Shown in pieces: positions 1 to 64,000 of a stretch of 64,000 nucleotides of DNA. Both the position numbers and the translations under genes were made by a program. Below the pieces are notes generated by a model. The model saw only the letters and a list, made by a program, of their open reading frames with translations. It had not been told where the DNA came from and searched no databases. Position 1 is the stretch's first letter; each line of letters begins with the position of its first letter. Source of the stretch: Arabiibacter massiliensis (GTDB lineage Bacteria > Actinomycetota > Coriobacteriia > Coriobacteriales > Eggerthellaceae); contig NZ_LT827021.1 in NCBI RefSeq assembly GCF_900169505.1, positions 62,001 to 126,000 on the forward strand, written 5' to 3'.

Positions 1-780
1 TCGCAGCACGAGATAGACCTGCGCTTCACCGACGCGCTGTCCATGGCCGACGCCGTGATGACGTACAAGCTGGTGGTGAAGGAGATCGCCATGAAGCACG
101 GCGTGTACGCCTCCTTCATGCCCAAGCCCCTGGCCAGCGAGCCCGGCAGCGGCATGCACGTGCACCAGAGCCTGTTCGACCTCGACGGCAGAAACGCGTT
201 CTTCGATCCGGGCGACCCGCTCGGCTACAACCTGTCGAGCGTGGCGAAGCACTACATCGCCGGCATCCTCAAGTACGCGCCCGAGTTCTGCGCCGTGACG
301 AACCAGTACGTGAACTCCTACAAGCGCCTGGTCGCCGGCGGCGAGGCCCCCACGTACCTGTCGTGGGCGAGCCGCAACCGCTCCACGCTCGTGCGCATTC
401 CGGGCTATCGGCCCAATCGCGAGGATGCCTGCCGCATCGAGCTGCGCAGCCCCGACCCGGCCGCGAACCCCTACCTCGCCTTCGCCGCGATGCTCGCCGC
501 CGGGCTCAGGGGCATCGAGGACGAGCTGGAGCTCCAGCCGCCCGCCGAGGACCAGGACCTGTTCTCGCTCTCGCGTCAGGACCTGCGCCGCCAGGGCGTG
601 CAGACGCTTCCCGAGAGCCTGGGCGAGGCGGTGGAGCTGTTCGCCTCCTCCGAGCTCATGCGCGAGACGCTGGGGGAGCACATCCACGACTACCTCGTCC
701 AGGCGAAGCGCGCGGAATGGAACGACTACCAGTGCTCCGTGTCCGAGTGGGAGCGCGACCGCTACCTCGCGGTGCTCTGA
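1..780 (+). CDS. glnA: Glutamine synthetase, class I (C-terminal part; 5' end outside window)
   Basis: The frame is open from the first base and gives 259 residues, so the N-terminal part lies left of the window. The enzyme makes glutamine from glutamate, ammonia and ATP in the cytoplasm. Visible family signatures are the ATP-site pattern KPLASEPGSGMHVHQS, the glutamate-site stretch NSYKRLVAGGEAP and RNRSTLVRIP. At the place where adenylylated enzymes carry a tyrosine loop, this protein has DQDLFSLS with no tyrosine. Control by adenylylation is therefore unlikely (inference). The next gene begins 14 bases downstream on the same strand and is GlnR-like, which supports a nitrogen-assimilation role. 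Confidence 0.95.
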   Translation, partial: SQHEIDLRFTDALSMADAVMTYKLVVKEIAMKHGVYASFMPKPLASEPGSGMHVHQSLFDLDGRNAFFDPGDPLGYNLSSVAKHYIAGILKYAPEFCAVTNQYVNSYKRLVAGGEAPTYLSWASRNRSTLVRIPGYRPNREDACRIELRSPDPAANPYLAFAAMLAAGLRGIEDELELQPPAEDQDLFSLSRQDLRRQGVQTLPESLGEAVELFASSELMRETLGEHIHDYLVQAKRAEWNDYQCSVSEWERDRYLAVL

Positions 781-794
781 GGGAAGGAGGGGCG

Positions 795-1469
795 ATGCAG
801 CGCAAGCTCGTCATATTCGTGGCCGACAGCCTGGACAACGCCCACAAGTTCCAGCAGGTGCTCGCGGGCCTGGATGTGGACGTGGCGGCGGGGTCGTCGC
901 TGCAGTTCAAGAAGCTGCTGGCCCTGCATCCCGCGCACGACCTCGTCGTCTACGAGGCGCGCGGGGACGCGCTCGCCAACGTCGCGCAGGTGGAGGCGGC
1001 GCTCGCCGAGGACGGGTCGTGCCCGCTGCTCGTCATCGTGGAGCGGGGGCAGCTTGGCGAGTTCCGCCTTCCGGTGCAGGTGAAAAGCGATTTCGTCGTG
1101 CACGGCGCGTCGCCGGACGAGTGCGCGGCGCGCATCCGGCACCTTCTGTGGCCGGGCAACGAGAGCTCGACCTCCGACATCCTCGCCGTGGACGACATGA
1201 CCGTGAACCTGGCCACCTATCAGGTGGACGTCGCAGGCGAGCCGCTCGACCTCACGTATTTGGAATACGCGCTGCTGGCCTTCCTGGTGACGCACCCGGG
1301 GCGGACGTATTCCCGCGACGCGCTGCTGAGGCGCGTCTGGGGCTTCGACTACTACGGCGGCTCGCGCACCGTGGACGTGCACGTGCGCCGCGTGCGCGCC
1401 AAGCTCGGTCCCGACCTCGCCCAGCACCTAGAGACGGTGCGCGGGGTGGGGTATCTCTGGAGCGCGTAA
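795..1469 (+). CDS. Orphan OmpR/GlnR-like winged-helix response regulator
   Basis: A 224-residue protein. Residues about 1-115 resemble a degenerate receiver domain: the strand that should carry the phosphorylated aspartate reads DLVVYEA, with no clear acceptor. Residues about 130-224 are an OmpR-type winged helix (LDLTYLEYALLAFLVTHPGR, then the recognition-helix stretch SRTVDVHVRRVRAKLG), very close to actinobacterial GlnR. ATG at 795 is preceded by GGAAGGAGG. It lies 14 bases after glnA and no histidine kinase is adjacent, so a phosphorylation-independent nitrogen regulator is the best guess. The exact target set cannot be read from the sequence. Its 3' end is overlapped on the opposite strand by the glycosyltransferase frame. 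Confidence 0.8.
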   Translation: MQRKLVIFVADSLDNAHKFQQVLAGLDVDVAAGSSLQFKKLLALHPAHDLVVYEARGDALANVAQVEAALAEDGSCPLLVIVERGQLGEFRLPVQVKSDFVVHGASPDECAARIRHLLWPGNESSTSDILAVDDMTVNLATYQVDVAGEPLDLTYLEYALLAFLVTHPGRTYSRDALLRRVWGFDYYGGSRTVDVHVRRVRAKLGPDLAQHLETVRGVGYLWSA

Positions 1470-3036
1470 ATCTGGCATCGATACGACGGTACACTTCCTG
1501 CCAGCCCAGAATGCCCAGCACTATGAAATAAGGGGCGTAAAGGAAGAGGTAGCGTGCACGGGCCTCGAATAGAGTGAGGAATACCGCTAGCATCAAAAGA
1601 GTGATCGCAATCGCACATTCGGCGCGGTTCGGCTTTTTGATCAGCCAGCACAGTACTATCCCTGCAAGGATGAAGAACCAAAGGACTTGGGAAACGGAGC
1701 GGAAAAGGAAGTTATCCTGGCCTCCGATTCCGTAATATCTGCTTGCGAGGGAGTTTGGATTGCTTACCTCTTGGTAGAAGCTTCCTTCTGCCTCCCATGC
1801 AAACGTACCGTCTCCGAAATTGGTCACAGTCTTTTTGAGAAGCAGTTTGGCGCTGCCCGTCGGGCCGAGATCCGAAACCCGACGCAACCACTCTTCGATG
1901 TTTGCCTTTTGTCGGGATTGCTTGTCGGGGAATGAAGCTGAATATCGGACATCGTCCCCCCAGTATATTCCTTTTGAGGCTGAATTGAATCCCATCATCA
2001 AAAAGTGGGTAGCGGAATAATTGCTCTCTTTATTGATGTCTGGGCCCGTCTGTTTTGCAAGTGTATTGAGCGATAAGGGTAAAATAATGGCAAGCGCCAA
2101 AGACGCGGCTATTCCGGCCATGCTTTTCATGCTGCTGCTTGGTGCTCCTTGCGTTAAACTACTTTTCATCTTTTGGATAAATCCTGGCAGGGACACGAGC
2201 GCAATTGCAAGCAAGACAAAAATTGCCGTTGGTTTGATCAAGTATCCCATCAGTGAGAAAGCTACTACGCCGAACAACTTCAAGAGATGATTTTTGATGC
2301 AGGTATAAAAGAACAGGACAAGGGAGGGACATAGCATTCCGAAGGTATCCGAATAAGGAACCGCTATCCATGGCGAGAGGCTGAGGTATACAGCACCAAG
2401 AGCCAAGGTCGCATATCCAACAGGCGCGCCTGCGAGTGACCTCGCCGCAAATGCGCTGAGAACTACGCTCGCCGTCACGCAGAGCGTTCCTGCTACAGTA
2501 AGAAAGAAGTAGGCATCAGAGAACCCCAAAAGTGACCCTACCCGGGCGATTGCTTTGAAGGCGGCAAGCAAGACCAGCTGGTTAGGATAACGGGAAAAGT
2601 AGTCCTCGTGGCCACTCTCGTTCATGAGCTCATCGATAATCACATGAACATCCCAGCCCGTTTTAAAGGAGATGCTATTCAGTAGGAATATCTGAAGAAC
2701 AAAAAGTACAACACCGCTTGCGCAAACGATCAGCGAAAACCGTTCTTTGAATGCCTTTGACGAAAAAAAGGAGTAAAACCTTTTTCCGATAAAAAGCAGC
2801 AGTCCCCCCAAAACAGCGGCAGCTATGGCATAAGCCCAGTTGGAATTCGCGATTACGTCGACCTTGCAAGCGTAGGAGACGAAGGGTGCAAGAGTGAGCA
2901 CAAGCAAGAGCGCTACGCTGAAACAGGCGAGGGTGATCTTCCAGCCAATGCGAGGAAGCGTCAGTGAGGACTCTGCGGCCGACTGCTTGGGACGAGCGTT
3001 CACTCGTCTGCGTGTTGGCTTGCGCGACGTGATCAT
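1252..3036 (-). CDS. Polytopic membrane glycosyltransferase (GT-C type), putative
   Basis: A 594-residue integral membrane protein with about a dozen hydrophobic segments. An extracytoplasmic-type stretch WDVHVIIDELMNESGHEDYFSRYPNQ and a terminal ARARYLFLYAPYF motif are typical of polyprenyl-phosphate-sugar-using GT-C enzymes (family assignment by pattern). The start chosen is ATG at 3036, which has AAGGG about 7 nt upstream and lies 2 nt after the stop of the preceding gene. A GTG at 3072 would also be in frame. With that GT2 gene it would form a two-gene unit that loads a sugar on a lipid carrier and transfers it to a surface polymer. The last ~72 residues are arginine/proline-rich, antisense to the GlnR-like gene, and do not look like family sequence, so the native 3' end may be lost. 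Confidence 0.7.
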   Translation of the reverse strand: MITSRKPTRRRVNARPKQSAAESSLTLPRIGWKITLACFSVALLLVLTLAPFVSYACKVDVIANSNWAYAIAAAVLGGLLLFIGKRFYSFFSSKAFKERFSLIVCASGVVLFVLQIFLLNSISFKTGWDVHVIIDELMNESGHEDYFSRYPNQLVLLAAFKAIARVGSLLGFSDAYFFLTVAGTLCVTASVVLSAFAARSLAGAPVGYATLALGAVYLSLSPWIAVPYSDTFGMLCPSLVLFFYTCIKNHLLKLFGVVAFSLMGYLIKPTAIFVLLAIALVSLPGFIQKMKSSLTQGAPSSSMKSMAGIAASLALAIILPLSLNTLAKQTGPDINKESNYSATHFLMMGFNSASKGIYWGDDVRYSASFPDKQSRQKANIEEWLRRVSDLGPTGSAKLLLKKTVTNFGDGTFAWEAEGSFYQEVSNPNSLASRYYGIGGQDNFLFRSVSQVLWFFILAGIVLCWLIKKPNRAECAIAITLLMLAVFLTLFEARARYLFLYAPYFIVLGILGWQEVYRRIDARFTRSRDTPPRAPSLGAGRGRDRAWRARGARARPRCASRRSSRSPRRASAARRGNTSAPGASPGRPAARIPNT

Positions 3037-3038
3037 AC

Positions 3039-4085
3039 CTATCCCTTGTAATGACGAATTCGACGATTCCACGTTCGGTCAGCTATTTCGTACCGAGGGC
3101 GAGCCTTCGATTCCAGATAGATCTTTCCGATATATTCACCAACAACACCCAGACAGACAAGCTGGATTCCTCCTAGCAACAGGATAATGCAAGCGGTGCT
3201 TGCCCATCCTGAAACCGTGCTCCCCGCAAGATAGGATGCGATAACCCACAGCGTTCCTGCGAATCCCAAAATTCCTATTGCGATGCCTAGGCCGCTGACG
3301 ACATGGATGGGTTTGATGGAAAGACTTGTGATGCCATCAAAAGCTAGGTGAAGCATCTTTCCTAGCGGATAGTGGCTCTCACCGGCCACTCTACTTGCCC
3401 TGCTGAAGCTTACCGTTGTGCTGGAGTATCCCACAAGGGGCACCAGCCCTCTAAGAAACAAATTTACTTCGCTGTACTCGGAAAGGGCGTTTAGGGCATC
3501 GACGCTCATAAGGCGATAATCCGCATGGTTAAAGACGGTTTCCACGCCCATCGCCCTCATGAAGCGATAGAAGCCTTCTGCTGAAAGTCTTTTAAAAGTC
3601 GAGTCGCTGCTGCGGTCGCTTCGGACTCCGTACACAACCTCATATCCTTCGAGGTATGACTCGACCATCTGCGAAATTGCATGTATATCATCTTGTCCGT
3701 CGCAATCGATGGTAATAGCAGCATCGCAATAACCCCGAGCTTCCATGAGTCCGGCAAGCAATGCGTTTTGATGGCCTCTGTTGCGACTAAGGGCGATGCC
3801 CTGGAAGTGCTCGTCAGACCCTGCGAGCGAGAGGATGATGTCCCAGGTTTCGTCTTTCGAGCCGTCATCGACGAAGACGATACGACTCTGGTCGCCCACC
3901 ATGTCCTTTTCGATGAGTGAAGATAGCTCTTCGAGAAAGAGCGGGGCTGTGAGGGGAAGGACAACGCTCTCGTTATAACAAGGCACCACTATCCAGAGCA
4001 CGGGCTTTGCAAGTATATATGGGGGGGGGTATCTTCTCTCATTGCTTGTGAACTCCTTGCAAAACCGCTTTCGGCAACACTTCAA
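3039..4085 (-). CDS. Polyprenyl-phosphate glycosyltransferase, GT2 (GtrB/DPM1-like), with poly-C tract in its 5' end
   Basis: The GT2 catalytic domain starts at LWIVVPCYNE and carries VFVDDGSKDETW, SRNRGHQNALLAG and the D-x-D-like TIDCDGQDD. Two C-terminal membrane helices and VGEYIGKIYLE are typical of GtrB enzymes that put a hexose on undecaprenyl phosphate. The frame shown is open back to a TTG at 4085 that has no Shine-Dalgarno. The only well-placed start is ATG at 4042, with AAGGAG 10 nt upstream. In this sequence that ATG is out of frame, because the C tract (4029-4021) has 9 bases: it reads 17 codons to a stop. With 10 bases it would enter the GT2 frame at once. The gene may thus be phase-variable and shown OFF. 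It is followed 2 nt downstream by the GT-C gene. Confidence 0.85.
   Translation of the reverse strand: MKCCRKRFCKEFTSNERRYPPPYILAKPVLWIVVPCYNESVVLPLTAPLFLEELSSLIEKDMVGDQSRIVFVDDGSKDETWDIILSLAGSDEHFQGIALSRNRGHQNALLAGLMEARGYCDAAITIDCDGQDDIHAISQMVESYLEGYEVVYGVRSDRSSDSTFKRLSAEGFYRFMRAMGVETVFNHADYRLMSVDALNALSEYSEVNLFLRGLVPLVGYSSTTVSFSRASRVAGESHYPLGKMLHLAFDGITSLSIKPIHVVSGLGIAIGILGFAGTLWVIASYLAGSTVSGWASTACIILLLGGIQLVCLGVVGEYIGKIYLESKARPRYEIADRTWNRRIRHYKG
4021..4029. repeat. Homopolymeric tract G9 (C9 on coding strand)
   Basis: Nine G on the plus strand, read as CCC CCC CCA (three prolines) from the TTG frame of the GT2 gene. It lies 11 bases inside the preferred ATG (4042). A one-base change decides whether that ATG reads the enzyme or stops after 17 codons. 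Confidence 0.9.
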
Positions 4086-4098
4086 AAACTAAAAGCAT

Positions 4099-4104
4099 CT
4101 TATA
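4099..4104 (-). promoter_or_regulatory. Candidate -10 of the glycosyltransferase promoter
   Basis: On the minus strand the hexamer TATAAG lies 57 nt upstream of the ATG at 4042 and would start the RNA near 4092. That leaves a normal leader with an AAGGAG site for ATG 4042, but only about 7 nt before the TTG at 4085. No good -35 is seen. Confidence 0.4.
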
Positions 4105-4252
4105 CTAACATTTCGCGTTCTATTGCGTGCTCAAAACGCCGACTATTCTTTCGCAGGAGCAGCCTTGAAGCGTGTTTCCGCCTGTCGGCGCTTAGTAATT
4201 CAAGATTTAATGTGGTTTGCTGATTTGCTTCGTGTCACTTAGATTCGTAAGT

Positions 4253-4280
4253 TTGTGAATGATGAATATTAAGCTATACT
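4253..4280 (+). promoter_or_regulatory. Candidate dlt operon promoter
   Basis: TTGTGA (4253-4258), 16-base spacer, TATACT (4275-4280), about 35 nt before dltA. The 272-bp gap between ATG 4042 and dltA is AT-rich and must hold promoters for both directions. Confidence 0.5.
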
Positions 4281-4314
4281 CAATCGTTTAGTGACCGCAA
4301 TTGAGATGTGAGGA

Positions 4315-5859
4315 ATGATCGTGCCCGAGGAGAGCAGGTTCTTGCGTGCCGTTGAAGCCATGTGCGACGCGCATCCCGACCGACTGGCGTTCGCAAATAC
4401 GCGCAGGGGGGGGGGTGCCACTTATCGCGAGCTTCGTGACAAGTCGAATGCTTTAGCCGCGCACCTCTCCGAGCACGCGCCGGCGGGAAAGCCCGTCGTC
4501 GTGTACGGCCACAAGTCGCCGCTCATGCTCGTGAGTTTTTTGGCCGCGTTGAAGAGCGGGCGCGCCTACGCTCCCATCGATGTGGCGTACCCTGAGGATC
4601 GCGTGAACGATATCCTCGACCAGATCGGCCATCCCCTCGTCATCTCGACGGCCGACGACGGCTTCGTCGGCGATCCGTCGCTCGCCTCCGCCGTTCTGGA
4701 GCTCGACGAAGTCGAGCGCATCGCGCAGATACCGGCAGAGCCGGCCGATCCTGCCGCATGGGTGTCGGGCGACGACGTGTTCTACCTCCTGTTCACATCT
4801 GGCAGCACGGGGCGGCCCAAGGGCGTGCAGATGCCCAGTCGTTGCGTGGACGCCTTCATGGACTACTTCGTCACGCTTCTTCCCGACTGCGACTCGCAGG
4901 TGTGCTTCAACCGCGTGCCCTACACGTTCGACGTGAGCCTGTTCGATATCATCCCGGGCTTGGCGACGGGTGCCACGCTGTTCGCGCTCGAGAAGGAATG
5001 CGAGCAAAGCGCGGTTGAGATGTACCGTGCCCTCGGCGAAAGCGGCATGACCGTGTGGATCTCGACTCCCTCGTTCGTCGAGATATGTCTGGCTGACCCT
5101 CAGTTCTCGCGGGAGCTCCTCCCTAACCTCAAGACGATGATCCTCTGCGGCGAGGTGTTTCGCACTTCTGTGGCGAAGGCCCTGATCGAGAGATTCCCTT
5201 CGACGAATATCCTCAACACGTACGGCCCGACCGAGACTCAGGCGGTGTGCGACATCGTCGTCGACGAGGATGTCGCGCGAGGCTTCGACCCCCTGCCGGT
5301 GGGCTTCATGAGCTCGGGCATGGAGGCGTTCATCCTCGATCCGGAAAGCTTCGAGCCTGTTCCGACGGGCGTGGAAGGGGAGATCTACCTTGCCGGCGCC
5401 ACGGTGTCGCTGGGCTATTACGGACGGCCCGACCTCACGGACAAGGTGTTCGTCGAGCGCGAAGTCGCGCCCGGCCGAACGCTCCTGTGCTACAAGACGG
5501 GCGACAAGGGCTTCCTCGACGAGGCGAGCCGCCTGTTCTGCCTGGGCCGCCTCGACTTCCAGGTGAAGCTGAACGGGTTCCGCATCGAGCTGGGCGATGT
5601 CGAGCAGAACATCAACGGCGTGCCGTACGTTGAGAACTCGGTGGTGCTGCCCGCCTTCAAAGAGGGAAAGCCCACCCATCTTGTCGCGCATGTCGTCCTG
5701 TCCGACCCCGATCTGCCGCGCACGTTCAAGACCGCGCAGATGCTGCGTCAGGATCTCAAGCATATTTTGCCCGAGTACATGCTGCCCAAGAAAGTCGTCT
5801 TCCACGAGGCCTTCGCGTTGAACACGAACGGCAAAGTCGATCGCAAAGCGCTCGCGTAG
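4315..5859 (+). CDS. dltA: D-alanine--D-alanyl carrier protein ligase DltA
   Basis: A 514-residue AMP-forming ligase that activates D-alanine and loads it on the carrier DltC in the cytoplasm. Motifs in order are YLLFTSGSTGRPKG (P-loop, from residue ~157), NTYGPTETQ, YKTGDKG, RLDFQVKLNGFRIELGDVEQ and the C-terminal NTNGKVDRKAL with the catalytic lysine. ATG at 4315 has GAGG very close. GTG at 4321 in the same frame is better spaced and may be the true start. A G10 tract (4406-4415) encodes R-G-G-G at residues 31-34, where homologues have no glycine run. The frame is intact with 10 G. Nine or eleven would stop translation within about 15 codons. It is the first gene of dltABCDX. Confidence 0.93.
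   Translation: MIVPEESRFLRAVEAMCDAHPDRLAFANTRRGGGATYRELRDKSNALAAHLSEHAPAGKPVVVYGHKSPLMLVSFLAALKSGRAYAPIDVAYPEDRVNDILDQIGHPLVISTADDGFVGDPSLASAVLELDEVERIAQIPAEPADPAAWVSGDDVFYLLFTSGSTGRPKGVQMPSRCVDAFMDYFVTLLPDCDSQVCFNRVPYTFDVSLFDIIPGLATGATLFALEKECEQSAVEMYRALGESGMTVWISTPSFVEICLADPQFSRELLPNLKTMILCGEVFRTSVAKALIERFPSTNILNTYGPTETQAVCDIVVDEDVARGFDPLPVGFMSSGMEAFILDPESFEPVPTGVEGEIYLAGATVSLGYYGRPDLTDKVFVEREVAPGRTLLCYKTGDKGFLDEASRLFCLGRLDFQVKLNGFRIELGDVEQNINGVPYVENSVVLPAFKEGKPTHLVAHVVLSDPDLPRTFKTAQMLRQDLKHILPEYMLPKKVVFHEAFALNTNGKVDRKALA
4406..4415. repeat. Homopolymeric tract G10 inside dltA
   Basis: Ten consecutive G starting 91 bases into dltA (AGG GGG GGG GGT). The present length keeps dltA in frame. 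G11 gives TGA eight codons after the tract, and G9 gives TAG soon after. Confidence 0.92.
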
Positions 5860-5871
5860 GAAAGGCGTCCG

Positions 5872-7056
5872 ATGTCGTTTTACCTGCAACCGTCGTTCTT
5901 CATCCTGCTTGCCATTGCCGTCGTGCCGGCGGCTGTGCTCGGCTTCATGGGAAAGCGGATCAAGCGCTACGGTCTCGTCGCCTCGTGCGCCTTCCTCTTG
6001 CTTCTGTTCGGAAAAGACCCAGCCGGCCTGATCGCGTTCCTGCTGTTCCTCGCCATCGCCTTCGGGGCGACGTTCTGGGAGCTGCGCAGTTGGAAGACGG
6101 GCGAGAAGGCGCTCTGGAAGTTTCGCCTCGCCCTCGTTGCGGTGCTCGCACCGCTCGTCGTGTACAAGGTGGGAGCGGTGTTCGACCAGAACCTGCTCGG
6201 CTTTATCGGCATCTCCTACATCACGTTCAAGGCGGTGCAGGTTGTCATCGAGGTGCGCGACGGGCTGATTGAAGATCTGCCTCCCCTCGACTACTTGTAC
6301 TTCCTCGTGTTCTTCGCGCCGTTCACCTCCGGCCCCATCGATCGGAGCCGGCGGTTCTCAGAGGACGCCAACCGCGTCTACTCGCGCTCGGAGTACGCCG
6401 ATCTGCTCGCGCGGGGCATCATGCTTCTGCTTGCGGGCGCGGTCTACCAGATGGTGATCGCCACTATTCTGTTCACGCAGTTCACGCCCGAGGCGTTCGG
6501 CGACGCGTCGCTTGTCCATAACATGGCCGCCGCCGTCAAAGACGCCTACGCCTACGGGCTCTACCTTTTCTTCGACTTCGCCGGCTACTCGCTCATGGCC
6601 ATGGGGGCGAGCTACTGCTTCGGCATTAAGACGCCGCGCAACTTCCGGGCTCCGTTCGCCGCGCTCGACGTGAAGGAGTTCTGGAACCGCTGGCATATGA
6701 CGCTCTCGTTCTGGTTGCGTGACTTCGTGTTCATGCGCTTCACGCGCTGGGCCACGAAGCGCAAGGCGTTCGCCTCACGCCTCCAGACGGCGTGCTGGGG
6801 CTACATCGTGGACTTCGCGCTCATGGGCGCTTGGCACGGGCTGACTGCGGACTACCTTGTGTACGGCCTCTACTACGGCGTGCTCTTGGCGGCCACGGAT
6901 GTGTACCAGAAGAAGTCGAAGTTCCACAAGGCGCATAAGAAGGATCTTTGGTACAAGGGGCTGCAGTGGGTGCTCACCATCAACCTGGTGATGCTCGGCA
7001 TGTCCATCTTCTCAGGTCAATTGCATACGATTGTAGGAGGTTTGATTCATGGATAA
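5872..7056 (+). CDS. dltB: D-alanyl transfer membrane protein DltB (MBOAT)
   Basis: A 394-residue polytopic membrane O-acyltransferase that passes D-alanine from DltC across the membrane towards teichoic acid. The MBOAT core is visible as EFWNRWHMTLSFWLRDFVF (His at residue ~275) and GAWHGLTADYLVYG (His at ~322, the conserved catalytic-site histidine). It starts 12 nt after dltA and ends with an 8-nt overlap with dltC, which suggests translational coupling. Length and order agree with Gram-positive dlt operons. Confidence 0.93.
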   Translation: MSFYLQPSFFILLAIAVVPAAVLGFMGKRIKRYGLVASCAFLLLLFGKDPAGLIAFLLFLAIAFGATFWELRSWKTGEKALWKFRLALVAVLAPLVVYKVGAVFDQNLLGFIGISYITFKAVQVVIEVRDGLIEDLPPLDYLYFLVFFAPFTSGPIDRSRRFSEDANRVYSRSEYADLLARGIMLLLAGAVYQMVIATILFTQFTPEAFGDASLVHNMAAAVKDAYAYGLYLFFDFAGYSLMAMGASYCFGIKTPRNFRAPFAALDVKEFWNRWHMTLSFWLRDFVFMRFTRWATKRKAFASRLQTACWGYIVDFALMGAWHGLTADYLVYGLYYGVLLAATDVYQKKSKFHKAHKKDLWYKGLQWVLTINLVMLGMSIFSGQLHTIVGGLIHG

Positions 7057-7297
7057 GGCAGAAGTGGAAGAGAGGACCCTCGCATTGCTGGCGGAGATCT
7101 GCGATGACGAGGTGGTGTACGAGGAGCGCGACATCGACCTGTTCGAGGCGGGGTTGCTCGACTCGATGGCGGCCATCGAGGTGCTCGTGGGCATCGAGGA
7201 CGAGTTCGGCGTGGAGATAGCCCCAACCGCCGTCGAGCGCGAGGAGATGAACTCGGTCAACAAGATCATCCACCAGATCGCGATCAGGGTGGGGTAG
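7049..7297 (+). CDS. dltC: D-alanyl carrier protein DltC
   Basis: An 82-residue acidic acyl-carrier-type protein. The phosphopantetheine attachment motif is LLDSMAAIEV, with the serine at residue 39. It carries the thioester-bound D-alanine made by DltA and is used by DltB. ATG at 7049 overlaps the end of dltB by 8 nt with AGGAGG upstream. Its stop codon is followed directly by the ATG of dltD. Confidence 0.93.
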   Translation: MDKAEVEERTLALLAEICDDEVVYEERDIDLFEAGLLDSMAAIEVLVGIEDEFGVEIAPTAVEREEMNSVNKIIHQIAIRVG

Positions 7298-8485
7298 ATG
7301 AGACGCTTGATCGCAGTTCTCTGCGCGTTCGCCGTCGCTTTGGGCGCGGGGGCTTGGTATGTTGCGAGCTCGCCCTCGGAGGCAGAGGCGCGACGTGCAT
7401 TCGTGGATTCCCCTTTCTATGTGTTTCCTCAGCCTGTGGAGATTAACGATCTCGATGTGCTCTCCGAGCTCATCGAGGTGCGAGTTTCGCAAGGAGACAA
7501 CCCCCGGCTTCTCATGGGGTCGTCAGAGCTAACCCGTCGCGATCCCTGTTCTTCGCATCCGACGCATTTTTTTGGTGAGCACAACTACGGCTTTGATACG
7601 ATCTCGATCGGAGATGCAGGATTTCAGAGTTTATGGCAGGCTATGGAGGTGGGAGCCCTGAAGCACCTCGACGCGGTTCCCGGAAACAAGGTCGCTTTAA
7701 TCGTCGGTATGCAATGGTTCTTCGGGGACGGATGTTCGTCGGAGGCGTTTCTTAACAGCTTCTCGGAAGATGCATATCGTGCCTGCATGGCCAACTCGAG
7801 CATCTCTGAAGAAACGAAGAGGGCTATCACCGAGCGTGCGTCGCAGTTGGGAAAAGATCGCGAGTCTTTGGAGCGCTCCTCTTCTAAGTTTTTCCCGGAT
7901 CGTATCGATGCTGAGGTTGACGAGCTTTTCGGTAGCTCGGAAAAATTGGAAGAATTGAGACAGGCCGTGTCCGATAATACGCCTATTCCTGAAGGTCGGT
8001 TCGATCCCGCTTCCGAGCCTGACTGGGATGCCTTGATAGAGCTTTCCGTTGCCGAGGGGGAGTCGGCTTGCACCACAAACGACATAGGCGTTTTCGACGA
8101 ATACTACGAAACGTACATCATGCCATGGCTTGAAGAAACAAAAGATATGCCGATACCTGAGCCGACGGCAGAATGGAGTCAAAAAGAACTCGGGGATTTC
8201 AAGCTTTACTTGCAGGTGTGCAAGGAGACGGGCATCGAACCTTTGATCATCATCATGCCTGTCAAGGGGATGTATTACGACCGGTCTATTCACAGTTACG
8301 AGAGCAGACAGATTTATTACGATATGATTCGCTCAACGTGCGAGCAGTATGGGGTCGAGTATGCAGACTACTCGGAGTACGAGTACGACACGTACTTCAT
8401 GCGCGATGTCATGCACTTTGGGTGGACGGGCTGGGCTCACGTTGATCAAGCGCTCTACGAGTTCTTTGGAGGCGAGGCGTCGTGA
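7298..8485 (+). CDS. dltD: D-alanyl transfer protein DltD
   Basis: A 395-residue protein with one N-terminal membrane helix and an extracytoplasmic SGNH-hydrolase-like domain. The nucleophile motif is LLMGSSELTR (Ser at about 75), with a late catalytic Asp/His pair in MRDVMHFGWTGWAH (Asp ~370, His ~373). DltD acts outside the membrane in the final transfer of D-alanine to teichoic acid. It begins immediately after the dltC stop and overlaps the following small gene by 4 nt. Its base composition is lower in GC than polA next door. Confidence 0.92.
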   Translation: MRRLIAVLCAFAVALGAGAWYVASSPSEAEARRAFVDSPFYVFPQPVEINDLDVLSELIEVRVSQGDNPRLLMGSSELTRRDPCSSHPTHFFGEHNYGFDTISIGDAGFQSLWQAMEVGALKHLDAVPGNKVALIVGMQWFFGDGCSSEAFLNSFSEDAYRACMANSSISEETKRAITERASQLGKDRESLERSSSKFFPDRIDAEVDELFGSSEKLEELRQAVSDNTPIPEGRFDPASEPDWDALIELSVAEGESACTTNDIGVFDEYYETYIMPWLEETKDMPIPEPTAEWSQKELGDFKLYLQVCKETGIEPLIIIMPVKGMYYDRSIHSYESRQIYYDMIRSTCEQYGVEYADYSEYEYDTYFMRDVMHFGWTGWAHVDQALYEFFGGEAS

Positions 8486-8643
8486 AGCTGATCGAAAGCT
8501 TGAAAGCGTGGGTGCGAGCACATCCAAACGTCGAGGCTCTGTTGTGGTTCCTCGGGGCGATAGCATGCATCGCCATCCTCGTCTGGTTCTTCCTGCTTTC
8601 GGGATACGGCGAGCCTCCTGAGTTCGTGTACGAGCAGTTCTAA
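8482..8643 (+). CDS. dltX: Small membrane protein DltX (teichoic acid D-Ala incorporation-associated)
   Basis: A 53-residue protein starting at GTG 8482 in a GTGA overlap with dltD. It has a short polar N-terminus, one membrane helix (about residues 24-42: ALLWFLGAIACIAILVWFF) and the terminal sequence PPEFVYEQF. DltX proteins are ~50 residues, have one helix and end in a conserved F-x-Y-x-x-F peptide that contributes to D-alanine transfer. Length, topology and tail all fit. The odd feature is position: in Firmicutes dltX usually precedes dltA, while here it closes the operon. Confidence 0.85.
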   Translation: MKLIESLKAWVRAHPNVEALLWFLGAIACIAILVWFFLLSGYGEPPEFVYEQF

Positions 8644-8728
8644 GCGCTTCGAGCGGGGCGGAGCACCTCCTTCCCGCTGATTCTCTGTTTCCCTCGCGGG
8701 CCTCGGGCGGGCGGGCGCGCCTGTGCAC

Positions 8729-8734
8729 TATACT
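8729..8734 (+). promoter_or_regulatory. Candidate -10 of the polA promoter
   Basis: TATACT lies 33 nt before the polA start, in otherwise GC-rich intergenic DNA (8644-8767). No clear -35. Confidence 0.35.
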
Positions 8735-8767
8735 TTCCCGTCGAAACCTAGCGACGGAGGATGCCCC

Positions 8768-11395
8768 ATGCCGAAGAAGATCGCCGTCATCGACGGCAAC
8801 TCGCTCATGCACCGCGCCTACCACGCCGTGCCCCCCACCATGAACGCGCCGGACGGGCGGCCCACCAACGCCGTGTTCGGCTTCCTGGCCATGCTGCTGA
8901 AATTCATCGACATCGCCGGCCCCGACGCGCTCATCTGCGCGTTCGATGCGGGCCGCCCGGAATTCCGCATGCGCGCGATCGAGCAGTACAAGGCCCAGCG
9001 CCCGCCCATGGACGACGACCTCAAGGTGCAGTTCCCCATCATCGAGGAGCTCTTGGAGGCCATGGGAATCCCCGTGGTGCGCATCAAGGGCTGGGAGGGC
9101 GACGACATCCTGGGCACGGTGGCCGCGCGCAACGAGGGGCTGGGTTACGAGACGCTGCTCGTGACGGGCGACAAGGACGCCTACCAGCTGGCCAGCGACA
9201 CGACGCGCATCGTCACCACCAAGAAGGGCATCACCGACGTGGCCATCTACGGCCCGGCCGAGGTGCTCGAGCGCTACGGCGTGACGCCTGCGCAGGTGCC
9301 CGACTACCTGGGGCTCAAGGGCGACTCCTCCGACAACATCCCCGGCGTGCCCGGCATCGGCGAGAAGACGGCCGCCAAGCTCCTGCAGCAGTACGGCAGC
9401 CTCGAGGGCCTCTACGAGCACGTCGACGAGCTCAAGGGCAAGCAGAAGGAGCGCATCGTCGAGAACAAGGACGCCGCCTTCGCGAGCCGCGAGGTGGCCA
9501 CCATCGTGCGCGACCTCGACTTCCCGCTCGACCTCGAGGGGTGCAGCTTCCCCTCCTTCGAGCCGGAAGCCGTGACCGAGGCGTTCAAGAAAGTGCAGTT
9601 CAACGCTCATCTGAGCCGCGTGCTCAAGCTGGTGGGCAAGGAGCTGGAGAAGAAGGCCGCGCCCATCGCGTGGGAGCCCGTCGTCGCGGGCCCCGAGGCC
9701 GACGCGCTCGTGGACACGGCCATCGCGCGCGGCGAGTCGCTCGGCGTGGCGTTCGTGGAGCCCGAGCAGGCCTCGCTCTTCAACGCCGACCTCACCTGCG
9801 CGGTCGCCACCTCCCAGGGCACCGCGCTCTTCGAGGACGACGGGGGCCTCGCCGCCTTCGCGTGCATCGTGCGCGGCGCGCCGTTCGCCGCCCTCGACGT
9901 GAAGCAGGCGCTCCACCGCATCTACCCGGCCGACACCGCCGAGCCCGCACTCGTCGACGACGCCGACCTCATGGACATGCGCGCCTTTGACCTGGGCCTT
10001 GCCGGCTACGTGCTGAACTCCTCGGTATCCGAGTATTCCTTCGACGCGCTCTTGGACGCGTACTGCGGCGGCGTGCTGCCCGAGACGAAGGCCGAGGCCG
10101 ACCTCGCCTGCGCCCAGGCCGCCGCCGCGCGCATGCTCGTGGGTCCGCTCACCGAGGCGCTCGAGCGCGACGGCAGCGCGCGTGCCTACTTCGACATCGA
10201 CCTGCCGCTCGTGGCGGTGCTCGCCGTCATGGAGCGCACGGGCGCGGCGCTCGACTGCGACCGCCTGGCCGAGCTCGGCGCGTCCACGCAGACCGAGCTC
10301 GACGAGCTCAAGGTGCGCATCTTCGAGATGGCAGGGGAGGAGTTCAATCTCGACAGCCCCAAGCAGCTCTCGCGCATCCTGTTCGAGGTGCTCGGCCTCA
10401 AGCCCAAGAAGAAGAACCAGCGCGGCTACTCCACCGACGCCGCCGTGCTCAAGGAGCTGTGCGCCGACCACGAGCTGCCTTCTCTCGTGCTGCGCTACCG
10501 CGAGCTGGCCAAGATCAAGTCCACCTACATCGACGCGCTGCCCCGCATGCGCGCCGGCGACGGGCGCGTGCACACCTGCTTCAACGAGACGGTCACCACG
10601 ACGGGCCGCCTGTCCTCCTCCGACCCGAACCTGCAGAACATCCCCGTGCGCACCGAGTTCGGACGGCAGATCCGCGAGTGCTTCGTGCCGCTCGAGGCGG
10701 ACGCCAAGTTCCTCTCGGCCGACTACTCGCAGATCGAGCTTCGGCTGCTCGCGCACCTCTCCGGCGACGAGCACCTCGTGGCCGCGTTCTGCTCCGGCGC
10801 GGACTTCCACGCCGCCACGGCCGCGCGCGTGTTCGGCCTGGCCGTGGAGGACGTGACGCCGGAGCTGCGCAGCCGCGCGAAGGCCGTGAACTTCGGCATC
10901 GTGTACGGCCAGCAGGCCTTCGGCTTGTCGCAGAGCCTGGGCATCTCGTTCGGCGAGGCCAAGGACATGATCGACCGCTACTTCGAGGCGTACCCCGGCG
11001 TGCGCTCCTACCTGGACGCCACGGTGAAAGAGGCCAAGGAGAAGGGCTTCGCCGAGACGATGTTCGGCCGCAAGCGCCACATCCCCGAGCTGCGCGCCTC
11101 CAACGCCAACCAGCGCGGCTTCGGCGAGCGCACGGCCATGAACCACCCCATGCAGGGCAGCGCCGCCGACATCATCAAGCTCGCGATGGGCGAGGTGCAG
11201 CGCCGCCTCATGGCCGGGGGATTCCGGGCGAAGCTGCTGCTGCAGGTGCACGACGAGCTGGACTTCAGCGTGCCCGAGGATGAGATCGAGACGCTGTCGG
11301 CCATGGTGCGCGACGTCATGGAGAACATCGCCGAGCTGCGCGTGCCCCTCGACGTGGACGTCTCCTGCGGCGACAACTGGGCCGAGTCTCACTAG
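8768..11395 (+). CDS. polA: DNA polymerase I
   Basis: An 875-residue repair and Okazaki-fragment polymerase. Residues ~1-300 are the 5'-nuclease domain (VIDGNSLMHRAYHA, then the metal-site GDKDAYQL and GLKGDSSDNIPGVPGIGEKTA). Residues ~310-500 sit in the place of the 3'-5' exonuclease domain but lack the DTE and other acidic metal ligands, so proofreading should be absent. Residues ~500-875 hold polymerase motif A (ADYSQIELRLLAHLSGD), motif B (RSRAKAVNFGIVYGQ) and motif C (QVHDELDF). The start is ATG at 8768 with GGAGG 7 nt upstream; an ATG-free extension further upstream has no ribosome site. Confidence 0.96.
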   Translation: MPKKIAVIDGNSLMHRAYHAVPPTMNAPDGRPTNAVFGFLAMLLKFIDIAGPDALICAFDAGRPEFRMRAIEQYKAQRPPMDDDLKVQFPIIEELLEAMGIPVVRIKGWEGDDILGTVAARNEGLGYETLLVTGDKDAYQLASDTTRIVTTKKGITDVAIYGPAEVLERYGVTPAQVPDYLGLKGDSSDNIPGVPGIGEKTAAKLLQQYGSLEGLYEHVDELKGKQKERIVENKDAAFASREVATIVRDLDFPLDLEGCSFPSFEPEAVTEAFKKVQFNAHLSRVLKLVGKELEKKAAPIAWEPVVAGPEADALVDTAIARGESLGVAFVEPEQASLFNADLTCAVATSQGTALFEDDGGLAAFACIVRGAPFAALDVKQALHRIYPADTAEPALVDDADLMDMRAFDLGLAGYVLNSSVSEYSFDALLDAYCGGVLPETKAEADLACAQAAAARMLVGPLTEALERDGSARAYFDIDLPLVAVLAVMERTGAALDCDRLAELGASTQTELDELKVRIFEMAGEEFNLDSPKQLSRILFEVLGLKPKKKNQRGYSTDAAVLKELCADHELPSLVLRYRELAKIKSTYIDALPRMRAGDGRVHTCFNETVTTTGRLSSSDPNLQNIPVRTEFGRQIRECFVPLEADAKFLSADYSQIELRLLAHLSGDEHLVAAFCSGADFHAATAARVFGLAVEDVTPELRSRAKAVNFGIVYGQQAFGLSQSLGISFGEAKDMIDRYFEAYPGVRSYLDATVKEAKEKGFAETMFGRKRHIPELRASNANQRGFGERTAMNHPMQGSAADIIKLAMGEVQRRLMAGGFRAKLLLQVHDELDFSVPEDEIETLSAMVRDVMENIAELRVPLDVDVSCGDNWAESH

Positions 11396-11403
11396 GGGTT
11401 TCA

Positions 11404-11504
11404 GGAGGCGTGGCAGGGGGGTAATTGCCACGCTCCCGGATGCGATAGGGGCTCGCAGGGTTTCCGTGAGCGTGGCAATTACCCCGTCCCCCTGTCACGC
11501 CTCC
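11404..11504. repeat. Imperfect long palindrome downstream of polA (REP-like)
   Basis: The arms 11404-11435 and 11468-11504 are near-perfect reverse complements. They share GTGGCAGGGGG and GTAATTGCCACGCTC on one side and their complements on the other, separated by ~32 bases. It lies in the 328-bp gap between polA and rplU and could form a large hairpin. It resembles a nested REP-type element; no protein is encoded. Confidence 0.65.
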
Positions 11505-11528
11505 TGCGACTTTGCAGGACCTGTGTGG

Positions 11529-11550
11529 TTAGCGAAAAAAACATGCCACG
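11529..11550. repeat. Half-copy of the inverted-repeat family seen at 52384-52551
   Basis: TTAGCG, an A-run and GCCACG here match the terminal arm of the element at 52521-52551 (TTAGCG, A-run, GCCACG). It may be a solo end of the same small repeat family. Confidence 0.4.
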
Positions 11551-11658
11551 CCGCCGCGTGTGGCTACGATTATCTGATACCATGCGAATGTTGTGCTTTG
11601 TGGAGGCACAGCGTCGGTAAGAGTGCGATGATACGCGGAGATTGTGCATACGATCACA

Positions 11659-11687
11659 TTGACTTGCTACGGTCCCGCTGGTAAGCT
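11659..11687 (+). promoter_or_regulatory. Promoter of the rplU operon
   Basis: TTGACT (11659-11664), exactly 17 bases, TAAGCT (11682-11687), 37 nt before the rplU start. Confidence 0.55.
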
Positions 11688-11723
11688 ATCGCCTTGCGTT
11701 TTATTTCATACAAGGAGACACTC

Positions 11724-12104
11724 ATGTACGCAATCGTAAAAACGGGCGGCAAGCAGTACAAAGTCGCGCCCGGAGACAAGCTGAACATCGAGAAGCTCGA
11801 TGCCGCCGTGGGCGACAAGGTCGAGCTCGAGGCCATCTGCGTGGTCGACGGCGCGAACGTCGAGGCTGACCCCGCGAAGGCCGCGGCCACGAAGGTCACC
11901 GCCATCGTGCTCGAGCAGTTCAAGGGCGAGAAGCAGCTCGTCTTCAAGTTCAAGAAGCGCAAGAACTACAAGAAGCTGCGCGGCCATCGCCAGCAGCTCA
12001 CGCGCGTTCAGATCGAGGCCGTCGGCGCGGCGAAGGCTGAGAAGCCGGCTGCCAAGAAGGCCGCGAAGAAGGCCGAGAAGCCCGCGTCCGAAGACGCCGA
12101 GTAA
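11724..12104 (+). CDS. rplU: 50S ribosomal protein L21
   Basis: A 126-residue protein of the large ribosomal subunit that binds 23S rRNA. It starts MYAIVKTGGKQYKV and has the family signature FKKRKNYKKLRGHRQ. The ATG at 11724 has AAGGAG 6 nt upstream. The last ~25 residues are an extra lysine/alanine-rich tail (AKAEKPAAKKAAKKAEKP), longer than standard L21 (~103 residues). It is the first gene of rplU-rpmA and is preceded by a good promoter. Confidence 0.96.
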   Translation: MYAIVKTGGKQYKVAPGDKLNIEKLDAAVGDKVELEAICVVDGANVEADPAKAAATKVTAIVLEQFKGEKQLVFKFKKRKNYKKLRGHRQQLTRVQIEAVGAAKAEKPAAKKAAKKAEKPASEDAE

Positions 12105-12122
12105 GCAGAAGGAGGGAACACC

Positions 12123-12374
12123 ATGGCTCACAAGAAAGGTCTCGGTTCCAGCCGTAACGGCCGCGATTCCCACGCGCAGCGCCTCGGCGTGAAGATGTTC
12201 GCCGGCCAGACGGTCAAGACGGGCAACGTCATCGTCCGCCAGCGCGGCACGCACATCCATCCGGGCGAGAACGTCGGCCGCGGTAAGGACGACACGCTGT
12301 TCGCCCTCTGCGACGGCACGCTGGAGTTCACGAAGGGCGTCAAGCACAAGGTCCACGTGCGTCGCGAGGCGTAA
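12123..12374 (+). CDS. rpmA: 50S ribosomal protein L27
   Basis: An 83-residue large-subunit protein near the peptidyl-transferase centre. It begins [16 protein letters not shown] and contains [28 protein letters not shown], the L27 signature. There is no N-terminal extension of the kind cleaved by Prp protease in Firmicutes. It lies 18 nt after rplU with AAGGAGG before the ATG. A strong terminator follows at 12416. Confidence 0.97.
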
Positions 12375-12415
12375 AACCGCCTCCCTTCGAGGCTGCCACA
12401 CCTTGTCTGTTTTTG

Positions 12416-12445
12416 CATGCCCCCTGTATTGCAGGGGGCATGTTT
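12416..12445 (+). terminator. Rho-independent terminator after rpmA
   Basis: Perfect 11-bp stem CATGCCCCCTG / CAGGGGGCATG with a 5-nt loop, followed by TTT. Confidence 0.8.
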
Positions 12446-12514
12446 CATATACAATCGCGATGGTGCGGTTTTGACGGCCATCCAGGCGCTCCCCGACGGA
12501 GCGGATCGAAATAG

Positions 12515-15057
<2,543 letters not shown>

Positions 15058-15097
15058 GATAGCGCTATTTGCATGCTAGCTCGTGATAATACTGTTG

Positions 15098-15103
15098 TAT
15101 AAT
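15098..15103 (+). promoter_or_regulatory. Candidate -10 for the restriction-modification genes
   Basis: Perfect TATAAT, 40 nt before the methyltransferase start, in AT-rich DNA after proB. No good -35 is visible. Confidence 0.45.
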
Positions 15104-15142
15104 GGAACAAATATTCGGTTTATTTGATTTCGAGGAGACACG

Positions 15143-16816
15143 ATGCCTTACGGTTCCTCTCTTAGTGTAAACGAGGATTCTCAGCATAATCGAAAAAAGC
15201 GCGGTGCTTATTTCACGCCTCGTCTTCTCGCGGACTATATTGCTTCTTGGGCTATTCGTTCCAGTTCAGAACGAGTGCTGGAGCCTGCATGTGGTGAAGC
15301 GGTTTTTCTGCTGGCGGCTCTCGATCGCCTTGTTTCCTTAGGGGCCGATATCGAGAGCGCTGGAAACTCTGTCTGCGGAATAGAGATCCACGATAAAAGC
15401 GCTCAAGCCGCTAAGAAGCAGTTGGCTGCATGTGGGTATAGCTGCTCAATTGAGCTCGGGGATTTTCTTGGAACGAGAGCTTCGGGGGAGTTTGGTGCGG
15501 TCATCGGAAATCCTCCTTATATTAGGTTTCAGGCGGTTACCAGTTCGCAAAGGGCTGCGATCGAGAAGATATCTGCACGCGGCAAAGTAAAGATGAGCGC
15601 ACTTTCCTCCACTTGGGCTCCTTTCGTTGTGCAATCAGCTTTATCGCTTAAACAAGGCGGTCGGCTTGGGCTTGTGTTGCCGGCAGAATTACTGTCCGTC
15701 AATTACGCAGCCCCCATCAGGTCATTTCTTCTGAATTCTTTTGCTTCTATACAGCTTGTGACGTTCGATGAGCTCGTATTTCCCGAAGTGCAGGAGGAAG
15801 TTGTCATTCTCTTGGCCGATGGCTACCTGTCGGGCGAAGCGCACGTGATAAAGTGGCGTCAGTGCTCCGATTTGTCTGATTTGAGGTCTTCGTCTCTCGT
15901 TGACTACGTGCCGTCTTCTCGCGACGATCGCTGGTCTGGCTTATTCGCGTCTGGGAGCGCTCTTGGGTATTTGAAAGGGCTTTTAAGCTCGGGGGCTTTT
16001 GTTCCTCTGGAGACTTGGGGGAAGATATCGCTCGGCGTTGTGACGGGCAATAATGGATTCTTTGCTCTTTCGGATGAACAAGCCTCTCTCTGCAAAATGG
16101 ACGCAGACGACTATGTGCCACTGTGTCCGCCAGGTTCGAAACATTTGCGATTTCTGGATTTCTCGGAAGAGGATTACGCTCGCTTGAACGATGAGGGGTA
16201 TAAAACAAAATTGTTTTATCCTCGAAACGAGGCTCTGTCCTCGGCTGCGACGGAGTATGTGAATACGGGAATTGCTCAAGGAGTCCATCATGCCTATAAA
16301 TGTCGCAAACGGTCTCCTTGGTGGCGTGTCCCCGTCGGCGATGCGCCCGATGCGTTTGTCACGTATATGAACTCCTATGGTCCGAATATTTGCTCAAACA
16401 GTGCAGGCGTCATTGCGCTCAATTCTTGCCATGGCCTTTATTTTAGAGAGGAGCGCGCTGATCTCGGTCGGGAGCTTCTTCCTTTAGCGTGTATGAATTC
16501 TGCAACGTTCTTTGGTTCGGAGATTGTTGGAAGGGCATATGGCGGCGGAATGCTCAAGCTGGAGCCGAAAGAAGCATCCGGTTTGCCGGTACCCTCGATG
16601 GAGGTGATTCTCGAATCTGCCGAGAGGCTGCGTGCTATTAAACCCTATGCTTTGCAGCTCATGAGGCAGAGAGATTATGATGCCGTGGTTGATCTGGTTG
16701 ACGCGATCCTGGTTTCGGCGCTTGAAGGAGAGTGCGGCTTCGCTCAAATGGCTTCGAGCTGCACAATGATGCGCTTGAGAAGGAAGAGAAGGGGAGGAGG
16801 CTGTCGTGTCGTCTGA
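15143..16816 (+). CDS. Type II N6-adenine DNA methyltransferase
   Basis: A 557-residue S-adenosylmethionine-dependent methyltransferase. KKRGAYFTPRLLADY leads into motif I VLEPACGEAVFL (~residues 44-55). Motif IV is GNPPYIRF (NPPY at ~123-126), which assigns N6-adenine specificity in the M.TaqI/Eco57I-like gamma group. A C-terminal target-recognition region follows. GC is clearly lower than in proB and proA, which points to transfer. The next gene overlaps by 11 nt and should encode the cognate nuclease. The recognition sequence cannot be read from the protein. Confidence 0.9.
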   Translation: MPYGSSLSVNEDSQHNRKKRGAYFTPRLLADYIASWAIRSSSERVLEPACGEAVFLLAALDRLVSLGADIESAGNSVCGIEIHDKSAQAAKKQLAACGYSCSIELGDFLGTRASGEFGAVIGNPPYIRFQAVTSSQRAAIEKISARGKVKMSALSSTWAPFVVQSALSLKQGGRLGLVLPAELLSVNYAAPIRSFLLNSFASIQLVTFDELVFPEVQEEVVILLADGYLSGEAHVIKWRQCSDLSDLRSSSLVDYVPSSRDDRWSGLFASGSALGYLKGLLSSGAFVPLETWGKISLGVVTGNNGFFALSDEQASLCKMDADDYVPLCPPGSKHLRFLDFSEEDYARLNDEGYKTKLFYPRNEALSSAATEYVNTGIAQGVHHAYKCRKRSPWWRVPVGDAPDAFVTYMNSYGPNICSNSAGVIALNSCHGLYFREERADLGRELLPLACMNSATFFGSEIVGRAYGGGMLKLEPKEASGLPVPSMEVILESAERLRAIKPYALQLMRQRDYDAVVDLVDAILVSALEGECGFAQMASSCTMMRLRRKRRGGGCRVV

Positions 16817-17660
16817 TTCTTGCAAAAAGTACGAAGAGCTGATACTGGCATATTGGGAAGAAAAGGAGTCGGATAGCGCTTCTCGTGTTTACTGGAACGA
16901 GAGCGGTGAGCCTCTTCTCGAGCTAGCTTTGCTCGAGCGGCTTCTTTCAAAATCGGCTGCGGATTGTGACACTGTACGATCCGGCGGACTGGCGAAAGCG
17001 CTCGATATGTGGATAGCGGAAGAATTGCGCGCTGCTGGTTTTGACGGTGAAGCTGTATGGCCGAGACTGCACGCTCCTCGCGTGCTGGATCCTTCGGTTC
17101 TGCGGTTCATCGGCACCCTCAATGCGGCTGCGGCAGAAGCTTGCTGCAAGGCTTTGCCTCGATATGCAAGCTCCAATGCGAACGTTCTTGGCTCTGCGTA
17201 TCGAAAGCAGGTCGACGTCGGCTTGTCTTCTTGGATGACGGGGCCGGAAATTCTGATTTCCACCAAAACGATGGGGTCGTCCTTTGGAAAAAATCTCGCG
17301 AATCGTTTTGAAGAGGCCTATGGCGATGCCAAAAACCTTAAAGGAAGACATCCTCTTGCAACCTTGGGATTTTTCTTCTTAGTCAATGCGGATATAGTTG
17401 ACGAGGCCAATAGCTACGCCAAAGCTATTTCTATGCTTGAAAAATTACAGATGGAGGTTGACGCGTACGACGTCGTATGCCTCATGTTGGCCGATTTCGG
17501 CCAGCCGGGTTCTGTTCGGGTATCGGAGTCGAACAAGTTAGTGCCAAAACACCTTTCGGCGGGCCATTTCTTTTCTGAGGTGGTCTCGCTGACCCTGTTG
17601 AGAGCGTCTCTCGATTCTCATGAGCTTGCAAGAGCCAAAATGCTAAAGGGTGTTCAATGA
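16806..17660 (+). CDS. Putative type II restriction endonuclease
   Basis: A 284-residue protein starting at GTG 16806 with GGAGGAGG upstream, overlapping the methyltransferase by 11 nt. It has no hydrophobic segment. A plausible PD-(D/E)xK-type core is VDVGLSSWMTGPEILISTKTM around residues 138-158: an acidic residue, then a strand with S-T-K. Its position directly behind a solitary N6-adenine methyltransferase is the main reason for the call. I do not recognise the exact family. Its stop overlaps the ATG of proA (ATGA), so the insertion still leaves coupled reading into proA. Confidence 0.65.
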   Translation: MSSDSCKKYEELILAYWEEKESDSASRVYWNESGEPLLELALLERLLSKSAADCDTVRSGGLAKALDMWIAEELRAAGFDGEAVWPRLHAPRVLDPSVLRFIGTLNAAAAEACCKALPRYASSNANVLGSAYRKQVDVGLSSWMTGPEILISTKTMGSSFGKNLANRFEEAYGDAKNLKGRHPLATLGFFFLVNADIVDEANSYAKAISMLEKLQMEVDAYDVVCLMLADFGQPGSVRVSESNKLVPKHLSAGHFFSEVVSLTLLRASLDSHELARAKMLKGVQ

Positions 17661-18967
17661 TGAAGACGAACACCGAACATTGCCCAGAGGTGGGGTCTGG
17701 CGCCGTGCGCGAGGAGGTGCGGCGCATCGCGCAGGCCGCGAAGGCGGCGAGCGGGGCGCTCGCGCAGACGAGCGCCGAGGAGCGCGACGCGGCGCTTGGG
17801 GCCATGGCGGCGGCGCTGCGAGCGCATGCGGCGGACATCATCGCGGCGAATGCGGAGGACGTGGCGGCCGCACGCGAAGCCGGGACTCGGATGAGCCTCA
17901 TCGACCGCCTCATGCTCGACGAGGCGCGCATCGAGGCCATGGCGGCCGCGCTCGAGGATCTTGCCGTGCTGCCCGACCCGCTTGGGCGCGTGCAGGAGGC
18001 GCGCACGCTCGACAGCGGCATCGAGCTTACGCGCGTGAGCGTGCCGCTCGGCGTGGTGGCCGTCGTCTACGAGGCGCGCCCGAACGTGACGGCCGACGCG
18101 GCCGGCATCTGCCTGAAGTCCGGCAACGCGGCGGTGCTGCGCGGCGGGAGCATGGCGGCGGCCTCCAACGAGGCGGTGGCGCGCGTGCTCGCCGACGCGG
18201 CCGAGGCCGCCGGCATGCCGCAGGGGTGCATCGGCCTCGTGGCCTTCACCGACCGCGCGGCCGCCGACGAGCTCATGCAGCTGCACGGCGTGGTGGACGT
18301 GCTCATCCCGCGCGGCGGCGCGGGCCTCATCCGCCGCTGCGTTGAGAACTCGAAGGTGCCGGTCATCGAGACGGGCACGGGCAACTGCCACGTGTACGTG
18401 CACGAGAGCGCCGACCTCGCGAAGGCCCGCAGCATCGTGCTCAATGCGAAGTGCCGCCGCTTCGGCGTGTGCAACGCCGCCGAGACGCTGCTCGTGGACG
18501 CGGGCGTCGCCGAGGCGTTCCTGCCCGGCGTCATGGCCGACCTGCGCGAGCGCGACGTCGTCCTGCATGCCGACGAGCGCGCGCTCGCCCTGGCCGCGGC
18601 GAGCGGCGTCGAGGCCGTTCCCGCCGTCGAGGAGGACTGGGCGACCGAGTATCTGGCACCCGAGCTGGCCGTGCGCGTGGTGGACGGCGTCGACGAGGCC
18701 ATCGAGCACGTGAACCGCTACTCCACCAAGCACTCCGAGGCCGTCGTGGCCGAGGACGAGGCGGTCTGCGAGGCTTTCCTTGCGCGCGTCGACGCGGCGG
18801 CGGTGTACGCGAACGCCTCCACGGCGTTCACCGACGGGGCGCAGTTCGGCCTCGGTGCCGAGATCGGCATCTCCACGCAGAAGCTGCACGCGCGCGGCCC
18901 GTTCGCGCTCGACGCCCTCACGTCGTACAAGTACGTGCTGCGCGGCTCGGGGCAGGTGCGCGCGTAG
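17657..18967 (+). CDS. proA: Gamma-glutamyl phosphate reductase
   Basis: A 436-residue NADPH-dependent enzyme for the second step of proline synthesis. It belongs to the aldehyde-dehydrogenase superfamily, with the nucleophilic cysteine in NAKCRRFGVCNAAETLLV and the substrate region VPLGVVAVVYEARPNVTADAA. ATG 17657 sits in an ATGA overlap with the preceding nuclease gene. Its 3' end overlaps nadD by one base. GC returns to the high local level, so the boundary of the inserted DNA is sharp here. Confidence 0.95.
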   Translation: MMKTNTEHCPEVGSGAVREEVRRIAQAAKAASGALAQTSAEERDAALGAMAAALRAHAADIIAANAEDVAAAREAGTRMSLIDRLMLDEARIEAMAAALEDLAVLPDPLGRVQEARTLDSGIELTRVSVPLGVVAVVYEARPNVTADAAGICLKSGNAAVLRGGSMAAASNEAVARVLADAAEAAGMPQGCIGLVAFTDRAAADELMQLHGVVDVLIPRGGAGLIRRCVENSKVPVIETGTGNCHVYVHESADLAKARSIVLNAKCRRFGVCNAAETLLVDAGVAEAFLPGVMADLRERDVVLHADERALALAAASGVEAVPAVEEDWATEYLAPELAVRVVDGVDEAIEHVNRYSTKHSEAVVAEDEAVCEAFLARVDAAAVYANASTAFTDGAQFGLGAEIGISTQKLHARGPFALDALTSYKYVLRGSGQVRA

Positions 18968-19644
18968 TGGCTGTTATCTGCGAGCGCTTCGACGACCTGG
19001 GGCGGGACGGCCGCCCGGCCCGCCTCGGCATCATGGGCGGCACGTTCGACCCCATCCACATCGGGCACTTGGCCACGGCCGAGCAGGCGCGCGAGGCCTA
19101 CGGGCTGGACGCGGTCGTGTTCGTGCCGGCGGGCATTCCCGTGTTCAAGAAGGATCGGGCCGTCACGCCGGCGGCCGAGCGGCTGGAGATGTGCCGGCTG
19201 GCCGTGGCGAGCAATCCGGCGTTCTGCGTGAGCCCGATAGAGATCGAGCGCGGCGGCGACACCTACACGGTGGACACGCTGCGTCAGCTGCGCGCCCACT
19301 ATCCCGAAAACGTGGAGCTGCGCTTCATCACCGGCGCCGACGCGGTCTATAACATCGTGAAGTGGCGCGAGAGCGCGGCCATCGCCGACCTCGCGCGCCT
19401 CATCGCGGTCACGCGTCCCGGCTACGCGCTCTCCGACGAGCGCCGCGCGTTCATCGAGGGACATGGCAACTACGCGATCGACTACCTCGAGGTCACGGCG
19501 CTTGCCATCTCGTCGAGCGATCTGCGCGCCCGCGTGGCCGGGGGCAGGTCCATCCGGTACCTGACGATGCAGGTCGTCCTCGACTACATCCGGGAGCACG
19601 GCCTGTACCGCACGGCCGCAGACGGCGAAGGAGGCGCGCGATGA
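18967..19644 (+). CDS. nadD: Nicotinate-nucleotide adenylyltransferase
   Basis: A 225-residue enzyme that makes deamido-NAD from nicotinate mononucleotide and ATP. The nucleotidyltransferase motif is GGTFDPIHIGHL and the second is ISSSDLRARV. GTG 18967 overlaps the proA stop by one base. No strong ribosome site is seen, so the start may depend on coupling. It overlaps yqeK by 4 nt. Confidence 0.93.
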   Translation: MAVICERFDDLGRDGRPARLGIMGGTFDPIHIGHLATAEQAREAYGLDAVVFVPAGIPVFKKDRAVTPAAERLEMCRLAVASNPAFCVSPIEIERGGDTYTVDTLRQLRAHYPENVELRFITGADAVYNIVKWRESAAIADLARLIAVTRPGYALSDERRAFIEGHGNYAIDYLEVTALAISSSDLRARVAGGRSIRYLTMQVVLDYIREHGLYRTAADGEGGAR

Positions 19645-20279
19645 AGGGCGACGAGGCGCTGTCCCGGGAGTTCTACGAGGCGCGCGAGCGCGACCTCGCG
19701 CAGAGGCTCGGCCGCCGGCGCTTCGAGCATACGCTCGGCGTGGCGGATATGGCCGCGCGCCTGGCGCGGCTCTACGGGGTGGACGAGCGCAAGGCGCGGC
19801 TGGCGGGCCTTCTGCACGACTGGGACAAGAGCTACGACGACGAGGGCATCCGCGCGCGCGTGCGCGAGCTGGGATTGGCGAGTGACCCCTACGTGTTCGA
19901 GGAGATGCCCCAGCTGCTGCACGGGCCCACGGCGGCGGCCGCGCTCGCCCGCGCGTTCCCGTGCCTGCCGCGCGACGTGGTGCAGGCCATCGAGCGCCAC
20001 ACGGCGGGTGCGGTGGGCATGACCGACCTCGATATGGTCGTGTACGTGGCCGACGCGCTGGAGCCGGGGCGCGACTACTCGGGCCTCGACGAGATACGGG
20101 CCCTCGCGGGCCAGGTGCCGCTCGAGGAGCTGTACCTGGCGACGTTTCGGCAGGTGTTCATGAACCTGGTGGAGCGGCGCAAGCGCATCCATCCGCAAAG
20201 CATCGAGATATGGAACCATTACCTGGCCCGCGCGAGGAACGCGGCGGGCGGCAAGGAAGAATCGAAAGGAACAGCGTGA
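19641..20279 (+). CDS. yqeK: HD-domain hydrolase YqeK (bis(5'-nucleosyl)-tetraphosphatase, symmetrical)
   Basis: A 212-residue HD-superfamily protein. Metal ligands are visible in RRFEHTLGVADMA, AGLLHDWDKSYDD, LLHGPTAAA and IERHTAGAVGMTDLD. Family members split diadenosine tetraphosphate. ATG 19641 overlaps nadD (ATGA), and its stop overlaps the GTG of rsfS. The nadD-yqeK-rsfS order is widely conserved in Gram-positive bacteria. Confidence 0.9.
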   Translation: MKGDEALSREFYEARERDLAQRLGRRRFEHTLGVADMAARLARLYGVDERKARLAGLLHDWDKSYDDEGIRARVRELGLASDPYVFEEMPQLLHGPTAAAALARAFPCLPRDVVQAIERHTAGAVGMTDLDMVVYVADALEPGRDYSGLDEIRALAGQVPLEELYLATFRQVFMNLVERRKRIHPQSIEIWNHYLARARNAAGGKEESKGTA

Positions 20280-20713
20280 GCGAACCGAAGAACAAGCAGG
20301 ACGAGACGACTTCCCGGGAGCGCGCCCTCATCGCGGCGCGCGCGGCCGACGGGAAGAAGGCCACCGACATCATGGTGCAGGAGGTGCGCGACCTCATCGG
20401 CGTGACGGACTACTTCGTCATCGCCACGGCGGCGAACAACCGCCAGGTGGAGGCCATCGTCGATGAGATCGAGGAGGCCGAGCGCGAGCAGGGAGGTTGC
20501 AAGCCGCTGCACCGCGAGGGCACCCAGGACGGCACATGGTCGCTTCTGGACTACGGCGATATCGTCGTGCACGTGTTCCAGCCCGAGACGCGCGAGTACT
20601 ACCGCCTCGAGGCGCTGTGGAACGACGCGCCGGTCATCGACCTGGCGGCGGAGGCCGGCCTCACCGAGCTCGAGTACTCCGACCGCATCGCGAAGCTGCT
20701 CGGCCGCGCCTGA
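20276..20713 (+). CDS. rsfS: Ribosomal silencing factor RsfS
   Basis: A 145-residue RsfS/Iojap protein that binds L14 and keeps ribosomal subunits apart in starvation. Typical stretches are KKATDIMVQEVRDLIGVTDYFVIATA, NNRQVEAIVDEIEE, EGTQDGTWSLLDYGDIVVHVF and YYRLEALW. The start is GTG 20276, overlapping yqeK by 4 nt. It ends the long operon and is followed by a terminator. Confidence 0.94.
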   Translation: MSEPKNKQDETTSRERALIAARAADGKKATDIMVQEVRDLIGVTDYFVIATAANNRQVEAIVDEIEEAEREQGGCKPLHREGTQDGTWSLLDYGDIVVHVFQPETREYYRLEALWNDAPVIDLAAEAGLTELEYSDRIAKLLGRA

Positions 20714-20743
20714 GTCCTCCGCCGGGCAAAAGCACGTAAAGGC

Positions 20744-20771
20744 GACGGGGCTTCGGCCCCGTCTTGCTTTT
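20744..20771 (+). terminator. Rho-independent terminator after rsfS
   Basis: GACGGGGC, TTCG tetraloop, GCCCCGTC, then TTGCTTTT: 8-bp perfect stem with a stable UUCG-type loop and T-run. Confidence 0.85.
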
Positions 20772-20799
20772 CATCAGGCGTTTCTCTTATGTGCTTGAA

Positions 20800-20933
20800 T
20801 TCCGCTGGATCCGCGCTGGAACGGCGCTTGATCCGCGCTTGATTCCGGCTGGAACCGCGTCGGATCCACGCTGGAAGCGCGCGCGTTTCCGCTGGATCGC
20901 GGTCATCGATCCGCTGGATCCCCGCTGCTAAGC
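20800..20933. repeat. Degenerate short tandem repeats upstream of the HigBA-like module
   Basis: About ten imperfect units of ~10-13 bases built on CGCTGGATCCG / CGCTGGAAC / CGCTTGATCC run head to tail between the rsfS terminator and the toxin promoter. No convincing protein is encoded. GATCC cores recur at irregular spacing. Purpose unknown. Confidence 0.5.
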
Positions 20934-20958
20934 TGTTCTCCGTCGAGTGTGGTTCTGC

Positions 20959-20991
20959 TTGACAGGGGGAATTGTATCCCATAAGATACAA
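20959..20991 (+). promoter_or_regulatory. Promoter and operator of the HigBA-like module
   Basis: TTGACA (20959-20964), 17 bases, TAAGAT (20982-20987). A perfect inverted repeat TTGTATC-6 nt-GATACAA (20972-20991) covers the -10. Type II toxin-antitoxin operons are normally autorepressed, so this is the likely binding site of the antitoxin or the complex. Confidence 0.7.
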
Positions 20992-21001
20992 AGGAGCGAG
21001 G

Positions 21002-21328
21002 ATGGAAGTGCCTGAGTTGGAAGTGCGAAAGACGTCGCTTTTCGAGCGATGGATGCGCAGGATGAAGGACGTCGAAGCCCGAACCCTTGTGGCTATGCGT
21101 ATCCGCCGCTTGCAATTCGGCCATTTCGGCGATGTCAGAGGAGTGGGCGAGGGCGTGTTCGAACTACGGGTTGACCATGGGCCCGGATATCGTATATACG
21201 GAATCCGGCAGGGGGATCGCGTGATCCTGCTCCTCTGCGGCGGCGACAAAGGATCTCAGGCGCAGGATGTCGCGCGGGCGAAAAGGATGGCAGCTAGTAT
21301 ACGGCGCGAAGGAGGATTCGATGCGTAA
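21002..21328 (+). CDS. RelE/ParE-superfamily toxin (HigB-like, COG3657 type)
   Basis: A 108-residue basic protein. TSLFERWMRRMKDVEARTLVAMRIRRL and ELRVDHGPGYRIYGIRQGDRVILLLCGGDKGSQAQDVARAKRMA follow the pattern of the phage-derived Gp49/HigB-like addiction-module killer proteins, which cut mRNA at the ribosome. ATG 21002 has AAGGAG 5 nt upstream; upstream codons in frame lack a site. Toxin first, antitoxin second is the HigBA order. It overlaps the antitoxin gene by 8 nt. Confidence 0.85.
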   Translation: MEVPELEVRKTSLFERWMRRMKDVEARTLVAMRIRRLQFGHFGDVRGVGEGVFELRVDHGPGYRIYGIRQGDRVILLLCGGDKGSQAQDVARAKRMAASIRREGGFDA

Positions 21329-21629
21329 TCCCTTTAGAAGGCCGATCGAGATTAGCGAATTTCATGTGGAGGACTACCTCGACACGGACGAAACGATAGC
21401 GGCCTACCTCACTGCCGCGCTCGAGGAGAACGACCCGGAGTTCTTCCAGGTGGCGCTCAAAGATGTAGCGAAAGCTCGCGGGGGGATGGCGCAGGTGGCA
21501 GAGGCGGCGGGGGTCGGACGCGAGAGCCTGTACAAGTCGCTCTCGGCCGACGGCAACCCCCGCTTCGGCACCATCGTGGACGTGCTGGCCGCGCTCGGCT
21601 TCAAGCTGGAGGTCGTCCCCAGCCCGTAG
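21321..21629 (+). CDS. Addiction-module antitoxin (HigA-like, COG3636 type)
   Basis: A 102-residue protein. EISEFHVEDYLDTDETIAAYLTAALEENDPEFFQVALKDVAKARGGMAQVAEAAGVGRESLYKSLS is the typical antidote protein with a C-terminal helix-turn-helix (residues ~55-85) and a GNPRFGTIVDVLAALGFKLEV tail. ATG 21321 follows GAAGGAGG. It should neutralise the preceding toxin and bind the palindrome at 20972-20991. It converges with asnB, with 11 bases between stops. Confidence 0.87.
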   Translation: MRNPFRRPIEISEFHVEDYLDTDETIAAYLTAALEENDPEFFQVALKDVAKARGGMAQVAEAAGVGRESLYKSLSADGNPRFGTIVDVLAALGFKLEVVPSP

Positions 21630-21640
21630 CCGCGCAGCCC

Positions 21641-23623
21641 CTACGCCTGCGGCTTCTCCGGGGCCTTCTGATCCACGAAGTAGATCTGGTACCACATGAG
21701 GAACATGTAGACGATCCAGATCTTGCGGGAGCGGTCGGCGCCGGCTTTGTGCTCGTCGAGCAGGCGCACGAGCTCGCCGGTGTCGAAGAACCGCTCCGCG
21801 ACCTCTCCCGTGAACCAGCGCTTGATCTCGTCGTAGTAGCGGTCCTGCCGCAGCCAGTTCACCACGGGCACGGGGAAGCCGAGCTTCTCCTTCTGCGCCC
21901 AGTCCTTCGGGATGGCGCGCTCGGCGGCCTCGCGCAGCGTGAGCTTCGTCTGCTCGCCATCGGCCTTGAGGCGCGTGGGGATGGTGGCCGACACCTCGAA
22001 TACGCGCTTGTCCAAGAACGGCACGCGGCTCTCGAGCGAGTGCGCCATCGACATCTTGTCGGTCTTCAAGAGGATGTCGCCCACGAGCCAGAAGAACAGG
22101 TCGACGTACTGCATGCGCGTGGTGTCGTCGAGGCCCGCGACCTCGGCGTACGCCGGTGCGATGAGCTCCTGGGGCAGGGCAGGCCGCGCCGTGCCCGCCG
22201 CGCGCTTGCCGGCCCGCAGGCGCTCGCGCTCCTCGGGGCTGAACGCCACGCCGTTCGCGTTGGTGTAGTACCAGTCCTCGGGCCGCTCGCTTGCGCGCTC
22301 GAGGTAGTTCGCGCCGCGCACCCCGAGCGCCCGGGCCGCCTTCGACGCGCCGCGCAGCAGGCCCTTCGGCACCCATGACAGCTTGGCGTTCGCGAACGGC
22401 GTCTGGTAGATGCGGTAGCCGCCGAAGAACTCGTCGGCGCCCTCGCCGGAGAGCACGGCTTTCACCTGCTTTGCCGCAATCTGGTCGACGAAGTAGAGCG
22501 CCACGGCGCTGGGGTCGGCCGAGGGCTCGTCCATGTGCCACTGCACACGGGGCAGGCTCGCCCAGTACTCCTCCTCGCCGATGTGCTTGGAGCTGTTCGC
22601 GATGTGCAGCTCGTCGGCCAGCTCGCGCGCCCAGGTTATCTCGTCGCGCTCGCCCTCGTATTCGGCGAAGCCCACGGTGAACGTCTTGATGGCGGGGTTC
22701 TCCTTGGCCAGGCACGCGGCCATATAGCTGGAGTCGATGCCGCTCGACAGAAACGAGCCCACCTCCACGTCGGCCACGTTGTGGTAGCGCACGCTCTCGC
22801 GCATGGCGGCGTCGATGGCTTCCACGGTGTCCTCGCGGCTGCGGGCCTCGTCGAAGGCGTACTCCGGCCGCCAGTAGCGGCGCGTCTCGGTCGAGCCGTC
22901 GGCGCGCACGGTCATGCAGTGCGCGGGCGGCAGCTTGAAGATTCCCTTGAAGAACGTCTCATCGAGCGCCGAGAACTGGAAGCACAGGTACTGCTCGAGC
23001 GCCTCCTCGTTGAGCGCGCGCTCGTAGGCAGGGTGCTCGAGGATGCATTTGATCTCGGACGCGAAGATGAACTGCGGGCCGGCGTCGCCGCCCTGCACCG
23101 TGTAGTAGAACGGCTTGATGCCGAAGAAGTCGCGCGCGCAGAAGAGCTCGCGGGCCGCGCGGTTCCAGATGGCGAACGCGAACATGCCGCGCAAGCGGTC
23201 GAGCACGCCTTCGCCCCAGGCCAGATAGCCCGTGAGCAGCACCTCGGTGTCGGAATTCGTCTCGAACGCCCACCCTTGCGCCTCGAGCTCTGCGCGCAGG
23301 TCGCGGTAGTTGTAGATTTCGCCGTTGAACACGATGGCGAAGTCGCCCTTGGCGGCCGCGGCCTCGGGCCCCGCGATGGGGGAGCCGTCGTCCGCGAGCG
23401 CAGGCGAGGTGATGGCGGAGGCGTGCTCGCCGGTGGCGCGCACCATGGGCTGGTTGCCGCCCGCCAGGTCGATGAGCGAGAGCCTCCGGTGCCCGAGCGC
23501 GACGCCGCTGTCAAGGTAGCGCCCCTCGCCGTCGGGCCCGCGGTGCGCCATCACGTCGCACATGGCCTTCAGGACGGGCAGGTCGGCCTCGGTGGCCCCG
23601 GTGAATCCGCAAATGCCGCACAT
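21641..23623 (-). CDS. asnB: Asparagine synthase (glutamine-hydrolysing)
   Basis: A 660-residue two-domain enzyme that makes asparagine from aspartate, ATP and glutamine. Processing to Met-Cys exposes the N-terminal nucleophile (MCGICGFTG). The glutaminase domain (1-~230) holds GHRRLSLIDLAGGNQPM and FNGEIYNYRDLR. The synthetase domain has the pyrophosphate loop SFLSSGIDSSYMA and later LSGEGADEFFGGYR. The start is ATG 23623 with AAGGAG 8 nt upstream; an in-frame extension upstream is not supported. It is a single gene, transcribed against its neighbours. Confidence 0.95.
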   Translation of the reverse strand: MCGICGFTGATEADLPVLKAMCDVMAHRGPDGEGRYLDSGVALGHRRLSLIDLAGGNQPMVRATGEHASAITSPALADDGSPIAGPEAAAAKGDFAIVFNGEIYNYRDLRAELEAQGWAFETNSDTEVLLTGYLAWGEGVLDRLRGMFAFAIWNRAARELFCARDFFGIKPFYYTVQGGDAGPQFIFASEIKCILEHPAYERALNEEALEQYLCFQFSALDETFFKGIFKLPPAHCMTVRADGSTETRRYWRPEYAFDEARSREDTVEAIDAAMRESVRYHNVADVEVGSFLSSGIDSSYMAACLAKENPAIKTFTVGFAEYEGERDEITWARELADELHIANSSKHIGEEEYWASLPRVQWHMDEPSADPSAVALYFVDQIAAKQVKAVLSGEGADEFFGGYRIYQTPFANAKLSWVPKGLLRGASKAARALGVRGANYLERASERPEDWYYTNANGVAFSPEERERLRAGKRAAGTARPALPQELIAPAYAEVAGLDDTTRMQYVDLFFWLVGDILLKTDKMSMAHSLESRVPFLDKRVFEVSATIPTRLKADGEQTKLTLREAAERAIPKDWAQKEKLGFPVPVVNWLRQDRYYDEIKRWFTGEVAERFFDTGELVRLLDEHKAGADRSRKIWIVYMFLMWYQIYFVDQKAPEKPQA

Positions 23624-23871
23624 GGGCAGTTCTCCTTCTCGCGTGGTCTGCCGACCATGATAGAGGAAACCCCGCCGCCGCCCAAGCGCCTCAACCAAGA
23701 CCGCAGATTTCGAAGGGGCCTCGGGCCAGGCGCCGTCGGCCTCTTCCTTAAAAGATGTGTAAAAAGGTCAAAGTCGAACCGATGTCGGCTTGCGAAGCGG
23801 ATGCGCTGGTGGTACGGTGGATGCCCTTTCAGGCCGTCACGCCTTTCTCCTCATAGATAGGAGTGATAGCC

Positions 23872-26451
23872 ATGCCCGATTACCTTGCCAAAGCGTCATG
23901 CCGCGGCCGTCGGCCCCAGAACCTGGCCTCCCGACGCCTCTTCCCGCGCCCCGATCTCATCGCGCGCCTCCTGAGGGAGCGCCACGTGGCGCGCTTCGTC
24001 GTCGCGCCCGGCGGCTACGGAAAGACGGCGCTCGCGCTCATGTACGCCGACACGGTGTTCCACTTCGAGCACGTGTTCTGGCTCGACGGCAAGAGCCCCT
24101 GCTTCCTGCGCGACCTCGATCGCGGCATCGTGGGAAGCACCCTTCTGGAGAGCGATCCGATGCCGTTCCTCGCCGTGCTCGAGGACGTGCCGCCGCTCGA
24201 TCCCGAGCGGCTCGAGCGCCTGTCCGCCGACATGGACCTCATGCTCGACCGGGGGTGCGAGGTGCTCGTCACCTGCGTGCCCACCTGCGACGCGTTCGCC
24301 CGCCATCGCGACCGCGTCAAGCTCTCGGCGGCCGACCTGCTGCTGGCCGACGACGAGATCGACGCGCCGCGCACGGAGGCCGAGCGCGCCTCCGCCCCGG
24401 CCAGCGCCATCGCGCGTTCCGAGCGCGCGGCGGGCCTCGTGTGGAGGGAGCAGGGCGGTGCGGGGTTCCTCGAAGGGGCTCTGCGCGAGGAGCTGCCGAG
24501 CGACCTTCTGCTCCCGATGCTCGCCATGCTCGTGCTCGGGGAGGGCTCCTTCGCCGACATCGCCGTCTTCGGCCCCTTCGAGGCCGACCAGGCCGAGTTC
24601 TTCGCTGGGCAGTACCCCCATCTCGGCGTGGACGTGCTGAGCGGGCGCTTCAGCACGGCGCGCTTCGAGGTGGAGGAGATCGCCCGCGCGTTCTCGCCGA
24701 AGCTCGACCTTCTGGCCAGGCGCTCGCCGTTTCCCGGCCGCGACGCGCTCGTGACGCGGATGGCCGATGCCCTCATGGCCCGCGGACGCCCCGAGCGGGC
24801 GTGCGCGACGGCGTGCGGGCTCGGCTCGCGCGCGGCGTGCGCCGCCTGGCTCGCCGATCGCGGCACGGAGCTGCTCGAGGCGGCCTGCGTCATGCCCGCG
24901 TGCGAGGCCTACCGCGCCCTGGGCGGCGAGACGGCCGGGCGGGGCCCGCGTCTCGACGTGGACGAGGCATGCCGGAGGGCCGCCTTGGGGGACGGCCCCT
25001 CGGCCTGCTCGGCCGCGCGGCGCGTGGCGGGCAACCCGTCGGCGGCCAAGGAGGAGCGGGCCGTGGCCGCGCTCGTGCTGGCCTCCTGCGCCGAGGGCCG
25101 TGAGCGGCGGCGTGCGTGCGACGTCGTCGCCTCCCTCGCTCGGAGCGCCGGCGGGCCCGCGCGCGGCGAGGCGGAGGAGTGGATGCCGCCCGCCGTGGTT
25201 CGCACGGCGCTCGACTCCTCCTGCGAGAAGGGCGCCGAGACGTGGCTGGCCTGGTACGAAGGTGGCGCGAGGGGCCCGGCCGTCGCGCAGGCCGCCGCCT
25301 GGGTGCTCGATCGCGCGGCGGAGGATCCCCGGTTTTCCGGCCGCGGGTTCGCGGGCGAGGAGGCGGTGGAGCGCGTCGCGTCCATCGTGCGCTCGCGCGT
25401 CTCGCGTGCCGCAAGCATCCGCATGGGCCTGCTCGACGCCGTGGCGGGAACCGCGCTCGAGCACGCATGCGAGAGCGGCGCCGTATCGTCGCCGACGCTT
25501 GACACCCGCGCGGCGCACGCGGTCCACGGCATGGAGATGGCGCTGTTCAAACAGCGCGTGGCTCTCGCGCGCCTGGACCGGCAGCGCTCCGAGATCCGCC
25601 GCTCCTTCGCAGCGACGCACCCGGACGCCCGATGGGGCGATTCGGCCGACGCCGGTCTGCCCGCCGTCTCCGCATCGGAGCCGCTGCTCACCGTCAACCT
25701 GTTCGGCGGGCTGGACGTGCGCATCGGCGACGAGCCGGTGGACGCGGTCAAGTTCAGGCGGCAGAAGGTGAAGACGCTGCTCGCGCTGCTCGTGCTCAAC
25801 CGCGGCAAGGAGTTCTCGCGCGACAAGCTGGTGAGCATCCTGTGGCCCGACAGCGAGCTTGCGGCGGCTCGGAAGAACTTCTATAGCATCTGGTCGATGC
25901 TGCGTCGCGCGCTCACCGCGCCCGACGGCTCCTGCCCCTATCTCATCCGCCAGCAGAACGGGCTTCGGCTCGATGCGCGCCTGCTGTCCACCGACGTGAC
26001 GCAGCTCGAGGGGGTGTGCCGCACGCTTCTGTTCGAGCAGCCGGGCTATGGCGGATGGGCGCAGCTGTTCGCCCAGGTGAACGAGAAGTTCTCGGAGGAC
26101 CTCCTGCCGAGCGAGGACGACAACGGCGCCATCGCGGCGATGCGCGCGGACTACCGCAACCGCCTCGTCGACGCCCTCGTCGGCGCCTCGACGCGCCTCG
26201 TGGCGGCCGGCGAGGCGCAGGAGGGGCTCTGGTTCGCGCGCGCCGCCCTTCAGCGCGACCGCATGCGCGAGGACGCCTACACCACCCTCATGCGCGCCCA
26301 GATCGCAGCCGGGCAGCGCACCGCCGCGCTCGACACGTACTTCTCGTGCCGGCGCTTCCTCGCCGACGAGCTCGGCATAGACCCCTCGCTCGAGACGATG
26401 GAGCTCTACCGCAGCATCATCGAGACGGAGGCGGTGCTGGAGGACTACTAG
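23872..26451 (+). CDS. Large SARP/BTAD-type transcriptional regulator with NTPase-like N-terminus
   Basis: An 859-residue protein. The N-terminal part carries a P-loop (VVAPGGYGKTALALMYADTVF, residues ~43-63) as in LuxR/MalT-type STAND regulators, followed by an alanine/arginine-rich helical middle. From residue ~605, LLTVNLFGGLDVRIGDEPVDAVKFRRQK starts an OmpR-like SARP DNA-binding domain, followed by a BTAD helical domain (GLWFARAALQRDRMREDAYTTLMRAQ, DELGIDPSLETMELYRSI). The start is ATG 23872 with AGGAG 8 nt upstream. No operon partner and no evident target are nearby. Such STAND-SARP genes are abundant in Coriobacteriia. Confidence 0.8.
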   Translation: MPDYLAKASCRGRRPQNLASRRLFPRPDLIARLLRERHVARFVVAPGGYGKTALALMYADTVFHFEHVFWLDGKSPCFLRDLDRGIVGSTLLESDPMPFLAVLEDVPPLDPERLERLSADMDLMLDRGCEVLVTCVPTCDAFARHRDRVKLSAADLLLADDEIDAPRTEAERASAPASAIARSERAAGLVWREQGGAGFLEGALREELPSDLLLPMLAMLVLGEGSFADIAVFGPFEADQAEFFAGQYPHLGVDVLSGRFSTARFEVEEIARAFSPKLDLLARRSPFPGRDALVTRMADALMARGRPERACATACGLGSRAACAAWLADRGTELLEAACVMPACEAYRALGGETAGRGPRLDVDEACRRAALGDGPSACSAARRVAGNPSAAKEERAVAALVLASCAEGRERRRACDVVASLARSAGGPARGEAEEWMPPAVVRTALDSSCEKGAETWLAWYEGGARGPAVAQAAAWVLDRAAEDPRFSGRGFAGEEAVERVASIVRSRVSRAASIRMGLLDAVAGTALEHACESGAVSSPTLDTRAAHAVHGMEMALFKQRVALARLDRQRSEIRRSFAATHPDARWGDSADAGLPAVSASEPLLTVNLFGGLDVRIGDEPVDAVKFRRQKVKTLLALLVLNRGKEFSRDKLVSILWPDSELAAARKNFYSIWSMLRRALTAPDGSCPYLIRQQNGLRLDARLLSTDVTQLEGVCRTLLFEQPGYGGWAQLFAQVNEKFSEDLLPSEDDNGAIAAMRADYRNRLVDALVGASTRLVAAGEAQEGLWFARAALQRDRMREDAYTTLMRAQIAAGQRTAALDTYFSCRRFLADELGIDPSLETMELYRSIIETEAVLEDY

Positions 26452-26501
26452 GACGTGCGCCTTCAAGGTGATCGATATAAACGTTGCGAAAAGGATATAA
26501 T

Positions 26502-26807
26502 ATGAGTATATATTTTATACCAAATGGTGATATACTGCACTTTGAATACGATCCGGCGAAGAGCGCGCGGAACCGCGCCAAGCACGGCATCGACTTCGAG
26601 GACGCGAAGGAGCTGTGGGCTGACGAGAACCTCGTCGAGCTCTCCTCTCCGTATAGCCTTGAGCCGCGATTCCTGGTGCTCGGGATCATGGGCGGAAAGC
26701 ATTGGACGGCTATCGTGACGTATCGAGGGCAAACGGCGAGGATCATCTCGGTTCGCCGCTCCCGCGAAAAGGAGGTTGCGTATTATGACGAAGCAAATCA
26801 GCGCTGA
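26502..26807 (+). CDS. brnT: BrnT-family ribonuclease toxin
   Basis: A 101-residue protein. HFEYDPAKSARNRAKHGIDFEDAKELWADENLVEL and IVTYRGQTARIISVRRSREKEVAYYDEA are the BrnT (DUF497) signature; the fold is RelE-like and cleaves RNA. ATG 26502 has AAGGA 6 nt upstream. It overlaps the antitoxin gene by 23 nt. The N-terminal ten residues are extra relative to the most compact members. Confidence 0.92.
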   Translation: MSIYFIPNGDILHFEYDPAKSARNRAKHGIDFEDAKELWADENLVELSSPYSLEPRFLVLGIMGGKHWTAIVTYRGQTARIISVRRSREKEVAYYDEANQR

Positions 26808-27036
26808 AGAGCTCGATCGCGTGTTCGATGAGGGCGAGGAAGACGTTCTCCAGTACTTCGACACGGACAACCCGAAGCAGCCGAACCTCGGCTCGAAGCG
26901 CGTGAACGTGGACTTCCCGCTGTGGATGGTGAACGCGCTCGACCGCGAGGCGCGGCGCATCGGCGTGGGCCGGCAGGCCGTCATCAAGACGTGGATCGCG
27001 GAGCGGCTCGACGCGGAGGCGCGCAGGAGCGCGTGA
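26785..27036 (+). CDS. brnA: BrnA-family antitoxin
   Basis: An 83-residue partner of BrnT. KRVNVDFPLWMVNALDREARRIGVGRQAVIKTWIAERLD is the C-terminal ribbon-helix-helix DNA-binding segment. The acidic N-terminal half (EELDRVFDEGEEDVLQYFD) should wrap the toxin. ATG 26785 is 9 nt after AAAAGGAGG. BrnA normally represses the brnTA promoter. Confidence 0.9.
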   Translation: MTKQISAEELDRVFDEGEEDVLQYFDTDNPKQPNLGSKRVNVDFPLWMVNALDREARRIGVGRQAVIKTWIAERLDAEARRSA

Positions 27037-27255
27037 GCGCGCGGCGGGCGGGAGAGAGCCGACGGCCCCGCCCGTCTGCCCCCGGCGCCCGCCAGTGCGA
27101 AAAAGGTGTTGAGATTCCCGGCGGCTTCTCGCGCATGAGCAGGTTATGCTAGAGTGATCCCTGCTGTATTCAACCGCGCGAGGATGCCGCGCGCCCCGGA
27201 GCCATCCGGACGCGCGCTTCCCAGGACGCGAGCCACGAAGAAGGATGGCGCATAC

Positions 27256-30060
<2,805 letters not shown>

Positions 30061-30064
30061 GACG

Positions 30065-31159
30065 ATGGCCGAGAGAACCGAGAAGGACCTGGAGGAGGCC
30101 GCGGGCCGCGTCGAGGCGGCGTGCGGCTACCTGCATATCGACGACGTGCGCGCCGAGCTCGAGAAGCTCGACGCCGAGAGCGCCGCGCCCGGCTTCTGGG
30201 ACGACGCCGCGCACGCGCAGGGCGTGTCGAAGCGCGCGAGCGTGCTGCGCGACACCGTGGGGGAATACGAGCAGGCGGCCGCGCTCCTCGACGACGCGCG
30301 CGCCGCGTTCGACCTCGCCTCCGAGGACGAGGCCTTCGCCGAGGAGGCCGACGACGCGCTCGGCCGCCTCGACGCGCTGCTCGACGCGCTCGAGATCAGC
30401 TCGTGGTTCAGCGAGCGCTTCGACTCGGGCGACGCCATCCTCACGGTGAACCCCGGCTCGGGCGGCCTGGAGGCCCAGGACTGGACCGACATGCTCTACC
30501 GCATGTACACGCGCTACGCCGAGAAGCGCGGCTGGAAGGTCACGATCCTCGACGTGGTGCCGGGCGACGGCATCGGGCTCGACAAGGCCACCATCCAGGT
30601 GGAGGGCCGCAACGCCTTCGGCATGCTGAAGAGCGAGAACGGCGTGCACCGCCTCGTGCGCATCAGCCCCACCGACGACAAGAAGCGCCGCCACACCACG
30701 TTCGCCGGCGTGGAGGTGCTGCCCGTTCTGCCCGACGACATCGAGGTGGACCTCAACCCCGCCGACGTGCGCGTGGACGTGTACCGCTCGAGCGGCCCGG
30801 GAGGCCAGTGCGTGAACACCACCGACTCGGCCGTGCGCCTCACCCATATGCCCACCGGCATCGTGGTGACGTGCCAGAACGAGAAGTCGCAGCTGCAGAA
30901 TAAGGAGGCGGCGTTCCGCGTGCTCAAGGCCAAGCTCTACGAGCTGGAGGAGCAGAAGCGCGCCGAGGAGCTCGCGCAGCTGAGGGGCGAGCGCATGGAC
31001 TCCACGTTCGGCAGCCAGATCCGCAACTACGTGCTCTACCCCTACCAGATGGTGAAGGACGTGCGCAGCGGCATCGAGACGGGCAACGTGGAGGCTGTGC
31101 TCGACGGCGATCTGGACGAGTTCGTGATAGGCTATCACCGGTGGCGGGTTTCGCAATAG
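30065..31159 (+). CDS. prfB: Peptide chain release factor 2 (with SPT in place of SPF)
   Basis: A 364-residue class I release factor. The peptidyl-hydrolysis motif is SSGPGGQCVNTTDSAVRLTH. The codon-reading tripeptide that is SPF in RF2 reads S-P-T here (ISPTDDKKRRHTTF, residues 201-203); RF1 has P-x-T at this place. The rest, including AGVEVLPVLPDDIEVDLNPADVRVDVYRSS and CQNEKSQLQNKEAA, is clearly RF2. The frame is continuous from ATG 30065, so the programmed +1 frameshift known in many prfB genes is absent. Confidence 0.93.
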   Translation: MAERTEKDLEEAAGRVEAACGYLHIDDVRAELEKLDAESAAPGFWDDAAHAQGVSKRASVLRDTVGEYEQAAALLDDARAAFDLASEDEAFAEEADDALGRLDALLDALEISSWFSERFDSGDAILTVNPGSGGLEAQDWTDMLYRMYTRYAEKRGWKVTILDVVPGDGIGLDKATIQVEGRNAFGMLKSENGVHRLVRISPTDDKKRRHTTFAGVEVLPVLPDDIEVDLNPADVRVDVYRSSGPGGQCVNTTDSAVRLTHMPTGIVVTCQNEKSQLQNKEAAFRVLKAKLYELEEQKRAEELAQLRGERMDSTFGSQIRNYVLYPYQMVKDVRSGIETGNVEAVLDGDLDEFVIGYHRWRVSQ

Positions 31160-31160
31160 A

Positions 31161-31193
31161 TGTCCCAAACGGGGACAGTCCCCATTTGGGACA
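31161..31193. repeat. 33-bp palindrome, copy 1
   Basis: Arm TGTCCCAAACGGGGAC, one central base, then its complement with one mismatch. It lies between prfB and the transketolase genes. A second copy is at 46323-46355. Likely a REP-type intergenic repeat. Confidence 0.75.
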
Positions 31194-31213
31194 CTCGAGG
31201 AAAGGACTGAGGC

Positions 31214-32053
31214 ATGACCGAGCTTGAACGGCGGGCGAACGAGGTGCGCGCTGACATCGTGCGCATGATCGCGGAGGCGGGCAGCGGGCACCCGGGCGGG
31301 TCGCTCTCCTGCGCGGACATCCTCTGCGCGCTCTACTTCGGCGGCGTGCTCGAGCACGACCCGGAGAACCCCGGCTGGGAGGAGCGCGACCGCTTCATCC
31401 TGGCGAAGGGCCATGCGGCGCCGGCGCTCTACGCGGCGCTCGCGCAGGCGGGCTACTTCCCGCGCGAGGAGCTTCTGACCCTGCGCAAGCTGGGAAGCCG
31501 GCTGCAGGGCCACCCGGACTCCAACCAGCTGCCCGGCGTGGAGGTGTCCACCGGCTCGCTCGGGCAGGGGCTCTCCGTGGCGGCGGGCGCGGCGGCCGGC
31601 CTCAAGCTCGACGGCAAGCCGCAGACGGTGTTCGCGCTCCTCGGCGACGGGGAGTGCCAGGAGGGCCAGGTGTGGGAGGCGGCCATGTTCGCCGCGCACC
31701 AGGGCCTCGACAACCTGGTGGCCGTCGTGGACCGCAACTGCCTGCAGATCGACGGCGACACCGCCGACGTGTGCGACCCGGGCGACCTGGCCGCCAAGTT
31801 CGAGGCGTTCGGCTGGGACGCGCGCGAGGTGGACGGCCACGACATCCCGGCGCTCGTGGAGGCGCTCGCGGCGGCCAAGGCCGATCGCGGGGCTCAGCCG
31901 CACGCGCTCATCGCGCGCACGGTGAAGGGCAAGGGCGTGTCGTTCATGGAGAACCAGGCGGGTTGGCACGGCAAGGCGCCGAACGCCGATCAGGCCGAGA
32001 CGGCGCTGGCCGAGCTGGCGGCGCTCGCGGGAGAGGAGGCCGGCCGTGATTAA
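31214..32053 (+). CDS. Transketolase, N-terminal (TPP-binding) subunit
   Basis: A 279-residue half enzyme. GSGHPGGSLSCADILCALYFG and the thiamine-diphosphate motif GDGECQEGQVWEAAMFAAHQGLDNLVAVVDRN are visible, and RTVKGKGVSFMEN closes the domain. With the next gene (8-nt overlap) it forms a split transketolase that moves two-carbon units in the non-oxidative pentose phosphate pathway. Split forms are common in anaerobes and Coriobacteriia. Confidence 0.92.
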   Translation: MTELERRANEVRADIVRMIAEAGSGHPGGSLSCADILCALYFGGVLEHDPENPGWEERDRFILAKGHAAPALYAALAQAGYFPREELLTLRKLGSRLQGHPDSNQLPGVEVSTGSLGQGLSVAAGAAAGLKLDGKPQTVFALLGDGECQEGQVWEAAMFAAHQGLDNLVAVVDRNCLQIDGDTADVCDPGDLAAKFEAFGWDAREVDGHDIPALVEALAAAKADRGAQPHALIARTVKGKGVSFMENQAGWHGKAPNADQAETALAELAALAGEEAGRD

Positions 32054-33011
32054 GCTGGCAGACGAGAAAGAGTCCCAGGTCAAGCGCGCCACGCGCGCCG
32101 CGTACGGCGCGACGCTCGCAAAGCTCGCCGCCGAGGGCGCGCCCGTCGTGGCGGTGGACGCCGACCTCACGGGCTCCACCACCACGAAGAAGCTCGCCGA
32201 TGCGGGGTATCCCGAGCGCCTGTTCAACTGCGGCATCGCCGAGCAGAACATGGTGGACGTGGCCGCGGGCCTCGCCATCACGGGGCACGTGGCCTTCACG
32301 GGCTCGTTCGCCGTGTTCGGCACCGGGCGCGCCTACGACCAGATCCGCAACACGGTGTGCTACTCCAACCTCGACGTGAAGATCGCCCCCACGCACGCGG
32401 GCATCTCGGTGGGCCCCGACGGCGGCAGCCACCAGATGCTCGAGGACGTCTCGCTCATGCGGGGCCTGCCCAACATGCGCGTGCTCGTGCCGGCCGACTA
32501 CGCAGCCGCCGCAGCCGCCATCCGCCTGGCCGCGGAAACGCCCGGCCCGGTGTACGTGCGCATGGGCCGCGCGAGCGTGCCGGCCGTGTACGCCGACGGG
32601 GTGGAGCTGGAGATGGGCCGCGCCTACGTGCTGCGCGAGGGCGCGGACGCCACCATCGTCGCGTGCGGCGTGGAGGTGGAGCAGGCGCTCAAGGCTGCCG
32701 ACGCGCTCGCCGCGGAGGGCATCGAGGCCGAGGTGATCGACGCCTTCAGCGTGAAGCCGCTCGACGAGGAGACGATCCTCGCCTCGACGCGCAAGACCGG
32801 GCGCGTCGTCGTCGCCGAGGAGCACAGCGTGATGGGAGGCCTCGGGTCGGCCGTGGCCGAGGCGCTCGCGCGCGAGCTTCCGACGCCCGCCGAGTTCGTG
32901 GGCATGCGCGACGCGTTCGGCAAATCGGGCGAGTTCGAGGAGCTGCTCGACTACTTCAACCTGGGGTCGGGGGCGATTGTCGAAGCTGTGAAGAGGGTTA
33001 TGGCCCGATAA
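32046..33011 (+). CDS. Transketolase, C-terminal (pyrimidine-binding) subunit
   Basis: A 321-residue half enzyme. RAAYGATLAKLAAEGAPVVAVDADLTGSTTT, FNCGIAEQNMVDVAAGLA and THAGISVGPDGGSHQMLED are typical, and VIDAFSVKPLDEETIL lies in the C-terminal domain. It starts at GTG 32046 with GAGAGGAGG upstream, overlapping the N-subunit gene by 8 nt. The two must assemble to give the active site. Confidence 0.92.
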   Translation: MIKLADEKESQVKRATRAAYGATLAKLAAEGAPVVAVDADLTGSTTTKKLADAGYPERLFNCGIAEQNMVDVAAGLAITGHVAFTGSFAVFGTGRAYDQIRNTVCYSNLDVKIAPTHAGISVGPDGGSHQMLEDVSLMRGLPNMRVLVPADYAAAAAAIRLAAETPGPVYVRMGRASVPAVYADGVELEMGRAYVLREGADATIVACGVEVEQALKAADALAAEGIEAEVIDAFSVKPLDEETILASTRKTGRVVVAEEHSVMGGLGSAVAEALARELPTPAEFVGMRDAFGKSGEFEELLDYFNLGSGAIVEAVKRVMAR

Positions 33012-33067
33012 CGCTTCTGCTAGAATTCATCCCGTCTCAGTACATCACTATTTGAACGGAGCACTCT

Positions 33068-33910
33068 GTGACGAACGACATCAGCCAAGGGGCTCCTGCG
33101 CGCCCGGCGCGCCGCGGCGGGGCCCATGCGGCGCCGGTGCGGCAGACGACGTCGCAGCTGTCAGCGTCGCTGCCGGTGCTGGAAGTCGACGACATCCCCC
33201 AGCAGACGGGCACCCCGGTCATCACGTTCGACCATGTGACGAAGGTGTACCCGGCCCAGCCCAACAAGCCGGCGCTCAGCGACATATCCCTGCAGATCTA
33301 CGCGGGCGAGTTCATCTTCCTCGTGGGCCATTCCGGCTCTGGCAAGTCCACGTTCATCCGCATGCTCATCCGCGAGGTGAAGCCCTCGCAGGGGCACATC
33401 TACGTGGCCGACGAGGACCTCACCACCATGCGCAACTGGCGCGTGCCGTATCTGCGGCGCAACATCGGCTGCGTGTTCCAGGACTTCAAGCTGCTGCCGA
33501 ACAAGACCGTGTTCGAGAACGTCGCGTTCGCGCTCGAGGTCATCGGCAAGTCCCGCCACGTCATCAAGACGCAGGTACCCGAGGTGCTGCGTCTGGTGGG
33601 CCTGCAGGACAAGCTCAACAAGCGCCCCGACCAGCTCTCCGGCGGCGAGCAGCAGCGCGTGTCCATCGCGCGCGCCATCGTGAACCGCCCGCCGCTGCTC
33701 ATCTGCGACGAGCCCACCGGCAACCTCGACCCGCAGACCTCGCGGGGCATCATGGATCTGCTCGAGCGCATCAACCGCACGGGCACCACGGTGCTGGTGG
33801 CCACGCACGACCGCGAGATGGTGGACAACATGCGCCGGCGCGTCATCGCGCTCGACCGAGGGCACCTGACCCGCGACCAGGACCGGGGGGTGTACGGCTT
33901 CGATGTCTAG
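33068..33910 (+). CDS. ftsE: Cell-division ABC transporter ATPase FtsE
   Basis: A 280-residue ATPase. Walker [12 protein letters not shown]-loop [24 protein letters not shown], signature [14 protein letters not shown], Walker [13 protein letters not shown] and H-loop VATHDREMV are all present. It has about 50 extra N-terminal residues, low in complexity, before the usual start [12 protein letters not shown]. With FtsX it signals to wall hydrolases at the division site. GTG 33068 follows GGAG. It overlaps ftsX by 8 nt. Confidence 0.94.
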
Positions 33911-34808
33911 TTTCTTCTACTTCATACGGGAGTCCTTGAAGGGCTTCACGCGCAACCTTTCCACCGCGCTCGGCTCCATCGTCACCATCTTCCTGTCGCT
34001 GCTCATCATCGGCGTGTTCTTCGTCGGCGGCTTCGTCGTGGAGAAGGTGGTGTCCTCGGTGGAGAACGAGGTGGCCATCACGGCCTACGTGGCCGACGAC
34101 GCCTCCGAGGCCGACATCCAGACGGTGCAGAGCGCCATCAAGGGGCTCGAGGGCGTGGCCTCCGTGGGCTTCACGACGAAGGACCAGGCCATCGAGAAGT
34201 TCAAGGAGACGAACGCCTCGGACATCCTCGACACGCTCGACGGCGTGAACCCGCTGCCGGCCTCCATCGAGGTGGAGCTGTCCGACCCGCAGCTGGTGGA
34301 GCAGGTGGCCGACTCCATCCGCTCCGACGCCACGTTCCAGCGGATCCACGGCTACGACACGGTGGACGAGTCGCTCAAGTACGGCCAGCAGTCGGTCGAC
34401 CGCCTGTTCACGCTCACCTCCTACGTGCGCTACATCGGCATCGCGCTCGTGGCCCTGCTCGTGTTCGTCGCCATGGTGTTCATCAACAACACCATCCGCC
34501 TGGCCATCCTGGCGCGCCGCAAGGAGATCGCCATCATGCGCCTCGTGGGCGCGTCGAACGGCTTCATCCGCGGGCCCTTCCTCATGGAGGGCGCGATGCA
34601 CGCCATCATCGGCTCGCTTCTTGCGGTGGGGGTGCTCGAGCTTCTGCGCAACCTCGCGCTGCCGAGGCTCCAGGGCGCGCTCATGTTCCTGCCGCTCGAC
34701 CTCAGCGCGACCGCGTTTCTGTTCATCTACGCGGTGCTGGTGGGCGCGGGCCTGGTCATCGGCCTTCTGGGCTCGGCTCTGGCCATGCGCCGCTACCTGA
34801 AGGTCTAG
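33903..34808 (+). CDS. ftsX: Cell-division ABC transporter permease FtsX
   Basis: A 301-residue protein with four membrane helices: one at residues ~22-45, and three in the C-terminal FtsX domain ([29 protein letters not shown], then [22 protein letters not shown]). The extracellular loop between helices 1 and 2 (~50-170) would contact a peptidoglycan hydrolase or its partner. It overlaps ftsE by 8 nt. The next gene, an S41 protease, starts 18 nt downstream. Confidence 0.93.
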
Positions 34809-34826
34809 CTTCGGCGGTCAGGGCTG

Positions 34827-36107
34827 ATGGCGAAGCATACCGACAGCTCCACCCTCGCGGCGTCCGAGCGCAGGGCGCGGGCCCGCAACGTGCGCCTGAT
34901 CAGGACGCTCGCCACGGTCATCGTGGTGGGCGTCGCGTTCGCGGCCGGCTTCTTCGTGCGCGGGGAGGCGCCCCTGCTCGAGTCGCTCGGGTTCTCCTCG
35001 CTCGTGGTGGACGTCGACCGCAACCCCGGCTCCACCACCTCGGGCGACACCTACGACTCCCTCGGCGCGCGCGTCGAGGAGGTGGAGGGCGTCATCGAGC
35101 AGGAGAGCCTGGACTCCTACGACCTGTCCATGGCCACGACCAACGTGCTCGAGGCGCTGACCGACACGACCGAGGACCCCTACCTGCGCTATTACGACGC
35201 CGCGCGCTACGCCGCGCTCGTGCAGGACAGCTCCGGAAGCTACGCCGGGGTGGGGGTGCTGTTCTCCGAGTACAAGGGGCGCGCCTATGCCGTCGACGTG
35301 TTCGAGGGGTCGTCGGCCCAGGCGGCCGGCGTGCTCGAGGGCGATTTCGTCGTCGCCATCGACGGCGATCGCGGGCACGACTGGACCACCACCGAGGTGG
35401 CGGCGGCGCTTCGGCGCGACGAGGGCGAGAGCGTGGTCGTCACGTGGCGGCGCGCCGCGTCGCTCGACGACGAGGCCGGCGAGGAGTACACCACGACGCT
35501 TGCCGTCTCCAACTCCACGGTGAAGAACGTGGAGCATTCGCTCGAGGGGTCGGTGGGCTACATAGGCCTCAAGCAGATCACGCAGAACGCCGCCGACCTC
35601 GTGAAGGCGGCCGTGACCGACCTCGAGGCGCAGGGCGCGACCTCGTTCGTGCTCGACATCCGTGACAACCCCGGCGGCTACCTGACGCAGGCCGTCGACG
35701 TGGCCAGCCTCTTCGTGAAGAGCGGCACCCTCGTGAAGATCCAGACGCGCGAGGTGGACGAGTCCACGAAGACGGCCACCGACAACTTCGTCACGGACAA
35801 GCCGCTCGTCGTGCTGGTGAACGGCAACACCGCCGCCTCGGCCGAGGTGCTCGCCGTGGCGCTGCGCGACAACCAGCGCGCCACGCTCGTGGGCACGACC
35901 ACGCTCGGCAAGGGGTCGGTGCAGGTGACGCGCGATCTGAGCTTCGGCGGCGCGCTGCGCTACACGGCCGCGTACTACAAAAGCCCGCTCGGCCACGACA
36001 TCGACGGCGTGGGCGTGACGCCGGACGTGGCGGTGGGGCTCGCCGAGGGCGAGGACAACCAGAGGACGCTCGCGATCGAAACGGCCCAGTCCCTCGTGAA
36101 GGGGTAG
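34827..36107 (+). CDS. C-terminal processing peptidase, S41 family (CtpA-like)
   Basis: A 426-residue secreted, membrane-anchored protease. One N-terminal helix (residues ~26-45) is followed by a PDZ domain (GVGVLFSEYKGRAYAVDVFEGSSAQAAGVLEGDFVVAIDG). The S41 core has DIRDNPGGYL, the serine in NGNTAASAEVLA and the lysine in TTLGKGSVQV. S41 proteases next to ftsEX are common in Gram-positive bacteria and may trim wall hydrolases (inference from context). Confidence 0.9.
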   Translation: MAKHTDSSTLAASERRARARNVRLIRTLATVIVVGVAFAAGFFVRGEAPLLESLGFSSLVVDVDRNPGSTTSGDTYDSLGARVEEVEGVIEQESLDSYDLSMATTNVLEALTDTTEDPYLRYYDAARYAALVQDSSGSYAGVGVLFSEYKGRAYAVDVFEGSSAQAAGVLEGDFVVAIDGDRGHDWTTTEVAAALRRDEGESVVVTWRRAASLDDEAGEEYTTTLAVSNSTVKNVEHSLEGSVGYIGLKQITQNAADLVKAAVTDLEAQGATSFVLDIRDNPGGYLTQAVDVASLFVKSGTLVKIQTREVDESTKTATDNFVTDKPLVVLVNGNTAASAEVLAVALRDNQRATLVGTTTLGKGSVQVTRDLSFGGALRYTAAYYKSPLGHDIDGVGVTPDVAVGLAEGEDNQRTLAIETAQSLVKG

Positions 36108-36110
36108 GGC

Positions 36111-38096
36111 ATGGCGCGCGCACGGTCCCACACGCGCCGCCGTCCGCGGGCGAACCCGCGCGGCGTGCTCTCGGCCCATGCGGGCGGCTTCGGCTTCGTG
36201 CGGACGGCCGAAGGCGAGTTCTACGTTCCCGAATCCAAGATGGCGGGCGCCTTCGACGGCGACCTCGTGGAGGTGGCGCCCCTGCCCGCGCAGGGCGGGC
36301 GCGGCGGCAGGGACGCGCATGAGCGCCCGGCGGCGCGCGTGCTGCGGGTGGTCGACCGCGCGCACGACTCGCTCGTGGGCCGCTACGAGGTGGCCGAGCC
36401 CTTCGGCGTGGTGGTGCCCGAGGACGCGCGCATCCCCTACGACGTCTTCACCATGCGCGCCGAGCGGCCCGACATCGAGGACGGCTCGCTCGTGCGCGTG
36501 CGCATCACGGCGTTCCCCACGCGCCACACCGCCGCGACCGGCGTGGTGGAGGAGGTGCTCGGGCGCGCGGACGACGAGCGCGCGTTCGTGGAGACGGTGA
36601 TCGCGCGGCACAAGCTGGAGACGCGGTTCTCGGAGGGCGCGCTCGAGGAGGCGCGCGCCGCCGTGCTCGACGAGGACGGGGCCCTGGCCTCGGGATATCG
36701 CGACCTGCGCGACCGCTTCGCGTTCACCGTCGATCCGGCCGACGCGCGCGACTTCGACGACGCGGTGAGCCTCGAGCCGGCCGAGGGGCTGCCGGGCGCG
36801 CCGGCCGGGGCGGCGTGGCGGCTCGGCGTGCACATCGCCGACGTCTCGCACTACGTGGGATGGGGCGGCTCGCTCGACCTCGACGCGCGGCGGCGCGCCA
36901 CGAGCGTGTATTTGGTCGACCGCGTGATCCCGATGCTGCCCGAGGAGCTCTCGGGCGATCTGTGCTCGCTCAAGCCCGGCGAGGCGCGCCGCACGATGAC
37001 GGCCGACCTGTTCCTCGACGACGGGGCGCGGCTCGTGGGCTACGAGCTCTATCCCGCGCTCATCCGCTCGAAGGCGCGCCTGTCCTACGACGAGGCGCAG
37101 AAGCTGCTCGACGACGCGGCGGACGACGACGGGCTCTCGCGGCGCCTGGCCGTGCTGTCGCGCCTGGCGAAGCGGCGGGCGGTTCTGCGCGAGCGGGCCG
37201 GCGGGCTCGACTTCGCCACGGTGGAGGCGCGCGTGCGGCTCGACGCCGAGGGCCGCCCCGAGGCGATCGACCTGCGGCGCAAGACCGAGGCCACCTCGCT
37301 CATCGAGGAGGCGATGATCCTCGCCAACGAGACGGTGGCGGCCCATCTGCGCGACGCGCGGTTCCCGAGCCTGTTCCGCGTGCACGAGCGGCCCGCGGCC
37401 GACGGCCTGGCCGCGCTCGTGCCCGTGTTCCAGGAGTTCCCCTGGTTCGCCGACGTGGACGTCGATGCGTTCGTCGAGGGGGACCCGCACATGGCGCAGC
37501 GGGTGCTCGCGGCGAGCGCGGGCCGGCCCGAGGCCGAGCTGGTCTCGTCGCTTCTGCTGCGTTCGATGAAGCGCGCCGTCTACCGCCCCTCCTGCGAGCC
37601 CCACTACGGGCTGGCGAGCGCGGCGTACACGCATTTCACGTCTCCCATCAGGCGCTATCCCGACCTCGTGGTGCATCGCATGCTCAAGGCCCAGCTGTTC
37701 GGCCGCCCGGAGAGGTTCGATCAGGAGGCATCTTCCCTGCCGTGGATCGCCGAGCACTCCTCGGACATGGAGCGCGTGGCCGAGAAGGCAGCGCGGGAGT
37801 CGCAGGAGCTCAAGATCGTCGAGTACCTCGAGGGGTTCGTGGGGCAGACGTTCTCGGCCGTCGTGTCGGGAGTGGCCGCCCACGGCCTGTTCGTGCGCCT
37901 CGACAACACGGCCGAGGGGCTCGTGCCCATGCGGCATCTGGGCGGCGAGTTCTTCGCGCTCGACCCGGTGCTGCACCGGCTGGTCGGGCAGGACACGGGC
38001 GCGTCGTTTCGCCTGGGGCAGCGCCTCGCCGTCGTGCTCGAGGCGGCCGATCCGCGTGCAGGCAGGCTCGACTTCCGCCTGGCGCGCAACGTTTGA
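36111..38096 (+). CDS. rnr: Ribonuclease R
   Basis: A 661-residue 3'-5' exoribonuclease. After an arginine-rich start come a cold-shock-like domain (GVLSAHAGGFGFVRTAEGEFYVPESKMAGAFDGD), then the RNB catalytic domain with FTVDPADARDFDDAVSLE (metal-binding aspartates) and AAYTHFTSPIRRYPDLVVHR. A C-terminal S1 domain follows (FSAVVSGVAAHGLFVRLDNTAEGLV). ATG 36111 is 3 nt after the protease stop. smpB, a frequent follower, is not present. Confidence 0.93.
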   Translation: MARARSHTRRRPRANPRGVLSAHAGGFGFVRTAEGEFYVPESKMAGAFDGDLVEVAPLPAQGGRGGRDAHERPAARVLRVVDRAHDSLVGRYEVAEPFGVVVPEDARIPYDVFTMRAERPDIEDGSLVRVRITAFPTRHTAATGVVEEVLGRADDERAFVETVIARHKLETRFSEGALEEARAAVLDEDGALASGYRDLRDRFAFTVDPADARDFDDAVSLEPAEGLPGAPAGAAWRLGVHIADVSHYVGWGGSLDLDARRRATSVYLVDRVIPMLPEELSGDLCSLKPGEARRTMTADLFLDDGARLVGYELYPALIRSKARLSYDEAQKLLDDAADDDGLSRRLAVLSRLAKRRAVLRERAGGLDFATVEARVRLDAEGRPEAIDLRRKTEATSLIEEAMILANETVAAHLRDARFPSLFRVHERPAADGLAALVPVFQEFPWFADVDVDAFVEGDPHMAQRVLAASAGRPEAELVSSLLLRSMKRAVYRPSCEPHYGLASAAYTHFTSPIRRYPDLVVHRMLKAQLFGRPERFDQEASSLPWIAEHSSDMERVAEKAARESQELKIVEYLEGFVGQTFSAVVSGVAAHGLFVRLDNTAEGLVPMRHLGGEFFALDPVLHRLVGQDTGASFRLGQRLAVVLEAADPRAGRLDFRLARNV

Positions 38097-38105
38097 GCCG
38101 CGTGC

Positions 38106-38131
38106 GAAATACTTTGATTATCTAACTAATT
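38106..38131 (+). promoter_or_regulatory. FabT-type operator 1 and promoter of fabT
   Basis: The 26-bp stretch GAAATACTTTGATTATC...CTAATT contains TTTGATTATCTAA (38113-38125), the FabT-box pattern. TTGATT (38114-38119), 16 bases and TATGAT (38136-38141) form the promoter, so the operator covers its -35. It matches operator 2 at 25 of 26 positions. Confidence 0.75.
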
Positions 38132-38179
38132 GCGGTATGATGCAGGGGACGTGAAACGACGAGCGAGAGGGGGAGGCGA

Positions 38180-38632
38180 ATGGCCGACGCGGCGCGCAAA
38201 CGGCGCGAGGAGATCGATGATCTGCTGTCCGGCACGTTCAACTCGATCCTGCGCATCGAGGAGCAGTCGCTCGACAACCGCCTGACGCACGGGCTCACCA
38301 TCACCGAGGTGCACACCATCGTGGCCGTCGGGCTGCACGAGGAGAACCCCATGAACGTGGTGGCCGCGCGCCTCGGCGTGACGCTGGCCACGCTGACCAC
38401 GGCGGTGAACAAGCTGGTGAGGAAGGGCTTCGTGGAGCGCACGCGCGCCGAGGACGACCGGCGCAAGGTGCTCGTGTCGCTCACCAAGAAGGGCCGCCAG
38501 GTGCTGCGCGCGCACAACCTGTTCCATCACCAGATGATCGAGGAGGCGCTCGCCGACCTCACCGAGGAGGAGGAGCGCGTGTTCGCCGAGGCGCTGGGGA
38601 AGGTGAAGGGGTTCTTCGACGCGCAGGCGTAG
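38180..38632 (+). CDS. fabT: MarR-family repressor of fatty-acid synthesis, FabT-like
   Basis: A 150-residue winged-helix protein. TITEVHTIVAVGLHEENPMNVVAARLGVTLATLTTAVNKLVRKGFVERTRAEDDRRKVLVSLTKKG is the MarR fold with its wing. FabT binds acyl-ACP and shuts off fab genes. Assignment rests on context: it precedes a complete fab operon, and the same 26-bp operator occurs before its own gene and before acpP, so autoregulation is likely. Confidence 0.85.
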   Translation: MADAARKRREEIDDLLSGTFNSILRIEEQSLDNRLTHGLTITEVHTIVAVGLHEENPMNVVAARLGVTLATLTTAVNKLVRKGFVERTRAEDDRRKVLVSLTKKGRQVLRAHNLFHHQMIEEALADLTEEEERVFAEALGKVKGFFDAQA

Positions 38633-38650
38633 CCCCTGTTCAAACCCGGA

Positions 38651-38666
38651 TGTTTCACGTGAAACA
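38651..38666. promoter_or_regulatory. parS centromere site 1
   Basis: TGTTTCACGTGAAACA, a perfect 16-bp palindrome equal to the consensus ParB-binding parS site. It lies between fabT and acpP. parS sites cluster near the replication origin, so this window is probably origin-proximal. Confidence 0.88.
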
Positions 38667-38684
38667 TCTGTTTGCGCGTACGGA

Positions 38685-38700
38685 TGTTTCACGTGAAACA
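38685..38700. promoter_or_regulatory. parS centromere site 2
   Basis: A second perfect TGTTTCACGTGAAACA, 34 bp downstream of the first. Both are embedded in GGATG...CATC. Confidence 0.88.
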
Positions 38701-38793
38701 TCAGGGGCGCGGGACGGGCGGCGCGCAGAAATCGTGAAGGGTGCGGCGGGGGCCTTGCCGAGCGTCGGGCGGCCCCGTATCATTACCGATGCG

Positions 38794-38819
38794 GAAATAC
38801 TTTGATTATCAAACTAATT
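38794..38819 (+). promoter_or_regulatory. FabT-type operator 2 upstream of acpP
   Basis: Contains the perfect palindrome TTTGATTATCAAA (38801-38813), 26 nt before the acpP start. It is the expected control site for the fatty-acid operon. Confidence 0.78.
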
Positions 38820-38839
38820 TGGACGTGAAAGGACGCGCT

Positions 38840-39061
38840 ATGGCTACCATCGATATCGTGAGGGACGTGCTTGTGGAGAACCTCGACCTTGAGGCCGAGA
38901 AGGTCACCGAGGACGCCACGCTGGAGTCGCTCGGCATCGACTCGCTCGACATGGTCGAGCTCATCTGCGACCTCGAGGAGAAGTGCGACGTGGAGTTCGG
39001 CGAGCCCGAGGGTATCGACACGGTGGGAAATCTGGTCGCCCACATCGACTCCCTGAAATAG
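38840..39061 (+). CDS. acpP: Acyl carrier protein
   Basis: A 73-residue acidic carrier. The phosphopantetheine site is LGIDSLDMVEL, followed by DLEEKCDVEFGEPEGIDTVGNLVAHI. ATG 38840 follows GAAAGGA by 6 nt; upstream in-frame codons would run through the operator. It is the first gene of the fab operon and carries the growing acyl chain for all following enzymes. Confidence 0.94.
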   Translation: MATIDIVRDVLVENLDLEAEKVTEDATLESLGIDSLDMVELICDLEEKCDVEFGEPEGIDTVGNLVAHIDSLK

Positions 39062-39127
39062 CGCACGGCGAACGGGTCCCGCAGGGGGCCCGCGCTCCAT
39101 CGGCACGAGGAAGAGAGGGTTCACGGC

Positions 39128-40099
39128 ATGAAGACGCGGGTTACGGAGCTTTTGGGCATCGAGGCGCCCATCGTGCAGGGCGCGATGGCGCGCATCGCCG
39201 ACGCGAGCCTGGCGGGCGCGGTGAGCGAGGCGGGCGGCCTGGGCATCATCGCGTGCGGCGGCGCGCCGCTTTCGTGGATCGAGGAGCAGGTGGCAAAAGC
39301 CCGCTCGATGACCGACAAGCCCCTGGGCGCGAACGTCATGCTCATGGACCCGAACGCCGCCGAGGTGGCCGCGCTTCTGGCGAGGCTCAAGGTGGACGTG
39401 ATCACCACGGGCGCGGGCAGTCCGGCGAACTACCTGGGCATGTGGAAGGAAGCCGGCATCAAGGTGGTGCCCGTGGTGGCCTCGAGCGCGCTCGCCGTGC
39501 GCATGGAGCGTTTGGGGGCCGACGCCGTGGTGGCCGAGGGCACCGAGGCGGGCGGCCACATCGGCGAGCTCACCACGATGGCGCTCATCCCGGCCGTGCG
39601 CGACGCGGTGTCCATTCCCGTGATCGCCGCCGGCGGCATCGCCGACGGGCGCGGCATGGCCGCCGCCTTCGCGCTGGGCGCCGAGGGCGTGCAGGTGGGC
39701 ACCCGCTTCCTCACGGTGGAGGAGTGCACCATCGCCGACGCGTACAAGGAGCGCGTGCTGGCCGCGAAGGACGCCGATACCATCGTCACGGGCCGCGGCA
39801 GCGGGCATCCGGTGCGCTGCCTGAAGAACAAGTTCGCCCGCACCGTGCGCAAGCTGGAGGGCGACGTGGCCGCGAACGGCGACGAGCTGGAGGCCATGTA
39901 CGCGGGCTCGCTCAAGCGCGCCGTGGAGGGCGACGTGGACAACGGCACCATGATGGCGGGCCAGTCGGCGGCGCTCGTGCACGAGGGCGGCACGGCGGCC
40001 GACGCGATCGCTGCGATGGTGGCGGAGGCCGAGGCTCTGGGCGGCATGGATCTCGAGGCGCTGGCGGCGCGCAACGCGGCGCGCGGGGGCGCCCGATGA
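39128..40099 (+). CDS. fabK: Enoyl-ACP reductase II, FabK
   Basis: A 323-residue FMN-dependent TIM-barrel enzyme of the FabK/nitronate-monooxygenase family. IEAPIVQGAMARIADASLAGAVSEAGGLGIIACGGA, AEGTEAGGHIGELTTM, IPVIAAGGIADGRGMAAAFALGAEGVQVGTRFL and GRGSGHPVRC are the diagnostic stretches. It does the last reduction of each elongation cycle in place of FabI, which makes such bacteria insensitive to triclosan. It overlaps fabD by 4 nt. Confidence 0.92.
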   Translation: MKTRVTELLGIEAPIVQGAMARIADASLAGAVSEAGGLGIIACGGAPLSWIEEQVAKARSMTDKPLGANVMLMDPNAAEVAALLARLKVDVITTGAGSPANYLGMWKEAGIKVVPVVASSALAVRMERLGADAVVAEGTEAGGHIGELTTMALIPAVRDAVSIPVIAAGGIADGRGMAAAFALGAEGVQVGTRFLTVEECTIADAYKERVLAAKDADTIVTGRGSGHPVRCLKNKFARTVRKLEGDVAANGDELEAMYAGSLKRAVEGDVDNGTMMAGQSAALVHEGGTAADAIAAMVAEAEALGGMDLEALAARNAARGGAR

Positions 40100-41055
40100 T
40101 CGGGGCGGTTCCCGCAGGCGCGCCCGTCTTCCTGCTCTCCGGGCAAGGGGCGCAGAAGCCGGGGATGGGCGCCGACCTCTTGGACGTGCCCGAGGTGACC
40201 GCTGTGTTCGCCTGCGCGTCCGACGTGCTTGGCTACGACGTGGCCGACCTGGTGCTGAACGCCGCGCCGGAGAAGCTCGACGACACGCGGTTCGCGCAGC
40301 CGGCGCTGTGCGCGCTGTCGGTGGGCATCGCGCGGGCGCTCATGGCGCGCGGGGTGCAGCCGGCGGCGGTGCTCGGGTTCTCGCTCGGACAGGTGAGCGC
40401 GCTCGCCGTGAGCGGCATACTGTCCGACGAGGACACGTTTGCGTTCGTGAAGGCGCGTGCGGAGCTCATGGCCCAGGCGGCCGAGGCGCACCCCGGCGCC
40501 ATGAGCGCGCTGCTGAAAGCCGACGAGGCCAGCGTGGAGGCGCTCTGCGAAGAGTGCGCGCAGGACGAGGTGCTGGTGCCGGCGAACTTCAACTGCCCGG
40601 GGCAGATCGTGGTCGCGGGCGCCCCGGCGGCCGTCGAGCGCGCTGAGGCGGCGTGGGCGGCGGCGGGGAAGCGCTCGTCGCGTCTGGCCACGTCAGGCGC
40701 GTTCCACAGCCCGCTCATGGCCGAGGCGGCCGAGGGCGTGGCCGCCTACCTGGCGGACGTCGAGTTCCGTGAGGCGCGCATCCCGCTCATCTGCAACGTC
40801 GACGCCGCGCCGCTCGCCGCCGCCGACGCGCGCGAGCACCTGGCGCGCCACCTCACCAGCCCCGTGCGCTTCCAGCAGAGCGTCGAGGCGCTTATCCGCG
40901 CCGGGGCCGACACGTTCGTGGAGGCGGGCTTCGGCGGGGTGCTCGCCAATCTGGTGAAGCGCATCGACAAGACCGCCGCGCGTGCCTGCGTGCAGGACCG
41001 CGCGAGCTTCGACGCGTTCCTCGCCGCGCGCGTCGACACGACCGATTCCGAATAG
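40096..41055 (+). CDS. fabD: Malonyl-CoA:ACP transacylase
   Basis: A 319-residue enzyme that moves malonyl from CoA to ACP. FLLSGQGAQKPGMG, the nucleophile motif GFSLGQVSALA, the active-site stretch SGAFHSPLM and the C-terminal FVEAGFGGVLANLVKR are visible. ATG 40096 lies in an ATGA overlap with fabK, consistent with coupled translation. Confidence 0.94.
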   Translation: MIGAVPAGAPVFLLSGQGAQKPGMGADLLDVPEVTAVFACASDVLGYDVADLVLNAAPEKLDDTRFAQPALCALSVGIARALMARGVQPAAVLGFSLGQVSALAVSGILSDEDTFAFVKARAELMAQAAEAHPGAMSALLKADEASVEALCEECAQDEVLVPANFNCPGQIVVAGAPAAVERAEAAWAAAGKRSSRLATSGAFHSPLMAEAAEGVAAYLADVEFREARIPLICNVDAAPLAAADAREHLARHLTSPVRFQQSVEALIRAGADTFVEAGFGGVLANLVKRIDKTAARACVQDRASFDAFLAARVDTTDSE

Positions 41056-41067
41056 GAGCGAACCCCT

Positions 41068-41832
41068 ATGACCGACCAAACCGAAACACCGCGCAGAAGC
41101 GCGGTCGTCACCGGCTCGAGCCGCGGCATCGGCCGCGCCGTGGCCGAGGAGCTCGCGCGCGCGGGCTTCGACGTGTGCGTGAACTGCTCGAGCGAGCGCG
41201 GCCTGGCCGGCGCGCAGGAACTCGCCGACAAGCTTGCGGCCGAGCACGGCGTGCGCGCCATCGCGGCAGCCGCCAACGTGGCCCGCGCGGACGAGGCCGA
41301 GGCGCTCATCGCGGCGGCGCAGGAGGCCTTCGGGCGCGTGGACGTGCTGGTGAACAACGCCGGCATCACGCGCGACGGCCTGATCGCGCGTATGAAGGAG
41401 GAGGACTTCGACGCGGTGATCGACGTCAACCTCAAAGGCACGTTCAACTGCTGCAAGGCGGCCGCGCAGCGTATGATGAAGCAGCGCTACGGGCGCATCG
41501 TGAACCTCTCGAGCGTCGTGGGCGTGGCCGGCAACGCGGGCCAGGCGAACTACGCGGCCTCGAAGGCGGGCGTCATCGGGCTCACGAAGTCGCTCGCCCG
41601 CGAGCTGGCCGCGCGCAACATCACGGCGAACGCCGTCGCGCCGGGCTTCATCGAAACCGATATGACCGACGCGCTCTCTGAGAAGCAGCGCGCGACCATC
41701 GTGGAGCGCATCGCGAGCAAGCGTTTGGGTGCGCCCGAGGACGTGGCGGCGCTCGTGCGCTTCCTGGCAAGCGAGGAGGCCGGCTACGTAACCGGGCAGG
41801 TCGTATGCATCGACGGAGGGATGTCGCTATGA
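41068..41832 (+). CDS. fabG: 3-oxoacyl-ACP reductase
   Basis: A 254-residue NADPH-dependent short-chain dehydrogenase. The nucleotide motif is TGSSRGIGRAVAEEL, followed by NNAGITRDGLIARM, the catalytic SSVVG and YAASKAG, and PGFIETDMTDAL. ATG 41068 has AGGAG upstream. It overlaps fabF by 4 nt. It catalyses the first reduction in chain elongation. Confidence 0.95.
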   Translation: MTDQTETPRRSAVVTGSSRGIGRAVAEELARAGFDVCVNCSSERGLAGAQELADKLAAEHGVRAIAAAANVARADEAEALIAAAQEAFGRVDVLVNNAGITRDGLIARMKEEDFDAVIDVNLKGTFNCCKAAAQRMMKQRYGRIVNLSSVVGVAGNAGQANYAASKAGVIGLTKSLARELAARNITANAVAPGFIETDMTDALSEKQRATIVERIASKRLGAPEDVAALVRFLASEEAGYVTGQVVCIDGGMSL

Positions 41833-43118
41833 GCGAGAACAGTACGGGTGCGGCGTCTGCGCGCCGTGCGGACGGCACGCACCGCGTGGTCATCACCGGC
41901 ATGGGCGCGGTGTCGCCGGCCGGCGTGGGCGTGCAGGCGCTCTGGGACGCGGTCATGGGCCGCGTGTGCTGCATCGGGCCGGTCACGCGCTTCGACACGG
42001 CCGACTACGACGTGCATATCGCCGCCGAGGTGCGCGATTTCGATGCCACTGAGCACGGTATCTCGAAGAAGGAGGCGCGCCGCTTCGAGCGCTTCGTGCA
42101 GTACGCCATCGTGGCCTCCGACGAGGCCATGGCGCAGGCGGGGCTCGATAGGGAGGCCGAGGACGCCACGCGCATCGCGTGCGTGTTCGGCACGGGCATC
42201 GGTGGCATCGACGAGCTGCAGAGCGGCTTCTTCACCTTGGCCGAGAAGGGGCCCAAGCGCGTGAGTCCGCTGTTCATCCCCACGATGATCGGCAACATCG
42301 CGGCGGGCAACCTCTCCATCCGCTACGGCCTCAAGGGCGAGTGCCTGAACGTGGTTACCGCCTGCGCCACCGGCGCGCACTCCATCGGGGCGGCCGTGCG
42401 CGACATCCGCCACGGCTACATCGACGCGGCGCTAGCCGGCGGCTCGGAGGAGTCCGTCTCGCCCATCTGCCTGGCCGGGTTCGCGAACCTGGGGGCGCTC
42501 TCGAAGGCCGAGGATCCTTCCCAGGCGTCGCTGCCCTTCGACGTGCGCCGCGCCGGCTTCGTGGCGGGCGAAGGCGCGGGCGCGGTGGTGCTCGAGTCGC
42601 TGGAGCACGCGCAGGCGCGCGGCGCGAAGGTGCTCGCCGAGGTCACGGGCTTCGGATCGACCGGCGACGCCTACCACATGACGGCCCCGGAGCCGAGCGG
42701 CGAGGGCGTGGCGCGCGCGATGCGCCAGGCGCTTGAGGAAGGCGGCTTCACGCCGGCAGACCTGGGGCATCTGAACGCCCACGGAACCGGCACGCCTGCG
42801 AACGACGCCACCGAGTCTAAGGCGCTCTTGGCGCTCTGCGGCGAGGAGGCGGGGCGCGCCGTGCCGGTGACCTCGGTGAAGGGCACGACGGGCCACACGC
42901 TGGGAGCTGCGGGCGCCATCGAGGCGATAGTCACCGCGCTCTCGGTGATGAACGACTGCGTGCCGCCTACGGCCGGCTTCGCCGAGGCCGACCCGGAGTG
43001 CCCGGTGAGGGTGGTGACGGAGGCCAAGACGGACTACCCGCAGAAGGTGGCACTGTCGAACAGCCTTGGCTTCGGTGGACACAACGCCTCTTTGGCTATT
43101 TCGCCGTATCGGGGGTAG
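41829..43118 (+). CDS. fabF: 3-oxoacyl-ACP synthase II
   Basis: A 429-residue condensing enzyme. The catalytic cysteine is in NVVTACATGAHSIG, and the histidines are in NAHGTGTPANDATE and KGTTGHTLGAAGAIE. ATG 41829 overlaps fabG (ATGA). About 10 polar residues precede the usual start VVITGMGAVSP. fabH, the initiating synthase, is not in this operon. Confidence 0.95.
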   Translation: MSENSTGAASARRADGTHRVVITGMGAVSPAGVGVQALWDAVMGRVCCIGPVTRFDTADYDVHIAAEVRDFDATEHGISKKEARRFERFVQYAIVASDEAMAQAGLDREAEDATRIACVFGTGIGGIDELQSGFFTLAEKGPKRVSPLFIPTMIGNIAAGNLSIRYGLKGECLNVVTACATGAHSIGAAVRDIRHGYIDAALAGGSEESVSPICLAGFANLGALSKAEDPSQASLPFDVRRAGFVAGEGAGAVVLESLEHAQARGAKVLAEVTGFGSTGDAYHMTAPEPSGEGVARAMRQALEEGGFTPADLGHLNAHGTGTPANDATESKALLALCGEEAGRAVPVTSVKGTTGHTLGAAGAIEAIVTALSVMNDCVPPTAGFAEADPECPVRVVTEAKTDYPQKVALSNSLGFGGHNASLAISPYRG

Positions 43119-43137
43119 TTCTACCTGCGGGGCGGGC

Positions 43138-43256
43138 GGGGAGGCCGTGCAGCACTCCTCGCACACTTCGCGAAAGCTCGTCGTACTGCACGGCCTCCCC
43201 GCCCTCAAGCGGGGCAGACTCGCTGGTCGACGTAGGGCAAGGGCTCTGCCCTTGCC
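43138..43256. repeat. Two stem-loops between fabF and fabZ
   Basis: Perfect 15-bp arms GGGGAGGCCGTGCAG (43138-43152) and CTGCACGGCCTCCCC (43186-43200) enclose 33 nt. A second hairpin, GGCAAGGGC-TCT-GCCCTTGCC, is at 43236-43256. No T-run follows either. The 204-bp gap holds no gene; the hairpins may tune read-through into fabZ-accDA. Confidence 0.7.
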
Positions 43257-43322
43257 GCCGACCGAGGCCGCAGCGTCACCGAGGTGCGGGCAGTGCGTTT
43301 TTGAAGGAAAGAAGGAGTCAAC

Positions 43323-43772
43323 ATGGACATCGAATATCCTTGCGGGCGGGACGTCGTTCAGGCGGTGCTGCCGCATCGCGATCCGTTCTTGTGGGTCAGC
43401 CGCGTCGTGGCGTGCGAGCCGGGGGTGCAGGTGACCGCGGAGCTCGACGTCGATCCGGCGCTGCCGCTGTTCGCGGGCCACTTCCCCGGGCATCCGGTGC
43501 TGCCGGGCGTCATCATCATGGAGGCGCTCGCGCAGGCGGCCTCGTTCTGCATTCTGGTGGAGCGCGGCGCGGAAGGCTCCATCGGCTTCCTTACCGGCAT
43601 CGACGGCGCGAAGTTCCGCCGCCAGGTGGAGCCGGGCGAGACGCTCACGCTCAAGGGCCGCATCGTGAAGTCGTCGTCGCGGCTGTGCGTGGCCGAGGTG
43701 GAGGCGAGCGTGGACGGCCAGGTATGCGCCACCGCCACGCAGAAGTACGTGCTGGCGAGGGCCGAGGCGTAA
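43323..43772 (+). CDS. fabZ: 3-hydroxyacyl-ACP dehydratase FabZ
   Basis: A 149-residue hot-dog-fold dehydratase. DVVQAVLPHRDPFLWVSRVV, the active-site motif AGHFPGHPVLPGVIIMEALAQAA and GIDGAKFRRQVEPGETL are typical. ATG 43323 follows AAGGAAAGAAGGAG. accDA starts 19 nt after its stop. Confidence 0.93.
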   Translation: MDIEYPCGRDVVQAVLPHRDPFLWVSRVVACEPGVQVTAELDVDPALPLFAGHFPGHPVLPGVIIMEALAQAASFCILVERGAEGSIGFLTGIDGAKFRRQVEPGETLTLKGRIVKSSSRLCVAEVEASVDGQVCATATQKYVLARAEA

Positions 43773-43791
43773 GGGCTTGAAGGAGCATCCG

Positions 43792-46314
43792 ATGAAGAGT
43801 GCCAAGCAGGACTACATCACCATCGCGTCCGACGGGACCGTGCTCGCGGCGGGTGCCGCGCGCGAGGCCGCGGAGGGGCCCGAGGCCGCCGACGTCGCCT
43901 ACCGCCTCCCGCGCATGGCCGAGGAGGCCGCGTCGTCGATGCCGGTCGCCCCGAACGCGCTCGATGCGGCGGACATGTCCGAGTACACCGCGGTCCCCGC
44001 GTCGCTGGCATCGTCTGCTCCCAAGCCGGCGGATGACGGCGCTGCGGCGGGCCCTCGTCCCACAGCGCTCGTCATGGCCCGCCCGAAGACGGCGAAGCGC
44101 CTGCTCCAGGCCGTGTCCGATGCCGGGTTCGCTCCCTGCGCCGTCTACACGCAAGACCATCGCTTCGACGCGCACCTCAAGACCGCGCCCCTTGCGGTCT
44201 GCTTGGGCGAGAAGTATTCCGATGCGCTGTTCTGCAACGCGTTCGCCGTGCTCTCGGCGGCCGAGGAGTGCGGCGCGTCGACGGTGCTTTTGTGCGACGA
44301 GGCGCTTCCGCTGGCCGAGGTGGACAGCTTCCTCGCCCGCGCCGCCGCCCGCGGCATCCGCGTGTTCCGCCCGCTCAGCGCGGACGCGCCGCTGCTGGGA
44401 TGGGTGCTCTGCACCACCGGCAAGCCGGCGTTCGACGGAGGCGCGTGGCGCACCTGCCCGCACTGCGGCCTCAAGTTCGACGAGGCGAGCCTGGCCGCCG
44501 GGCACTACGCATGCCCCTCGTGCGGCGGCTACCTGCGCATGTCTTCGGCCGAGCGCATCGACGACACGCTCGACGCGGACAGCTTCGTCGAGTGGAACCG
44601 CTCCGTGCCCGAGTCCGATCCGCTCGGCTTTCCCGGCTACGGCGAGAAGCTGGCGGCGCAGCGCGAGAAGACGGGCCTGGACGAGGCCGTGCGCACGGGC
44701 GAGGGCCGCATCGCCGGCCTGCGCCTGGCCATCGGCATCATGGAGTCGCAGTTCTTCATGGGCTCGATGGGCTCGGCGGTGGGCGAGAAGGTGGCCCGGC
44801 TCGTGGAGCGCGCCACCGACGAGGGCCTGCCGGTGGTCGTGTTCACCGCGTCGGGCGGCGCGCGCATGCAGGAGGGCCTCGTGTCGCTCATGCAGATGGC
44901 GAAGGTGTCGTGCGCGCTCGAGCGTCACGGGCGGGCGGGGCTGCCGTACTTCTCGGTGCTCACCGACCCCACCACCGGCGGCGTGACCGCATCCTTCGCC
45001 ATGCAGGGCGACGTGATCCTGGCCGAGCCGCGCGCGCTCATCGGCTTCGCCGGGCAGCGCGTCATCAAGGACACCATCAAGCAGGAGCTGCCCGAGGGCT
45101 TCCAGACGGCCGAGTTCGCGCTTGAGCATGGGCTCATCGACGCCATCGTGGAGCGCGGCGACATGCGCGCGACGCTCGCGCACCTGCTGGCGCTGCACCT
45201 GGCCACCGCCACGTCGAACCGCGTGGAGCACGAGCCGGGCGACCGCGACATCCTCGTGAGCTACGAGGCCGTGTGCGAGAACCTGGCGCACGGCACCGAC
45301 ACGTACAACACGGTGACCTACGGCGATCTGTCGGTGGGCTCGCCCCTGTCCGACGCCGCGGGCTGGGCGCCCCAGCGCATCGGCGCGCGCCTCGCGCAGC
45401 TGGCCGGCAAGCTCGACCGCCGCAGCGCCACGATGCGCAAGCGCCTGGAGCGCGCCCTCAGCCAGGGCGGCTTCGATGCCGAGGCGGGCGTGTCGCTGGA
45501 GGACGCGTCGGCGCACGACGTGGCGGCGTCGTCGAACCGCGCCTGGGAGAGCGTGCAGCTGGCGCGCAACGTGCACCGGCCGACGGCGCTTTCCTACATC
45601 GACGCCATCGTGGACGGCTTCGTGGAGCTGCACGGCGACCGGGCTTTCGGCGACGACGCGGCCGTGGTATGCGGCCTCGGCTGGATCGGCGGCCGGGCCG
45701 TCACGGTGATCGCCCAGGAAAAGGGCGCGGACCTCAAGGAGCGCATCGCGCGCAACTTCGGCTGTCCTCAGCCCGAGGGCTACCGCAAGAGCCTGCGCCT
45801 CATGCGCCAGGCCGAGAAGTTCGGCCGCCCGGTGGTGTGCCTCGTGGACACGCAGGGCGCGTTCTGCGGCATGGAGGCCGAGGAGCGCGGGCAGGGCAAC
45901 GCCATCGCCGACAACCTCGTCGGGCTCGCGGGCCTGCGCGTGCCGGTGGTGAGCGTGCTTCTGGGCGAGGGCGGCAGCGGCGGGGCGCTCGCGCTCGCGC
46001 TGGCCGACCGCGTGGCCATGCAGGAGCATGCGGTGTACTCCGTGCTCTCGCCGGAGGGCTTCGCGTCCATCCTCTGGAAGGACCGCACGCGCGCGCCCGA
46101 GGCAGCCGCCGTCATGAGGATGAGCGCCGCCGAGGTCCGGCAGATGGGCATCGTGGATGCCGTGCTCTCCGAGGGCCCCGCGCCCGCGCACGAGAACCCC
46201 GAGGCCGCCGCCGAGCAGGTGCGCGCCTACGTGTGCGCCGCCTTAGCCGAGCTCTGCGAGCAGCCCGCAGACGAGCTCTTAGCCGTCCGCCACGAGCGCT
46301 TCGCCAAGTTCTAG
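43792..46314 (+). CDS. accDA: Acetyl-CoA carboxylase carboxyltransferase, beta-alpha fusion with an extra N-terminal domain
   Basis: An 840-residue fusion. Residues ~220-495 are AccD: zinc ribbon CPHCGLKF / CPSCGGYL (Cys 222-244), MESQFFMGSMGSAVGEKV, TDPTTGGVTASFAMQGDVILAEP. Residues ~584-840 are AccA: NVHRPTALSYIDAIVDGF, QEKGADLKERIARNFG, LGEGGSGGALALALAD. The fusion makes malonyl-CoA. Residues ~91-195 are extra and follow the pattern of a biotin-carboxylase N-terminal domain (AVYTQDHRFDAHLKTAPLAVCLGE, then a region ending RGIRVFRPL). An alanine-rich linker precedes this. The start is ATG 43792, 6 nt after AAGGAG. accB and accC, often next to these genes, are absent here. Confidence 0.9.
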   Translation: MKSAKQDYITIASDGTVLAAGAAREAAEGPEAADVAYRLPRMAEEAASSMPVAPNALDAADMSEYTAVPASLASSAPKPADDGAAAGPRPTALVMARPKTAKRLLQAVSDAGFAPCAVYTQDHRFDAHLKTAPLAVCLGEKYSDALFCNAFAVLSAAEECGASTVLLCDEALPLAEVDSFLARAAARGIRVFRPLSADAPLLGWVLCTTGKPAFDGGAWRTCPHCGLKFDEASLAAGHYACPSCGGYLRMSSAERIDDTLDADSFVEWNRSVPESDPLGFPGYGEKLAAQREKTGLDEAVRTGEGRIAGLRLAIGIMESQFFMGSMGSAVGEKVARLVERATDEGLPVVVFTASGGARMQEGLVSLMQMAKVSCALERHGRAGLPYFSVLTDPTTGGVTASFAMQGDVILAEPRALIGFAGQRVIKDTIKQELPEGFQTAEFALEHGLIDAIVERGDMRATLAHLLALHLATATSNRVEHEPGDRDILVSYEAVCENLAHGTDTYNTVTYGDLSVGSPLSDAAGWAPQRIGARLAQLAGKLDRRSATMRKRLERALSQGGFDAEAGVSLEDASAHDVAASSNRAWESVQLARNVHRPTALSYIDAIVDGFVELHGDRAFGDDAAVVCGLGWIGGRAVTVIAQEKGADLKERIARNFGCPQPEGYRKSLRLMRQAEKFGRPVVCLVDTQGAFCGMEAEERGQGNAIADNLVGLAGLRVPVVSVLLGEGGSGGALALALADRVAMQEHAVYSVLSPEGFASILWKDRTRAPEAAAVMRMSAAEVRQMGIVDAVLSEGPAPAHENPEAAAEQVRAYVCAALAELCEQPADELLAVRHERFAKF

Positions 46315-46322
46315 CGCGCGGA

Positions 46323-46355
46323 TGTCCCAAAAGGGGACTGTCCCCTTTTGGGACA
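46323..46355. repeat. 33-bp palindrome, copy 2
   Basis: Arm TGTCCCAAAAGGGGAC, one central T, then the perfect reverse complement. It lies between the convergent accDA and SNF2 genes. Same family as 31161-31193. Confidence 0.78.
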
Positions 46356-46368
46356 TTGGAGCCGCCCG

Positions 46369-49300
46369 CTAGCTCAGCAGGTCGATGAGGTCCTCGCGGC
46401 TCAAGGAGGCGAGCGAGATGCCGCCCGCGCCGATGATCTGCTCGGCCAGCTCGCTTTTCGCCTGCTGGAGGCGCACGATGCGCTCCTCGATGGTGCCTTG
46501 CGCGATGACCTTCTGCACGCTCACCACCTTGTCCTGTCCGATGCGGTGCGCGCGGTCGGTGGCCTGGTTCTGCGCGGCGGCGTTCCACCAGGGGTCGGCG
46601 TGGATGACCACCGACGCCCCCGTGAGGTTGAGGCCGGTGCCGCCCGCCTTGAGCGACACGAGGAACACCGGCGTGCCGTCGGCGTTGAACGCGTTCACCA
46701 GGGCGAGCCGGCGCTTCTTCGGCGTGGCGCCGGTGATGGTGTAGTAGCCCGCCCCTGCGGCGTCGAGCCGCTCCGCGATGCGATCGAGGAAGCTTGTGAA
46801 CTGGGAGAACACGAGCGTTTTCTCGCCGGCGTCGCGCGCGGAGCCCACGAGCTCCATGATGGCGTCGAGCTTGGCCGCGGGTCCGTCGTAGTTCTCGTAG
46901 AGCAGGCGCGGGTCGCAGCACAGCTGGCGCAGCTTCGTGAGCTCGGCGAGCACCTCCACCTTGCGCTGGTCGAAGGAGCGGTCGTTCTTGTTCTTGCGCT
47001 GCGCGGTCAGCTCCTCGCGCAGGCGCTGCTCGTGCGCGGCGTACAGGCGCAGCTGCTCGCCCGTAAGCGGCGCGTACACGATGGACTCCAGCTTGTCGGG
47101 CAGCTCGCGCAGCACGTCGGTCTTCAGGCGGCGCAGCATGAAGGGCCCCACGGCGGCCTGCAAACGGCGCGCCACCTCCTCGTCGCCGCCCACGACGGGC
47201 GACTCGAAGCGCTCTCGGAAGCGCGGGTAGGGTCCCAGAAGACCCGGCATGAGGAAGTCGAAGATGCTCCAGAGCTCGCTCAAGCGGTTCTCCATGGGGG
47301 TGCCCGTGAGCGCGAAGCGGTGGCGCGCCCGCACGCGCTTGACGGCGCGCGTGGTGAGGGCGGCCGGGTTCTTGATGTACTGCGCCTCGTCGAGCGCGCA
47401 GCAGAACAGCTCGCGCTCCGCCCACGCGGCCGCGTCGATGCGCAGAAGGTCGTACGAGGTCACGAGTACGTCGCACCCGCCGCCCTCGAACGCCTCGCGA
47501 CGCGCCTGCGCCCGCTCGCTCTTCGTGCCCGCCACGGCGCGCACGTCGAGCGCGGGCGCGAACCGCTCGAATTCGGCCAGCCAGTTGTACACGAGCGACG
47601 CGGGGCATACGATGAGGGAGGGGCCGACTGCGCGCGCCTCGTCGCGTCGCGCGAGCAGAAGCGCGATGAGCTGCACCGACTTGCCGAGGCCCATCTCGTC
47701 GGCCAGCACGCCGCCGAAGCCCGCGTCGCAGCGCGCCGAGAGCCAGCGGAAGCCCTCGGCCTGGTAGGGGCGCAGGACGCCCGCGAGCGAGGACGGCACG
47801 TCGTAGGCGCGCTCGTCGGCCGCGCGGAAGCCCTCCACGTAGCGCGTGAACGAGCGGTCGCGCGCAAAGTCGGCCTCCTCGTCCAGGTAGAACGCGCGGT
47901 AGGCGGGCAGCTCCACCGAGCCCGACGCCAGCTCTTTGGCTGTGATCCCCAGATCGGCCGCCAGGCGGTCGATCTGCGCGAGGTCGAAGTCCTGCAGATC
48001 GAGGAACACCCCGTCGCGCAGCCGGTGGAACCGCTTGCGCTTGCGGTAGCTCGCCAGAAGCGCCGCGAGCTCGCGGGCGGGCAGGTCGCCCGAGTCCACC
48101 GTGAGGTTGATGAGGCTGCCCGCGAGCGACACGCCCAGCGTCACGCGCGGCTTCTTGTCGCGGATGAGGCGGTCGAACGCGGGCGTGGTGAACACCGAGC
48201 CCAGCGCGCGGAACTCCGCGAGGCCGCCGAAGAGAAGCGCGCCCACGGCCTCGTCGTCGGCGAGGGGGAGGGAGGCGTCCGGCGCGTCGAGGTACTTCGC
48301 CGCCAGCTCGCCCGCACGCGCCTCCAGGCGCTCGTCGCGCAGCGGGGCCGGGCCCTCTTTGCGCCCGGGCGCCTCGCCGTTCTCGAAGCCGAACAGCAGA
48401 TGGCGCGTCCTGCCATAGGCCGCCCAGGCGTCGCAGGTCACGCGCGCGTCGTCGCGATCGAAGAAGAATTCCAGCTGGCAGGGCACGGGCTTGTACGCCG
48501 CGATCTCGGGCGGCGCGTCCACGTGCAGGTGCGCCTCGATGGCCGGCAGCGCCGCCGCGCAGAAAAGCGGCATGTCGGCTTCGGCCACGTACAGGTCGTC
48601 CTCGCTGCTGTCGTAGACGTTGCGCAGGAAGTCGGCGCATCGGGCGAATTCGGGCGAGCAGTCGTAGAACAGGCCGTCCTTCCACACGTAGAGGCGCTCG
48701 CCCTGCGCGGCCAGGGCCAGAGGATCGGCGCGCTCGATGAGGTAGCCGCCCCGCTCGGAGGGGCGCAGGGCGACGGCGATGCGCGGATCCTCCTCGACGA
48801 CATGCGTGCGCACGCACCGCCGCGCGCCGCGCTCGTCCTCCTCCACGGCGAACTCCCGTCCGGCCAGGAGGTCGAGCAGCTCGACGGCCTCGGCATCCGA
48901 GAGCTCCAGATCGCGTCCCACCACGTTCGAGGAGCGGTAGCGCCAGTACGCCGCCGCGCTCGTCTGCTCGCGCAGGGCCACGGCGCGGTCGAGGAAGCGC
49001 GCGATTTGTCGGGCGTGCTCGGTGAGCTGGGCCGGCACGTGGTGGAACGCGAGCTTCTTGCCGTAGGAGAAGAACTCGCCCGCGCGCATGCGCTCGATGA
49101 AGTCGGAGATGCTCTTCATCACGTAGGAGCCCTGCGGCCCCGAAAGGCGGAAGCGCGCCGACCACGAGCGGTAGCCGCAGGCGAGCGTCGTCTCGATGTC
49201 GACGTTCCCGGCCGCCCCTTGCGCGCCGGCCAGCCGCTCCGCGCGCTTCATGAAGTCATCGATGCAGGCCGAGGTCGTGCGCGTGCGCTGCGCCTGGTAG

Positions 49301-49617
49301 CCTAAGAACCGCTGGGGTGCGCGGATGTAAGAGAGCATCAGCGCCGCGCAGTGCTTGCACATGCCGTCGTACTCGCGGTAGGCGGGGCAGGTGCAGGAGT
49401 AGTCCAGCACGATGCCGCTGTCGTCCTCGAAGCACGCCGACGTGCGGTAGCGGTCGTCCCAGCCGCTGCTCGAAGCCACGAATGCGGAGAGCGTGGTCTC
49501 GTCGCCGTCGTAGCGCACCTGCTTCGTGAGGATGTTGCGGTCCGAGGCCGCGATGGCCCGCGCCCGCGCGAGCGCCCGCTCGTTGCAGTGCCGGCCTATC
49601 TCGTGTTCCGAAACCAT
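46369..49617 (-). CDS. SWIM zinc-finger SNF2-family DEAD/DEAH helicase
   Basis: A 1082-residue ATPase. An N-terminal SWIM zinc finger CxC-x9-CxH (Cys75, Cys77, Cys87, His89) precedes a large middle domain. The Snf2 motor has LADEMGLGKSVQLIALL, LDEAQYIKNPAA, LTGTPMENRLSELWSIFDFL and later FSQFTSFLDRIAERL, KAGGTGLNLTGAS and DRAHRIGQDK. Proteins of this layout are DNA translocases of the RapA-like group; the substrate is unknown. The start is ATG 49617 with GAGAGG upstream. It is transcribed alone, convergent with accDA. Confidence 0.88.
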   Translation of the reverse strand: MVSEHEIGRHCNERALARARAIAASDRNILTKQVRYDGDETTLSAFVASSSGWDDRYRTSACFEDDSGIVLDYSCTCPAYREYDGMCKHCAALMLSYIRAPQRFLGYQAQRTRTTSACIDDFMKRAERLAGAQGAAGNVDIETTLACGYRSWSARFRLSGPQGSYVMKSISDFIERMRAGEFFSYGKKLAFHHVPAQLTEHARQIARFLDRAVALREQTSAAAYWRYRSSNVVGRDLELSDAEAVELLDLLAGREFAVEEDERGARRCVRTHVVEEDPRIAVALRPSERGGYLIERADPLALAAQGERLYVWKDGLFYDCSPEFARCADFLRNVYDSSEDDLYVAEADMPLFCAAALPAIEAHLHVDAPPEIAAYKPVPCQLEFFFDRDDARVTCDAWAAYGRTRHLLFGFENGEAPGRKEGPAPLRDERLEARAGELAAKYLDAPDASLPLADDEAVGALLFGGLAEFRALGSVFTTPAFDRLIRDKKPRVTLGVSLAGSLINLTVDSGDLPARELAALLASYRKRKRFHRLRDGVFLDLQDFDLAQIDRLAADLGITAKELASGSVELPAYRAFYLDEEADFARDRSFTRYVEGFRAADERAYDVPSSLAGVLRPYQAEGFRWLSARCDAGFGGVLADEMGLGKSVQLIALLLARRDEARAVGPSLIVCPASLVYNWLAEFERFAPALDVRAVAGTKSERAQARREAFEGGGCDVLVTSYDLLRIDAAAWAERELFCCALDEAQYIKNPAALTTRAVKRVRARHRFALTGTPMENRLSELWSIFDFLMPGLLGPYPRFRERFESPVVGGDEEVARRLQAAVGPFMLRRLKTDVLRELPDKLESIVYAPLTGEQLRLYAAHEQRLREELTAQRKNKNDRSFDQRKVEVLAELTKLRQLCCDPRLLYENYDGPAAKLDAIMELVGSARDAGEKTLVFSQFTSFLDRIAERLDAAGAGYYTITGATPKKRRLALVNAFNADGTPVFLVSLKAGGTGLNLTGASVVIHADPWWNAAAQNQATDRAHRIGQDKVVSVQKVIAQGTIEERIVRLQQAKSELAEQIIGAGGISLASLSREDLIDLLS

Positions 49618-49869
49618 GCGCGCCTCTCGCCGTGCGTCCTCCCGCCCTCCTGGCGGCCATCCTGCCATTGTACCGCAGGGGAACGTTTGTTTGCGAGCGC
49701 GCGCGGCGTTTTCACAATGCCGTCTGTCTGCCCCGCCCGCTTCGTCTCATTCAACGATCAGCTGAATGAAGAGAAGCAGGCAGGAAAGCGGAGGCGGCTG
49801 CCCCATAATCTCGGGGGAAGGACGCGCGGGCTTGCCATGCGCCGCGCGACGATGAGAAGGAGAGTTCGC

Positions 49870-50607
49870 ATGAAGCTGAAGGATATCGCCAGGCTCGCGT
49901 TCGGCACCGTGGGCGGCGCGATCGTGCTCACGACGGCCATCGCCGTGCCGTGCGCGTTCGCCGAGGAGGGCGTCACCACCATGGCCACCACCGCTCCGCT
50001 CAACCTGCGCGACGGGGCGAGCATCGATGCCAACATCGTGACCACCATGCCCCAGGGCACGTCGGTGCAGGTGTTCGGCATGACGGCCGACGGCTGGTAC
50101 GATGTGGAATACGACGGCCGGCGCGGCCATTGCTGGTACCAGTACCTGAACTTCGAGGGCACGGCCGAAGGCACCGTGCATGACGGCCATGTGACCGACA
50201 TGTACGCCACGGCGCCGCTCAACGTGCGCGCGCAGCCCAACACCGGAGCGCAGATCTACGGCTCGCTCGCCGAGGGGCAGTACGTGCCGGTGATCAGCAA
50301 GCACGACGGCTGGTTCAAGGTGAGCTTCAACGGCCAGGAGGCGTACTGCTACGGCGAGTACCTGGGCTTCGGCCAGACGGGTGCCGCGTGCCAGGCGACC
50401 CCGGCCGAGGACGTGTCGAACAGCCACATGAACGACCTCACCGCCACGGCGCCCTTGAACGTGCGCGCCGAGCCGAGCACCGACGCGCGCATCCTGGGGT
50501 CGTTCTCTGCCGGCGAGGTCGTGGGCACGATCTCGGTGGAAGGCGACTGGTACAAGGTGAAGTACGGCGATCAGGCGGGCTACTGCTACGGCGAGTACCT
50601 GAAGTAG
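49870..50607 (+). CDS. Secreted protein with three bacterial SH3 domains
   Basis: A 245-residue protein. A signal peptide (KLKDIARLAFGTVGGAIVLTTAIAVPCAFA) should be cut after residue ~32. Three SH3b repeats follow (~38-98, ~110-168, ~188-245), each with APLN(L/V)R near its start and a W-Y/F-x-V box; the last two end GYCYGEYL or AYCYGEYL. Such domains bind cell-wall peptides. No enzyme domain is present, so it may be a wall-binding or host-facing protein. ATG 49870 is 7 nt after AAGGAG. Confidence 0.85.
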   Translation: MKLKDIARLAFGTVGGAIVLTTAIAVPCAFAEEGVTTMATTAPLNLRDGASIDANIVTTMPQGTSVQVFGMTADGWYDVEYDGRRGHCWYQYLNFEGTAEGTVHDGHVTDMYATAPLNVRAQPNTGAQIYGSLAEGQYVPVISKHDGWFKVSFNGQEAYCYGEYLGFGQTGAACQATPAEDVSNSHMNDLTATAPLNVRAEPSTDARILGSFSAGEVVGTISVEGDWYKVKYGDQAGYCYGEYLK

Positions 50608-50668
50608 GCGTTCGCCGAAGCGTGCTAGAATGGGGGCCTTGTCAGCCTCGTTTCGAGAAAGGCCCCTC

Positions 50669-51748
50669 ATGAAGATAGCCGTCAGCTCCTGTCTGCTGGG
50701 AGAGCCGTGCCGCTACGACGGCCGGTCGTGCCCGGACGAGGCCGTGCGGTCGTTGCGCGACGTGTCGGGCGTCGAGCTGGTGCCCCTGTGCCCGGAGGAG
50801 CTGGGAGGACTGCCGACGCCGCGCATGCCGAGCGAGATCGTGACGGCCGAGCGCGCCCTGCGCGTCGTGGACGCCGAGGGGGCCGACGTGACGGACGCGT
50901 ACCTGGCGGGCGCGGCGAAGGCGGTGGAGCGGGCGCAGGAGCGGGGCTGCAGGCTGGCCGTGCTGAAGGCGAAGAGCCCGGCGTGCGGATGCGGGCGCAT
51001 CTACGACGGCGCGTTCTCGGGGACGCTCGTGCCGGGATACGGCGTGGCCGCCCGCGCGCTGCGGGAGGCGGGCGTGCGCACGGTGGACGAAGTGCTGCTC
51101 GCGGCGTGCCTGCGCGCGAGCGAGGCGCGCCGTCCGGGGCAGCCGGTGGCACTGCTCGCGGCGACGTCGGCGGAGTGCCCCGCGCTTGAGACCGGCCGGC
51201 TCGTGCTGCGCCCGCTTGCGTCCGGCGACATCGATGACGTGTTCGCCTACTGCAGCGATCCGGCCATCGGCCCCGACGCCGGATGGGCCCCGCACCGCAC
51301 GCGCGAGGACTCCCGGATGTTCGTGGAGGTGATCGCGCGCGAGCCGCATGTGTTCGGCGTGTTCGAGAAGACGGGCGAGGGGGCGACGGGGCCGTGCATC
51401 GGGTCGATCGGCCTCATCGCCGATCCGCAGCGGCGCAACGTGGACTGCCTCATGCTGGGCTACGCGCTCGCGCGCACGGCATGGGGGCGCGGCTACATGA
51501 CCGAGGCGTCGCGCGAGGTTGTGCGCTACGGCTTCGAGGAGCTGGGCCTGGGGATGATCTCGTGCACGCATTACTCGTTCAACGAGCGCTCGCGGCGCGT
51601 GATCGAGAAGGCGGGGTTCGTCCATGAGGGGACCCTCCACGCTGCCGAGGCCGCGCCCGACGGCATGCTGCAGGACCTTGAGACGTACTACCTCACGCGC
51701 GAGCGCTGGGTGTCGATGCAGGCCAGCTTGTCGATGAGCTTGCGGTAG
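50669..51748 (+). CDS. DUF523 domain fused to GNAT (RimJ/RimL-type) acetyltransferase
   Basis: A 359-residue fusion. Residues 1-~150 are DUF523: KIAVSSCLLGEPCRYDGRS, LVPLCPEELGGLPTPRMPSEI, LKAKSPACGCG, with cysteines suited to metal or cluster binding. Residues ~170-359 are a GNAT fold: LETGRLVLRPLASGDIDDVFAY, GYALARTAWGRGYMTEASREVVRYGFEELG, NERSRRVIEKAGFVHEGTL. Each domain normally occurs alone. The start is ATG 50669 after GAGAAAGG. Its 3' end overlaps the convergent Nudix gene by 61 nt. The substrate is unknown. Confidence 0.85.
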   Translation: MKIAVSSCLLGEPCRYDGRSCPDEAVRSLRDVSGVELVPLCPEELGGLPTPRMPSEIVTAERALRVVDAEGADVTDAYLAGAAKAVERAQERGCRLAVLKAKSPACGCGRIYDGAFSGTLVPGYGVAARALREAGVRTVDEVLLAACLRASEARRPGQPVALLAATSAECPALETGRLVLRPLASGDIDDVFAYCSDPAIGPDAGWAPHRTREDSRMFVEVIAREPHVFGVFEKTGEGATGPCIGSIGLIADPQRRNVDCLMLGYALARTAWGRGYMTEASREVVRYGFEELGLGMISCTHYSFNERSRRVIEKAGFVHEGTLHAAEAAPDGMLQDLETYYLTRERWVSMQASLSMSLR

Positions 51749-52281
51749 ACGCGCTCGCGGATCCAGGGCTCGTTCGAGGCGGCGAGGGCGTCGTCGAGGC
51801 TGAACCAGCGCACGCCGCCGTTCTCGTCGGGCTTGGCGCGCAAGGGGGCGTCGGGCGAGGCTACGGCCAGGTAGGTGACGTTGAGGTGCAGGTGCGAGCC
51901 CACGTAGCGGCCGCGCTTCTCGTGCCCGTCCACGGTGAGCACCTCGAGCGAGAAGATGCCGCCCGGCCCGCACGAGTCGACGAGCCGCGCGTCGGCGACG
52001 CCCGTCTCCTCCTCGAGCTCGCGCAGGGCGACGCGGGCGAGGTCGCGCTCGCCGTCTGCGTGGCCGCCGATCCAGCTCCACGAGTCGTAGAGGTTGTGGT
52101 AGACCATGAGCGTGCGCGCCTTGGCGGGATCCACCGTCCAGGCGGAGCACGTCATATGCGCGAGCGACGTGCGCTCGAACACGTGCGGGTCGCGTTCGAG
52201 CTGCCGCAGGATGACCGCGCGGTCGGCTTCCTCCTGCTCGTTGAACGGCCGGTAGGCGCGTATGTCGTCGATGAGTGCCAT
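51688..52281 (-). CDS. Nudix hydrolase
   Basis: A 197-residue protein with a complete Nudix box GGHADGERDLARVALRELEEETGV (residues ~91-114) inside the fold. VYHNLYDSWSWIGGH before it and HLHLNVTYLAV after it are typical of the 8-oxo-dGTPase/ADP-ribose group; the substrate cannot be fixed. The start is ATG 52281. There is no ribosome site, but TACAAT lies at 52293-52288 on this strand, only 6 nt before the ATG, so the mRNA may be leaderless. Confidence 0.88.
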   Translation of the reverse strand: MALIDDIRAYRPFNEQEEADRAVILRQLERDPHVFERTSLAHMTCSAWTVDPAKARTLMVYHNLYDSWSWIGGHADGERDLARVALRELEEETGVADARLVDSCGPGGIFSLEVLTVDGHEKRGRYVGSHLHLNVTYLAVASPDAPLRAKPDENGGVRWFSLDDALAASNEPWIRERVYRKLIDKLACIDTQRSRVR

Positions 52282-52287
52282 GGAGGC

Positions 52288-52293
52288 ATTGTA
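52288..52293 (-). promoter_or_regulatory. -10 of the Nudix gene (leaderless type)
   Basis: TACAAT on the minus strand ends 6 nt before the ATG at 52281, so transcription would start at or next to the start codon. Confidence 0.5.
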
Positions 52294-52383
52294 CGCGGTC
52301 GGCGATGCCGGGGCAACGGGAGCTTCGCAGCCTTTCATCCGCGCCCGAGGCCGGGACGGCGCAGGGCGCAGCAGAATCTCAGA

Positions 52384-52551
52384 TTCGTGGCGGTTTTTTC
52401 GCTAATCGATCATTTGGAGGCGTCGGATTCCGCCCCGGCGCGGCCACCGGCCCCACGCCCGTGCATCGCCCCAGTTCAGCTAGGCGGCGTTTTTCGCGTC
52501 CGTCCCGACGGTGCTAGGCGATGATCGATTAGCGTCAAAAACTGCCACGAA
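52384..52551. mobile_element. MITE-like element with inverted terminal repeats
   Basis: The ends TTCGTGGC...CGCTAATCGATCAT (52384-52413) and their imperfect reverse complement (52521-52551) enclose ~107 bp without a coding frame. The trinucleotide AGA lies on both sides (52381-52383 and 52552-52554), as a 3-bp target duplication would. It fills much of the 358-bp gap between the Nudix and HipA-like genes. A solo end of the same family is at 11529-11550. Confidence 0.55.
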
Positions 52552-52594
52552 AGACCGGTTCGCGTGCGCGCAGGGTCGGGCCGGCGGGAGCCCC

Positions 52595-52604
52595 GGGGGG
52601 GGGG
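52595..52604. repeat. Homopolymeric tract G10 upstream of the HipA-like gene
   Basis: Ten G, ending 22 bases before the -10 (52627), so the tract reaches the -35 position. Length changes here would alter promoter geometry, not a reading frame. Confidence 0.85.
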
Positions 52605-52623
52605 CGTGGATGCGCTGCCCTCA

Positions 52624-52632
52624 TGCTACAAT
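52624..52632 (+). promoter_or_regulatory. Extended -10 of the HipA-like gene (leaderless type)
   Basis: TGCTACAAT: extended TG, one base, TACAAT, 7 nt before the ATG at 52640. The start codon would be about +1. Confidence 0.6.
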
Positions 52633-52639
52633 TGCACCT

Positions 52640-53884
52640 ATGATACGCGAGAGCGACATATACGAGCTGCGGTTGTTCGATCAGGTGCTGATCGTCTTCC
52701 GCATGTCGCGCGGCGAATACGGCGATCTTTCGGTCGAAGTGCTCTCGACCGATTCGTCAGCCAATCGCCTCCTTCCGCTCTCGTTCGCCGGCGAGGCGAC
52801 CGATGAGCGTCTCTTCGAATGGATCCGCCGGCGCCGCATCCCGAAGAACCGCGCCTATGTCGACGAGATCCTCAAGTCATGCGGTATCGAATCCGACGAC
52901 GCGAAATCGATCATCGACGTGAGCAAGGGCCTCTCGCTCAACGACTCCTACTGGGTCGTCCCCCAGGGTCTCGAGGGCACGTTCGCCGAATGGAACCTCT
53001 ACGAGAACGAGATGAGCACGGCCCTGCAACTCGTCGCGTACACGGGGGTCGCCTCCGACGCGCTCGCCGACGGCGGCATCCCGAGCGAGCTCACCAACAG
53101 CGGCATGTTCCCCAAAGCGTGGCGCGCGAGGGGGTCTAAGCGCTTCCTGTACAAAGCCGGCCACCTGTTCGAGGGCGCGAACGTGGGCAAGGAGCCCTAT
53201 TCGGAATACCTCGCTTCGCAGATCGCGTACCGCATAGGTATCGACGCGGTTCCGTACGATCTGGCGTTGTGGAGAGGGAAGCTCTGCTCGACCTGCGAGC
53301 TGTTCTGTTCGAAGGATGTAGCGTTCGTTCCCTTCGGCTTCGCGGTTTCCTCCGAGCGCTTCAAGAACATGAACCTGCGCGAGGCGCTCGCGTATTTCGC
53401 GGGTCTCGGCGAGGGGGAGCTTGAGAAGTTCAAGTCGATGCTCGTGTTCGATGCGCTCATCTGCAACGAGGACCGCCACATGGGAAACTACGGCGTGCTG
53501 CGCGACGGCTCCACGGGCGTCGTGCAGGGGATGGCGCCGCTGTTCGACCACAATATGGCGCTGTTCGCGGGGGCGATGCCCGACGAGCTGAACGTGGGCG
53601 CGATGATGGGGAAGGCCTCGATCGGCCGTGGCGCGTTCGCCCCCTCGCTCGACGAGCAGGCAGCCCTCGTGATCGGCCCCGTGCAGAAGCAGCAGCTGGA
53701 AAGACTCGACGGATTCGCGTTCGAGCGACACTCGGTCATGGACGAGTTCGAGGAAGGCGATACCCGCAACTTCTTCAGCGACGAGCGCATAAGTATCCTG
53801 AACGATTACGTGGCTCGCCGTGCCGAGACGCTTCTTGCGCTGCCGACCGTTGATCCTGAGAAGATATTGGGAGATATCGGGTAA
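52640..53884 (+). CDS. HipA-like serine/threonine kinase (CtkA type)
   Basis: A 414-residue kinase-fold protein. A candidate ATP lysine is in KRFLYKAGH (Lys172), the catalytic loop is NEDRHMGN (Asp278), and the metal-binding loop is PLFDHN (Asp303). SELTNSGMFPKAW before the lysine is typical of solitary HipA-like kinases. No HipB-type antitoxin gene is adjacent, unlike hipBA. The start is ATG 52640, preceded by an extended -10 and no ribosome site; a longer in-frame reading from 52511 would run through the G10 tract and is not supported. The stop TAA overlaps the candidate -10 of the next RNA. Confidence 0.82.
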   Translation: MIRESDIYELRLFDQVLIVFRMSRGEYGDLSVEVLSTDSSANRLLPLSFAGEATDERLFEWIRRRRIPKNRAYVDEILKSCGIESDDAKSIIDVSKGLSLNDSYWVVPQGLEGTFAEWNLYENEMSTALQLVAYTGVASDALADGGIPSELTNSGMFPKAWRARGSKRFLYKAGHLFEGANVGKEPYSEYLASQIAYRIGIDAVPYDLALWRGKLCSTCELFCSKDVAFVPFGFAVSSERFKNMNLREALAYFAGLGEGELEKFKSMLVFDALICNEDRHMGNYGVLRDGSTGVVQGMAPLFDHNMALFAGAMPDELNVGAMMGKASIGRGAFAPSLDEQAALVIGPVQKQQLERLDGFAFERHSVMDEFEEGDTRNFFSDERISILNDYVARRAETLLALPTVDPEKILGDIG

Positions 53885-53893
53885 ACTGTCTTT

Positions 53894-53979
53894 GTCGCAC
53901 TTTTGGTGCGTGGATTGAAACATTTGTTTGTTGATTATGGTAGCGCGAGGGTCAACGCGATTGCGTTGACCCTCGCGCT
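53894..53979 (+). ncRNA. Candidate solo-repeat guide RNA (CreR/CreA-like)
   Basis: 53894-53921 is a 28-nt degenerate type I-C repeat: hairpin CGCAC-TTTTG-GTGCG followed by TGGATTGAAAC. The last 11 nt match the array handle CGGGTTGAAAC at 9 of 11 positions. The next 19 nt, ATTTGTTTGTTGATTATGG (53922-53940), match the minus strand at 54032-54014 with 17 identities; mismatches are at positions 6 and 10. A perfect 17-bp hairpin with GATT loop (53942-53979) ends the unit. A TAAACT at 53882-53887 would start RNA at the first repeat base. The sequence facts are direct; function as a Cascade guide is inferred. Confidence 0.6.
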
Positions 53980-53993
53980 GTGGTATTGTGTGC

Positions 53994-54022
53994 TTGTCAA
54001 AGAGCAAAAATGTCCATAATCA
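53994..54022 (+). promoter_or_regulatory. Promoter of the small HTH gene
   Basis: TTGTCA (53994-53999) with CATAAT at 54015-54020 (15-base spacer) or TAATCA at 54017-54022 (17-base spacer). Either -10 lies inside the stretch matched by the candidate guide RNA. Confidence 0.5.
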
Positions 54023-54035
54023 CCAATCAAATGAA
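54014..54035 (-). promoter_or_regulatory. Candidate partial protospacer with TTC PAM
   Basis: Read on the minus strand: TTC (54035-54033) followed by ATTTGATTGGTGATTATGG (54032-54014). TTC is the known type I-C PAM. The match to the solo-repeat spacer is 17 of 19 and then ends, which would favour binding over cleavage. It covers the -10 and touches the ribosome site of the HTH gene. Confidence 0.6.
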
Positions 54036-54042
54036 GGAAATT

Positions 54043-54210
54043 ATGGCGAACACACTTGTTGATACCAATGATGCCGCCAAGTTGCTTAATCTTTCGGCTC
54101 GCCGAATGCGACAGCTTGCTTTAGACGGTAATGTAAAAGCCGAAAAAATCGGAAACTGTTGGGCTTTTGACATTGAAGATCTCAAGAGATACCGAAATTT
54201 AGAACAATAA
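54043..54210 (+). CDS. Small excisionase/MerR-like HTH DNA-binding protein upstream of cas3
   Basis: A 55-residue protein. VDTNDAAKLLNLSARRMRQLALDGNVKAEKIGNCWAFDIEDLKRYR is the short winged-helix of excisionase-type proteins. ATG 54043 follows AAGGA; in-frame ATGs at 54010 and 54031 are possible alternatives but would lie in the promoter or leader. It is AT-rich against its surroundings. It sits between the candidate guide RNA, which matches its promoter, and cas3, 99 bp away. A regulator of the cas operon is a reasonable guess, not shown. Confidence 0.7.
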   Translation: MANTLVDTNDAAKLLNLSARRMRQLALDGNVKAEKIGNCWAFDIEDLKRYRNLEQ

Positions 54211-54266
54211 CAATTTCTTTTTCTCGCTTGACCCGATAGTGGGACATGCGATGAAAAAGGAAAGTA

Positions 54267-54272
54267 TATAAT
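54267..54272 (+). promoter_or_regulatory. -10 of the cas operon
   Basis: Perfect TATAAT, 37 nt before the cas3 start, in the AT-rich 99-bp gap. No good -35 at standard spacing, which would fit an activator-dependent promoter. Confidence 0.5.
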
Positions 54273-54309
54273 CATTCTATTGCTAAACATTTCAATGAAT
54301 GGGTGTCCC

Positions 54310-56607
54310 ATGACCGAGTACTACGCGCATACCGGTTCTGATCCTGATGACGTTTCCACGTGGCAGACGCTTTCGGAGCATGTGAACGAGGTGGCACGAC
54401 GGGCCGAGACGTTCTCGGAGAAGTTCGGCATGGGGATATGGGGTCGCGTGCTGGGATTGCTGCATGACGCGGGAAAGGTGAGCGTCGGATTCCGGAAGCG
54501 TTTGGAGGGCGGCAAGTCGGTCGATCATTCGACGGCGGGAGCGAAGGTCGCTATCGAGCGATACGGAATGTGCGGGCAATTCATGGCCTACGCGCTCTGC
54601 GGCCACCACGGAGGGCTGCCTAACGGCAAAATTTGGTCGGAATGCCCGCGTTCCCTGATGGGATCCTTGCGCAAGCCGCTCAAAGATCGCCTCGACAGTG
54701 AGGTCGAACCGTACGATGCCTTCTTCGAACTAGTAGAAGCGGGGGAAGTCAGCCTTCCCGACCTTGCGCAGTTAGGGGCTCCTATTCGCTCTGGGCGAAC
54801 GTTCGAGGGTACTGCACGCAAGGCGTTCTCGATGTTCGTACTGGAGCATTTCATATATTCCAGCCTGGTCGATGCTGATTACCTGGACACCGAGCGCTTC
54901 ATGACGCCCGAGGCCGCGGAAGCGCGCGAGGCGCGGGAACTCGCCAGCATGGAAGAACTCCTGGTGAAGCTCGAAAGCCACATGACTGAACTCATGGGCA
55001 AGGCAAGCGATACGCCGGTCAATCGAGCACGCCGCTCGGTGTACGAGGATTGCCTCGCAACCGCCGTGCGGCCTTCCGGACTCTACACTATGACGGTGCC
55101 GACCGGCGGCGGCAAGACGCTCAGCTCGCTGGCCTTCGCCTTGCAGCATGCGGTTGAACAGGGGATGGAACGGGTCATCGTGGCCATACCCTATACCAGC
55201 ATCGTCGAACAGACGGCCGCCACGCTCAAAGCCGTCTTCGGAGCGGCGAACGTGCTGGAGCACCACTCCAACTACGACTTCCGCGACCTCGACGGCGAGG
55301 AGAAAGTCAAGCAGCGCCTCGCCGTCCAGAACTGGGACGCGCCCATCGTGGTGACGACGAACGTGCAGCTGTTCGAGTCGCTCTTCTCGAACAAGCCGGG
55401 CAAGAGCCGCAAGGTGCATAACATTGCGCGAAGCGTCATCATCCTCGACGAGGCGCAGACGCTTCCCGACGAGCTGCTCAAGCCCTCGCTCGCCATGCTC
55501 GAGGAGTTGGTGGCGGGTTACGGCGCGAGCGTCGTGCTGTGCACGGCCACGCAGCCGGCGCTCGAAGGGCTCTGGCCGTTCGGTGCCGAGCCGCGCGAGA
55601 TCGTGCAGCGCCGCGACTCGTTCGACGAGGCGTTCGGCGGGCGGGTGGCCTACGAGTCGCTCGGCACGATAGAGGAGGTTAACCTCGTTGATTGCATCGT
55701 CGACTGCCACGAAGTGCTCTGCGTGGTGGGTACGCGCGGCCTCGCTCGCACTATCTACGACGATGTGGTAGCTCGGGCAGTGGAGCGTGGTGACCTTTCG
55801 GACGCCAAGCGCGCGTTCGACAAGGGGTTCTTCCATCTGAGCGCTTTCATGATCCCGGCCCACCGCAGCGCCATGCTCGAGCGCATCCGCAAGCGCCTGA
55901 GCGACAAGGAGCGTTGCGTGGTCGTGTCCACGCAGCTCGTGGAAGCGGGCGTGGACGTCGATTTCCCCGAGGTGTACCGCGAGCTCGCAGGGCTCGACTC
56001 CGTCGTGCAGGCCGCCGGGCGCTGCAACCGCGAAGGACGCCTGCCGGGCGCGGGCACGGTGCACGTGTTCGAGTTGTCCATCGACGGCGAGCGGCAGAAG
56101 ACGGAAACGTGGCTCGAGAAGATGAAGGGCATCGCCCGCGACGTGGTCCGCGAAAACGGCGGGAAAGTCGACGAGGGGTTGATTCCCACGTTCTTTAAAA
56201 CGCGCTACGACTCCGAATGCCTCGACGCCAAAGGCATCTTCCAAAAAACGGCCACGAAGGACCTGATCTTGGACGGATTCAAAACCATGCCGTTCGAGCA
56301 GTGCGCCCTGGATTACCGCATCATCGAAGATGATTCCGTCCCCGTGTTCGTGCCGTGGGGCGTCGAAGGGCGCGCGCTCCTCAAGGAGCTGCTCGGAAGC
56401 GAGAGCCCTGCGGGCATGGCCATGCGCCTGCAGCGGTTCAGCGTGGGGGTGCCCATCTGGAACATCGATAAGTATAAAAAAGCAGGCGCCGTTGAAGAGC
56501 TTGAGCCGTTCCTCATCTTGAAAGAGGATGGTTGCCGATCCTTCTACCGGGAGGATGTGGGGCTGGTCGCGGTGGGAGAGGAGGCTCTCGAGCTGCTGAG
56601 CTGCTGA
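54310..56607 (+). CDS. cas3: CRISPR-associated helicase/nuclease Cas3 (type I-C)
   Basis: A 765-residue effector nuclease. The N-terminal HD domain has the HD pair in LLHDAGKVSVGF (His52, Asp53) and CGHHGGLPNG. The SF2 helicase has TVPTGGGKTLSSLAFAL (Lys269), ILDEAQTLPDE (Asp380), CTATQPAL and VQAAGRCNREGR. It degrades target DNA after recruitment by Cascade. The start is ATG 54310 (MTEYYAHTG); ribosome site weak. The in-frame upstream codons from 54280 lack support. It is first in cas3-5-8-7-4-1-2. Confidence 0.95.
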   Translation: MTEYYAHTGSDPDDVSTWQTLSEHVNEVARRAETFSEKFGMGIWGRVLGLLHDAGKVSVGFRKRLEGGKSVDHSTAGAKVAIERYGMCGQFMAYALCGHHGGLPNGKIWSECPRSLMGSLRKPLKDRLDSEVEPYDAFFELVEAGEVSLPDLAQLGAPIRSGRTFEGTARKAFSMFVLEHFIYSSLVDADYLDTERFMTPEAAEAREARELASMEELLVKLESHMTELMGKASDTPVNRARRSVYEDCLATAVRPSGLYTMTVPTGGGKTLSSLAFALQHAVEQGMERVIVAIPYTSIVEQTAATLKAVFGAANVLEHHSNYDFRDLDGEEKVKQRLAVQNWDAPIVVTTNVQLFESLFSNKPGKSRKVHNIARSVIILDEAQTLPDELLKPSLAMLEELVAGYGASVVLCTATQPALEGLWPFGAEPREIVQRRDSFDEAFGGRVAYESLGTIEEVNLVDCIVDCHEVLCVVGTRGLARTIYDDVVARAVERGDLSDAKRAFDKGFFHLSAFMIPAHRSAMLERIRKRLSDKERCVVVSTQLVEAGVDVDFPEVYRELAGLDSVVQAAGRCNREGRLPGAGTVHVFELSIDGERQKTETWLEKMKGIARDVVRENGGKVDEGLIPTFFKTRYDSECLDAKGIFQKTATKDLILDGFKTMPFEQCALDYRIIEDDSVPVFVPWGVEGRALLKELLGSESPAGMAMRLQRFSVGVPIWNIDKYKKAGAVEELEPFLILKEDGCRSFYREDVGLVAVGEEALELLSC

Positions 56608-56661
56608 TACAGGGGCCGCCCTTGCGAGCGCGGCCAGGACGAGAGAGGAAGGAGGTTCGAT

Positions 56662-57327
56662 ATGGGATATGGCATCAAGGTGCTTGCGCAAGGCCCCCGG
56701 GCGTGTTTTACGCGACCCGAGATGAAGGCCGAGCGCGTCAGCTACGACGCCATCACGCCGTCGGCGGCGCGCGGGCTTATCGAGGCCGTGTACTGGAAGC
56801 CGGCGATCCGCTGGCACATCGACCGTATCGAGGTGCTCAACGAGATACGCTTCGACACATTCAGGCGCAACGAGCTGGGCGGCAAGCTGAGCTACCGCAA
56901 CGCCAAAGGCGCCATGGAGCGCGGCGAGGAGGTGTACGCGACCGCCAACGACGACCGCCAGCAGCGCGCGACGATGTATTTGAAGGATGTCGCATACCTG
57001 ATCGACGCCCATTTCGCGTTGACGGAGCAGGCGGGGGAGGACGATACGGTGGAGAAGCACTACAACATCGCCCTGCGCCGCCTGCGCAAGGGGCAGTGCT
57101 TCAACCAGCCTTACTTCGGCTGCCGCGAGTTCCCCGCCGACGTGTCGCTTGTGGAGGGCACGGAAGAGCGTCCCGCGTCGTTCTACGCCGGCTCCGGCGA
57201 GCGGGACCTGGGGTTCATGCTGTTCGACATCGACTTCGATCATGACATGGAACCCCAGTTCTTCCGCGCCTCGATGCGCGACGGCGTGATCGACGTCGCC
57301 CGCGCGCGCGAGGCGGTGGTCAGATGA
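56662..57327 (+). CDS. cas5c: Cas5c (Cas5d), pre-crRNA processing ribonuclease
   Basis: A 221-residue RAMP protein. In type I-C, Cas5 cuts the repeat RNA in place of Cas6 and caps the 5' handle. Tyr44 (AVYWKP) and the Lys132-His133 pair (VEKHYNIALRRL) are at the positions expected for the catalytic residues known from the family. ATG 56662 follows GGAAGGAGG. It overlaps cas8c by 4 nt. Confidence 0.94.
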   Translation: MGYGIKVLAQGPRACFTRPEMKAERVSYDAITPSAARGLIEAVYWKPAIRWHIDRIEVLNEIRFDTFRRNELGGKLSYRNAKGAMERGEEVYATANDDRQQRATMYLKDVAYLIDAHFALTEQAGEDDTVEKHYNIALRRLRKGQCFNQPYFGCREFPADVSLVEGTEERPASFYAGSGERDLGFMLFDIDFDHDMEPQFFRASMRDGVIDVARAREAVVR

Positions 57328-59150
57328 TCCTGCAAGAGCTCAACAAGTACTACGAGCGGCTGCTGGCCGACCCGGAGCGCGATGTGCCCGCCCGCCATTG
57401 GAGCGTGGAGAAGGCGGCGTGGGAGCTCAGGATCTCCCGCGACGGCAGGCTGCTGGGCGCGCACCCGCTCACGTCGGGCGCGGGCAAGGAGCTGCGGAAG
57501 TTCATCTCGCTGCGCGTGCCCGAGCATGCGACGCGCAGCGGAACCGGCATGCTGCCGTTCTTCCTGTGCGACAACGCGGCCTACCTGCTCGGCTATGACG
57601 AGAAGCGCGGACCCGAGAAGCTGGCGAGCGCGCGTGCCCTGCACGAGGCCGTGCTGGGCGAGTGCGACGACGAGGGCGCGCAGGCCGTGCTGCGCTTCTT
57701 CGAACGCGAGGATCGCGACGCCGACCTCGACGAGGGCGTGCGCTCCGATCTGGCGGAAGGCGGCGGCTTCGCGGTGTTCCGGCTGGACGGCGACCGAGAT
57801 CGGCTGCACGAACGGCCTGCGGTCGTTGCCGCGTGGACGTCCTACTGCGAGGACCGAACGGCAGGCGAGGTGGTGGGCCAGTGCGCCGTCACGGGCGAGG
57901 AAGGGCCGCTCGCGCGCCTGTTCCCCCAGGTGACCGGCGTTCCCGGAGCGCAGTCGGCCGGAGCGTCGCTCGTGTCGTTCAACCTGCAGTCGTTCGAGTC
58001 GTACGGCAAGTCGCAGGCGTACAACGCATCGGTCTCGGAAGCGGTAGCGTTCAACGCCGGCTCGGCGCTTCGGCAGCTCTGCGCCGACCGCTCGCATCGG
58101 GTGCGCCTTGGCCAGACGACGGTGGTGTTCTGGGCCGACCGCCCGGCACCGGCGGAGGATCTGGTCATGCTGGGGATGCTCGATCCCGACGAGCTTGACA
58201 GGGCCGAGGATCAGGATGCCGTGCAGGAGGTGCGTGCGGCGCTCGAGAGCATGGAGCGCGGGCTTCCCCTGACGGGGGTCGACACGGAAACGCGCTACTT
58301 CGTGCTGGGGCTCGCGCCCAACGCGGCGCGCTTGGCCGTGCGGTTCTTCGAGACGGACACGCTCGGCCGCATGGCCGAGAGCTTCGGCGCGTTCCTGCGC
58401 GACGTGTCCATGGCCGACGTGCGCGCCCGCTCGCTGCGTACGCTGCTGCAGCAGACGGCGCCCATGGGTTCCGCCGACCAGCTGCCCTCGACGCTGGTGA
58501 ACGGCTGCATGGAGGCTATGCTCACCGGGCGCGCGTTCCCGCAGGCGCTCTACTACGAGGTGCTCTCTCGCATGCGCTCCGACCATGCGCGGCGCAACTC
58601 ATGGGACATGGGCCAGCGAGCGGCGCTGCTCAAGGCGTGCCTTGTGCGCAAGGCGCGGCTCGGGGCGGACAATTCGGATGGACGAAACGGCGCTGAGCGC
58701 GTCGACGGAGAAAGGAGCCTGGACATGTATCTGGACAAGGAAAGGACTAACCGCGGCTACGTGCTGGGAAGGCTGTTCGCCGTCATGGAGCACGCGCAGC
58801 GAAGCGCGCTCGGCGAGGTGAATGCGACCATCCGCGACCGCTACATCGGGGCCGCCTCCACGACGCCTGCCCGGGTGTTCCCGCACCTGCTGCACAACAC
58901 GCAGCACCATCTCTCGAAGCTGAGCAAGTTCAATCACGGGCTCTACGTGAAGTTCGAGAAGGCGAACGACGAGATCATGGCGATGCTCGACGGCTCCGTT
59001 CTGTTCCCCAAGACGCTCGACGCGGAAGACCAAGGCGAGTTCTTCGTGGGGTACTACCAACAGCGCGTCGACCTGTGGAAGAAACACGACGATGAGGCCG
59101 ATGCGGCGGCGGACGCCGACGGCATCGACGACGAGACCGAAACCAACTAG
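57324..59150 (+). CDS. cas8c: Cas8c (Csd1), Cascade large subunit
   Basis: A 608-residue large subunit responsible for PAM recognition. It begins MILQELNKYYERL and contains the Csd1-type stretches YLLGYDEKRGPEKLASARALHEAVL, QSAGASLVSFNLQSFESYGKSQAYNASVSE and DRPAPAED. ATG 57324 overlaps cas5c (ATGA). A strong internal ribosome site and in-frame ATG at 58725 mark a likely separate small subunit (see that entry). Confidence 0.94.
   Translation: MILQELNKYYERLLADPERDVPARHWSVEKAAWELRISRDGRLLGAHPLTSGAGKELRKFISLRVPEHATRSGTGMLPFFLCDNAAYLLGYDEKRGPEKLASARALHEAVLGECDDEGAQAVLRFFEREDRDADLDEGVRSDLAEGGGFAVFRLDGDRDRLHERPAVVAAWTSYCEDRTAGEVVGQCAVTGEEGPLARLFPQVTGVPGAQSAGASLVSFNLQSFESYGKSQAYNASVSEAVAFNAGSALRQLCADRSHRVRLGQTTVVFWADRPAPAEDLVMLGMLDPDELDRAEDQDAVQEVRAALESMERGLPLTGVDTETRYFVLGLAPNAARLAVRFFETDTLGRMAESFGAFLRDVSMADVRARSLRTLLQQTAPMGSADQLPSTLVNGCMEAMLTGRAFPQALYYEVLSRMRSDHARRNSWDMGQRAALLKACLVRKARLGADNSDGRNGAERVDGERSLDMYLDKERTNRGYVLGRLFAVMEHAQRSALGEVNATIRDRYIGAASTTPARVFPHLLHNTQHHLSKLSKFNHGLYVKFEKANDEIMAMLDGSVLFPKTLDAEDQGEFFVGYYQQRVDLWKKHDDEADAAADADGIDDETETN
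58725..59150 (+). CDS. cas11c: Cas11c small subunit from an internal start inside cas8c
   Basis: In frame with cas8c, AAAGGAG (58711-58717), 7 nt, ATG 58725 starts a 141-residue product (MYLDKERTNRGYVLGRLFAV...). Type I-C systems are known to make Cas11 this way, of about this size, and the product is the helical C-terminal part of Cas8. The sequence is direct evidence for the site; use of it is inferred from the family. Confidence 0.75.
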   Translation: MYLDKERTNRGYVLGRLFAVMEHAQRSALGEVNATIRDRYIGAASTTPARVFPHLLHNTQHHLSKLSKFNHGLYVKFEKANDEIMAMLDGSVLFPKTLDAEDQGEFFVGYYQQRVDLWKKHDDEADAAADADGIDDETETN

Positions 59151-59159
59151 GAGGACACC

Positions 59160-60065
59160 ATGGCAGAGCCCATCAAGAACCGCTACGACTTCGTCTTCTT
59201 CTTCGACGTGAAGAACGGAAACCCCAACGGCGACCCGGATGCCGGCAACATGCCGCGCATCGACCCCGACACGAGCCGCGGCATCGTATCGGACGTGTGC
59301 CTCAAGCGCAAGATCCGCAACTACGTCGACCTGGTGAAAGGCGAGGAGATCGACGACCCCGACGTGGCCGAGGGCGAGCTCGGGTACAAGATCTACGTGC
59401 AGGAGGCGGCCGTGCTCAACGACCGCAACCGTAAGGCATACGTGCATTACGATATGAAGTCCACGCCGAAGAAGCTGCCGAAGGCCAAGGAAGACCAGCT
59501 CAAGGTCACGAAGTTCATGTGCGACAACTTCTATGACATCCGCACGTTCGGCGCGGTCATGACCACGGACGTGAACTGCGGACAGGTGCGCGGCCCCATC
59601 CAGCTGTGCTTCGCCGAGTCTATCGACCCGGTGCTGCCTCTTGAGATGAGCATCACGCGCATGGCCGTGACCAACGAGAAGGACGCCGAGAAGGAGAAGA
59701 CTATGGGGCGCAAGCAGTACGTGCCTTATGGGCTGTACCGGGCTGAAGGCTTCATCTCCGCGGCGCTCGCCGAGAAGACCGGGTTCTCGCAGGACGACCT
59801 CGACCTGTTCTTCGAGGCGCTGATGAATATGTTCGAGAACGACCGCAGCGCCGCGCGCGGGCTCATGACCTCGCGCAAGCTGTTCGCGTTCAAACACGAG
59901 AGCAAGTTGGGGAACGCGCCGGCGCACTGCCTGTTTGACACCGTGTCGGTGAAGCGACTCATCGAGGACGGCGCGGAGGCCCGCGCGTTCTCGGACTACA
60001 AGATCGTCATCGATGAAGCTGCGATTCCCGGCGAGGTGGAGCTGCTGAAGTTTCCCGACGAGTAG
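59160..60065 (+). CDS. cas7c: Cas7c (Csd2), Cascade backbone subunit
   Basis: A 301-residue RAMP protein that coats the crRNA spacer. The N-terminal FVFFFDVKNGNPNGDPDAGNMPRIDPDTSRGIVSDVCLKRKIRNYV and later DVNCGQVRGPIQLCFAESIDPVLPLEMSITRMAV are the Csd2 signature. ATG 59160 is close behind AGGAGG, 9 nt after cas8c. Confidence 0.95.
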   Translation: MAEPIKNRYDFVFFFDVKNGNPNGDPDAGNMPRIDPDTSRGIVSDVCLKRKIRNYVDLVKGEEIDDPDVAEGELGYKIYVQEAAVLNDRNRKAYVHYDMKSTPKKLPKAKEDQLKVTKFMCDNFYDIRTFGAVMTTDVNCGQVRGPIQLCFAESIDPVLPLEMSITRMAVTNEKDAEKEKTMGRKQYVPYGLYRAEGFISAALAEKTGFSQDDLDLFFEALMNMFENDRSAARGLMTSRKLFAFKHESKLGNAPAHCLFDTVSVKRLIEDGAEARAFSDYKIVIDEAAIPGEVELLKFPDE

Positions 60066-60068
60066 CCG

Positions 60069-60692
60069 ATGTACGCCGATGACGAGCTGCTGCCGCTATC
60101 GGGGCTGCAGCACATCGCATACTGCGAGCGGCAATGGGCGCTGATCCACCTCGAGCAGATATGGGACGAGAGCTACGACACGGTGCGCGGCGAGTTGTTC
60201 CACGGGCGGGTGCACTTGGAAGGTTACTCCGCGTCGAAGGGGGTCAGGTCCGAGCGGGGGTATCGGCTTGTGAGCCGCAACCTCGGTATATCAGGCATCG
60301 CTGATGTCGTGGAGTTCGCCGCGGACTGCGATGGTGTCGAGGCGGCGGTGCGACCCGTCGAGTATAAGGTGGGGAAACCAAAGATCGAGGAGTGGGATCG
60401 CATCCAGGTGTGCGCGCAAGCTCTGTGCCTGGAGGAGATGCTCGGATGCGCCGTAGGGCAGGGCAACCTGTTCTACGGCGCCACCCGTCGCCGTGAGCGC
60501 GTCGTGCTCGACGATGCCTTGCGCGAGCGCGTCGCGGGGCTGGCGCGCCGCATGCACGAGCTCTTCGACCGGGGCGAGACGCCTCGCGCCGTGCGCGGCC
60601 CTAAGTGCCGTCGATGCTCGCTGGCCGACTCCTGCCTCCCCGAGACGTTCGACCATGATGCCGCATCGTATTGGAAGGAGGCCGGGTTTTGA
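60069..60692 (+). CDS. cas4: Cas4 exonuclease (spacer selection)
   Basis: A 207-residue RecB-like nuclease with an iron-sulfur cluster. The first cysteine is in QHIAYCERQWAL, the last three in CRRCSLADSC. RPVEYKVGKPKIEEWDRIQVCAQALCLEEM carries the nuclease core (E-x-K and QxxxY-like part). Cas4 trims prespacers and checks the PAM during integration. It starts 3 nt after the cas7c stop and overlaps cas1 by 4 nt. Confidence 0.93.
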   Translation: MYADDELLPLSGLQHIAYCERQWALIHLEQIWDESYDTVRGELFHGRVHLEGYSASKGVRSERGYRLVSRNLGISGIADVVEFAADCDGVEAAVRPVEYKVGKPKIEEWDRIQVCAQALCLEEMLGCAVGQGNLFYGATRRRERVVLDDALRERVAGLARRMHELFDRGETPRAVRGPKCRRCSLADSCLPETFDHDAASYWKEAGF

Positions 60693-61714
60693 AGAAGCTC
60701 CTCAACACGCTCTACGTGACGAATCCCGAGGCGTACGTGTGCAAGGGCGACGACGCGCTTGTGGTGCGCGTGGATGGCGAGAAGGCGCTGCAGCTGCCGT
60801 TCCACCTCCTAGAGGGAATCGTCATGTTCGGGTATCTTGGCTGCTCGCCTGCCGTTCTGGGGGCCTGCGCCGAGCGGGGGATCACCATCTCGTTCTTGGA
60901 CGATGCTGGGCGGTTTCTCGCGCGGGTCGAGGGGCCGGTCTCGGGAAACGTGCTTCTTCGGCGCGCTCAGTACCGAGCCTCCGACGATCCCGCTGCCGCC
61001 CTGCGCCTCGCGCAGCGGTTCGTGGCGGCCAAGATCCGCAATGCCCGGACCGTCCTTCAGCGTTGCAGACGCGATTATCCCGAAGATGTGGACGAAGCCT
61101 TCGACGAGGCTATCGAGGCGCTCAGGATTCACGAGAATGGAGCATTCTCGACGGTCGACGCCGACGAGCTGAGGGGAATCGAGGGCGATGCGGCGCACCG
61201 GTACTTCGCCGTGTTCGACCGGTTGCTGAGGGCAGGGGACGGGTTCGCGTTCTCGGGGCGCACGAGGCGGCCGCCTCGGGATCCGGTGAACGCCCTGCTG
61301 TCGTTTTTCTACTCGCTGCTGGCACGCGAGGTGGCAAGCGCGTGCGAGACGGTCGGGCTCGATCCACAGGTGGGTTTCTTCCATCGTGACCGGCCGGGGA
61401 GGGCGAGCCTTGCGCTGGACGCCATGGAAGAGCTGCGGGCGTGGTACGTCGATCGCTTCGTCGTCTCCCTGATCAATCGGCGACAGGTGAGTGAGGCCGA
61501 TTTCTCTTCGAGCGAGGCTTCGGGCGTCATCTTGACTGACGCGGCCCGCAAGAACGCGCTCGGCCTGTGGCAGCAGCGCAAGCAGGAGCAGGTCATGCAC
61601 CCTTATCTGAAGGAGAAGGTGCCGGTGGGACTCGTGCCATTTCTGCAGGTCCAGCTGCTGGCGCGCCACTTGCGCGGCGATTTGGACGATTACCCGGCGT
61701 TTCTCTGGAGGTGA
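60689..61714 (+). CDS. cas1: Cas1 integrase
   Basis: A 341-residue metal-dependent integrase subunit. Typical stretches are LLEGIVMFGYLGCSPAVLGACAERGITISFLDD, DPVNALLSFFYSLLAREVASACETVGLDPQVGFFHRDRPGRASLALDAMEELRAWYVD (metal-site Glu, His, Asp/Glu). TTG 60689 overlaps the cas4 stop and has GGAAGGAGG 7 nt upstream, a better choice than the earlier in-frame codon at 60671. Confidence 0.94.
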   Translation: MKKLLNTLYVTNPEAYVCKGDDALVVRVDGEKALQLPFHLLEGIVMFGYLGCSPAVLGACAERGITISFLDDAGRFLARVEGPVSGNVLLRRAQYRASDDPAAALRLAQRFVAAKIRNARTVLQRCRRDYPEDVDEAFDEAIEALRIHENGAFSTVDADELRGIEGDAAHRYFAVFDRLLRAGDGFAFSGRTRRPPRDPVNALLSFFYSLLAREVASACETVGLDPQVGFFHRDRPGRASLALDAMEELRAWYVDRFVVSLINRRQVSEADFSSSEASGVILTDAARKNALGLWQQRKQEQVMHPYLKEKVPVGLVPFLQVQLLARHLRGDLDDYPAFLWR

Positions 61715-61716
61715 CG

Positions 61717-62007
61717 ATGTACGTGCTGGTGACATACGATGTGGAGACGGCGAGTTCGCAGGGGGCTCGCCGACTGCGCCGCGTGGCGAAGATCTGCGTG
61801 CAGTACGGGCAGCGCGTGCAAAACTCAGTGTTCGAATGTTCGCTCGATCCGGCGCAGTTCGAGACGATGAAACACGAGCTAATGAAAGCAGCTGACCTAA
61901 CTCGCGATAGCCTAAGGTTTTATAATCTTGGGAAGAACTGGAAGCGAAAAGTGGAGCACGTGGGAGCAAAGGAAGCGTACGACCCCGAAGGGTTTCTATG
62001 CGTGTGA
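61717..62007 (+). CDS. cas2: Cas2, Cas1 partner
   Basis: A 96-residue ferredoxin-fold protein that bridges two Cas1 dimers. MYVLVTYDVETASSQGARRLRRVAKICVQYGQRVQNSVFECSL is the family signature. ATG 61717 is just behind TGGAGG. It is the last cas gene, 184 bp before the first repeat. Confidence 0.94.
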   Translation: MYVLVTYDVETASSQGARRLRRVAKICVQYGQRVQNSVFECSLDPAQFETMKHELMKAADLTRDSLRFYNLGKNWKRKVEHVGAKEAYDPEGFLCV

Positions 62008-62191
62008 ACGGCGCTATGCACCTTGACAACGGAAGAGCTTTGATGCGCGAACCTCAAGTGCTGGCACGCCATTCAGGAGGTTCGCGCAGGAATTCACGGG
62101 GTAAACTAGCAGTAGGTGGCATCAGGGAATGACATATCTCTTGAAAATGAAAAATGTAGTCGGAATATACAGAAATATGCATATTCTGACA
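62008..62191 (+). promoter_or_regulatory. CRISPR leader
   Basis: 184 bp between cas2 and the first repeat, with no gene. A perfect 12-bp inverted repeat TGCGCGAACCTC (62044-62055) / GAGGTTCGCGCA (62077-62088) is the type seen in type I-C leaders. The last ~70 bp are AT-rich (many A/T runs) and should hold the array promoter and integration signals. Confidence 0.8.
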
Positions 62192-64000
62192 GTCGAGCCC
62201 CTCGCGGGCTCGCGGGTTGAAACACGTTCGAGGACGGCGACCGCTCGATCATGCGTGTCGAGCCCCTCGCGGGCTCGCGGGTTGAAACGTCTGTCGTCTC
62301 GATGAAGGCCCCTGACGAGGTGCGTCGAGCCCCTCGCGGGCTCGCGGGTTGAAACTCATCCATCGAGAAGAGGAGGACGCATGGAGAACGTCGAGCCCCT
62401 CGCGGGCTCGCGGGTTGAAACTCATCGAGCATGTCGCCGGAGGCGTGCCGGTGGGGTCGAGCCCCTCGCGGGCTCGCGGGTTGAAACGCGGCCCATGGGT
62501 CCGGGCTCTACAAGATCACCGTCGAGCCCCTCGCGGGCTCGCGGGTTGAAACCGAAGCTTGGGAGCTCCTCCCACTTTCCCGCGACGGTCGAGCCCCTCG
62601 CGGGCTCGCGGGTTGAAACGATATAGGCCGCGAACGCATCGGCGAACAGCTCGTCGAGCCCCTCGCGGCCTCGCGGGTTGAAACGTCATCCGGCACCGCC
62701 GCCGCGCTTGCGGCGAGGTCGAGCCCCTCGCGGGCTCGCGGGTTGAAACGGCGCTATCGTCGCCATCGGCATCATCCTCAAGGTCGAGCCCCTCGCGGGC
62801 TCGCGGGTTGAAACTGCGTGCATGTCGTCTATCTGCTCTCCCTGCGCTCGGTCGAGCCCCTCGCGGGCTCGCGGGTTGAAACTCGCTGACGGCCGAGGCG
62901 TCGATCCGCCGATGGCTGTCGAGCCCCTCGCGGGCTCGCGGGTTGAAACCGTACACGTAGCCGCCGCTGTTTGCGGAGGTGTGTCGAGCCCCTCGCGGGC
63001 TCGCGGGTTGAAACGAGATAGGAAACAGACACATCGTTTATGTGGTACGTCGAGCCTCTCGCGGGCTCGCGGGTTGAAACAAGCAACGATGCGTCAAAGT
63101 CGAGCGGCACGCCAAGTCGAGCCCCTCGCGGGCTCGCGGGTTGAAACACCGAGCAGGACTGGCGGTCGCTGATGTGCGTCGGGTCGAGCCCCTCGCGGGC
63201 TCGCGGGTTGAAACAACTCCATGCTGCTCCTGACGGCCGTCATGCAGGTCGAGCCCCTCGCGGGCTCGCGGGTTGAAACAACCCCGCCAACGACGACGTG
63301 AAGTACGAGCCGAAGGTCGAGCCCCTCGCGGGCTCGCGGGTTGAAACTCGGCAAGGTCGTCTATCGCGTCGAAGCCGCCGGTCGAGCCCCTCGCGGGCTC
63401 GCGGGTTGAAACGAAAGATAAAGCGAAAGATGAAGAGCTAGATACAAGTCGAGCCCCTCGCGGGCTCGCGGGTTGAAACTATCCGGGCCTCGGATAATTA
63501 CGTTCTCACTTATGGTCGAGCCCCTCGCGGGCTCGCGGGTTGAAACTGCATGACCTCGGTGGGAAGCGCCCCGCGCCCTAGTCGAGCCCCTCGCGGGCTC
63601 GCGGGTTGAAACGTTGACGGTATGGCCGAGGCCGGCGCGGACGTGCTGTCGAGCCCCTCGCGGGCTCGCGGGTTGAAACAGGGCCAAGTGATCGCATGGA
63701 GTACGTCATTGCTGTCGAGCCCCTCGCGGGCTCGCGGGTTGAAACCACTCCACCTTGACGGCCTTGGCCTTGTTGCCGGCGTCGAGCCCCTCGCGGGCTC
63801 GCGGGTTGAAACGGTAGCCCAGTACAGCGCAACGGCGACGGATACAGGTCGAGCCCCTCGCGGGCTCGCGGGTTGAAACCCTTCCGTGGGGACATGGGCG
63901 ACGATCCGAAAGAGTCGAGCCCCTCGCGGGCTCGCGGGTTGAAACCCTCGACGGCGCGCCCGCCCGCGTCGGCTCCCTCGTCGAGCCCCTCGCGGGCTCG
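62192..64000 (+). CRISPR. Type I-C CRISPR array (27 complete repeats plus one cut by the window end)
   Basis: Repeats are 32 nt, starting GTCGAGCCCCTCGCGG and ending CTCGCGGGTTGAAAC. The stem is GAGCCC / GGGCTC with a CTCGC loop and a G-CGGGTTGAAAC handle. I count 28 starts: 62192, 62257, 62324, 62390, 62456, 62521, 62588, 62653, 62718, 62783, 62851, 62918, 62983, 63049, 63116, 63183, 63248, 63316, 63381, 63448, 63515, 63581, 63648, 63714, 63781, 63848, 63914, 63980. The 27 spacers are 33-36 nt and all different. Repeat 8 has C for G at position 17 and repeat 14 T for C at position 9. The array continues past 64000. Leader and cas2 lie on the left, so new spacers enter there. Confidence 0.98.

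Follow-up and report, generated by a model that had tools for sequence, protein, structure and literature searches.

Why should a lone, degenerate CRISPR repeat lie just upstream of a cas operon, followed by a guide that matches the start of the gene next door? The window, by which we mean the whole 64,000-nucleotide stretch of DNA analysed here, contains an operon and array that together are a complete type I-C system (Table 1), with Cas5c and Cas8c/Csd1 scoring above their NCBIfam cut-offs. From the comparison of sequences set out below, we think it very probable that the module upstream of this operon encodes a crRNA-like guide with which the cell directs its I-C Cascade to the beginning of a small helix-turn-helix (HTH) gene, where it would block transcription rather than cut.

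Table 1. The guide module, its target and the neighbouring type I-C locus, in window coordinates.
Feature	Position	Strand	Remarks
Solo (ectopic) type I-C repeat	53894..53921	+	28 nt, GTCGCACTTTTGGTGCGTGGATTGAAAC; short stem-loop followed by 11-nt handle TGGATTGAAAC (53911-53921)
Guide ATTTGTTTGTTGATTATGG	53922..53940	+	Identical to target at 17/19
Strong terminator-like hairpin 3' of guide	53940..53981	+	19 pairs; likely 3' end of guide RNA
Target (protospacer) ATTTGATTGGTGATTATGG	54014..54032	-	Read 54032-54014; 17/19 to guide
PAM TTC	54033..54035	-	Read 54035-54033; within ribosome-binding region of HTH gene
Gene for 55-residue HTH_17/excisionase-like predicted DNA-binding protein (cargo)	54043..54210	+	PF12728 E 8.6e-7
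cas3 (type I-C)	54310..56607	+	First cas gene downstream; Pfam; PADLOC Cas3c E 2.6e-201
cas5c, cas8c, cas7, cas4, cas1, cas2	56662..62007	+	Pfam, NCBIfam, PADLOC
CRISPR array, 32-nt repeats	62192..64000	+	Extends beyond window end

The initial annotation described a lone degenerate I-C repeat whose guide matches a TTC-flanked site at 17 of 19 positions, and direct reading of the sequence bears this out to the base; TTC is the PAM of type I-C systems. As in CreR, the repeat-like element sits outside the array and beside the cas genes, and it departs from the array repeat (62192 onward) in length, in its stem and at two handle letters. RNA folding gives it a 6-bp stem and leaves the handle single-stranded, and processing by Cas5c yields handles of 11 nt. 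The hairpin that follows the guide is a hit in the terminator scan, where 0.8 such hits are expected by chance in the 701-base stretch scanned, and the interval 53893-53990 folds far better than its shuffles (z = -7.6). The promoter scan found no plus-strand promoter upstream of the solo repeat. Two other identities for the module were considered and rejected: no tRNA was found, and the only Rfam matches were two sub-threshold miRNA hits, both on the big hairpin. Directly upstream of the module lies a HipA-like kinase gene (52511-53884; PF07804 just below its cut-off, PADLOC candidate PDC-M03A), and by eye HipA-like sequence also precedes cas3 in locus L003 and the module in locus L004.

The match between guide and target is hard to obtain by chance. 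None of 20,000 shuffles of the 373-nt region from guide to cas3 reaches at least 17/19 (these were single-letter shuffles, not dinucleotide-preserving), and the PAM plus seed, with positions 6 and 10 left free, occurs once in the 3.38 Mb genome, at the target site. When the genome was searched with the PAM and 16 guide positions at up to 3 mismatches, two places besides the target were returned, namely the guide itself and a site whose two mismatches fall on guide positions 1 and 2; a control search with the pattern reversed gave 1 match. The target lies 278 nt upstream of cas3, before the HTH gene. The earlier placement of this site at the start of the HTH gene stands, but its proposed overlap with a -10 element is less certain: the spacing of TTGTCA (53994) and CATAAT (54015) is 15 nt, and no plus-strand promoter before the HTH gene came out of the promoter scan. 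At L004 and L005, the nearest loci with a cargo gene, a promoter-like pair lies further upstream, and by arithmetic the target would fall in the early transcript. Target binding may block initiation, or it may act as a roadblock in the early transcript. A separate scoring of promoters in the modules was run without a null test and is given no weight here.

We searched for relatives with the window's Cas3 as query, which found matches in 16 of 138 genomes of the family and 47 of 396 of the class; an order-level search (42 of 395 genomes) added one genome, G794, with cas3 at the contig start. The class comparison covers 48 regions upstream of I-C-like cas3 (L002-L049), the I-C subtype of the relatives being taken from Cas3 similarity alone. 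Rows were dropped where the match starts mid-protein (G594, G737 and the partial row G403:C26), where cas3 is at the contig start (G794) or where the N-terminus is missing (L060), and the short regions L012, L068 and L078 were kept. The scanned stretch was the region before cas3, limited to its last 900 nt in the joint search for repeat and target and in the cross-locus test of guides. Fifteen regions were picked by eye because they hold a lone repeat that shares the strand of cas3, is no more than 500 nt from it and lies outside arrays and cas3. Repeat-like hits were dismissed, also by eye, when they were on the minus strand, over 500 nt distant, or part of cas3 or of an array. The picked repeats lie 121-493 nt upstream of cas3; nine were chosen before any target search and six had been noticed beforehand. 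A PAM-flanked matching site is present in 15 of 15 picked regions, and a joint repeat and target search yielded two further modules.

Seventeen of the 48 class regions, window included, thus carry a lone repeat with a distinct guide and, in the interval from there to cas3, a site that this guide matches (L002, L004-L007, L013, L019-L023, L025-L027, L030, L032 and L048), and these modules span four families of the window's order. The PAM is TTC in 16 of them and TTT in one, and the target is on the minus strand in every case. RNAfold predicts that the interval from guide to target contains a hairpin in every one of the 17, a count made without a shuffle control; the terminator scan gives the window and L004 a guide terminator, reports no such hit for L005, and at L013 lists just one weak hairpin that comes later. 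The remaining 31 class regions have no module, and none was accepted at 29 further I-C-like cas3 loci outside the class (14 in other phyla, 15 in the rest of the phylum). In the nearest relative, G068 (L003/L083), Cas3 is 87% identical and the module is absent from the 3.5 kb scanned; judging from these sequences, the module is dispensable, or has been lost, in that lineage. By eye, G068 has no HTH gene before cas3, and an array lies about 1.6-2.1 kb before it. Arrays fall within the 900 nt scanned at L014 and L053, with no target of their own. One candidate from another family of the phylum, L072, was not counted: its handle AGGATTGGAAC lacks a stem (by eye) and its target lies upstream on the other strand. 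With a 9/10 seed match at roughly -199 to -104 from cas3, and mismatches at 1, 6 and 12, L072 may be a distant relative of the module.

What lies between target and cas3 varies. In 13 of the 17 modules the target is 20-144 nt upstream of the Cas3 match, and these gaps contain two frames that reach 15 codons or more: a 26-codon frame with a TTG start (L027) and a 19-codon frame that overlaps cas3 (L022). The other four, L004, L005, L013 and the window, have a small gene in this slot. The cargoes of L004 and L005 are homologous basic peptides of 28-29 residues (46% identity), with strong matches at these two loci only among 137 family genomes; a 211-aa frame at another place in G062 also matches, but weakly (E 0.005). 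At L013 the frame in this position is unrelated to these, is 32 residues long and lies about 100 nt past the target, in a stretch that other short frames overlap; a hairpin after the peptide gene, seen by eye, suggests that it is a separate unit there. These peptides bring to mind addiction of the CreTA/CrePA kind, in which Cascade represses a toxin and growth stops once Cascade is lost or an anti-CRISPR blocks it. A small peptide gene in all three of the other cargo modules fits a repressed toxin better than an activator, and a protein-toxin variant, CrePA, is described in the available part of PMC12737573. We nevertheless consider a toxin somewhat unlikely: the window's own cargo is predicted to be an HTH protein resembling Xis and RacA, more regulator than toxin, and 13 of 17 modules have no clear cargo at all.

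Three loci have arrangements of their own. At L013 one guide has two sites, about 390 and 500 nt upstream of cas3, the first before the peptide gene and the second, with a 10/10 seed and TTC, just 5' of the locus's own repeat, an arrangement which suggests that this guide may limit its own expression. L006 has two tandem TTC-flanked sites starting AGTGA, at about -129 and -104 from cas3, with seed matches of 9/10 and 6/10, respectively. At L005 (G062) cas3 carries one in-frame TAA and the guide module is retained, a pattern consistent with a Cascade that regulates without cutting.

The window's cargo is most likely a DNA-binding protein, as judged from profile and structure predictions. It scores below the cut-off of TIGR01764; AlphaFold2, run on the single sequence, gave a best pLDDT of 88.8 (other models 61.5 to 82.5), and the nearest folds are Xis of phage Pukovnik (TM 0.72) and RacA (TM 0.68), none with E <= 0.001, with RdfS, GlnR and BldC also listed. 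The homologue search, which requires shared five-residue words, returned only the protein itself, and because no relative was found the protein cannot be traced. A start at 54043 rather than 54010 is supported by the order of hairpin, site, PAM, ribosome-binding sequence and start codon, which the window, L004 and L005 share by eye. The database entry for the protein has 66 residues, which fits the upstream start at 54010; the target would then lie inside the gene.

Whether repression at this site would extend to the cas genes depends on the gap between the HTH gene and cas3. The terminator scan found no terminator-like site there, so repression likely reaches cas3. The stretch 54211-54312, however, folds better than its own shuffles (z = -3.2), and it contains a palindrome, TGACCC-N6-GGGACA, at 54229-54246, and downstream of it a TATAAT before cas3 with no clear -35; taken together, these mean that read-through into cas3 is not certain and a separate cas promoter is conceivable. 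As an operator of the HTH protein the palindrome is a weak candidate that we set aside: one site, counted on both strands, compares with 1.0 expected when one mismatch is allowed, and 33 of 100 shuffles reached 2, which is not significant by itself. Palindrome-like elements also occur by eye before cas3 in L004, L005, L011 and L016, in loci with and without a guide module, and it is possible that the palindrome is an operator of some cas regulator.

The initial annotation went further: if the HTH protein activates cas, a Cascade repressing the HTH gene would create an indirect negative feedback. The predicted DNA-binding fold, the position of the gene directly before cas3 and the cas3 TATAAT without a clear -35 but with a palindrome upstream, as in activated promoters, would all suit such a loop. 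Against it, the homologue search gave this protein alone, a palindrome-like element precedes cas3 by eye in the HTH-less loci L004, L005 and L016, and no such gene is present in 13 of 17 modules. We regard the activator loop as unlikely; neither activation of cas by the HTH protein nor control of cas through this protein alone is established. Direct repression of the cas transcript would be the simpler reading, because those 13 modules lack an HTH gene and have the site immediately upstream of cas3.

The evidence that bears most directly on Cascade comes from how guides and targets pair across the 17 modules. Co-variation of guide and promoter in related genomes had been proposed as a check, and it comes out in favour of the module: the guides differ and each matches its own site, the opposite of the independent divergence that would have spoken against it. 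At seed positions 1-5 and 7-11, 163 of 170 cells match, where re-dealt guide-target pairs give a mean of 75.1 (sd 7.9) and a maximum of 112 in 20,000 deals; at positions 13-17 the figure is 55 of 85, against 27.3 re-dealt. The mismatch noted early on at guide position 6 in the window, where guide and target differ at positions 6 and 10, is part of the general pattern: position 6 matches in just 1 of 17 modules (re-dealt 3.8). Positions 12 (5/17, re-dealt 4.5) and 18 (5/17, re-dealt 3.1) are near chance, and positions 19-24 match in 22 of 102 cells (re-dealt 24.6); neither these nor position 6 rise clearly above the re-dealt level. As sites were selected by the seed minus position 6, the results at 6, 12 and beyond are not an artefact of selection, whereas the seed figure is partly its product, which is why the cross-locus controls matter. 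In these, 9 of 5,092 pairings of guides with other loci's 900-nt regions reach 9/10 with TTC, and in a narrower control the same threshold is reached by 2 of 210 cross pairs and, when guides are shuffled, by 15 of 7,500. L004 and L005 are close relatives whose guides differ at three seed positions, and at each of these the target has changed to match.

Because the matches break at 6, 12 and 18, this pairing reads as that of a type I Cascade, with its six-base rhythm, and not as a plain inverted repeat. A paired seed with positions 6 and 12 unpaired is the pattern expected of CreR and seen here, and positions 6 and 12 are likewise unpaired in CreA, according to the accessible text of PMC8501985. 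Guide and target are inverted relative to each other in all 17 modules (both strands were searched); this layout might go back to an inverted duplication, might protect against the deletions to which direct repeats are prone, or might reflect a block that works in one direction. The uniform orientation, and the fact that guide and target fold together around the big hairpin (z = -7.5), are what one would expect if the two simply paired as the stem of an attenuator in the RNA or of a cruciform in the DNA and the handle were coincidental. A plain stem, however, needs neither a break at position 6, seen in 16 of 17 modules with near-chance matching at 12 and 18 and conserved neighbours, nor a kept repeat and PAM (TTC in 16 of 17), and we judge this explanation highly improbable. 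Still more remote is a decayed array that took a spacer by accident from its own promoter, for although a dying array does leave behind a single repeat that has diverged, such decay would not produce 17 modules in which the guides differ, the seeds match and the PAM is retained.

We therefore return to the reading in which Cascade is guided to its own locus, and propose the following course of events. The guide RNA would be transcribed from just before the repeat and end at the hairpin, and Cas5c would trim it to the TGGATTGAAAC handle. Cascade loaded with this RNA would pair at positions 1-5, 7-11 and part of 13-17; the R-loop would remain incomplete, such that Cas3 would not be licensed. While Cascade is in spare supply, the HTH gene and, by read-through, the cas genes would be held down; once crRNAs or anti-CRISPR proteins occupy Cascade, the block would lift and expression would rise. 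The HTH protein would likely be an auxiliary DNA-binding regulator whose production is largely confined to times of scarce Cascade. Extending this idea, we tentatively entertain the possibility that a sensor of free Cascade has been wired to an Xis-like regulator, released to reset cas and other genes, with the guide slot swapping among autorepression, peptide toxins and a regulator.

How does this module relate to guide RNAs already described? It is likely a type I-C relative of the CreR and CreA guide RNAs. With CreR it shares a repeat-derived guide outside the array and a partial, PAM-flanked match, present in all 17 modules, to what may be a promoter region beside cas, and by analogy also a predicted autorepression that would read free effector; 13 of 17 sites lie directly before cas3. 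It differs in being of type I-C and, in the window, in having the gene of a predicted DNA-binding protein between site and cas3. Autorepression is listed for types I-B, I-E and V-A in the available part of one review (PMC13131331) and attributed broadly to type I and V-A in that of another (PMC12737573). We found no report of CreR in type I-C in the open-licence literature, a body of work that did not include the primary CreR paper, and the term I-C does not occur in PMC12737573, PMC9458426, PMC8501985 or PMC10097628. Like CreA of the CreTA (CreA-CreT, type VIII) toxin-antitoxin systems, in the excerpted account of PMC8501985, the module has a degenerate ectopic repeat, a seed at 1-5 and 7-11, a TTC PAM and a place beside cas; in the same account creA of Haloarcula hispanica, as here, has one repeat and a terminator, whereas most known creA have two repeats. 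In the window, the place of an RNA toxin is taken by a gene predicted to encode a protein. In this the module resembles CrePA, a protein-coding gene under a Cascade-guided block as described in PMC12737573, a block which is predicted here; the HTH_17/Xis-like protein of the window differs from CrePA, and the peptides of L004, L005 and L013 fit it better. Autorepression by Francisella scaRNA-Cas9 and SpyCas9 also uses a CRISPR effector as a partial-match transcriptional repressor (available text of PMC9458426 and PMC13131331), but with a Class 2 effector and another guide architecture. On the literature covered, what is new is the I-C subtype and a gene slot with exchangeable content, filled in the window by the gene of a predicted DNA-binding protein, while the CreR/CreA mode of action is known.

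Having found these modules, the next question is what they mean for the organisms that carry them. We see strong comparative evidence that the I-C Cascade, the effector of a compact subtype, would serve as a programmed repressor of its own locus. The 17 natural guide-target pairs also point to the positions under selection, 1-5, 7-11 and part of 13-17, but not 6, 12 and 18. The type I-C system of Eggerthella lenta has already been used for editing, and I-C systems occur in many other Coriobacteriia, according to the accessible part of PMC9734109; if the window's class is Coriobacteriia, a genetic chassis exists. Finally, if Cascade directly controls the gene of a small protein that is predicted to bind DNA, this would offer a possible route by which an anti-CRISPR attack leads to a transcriptional response.
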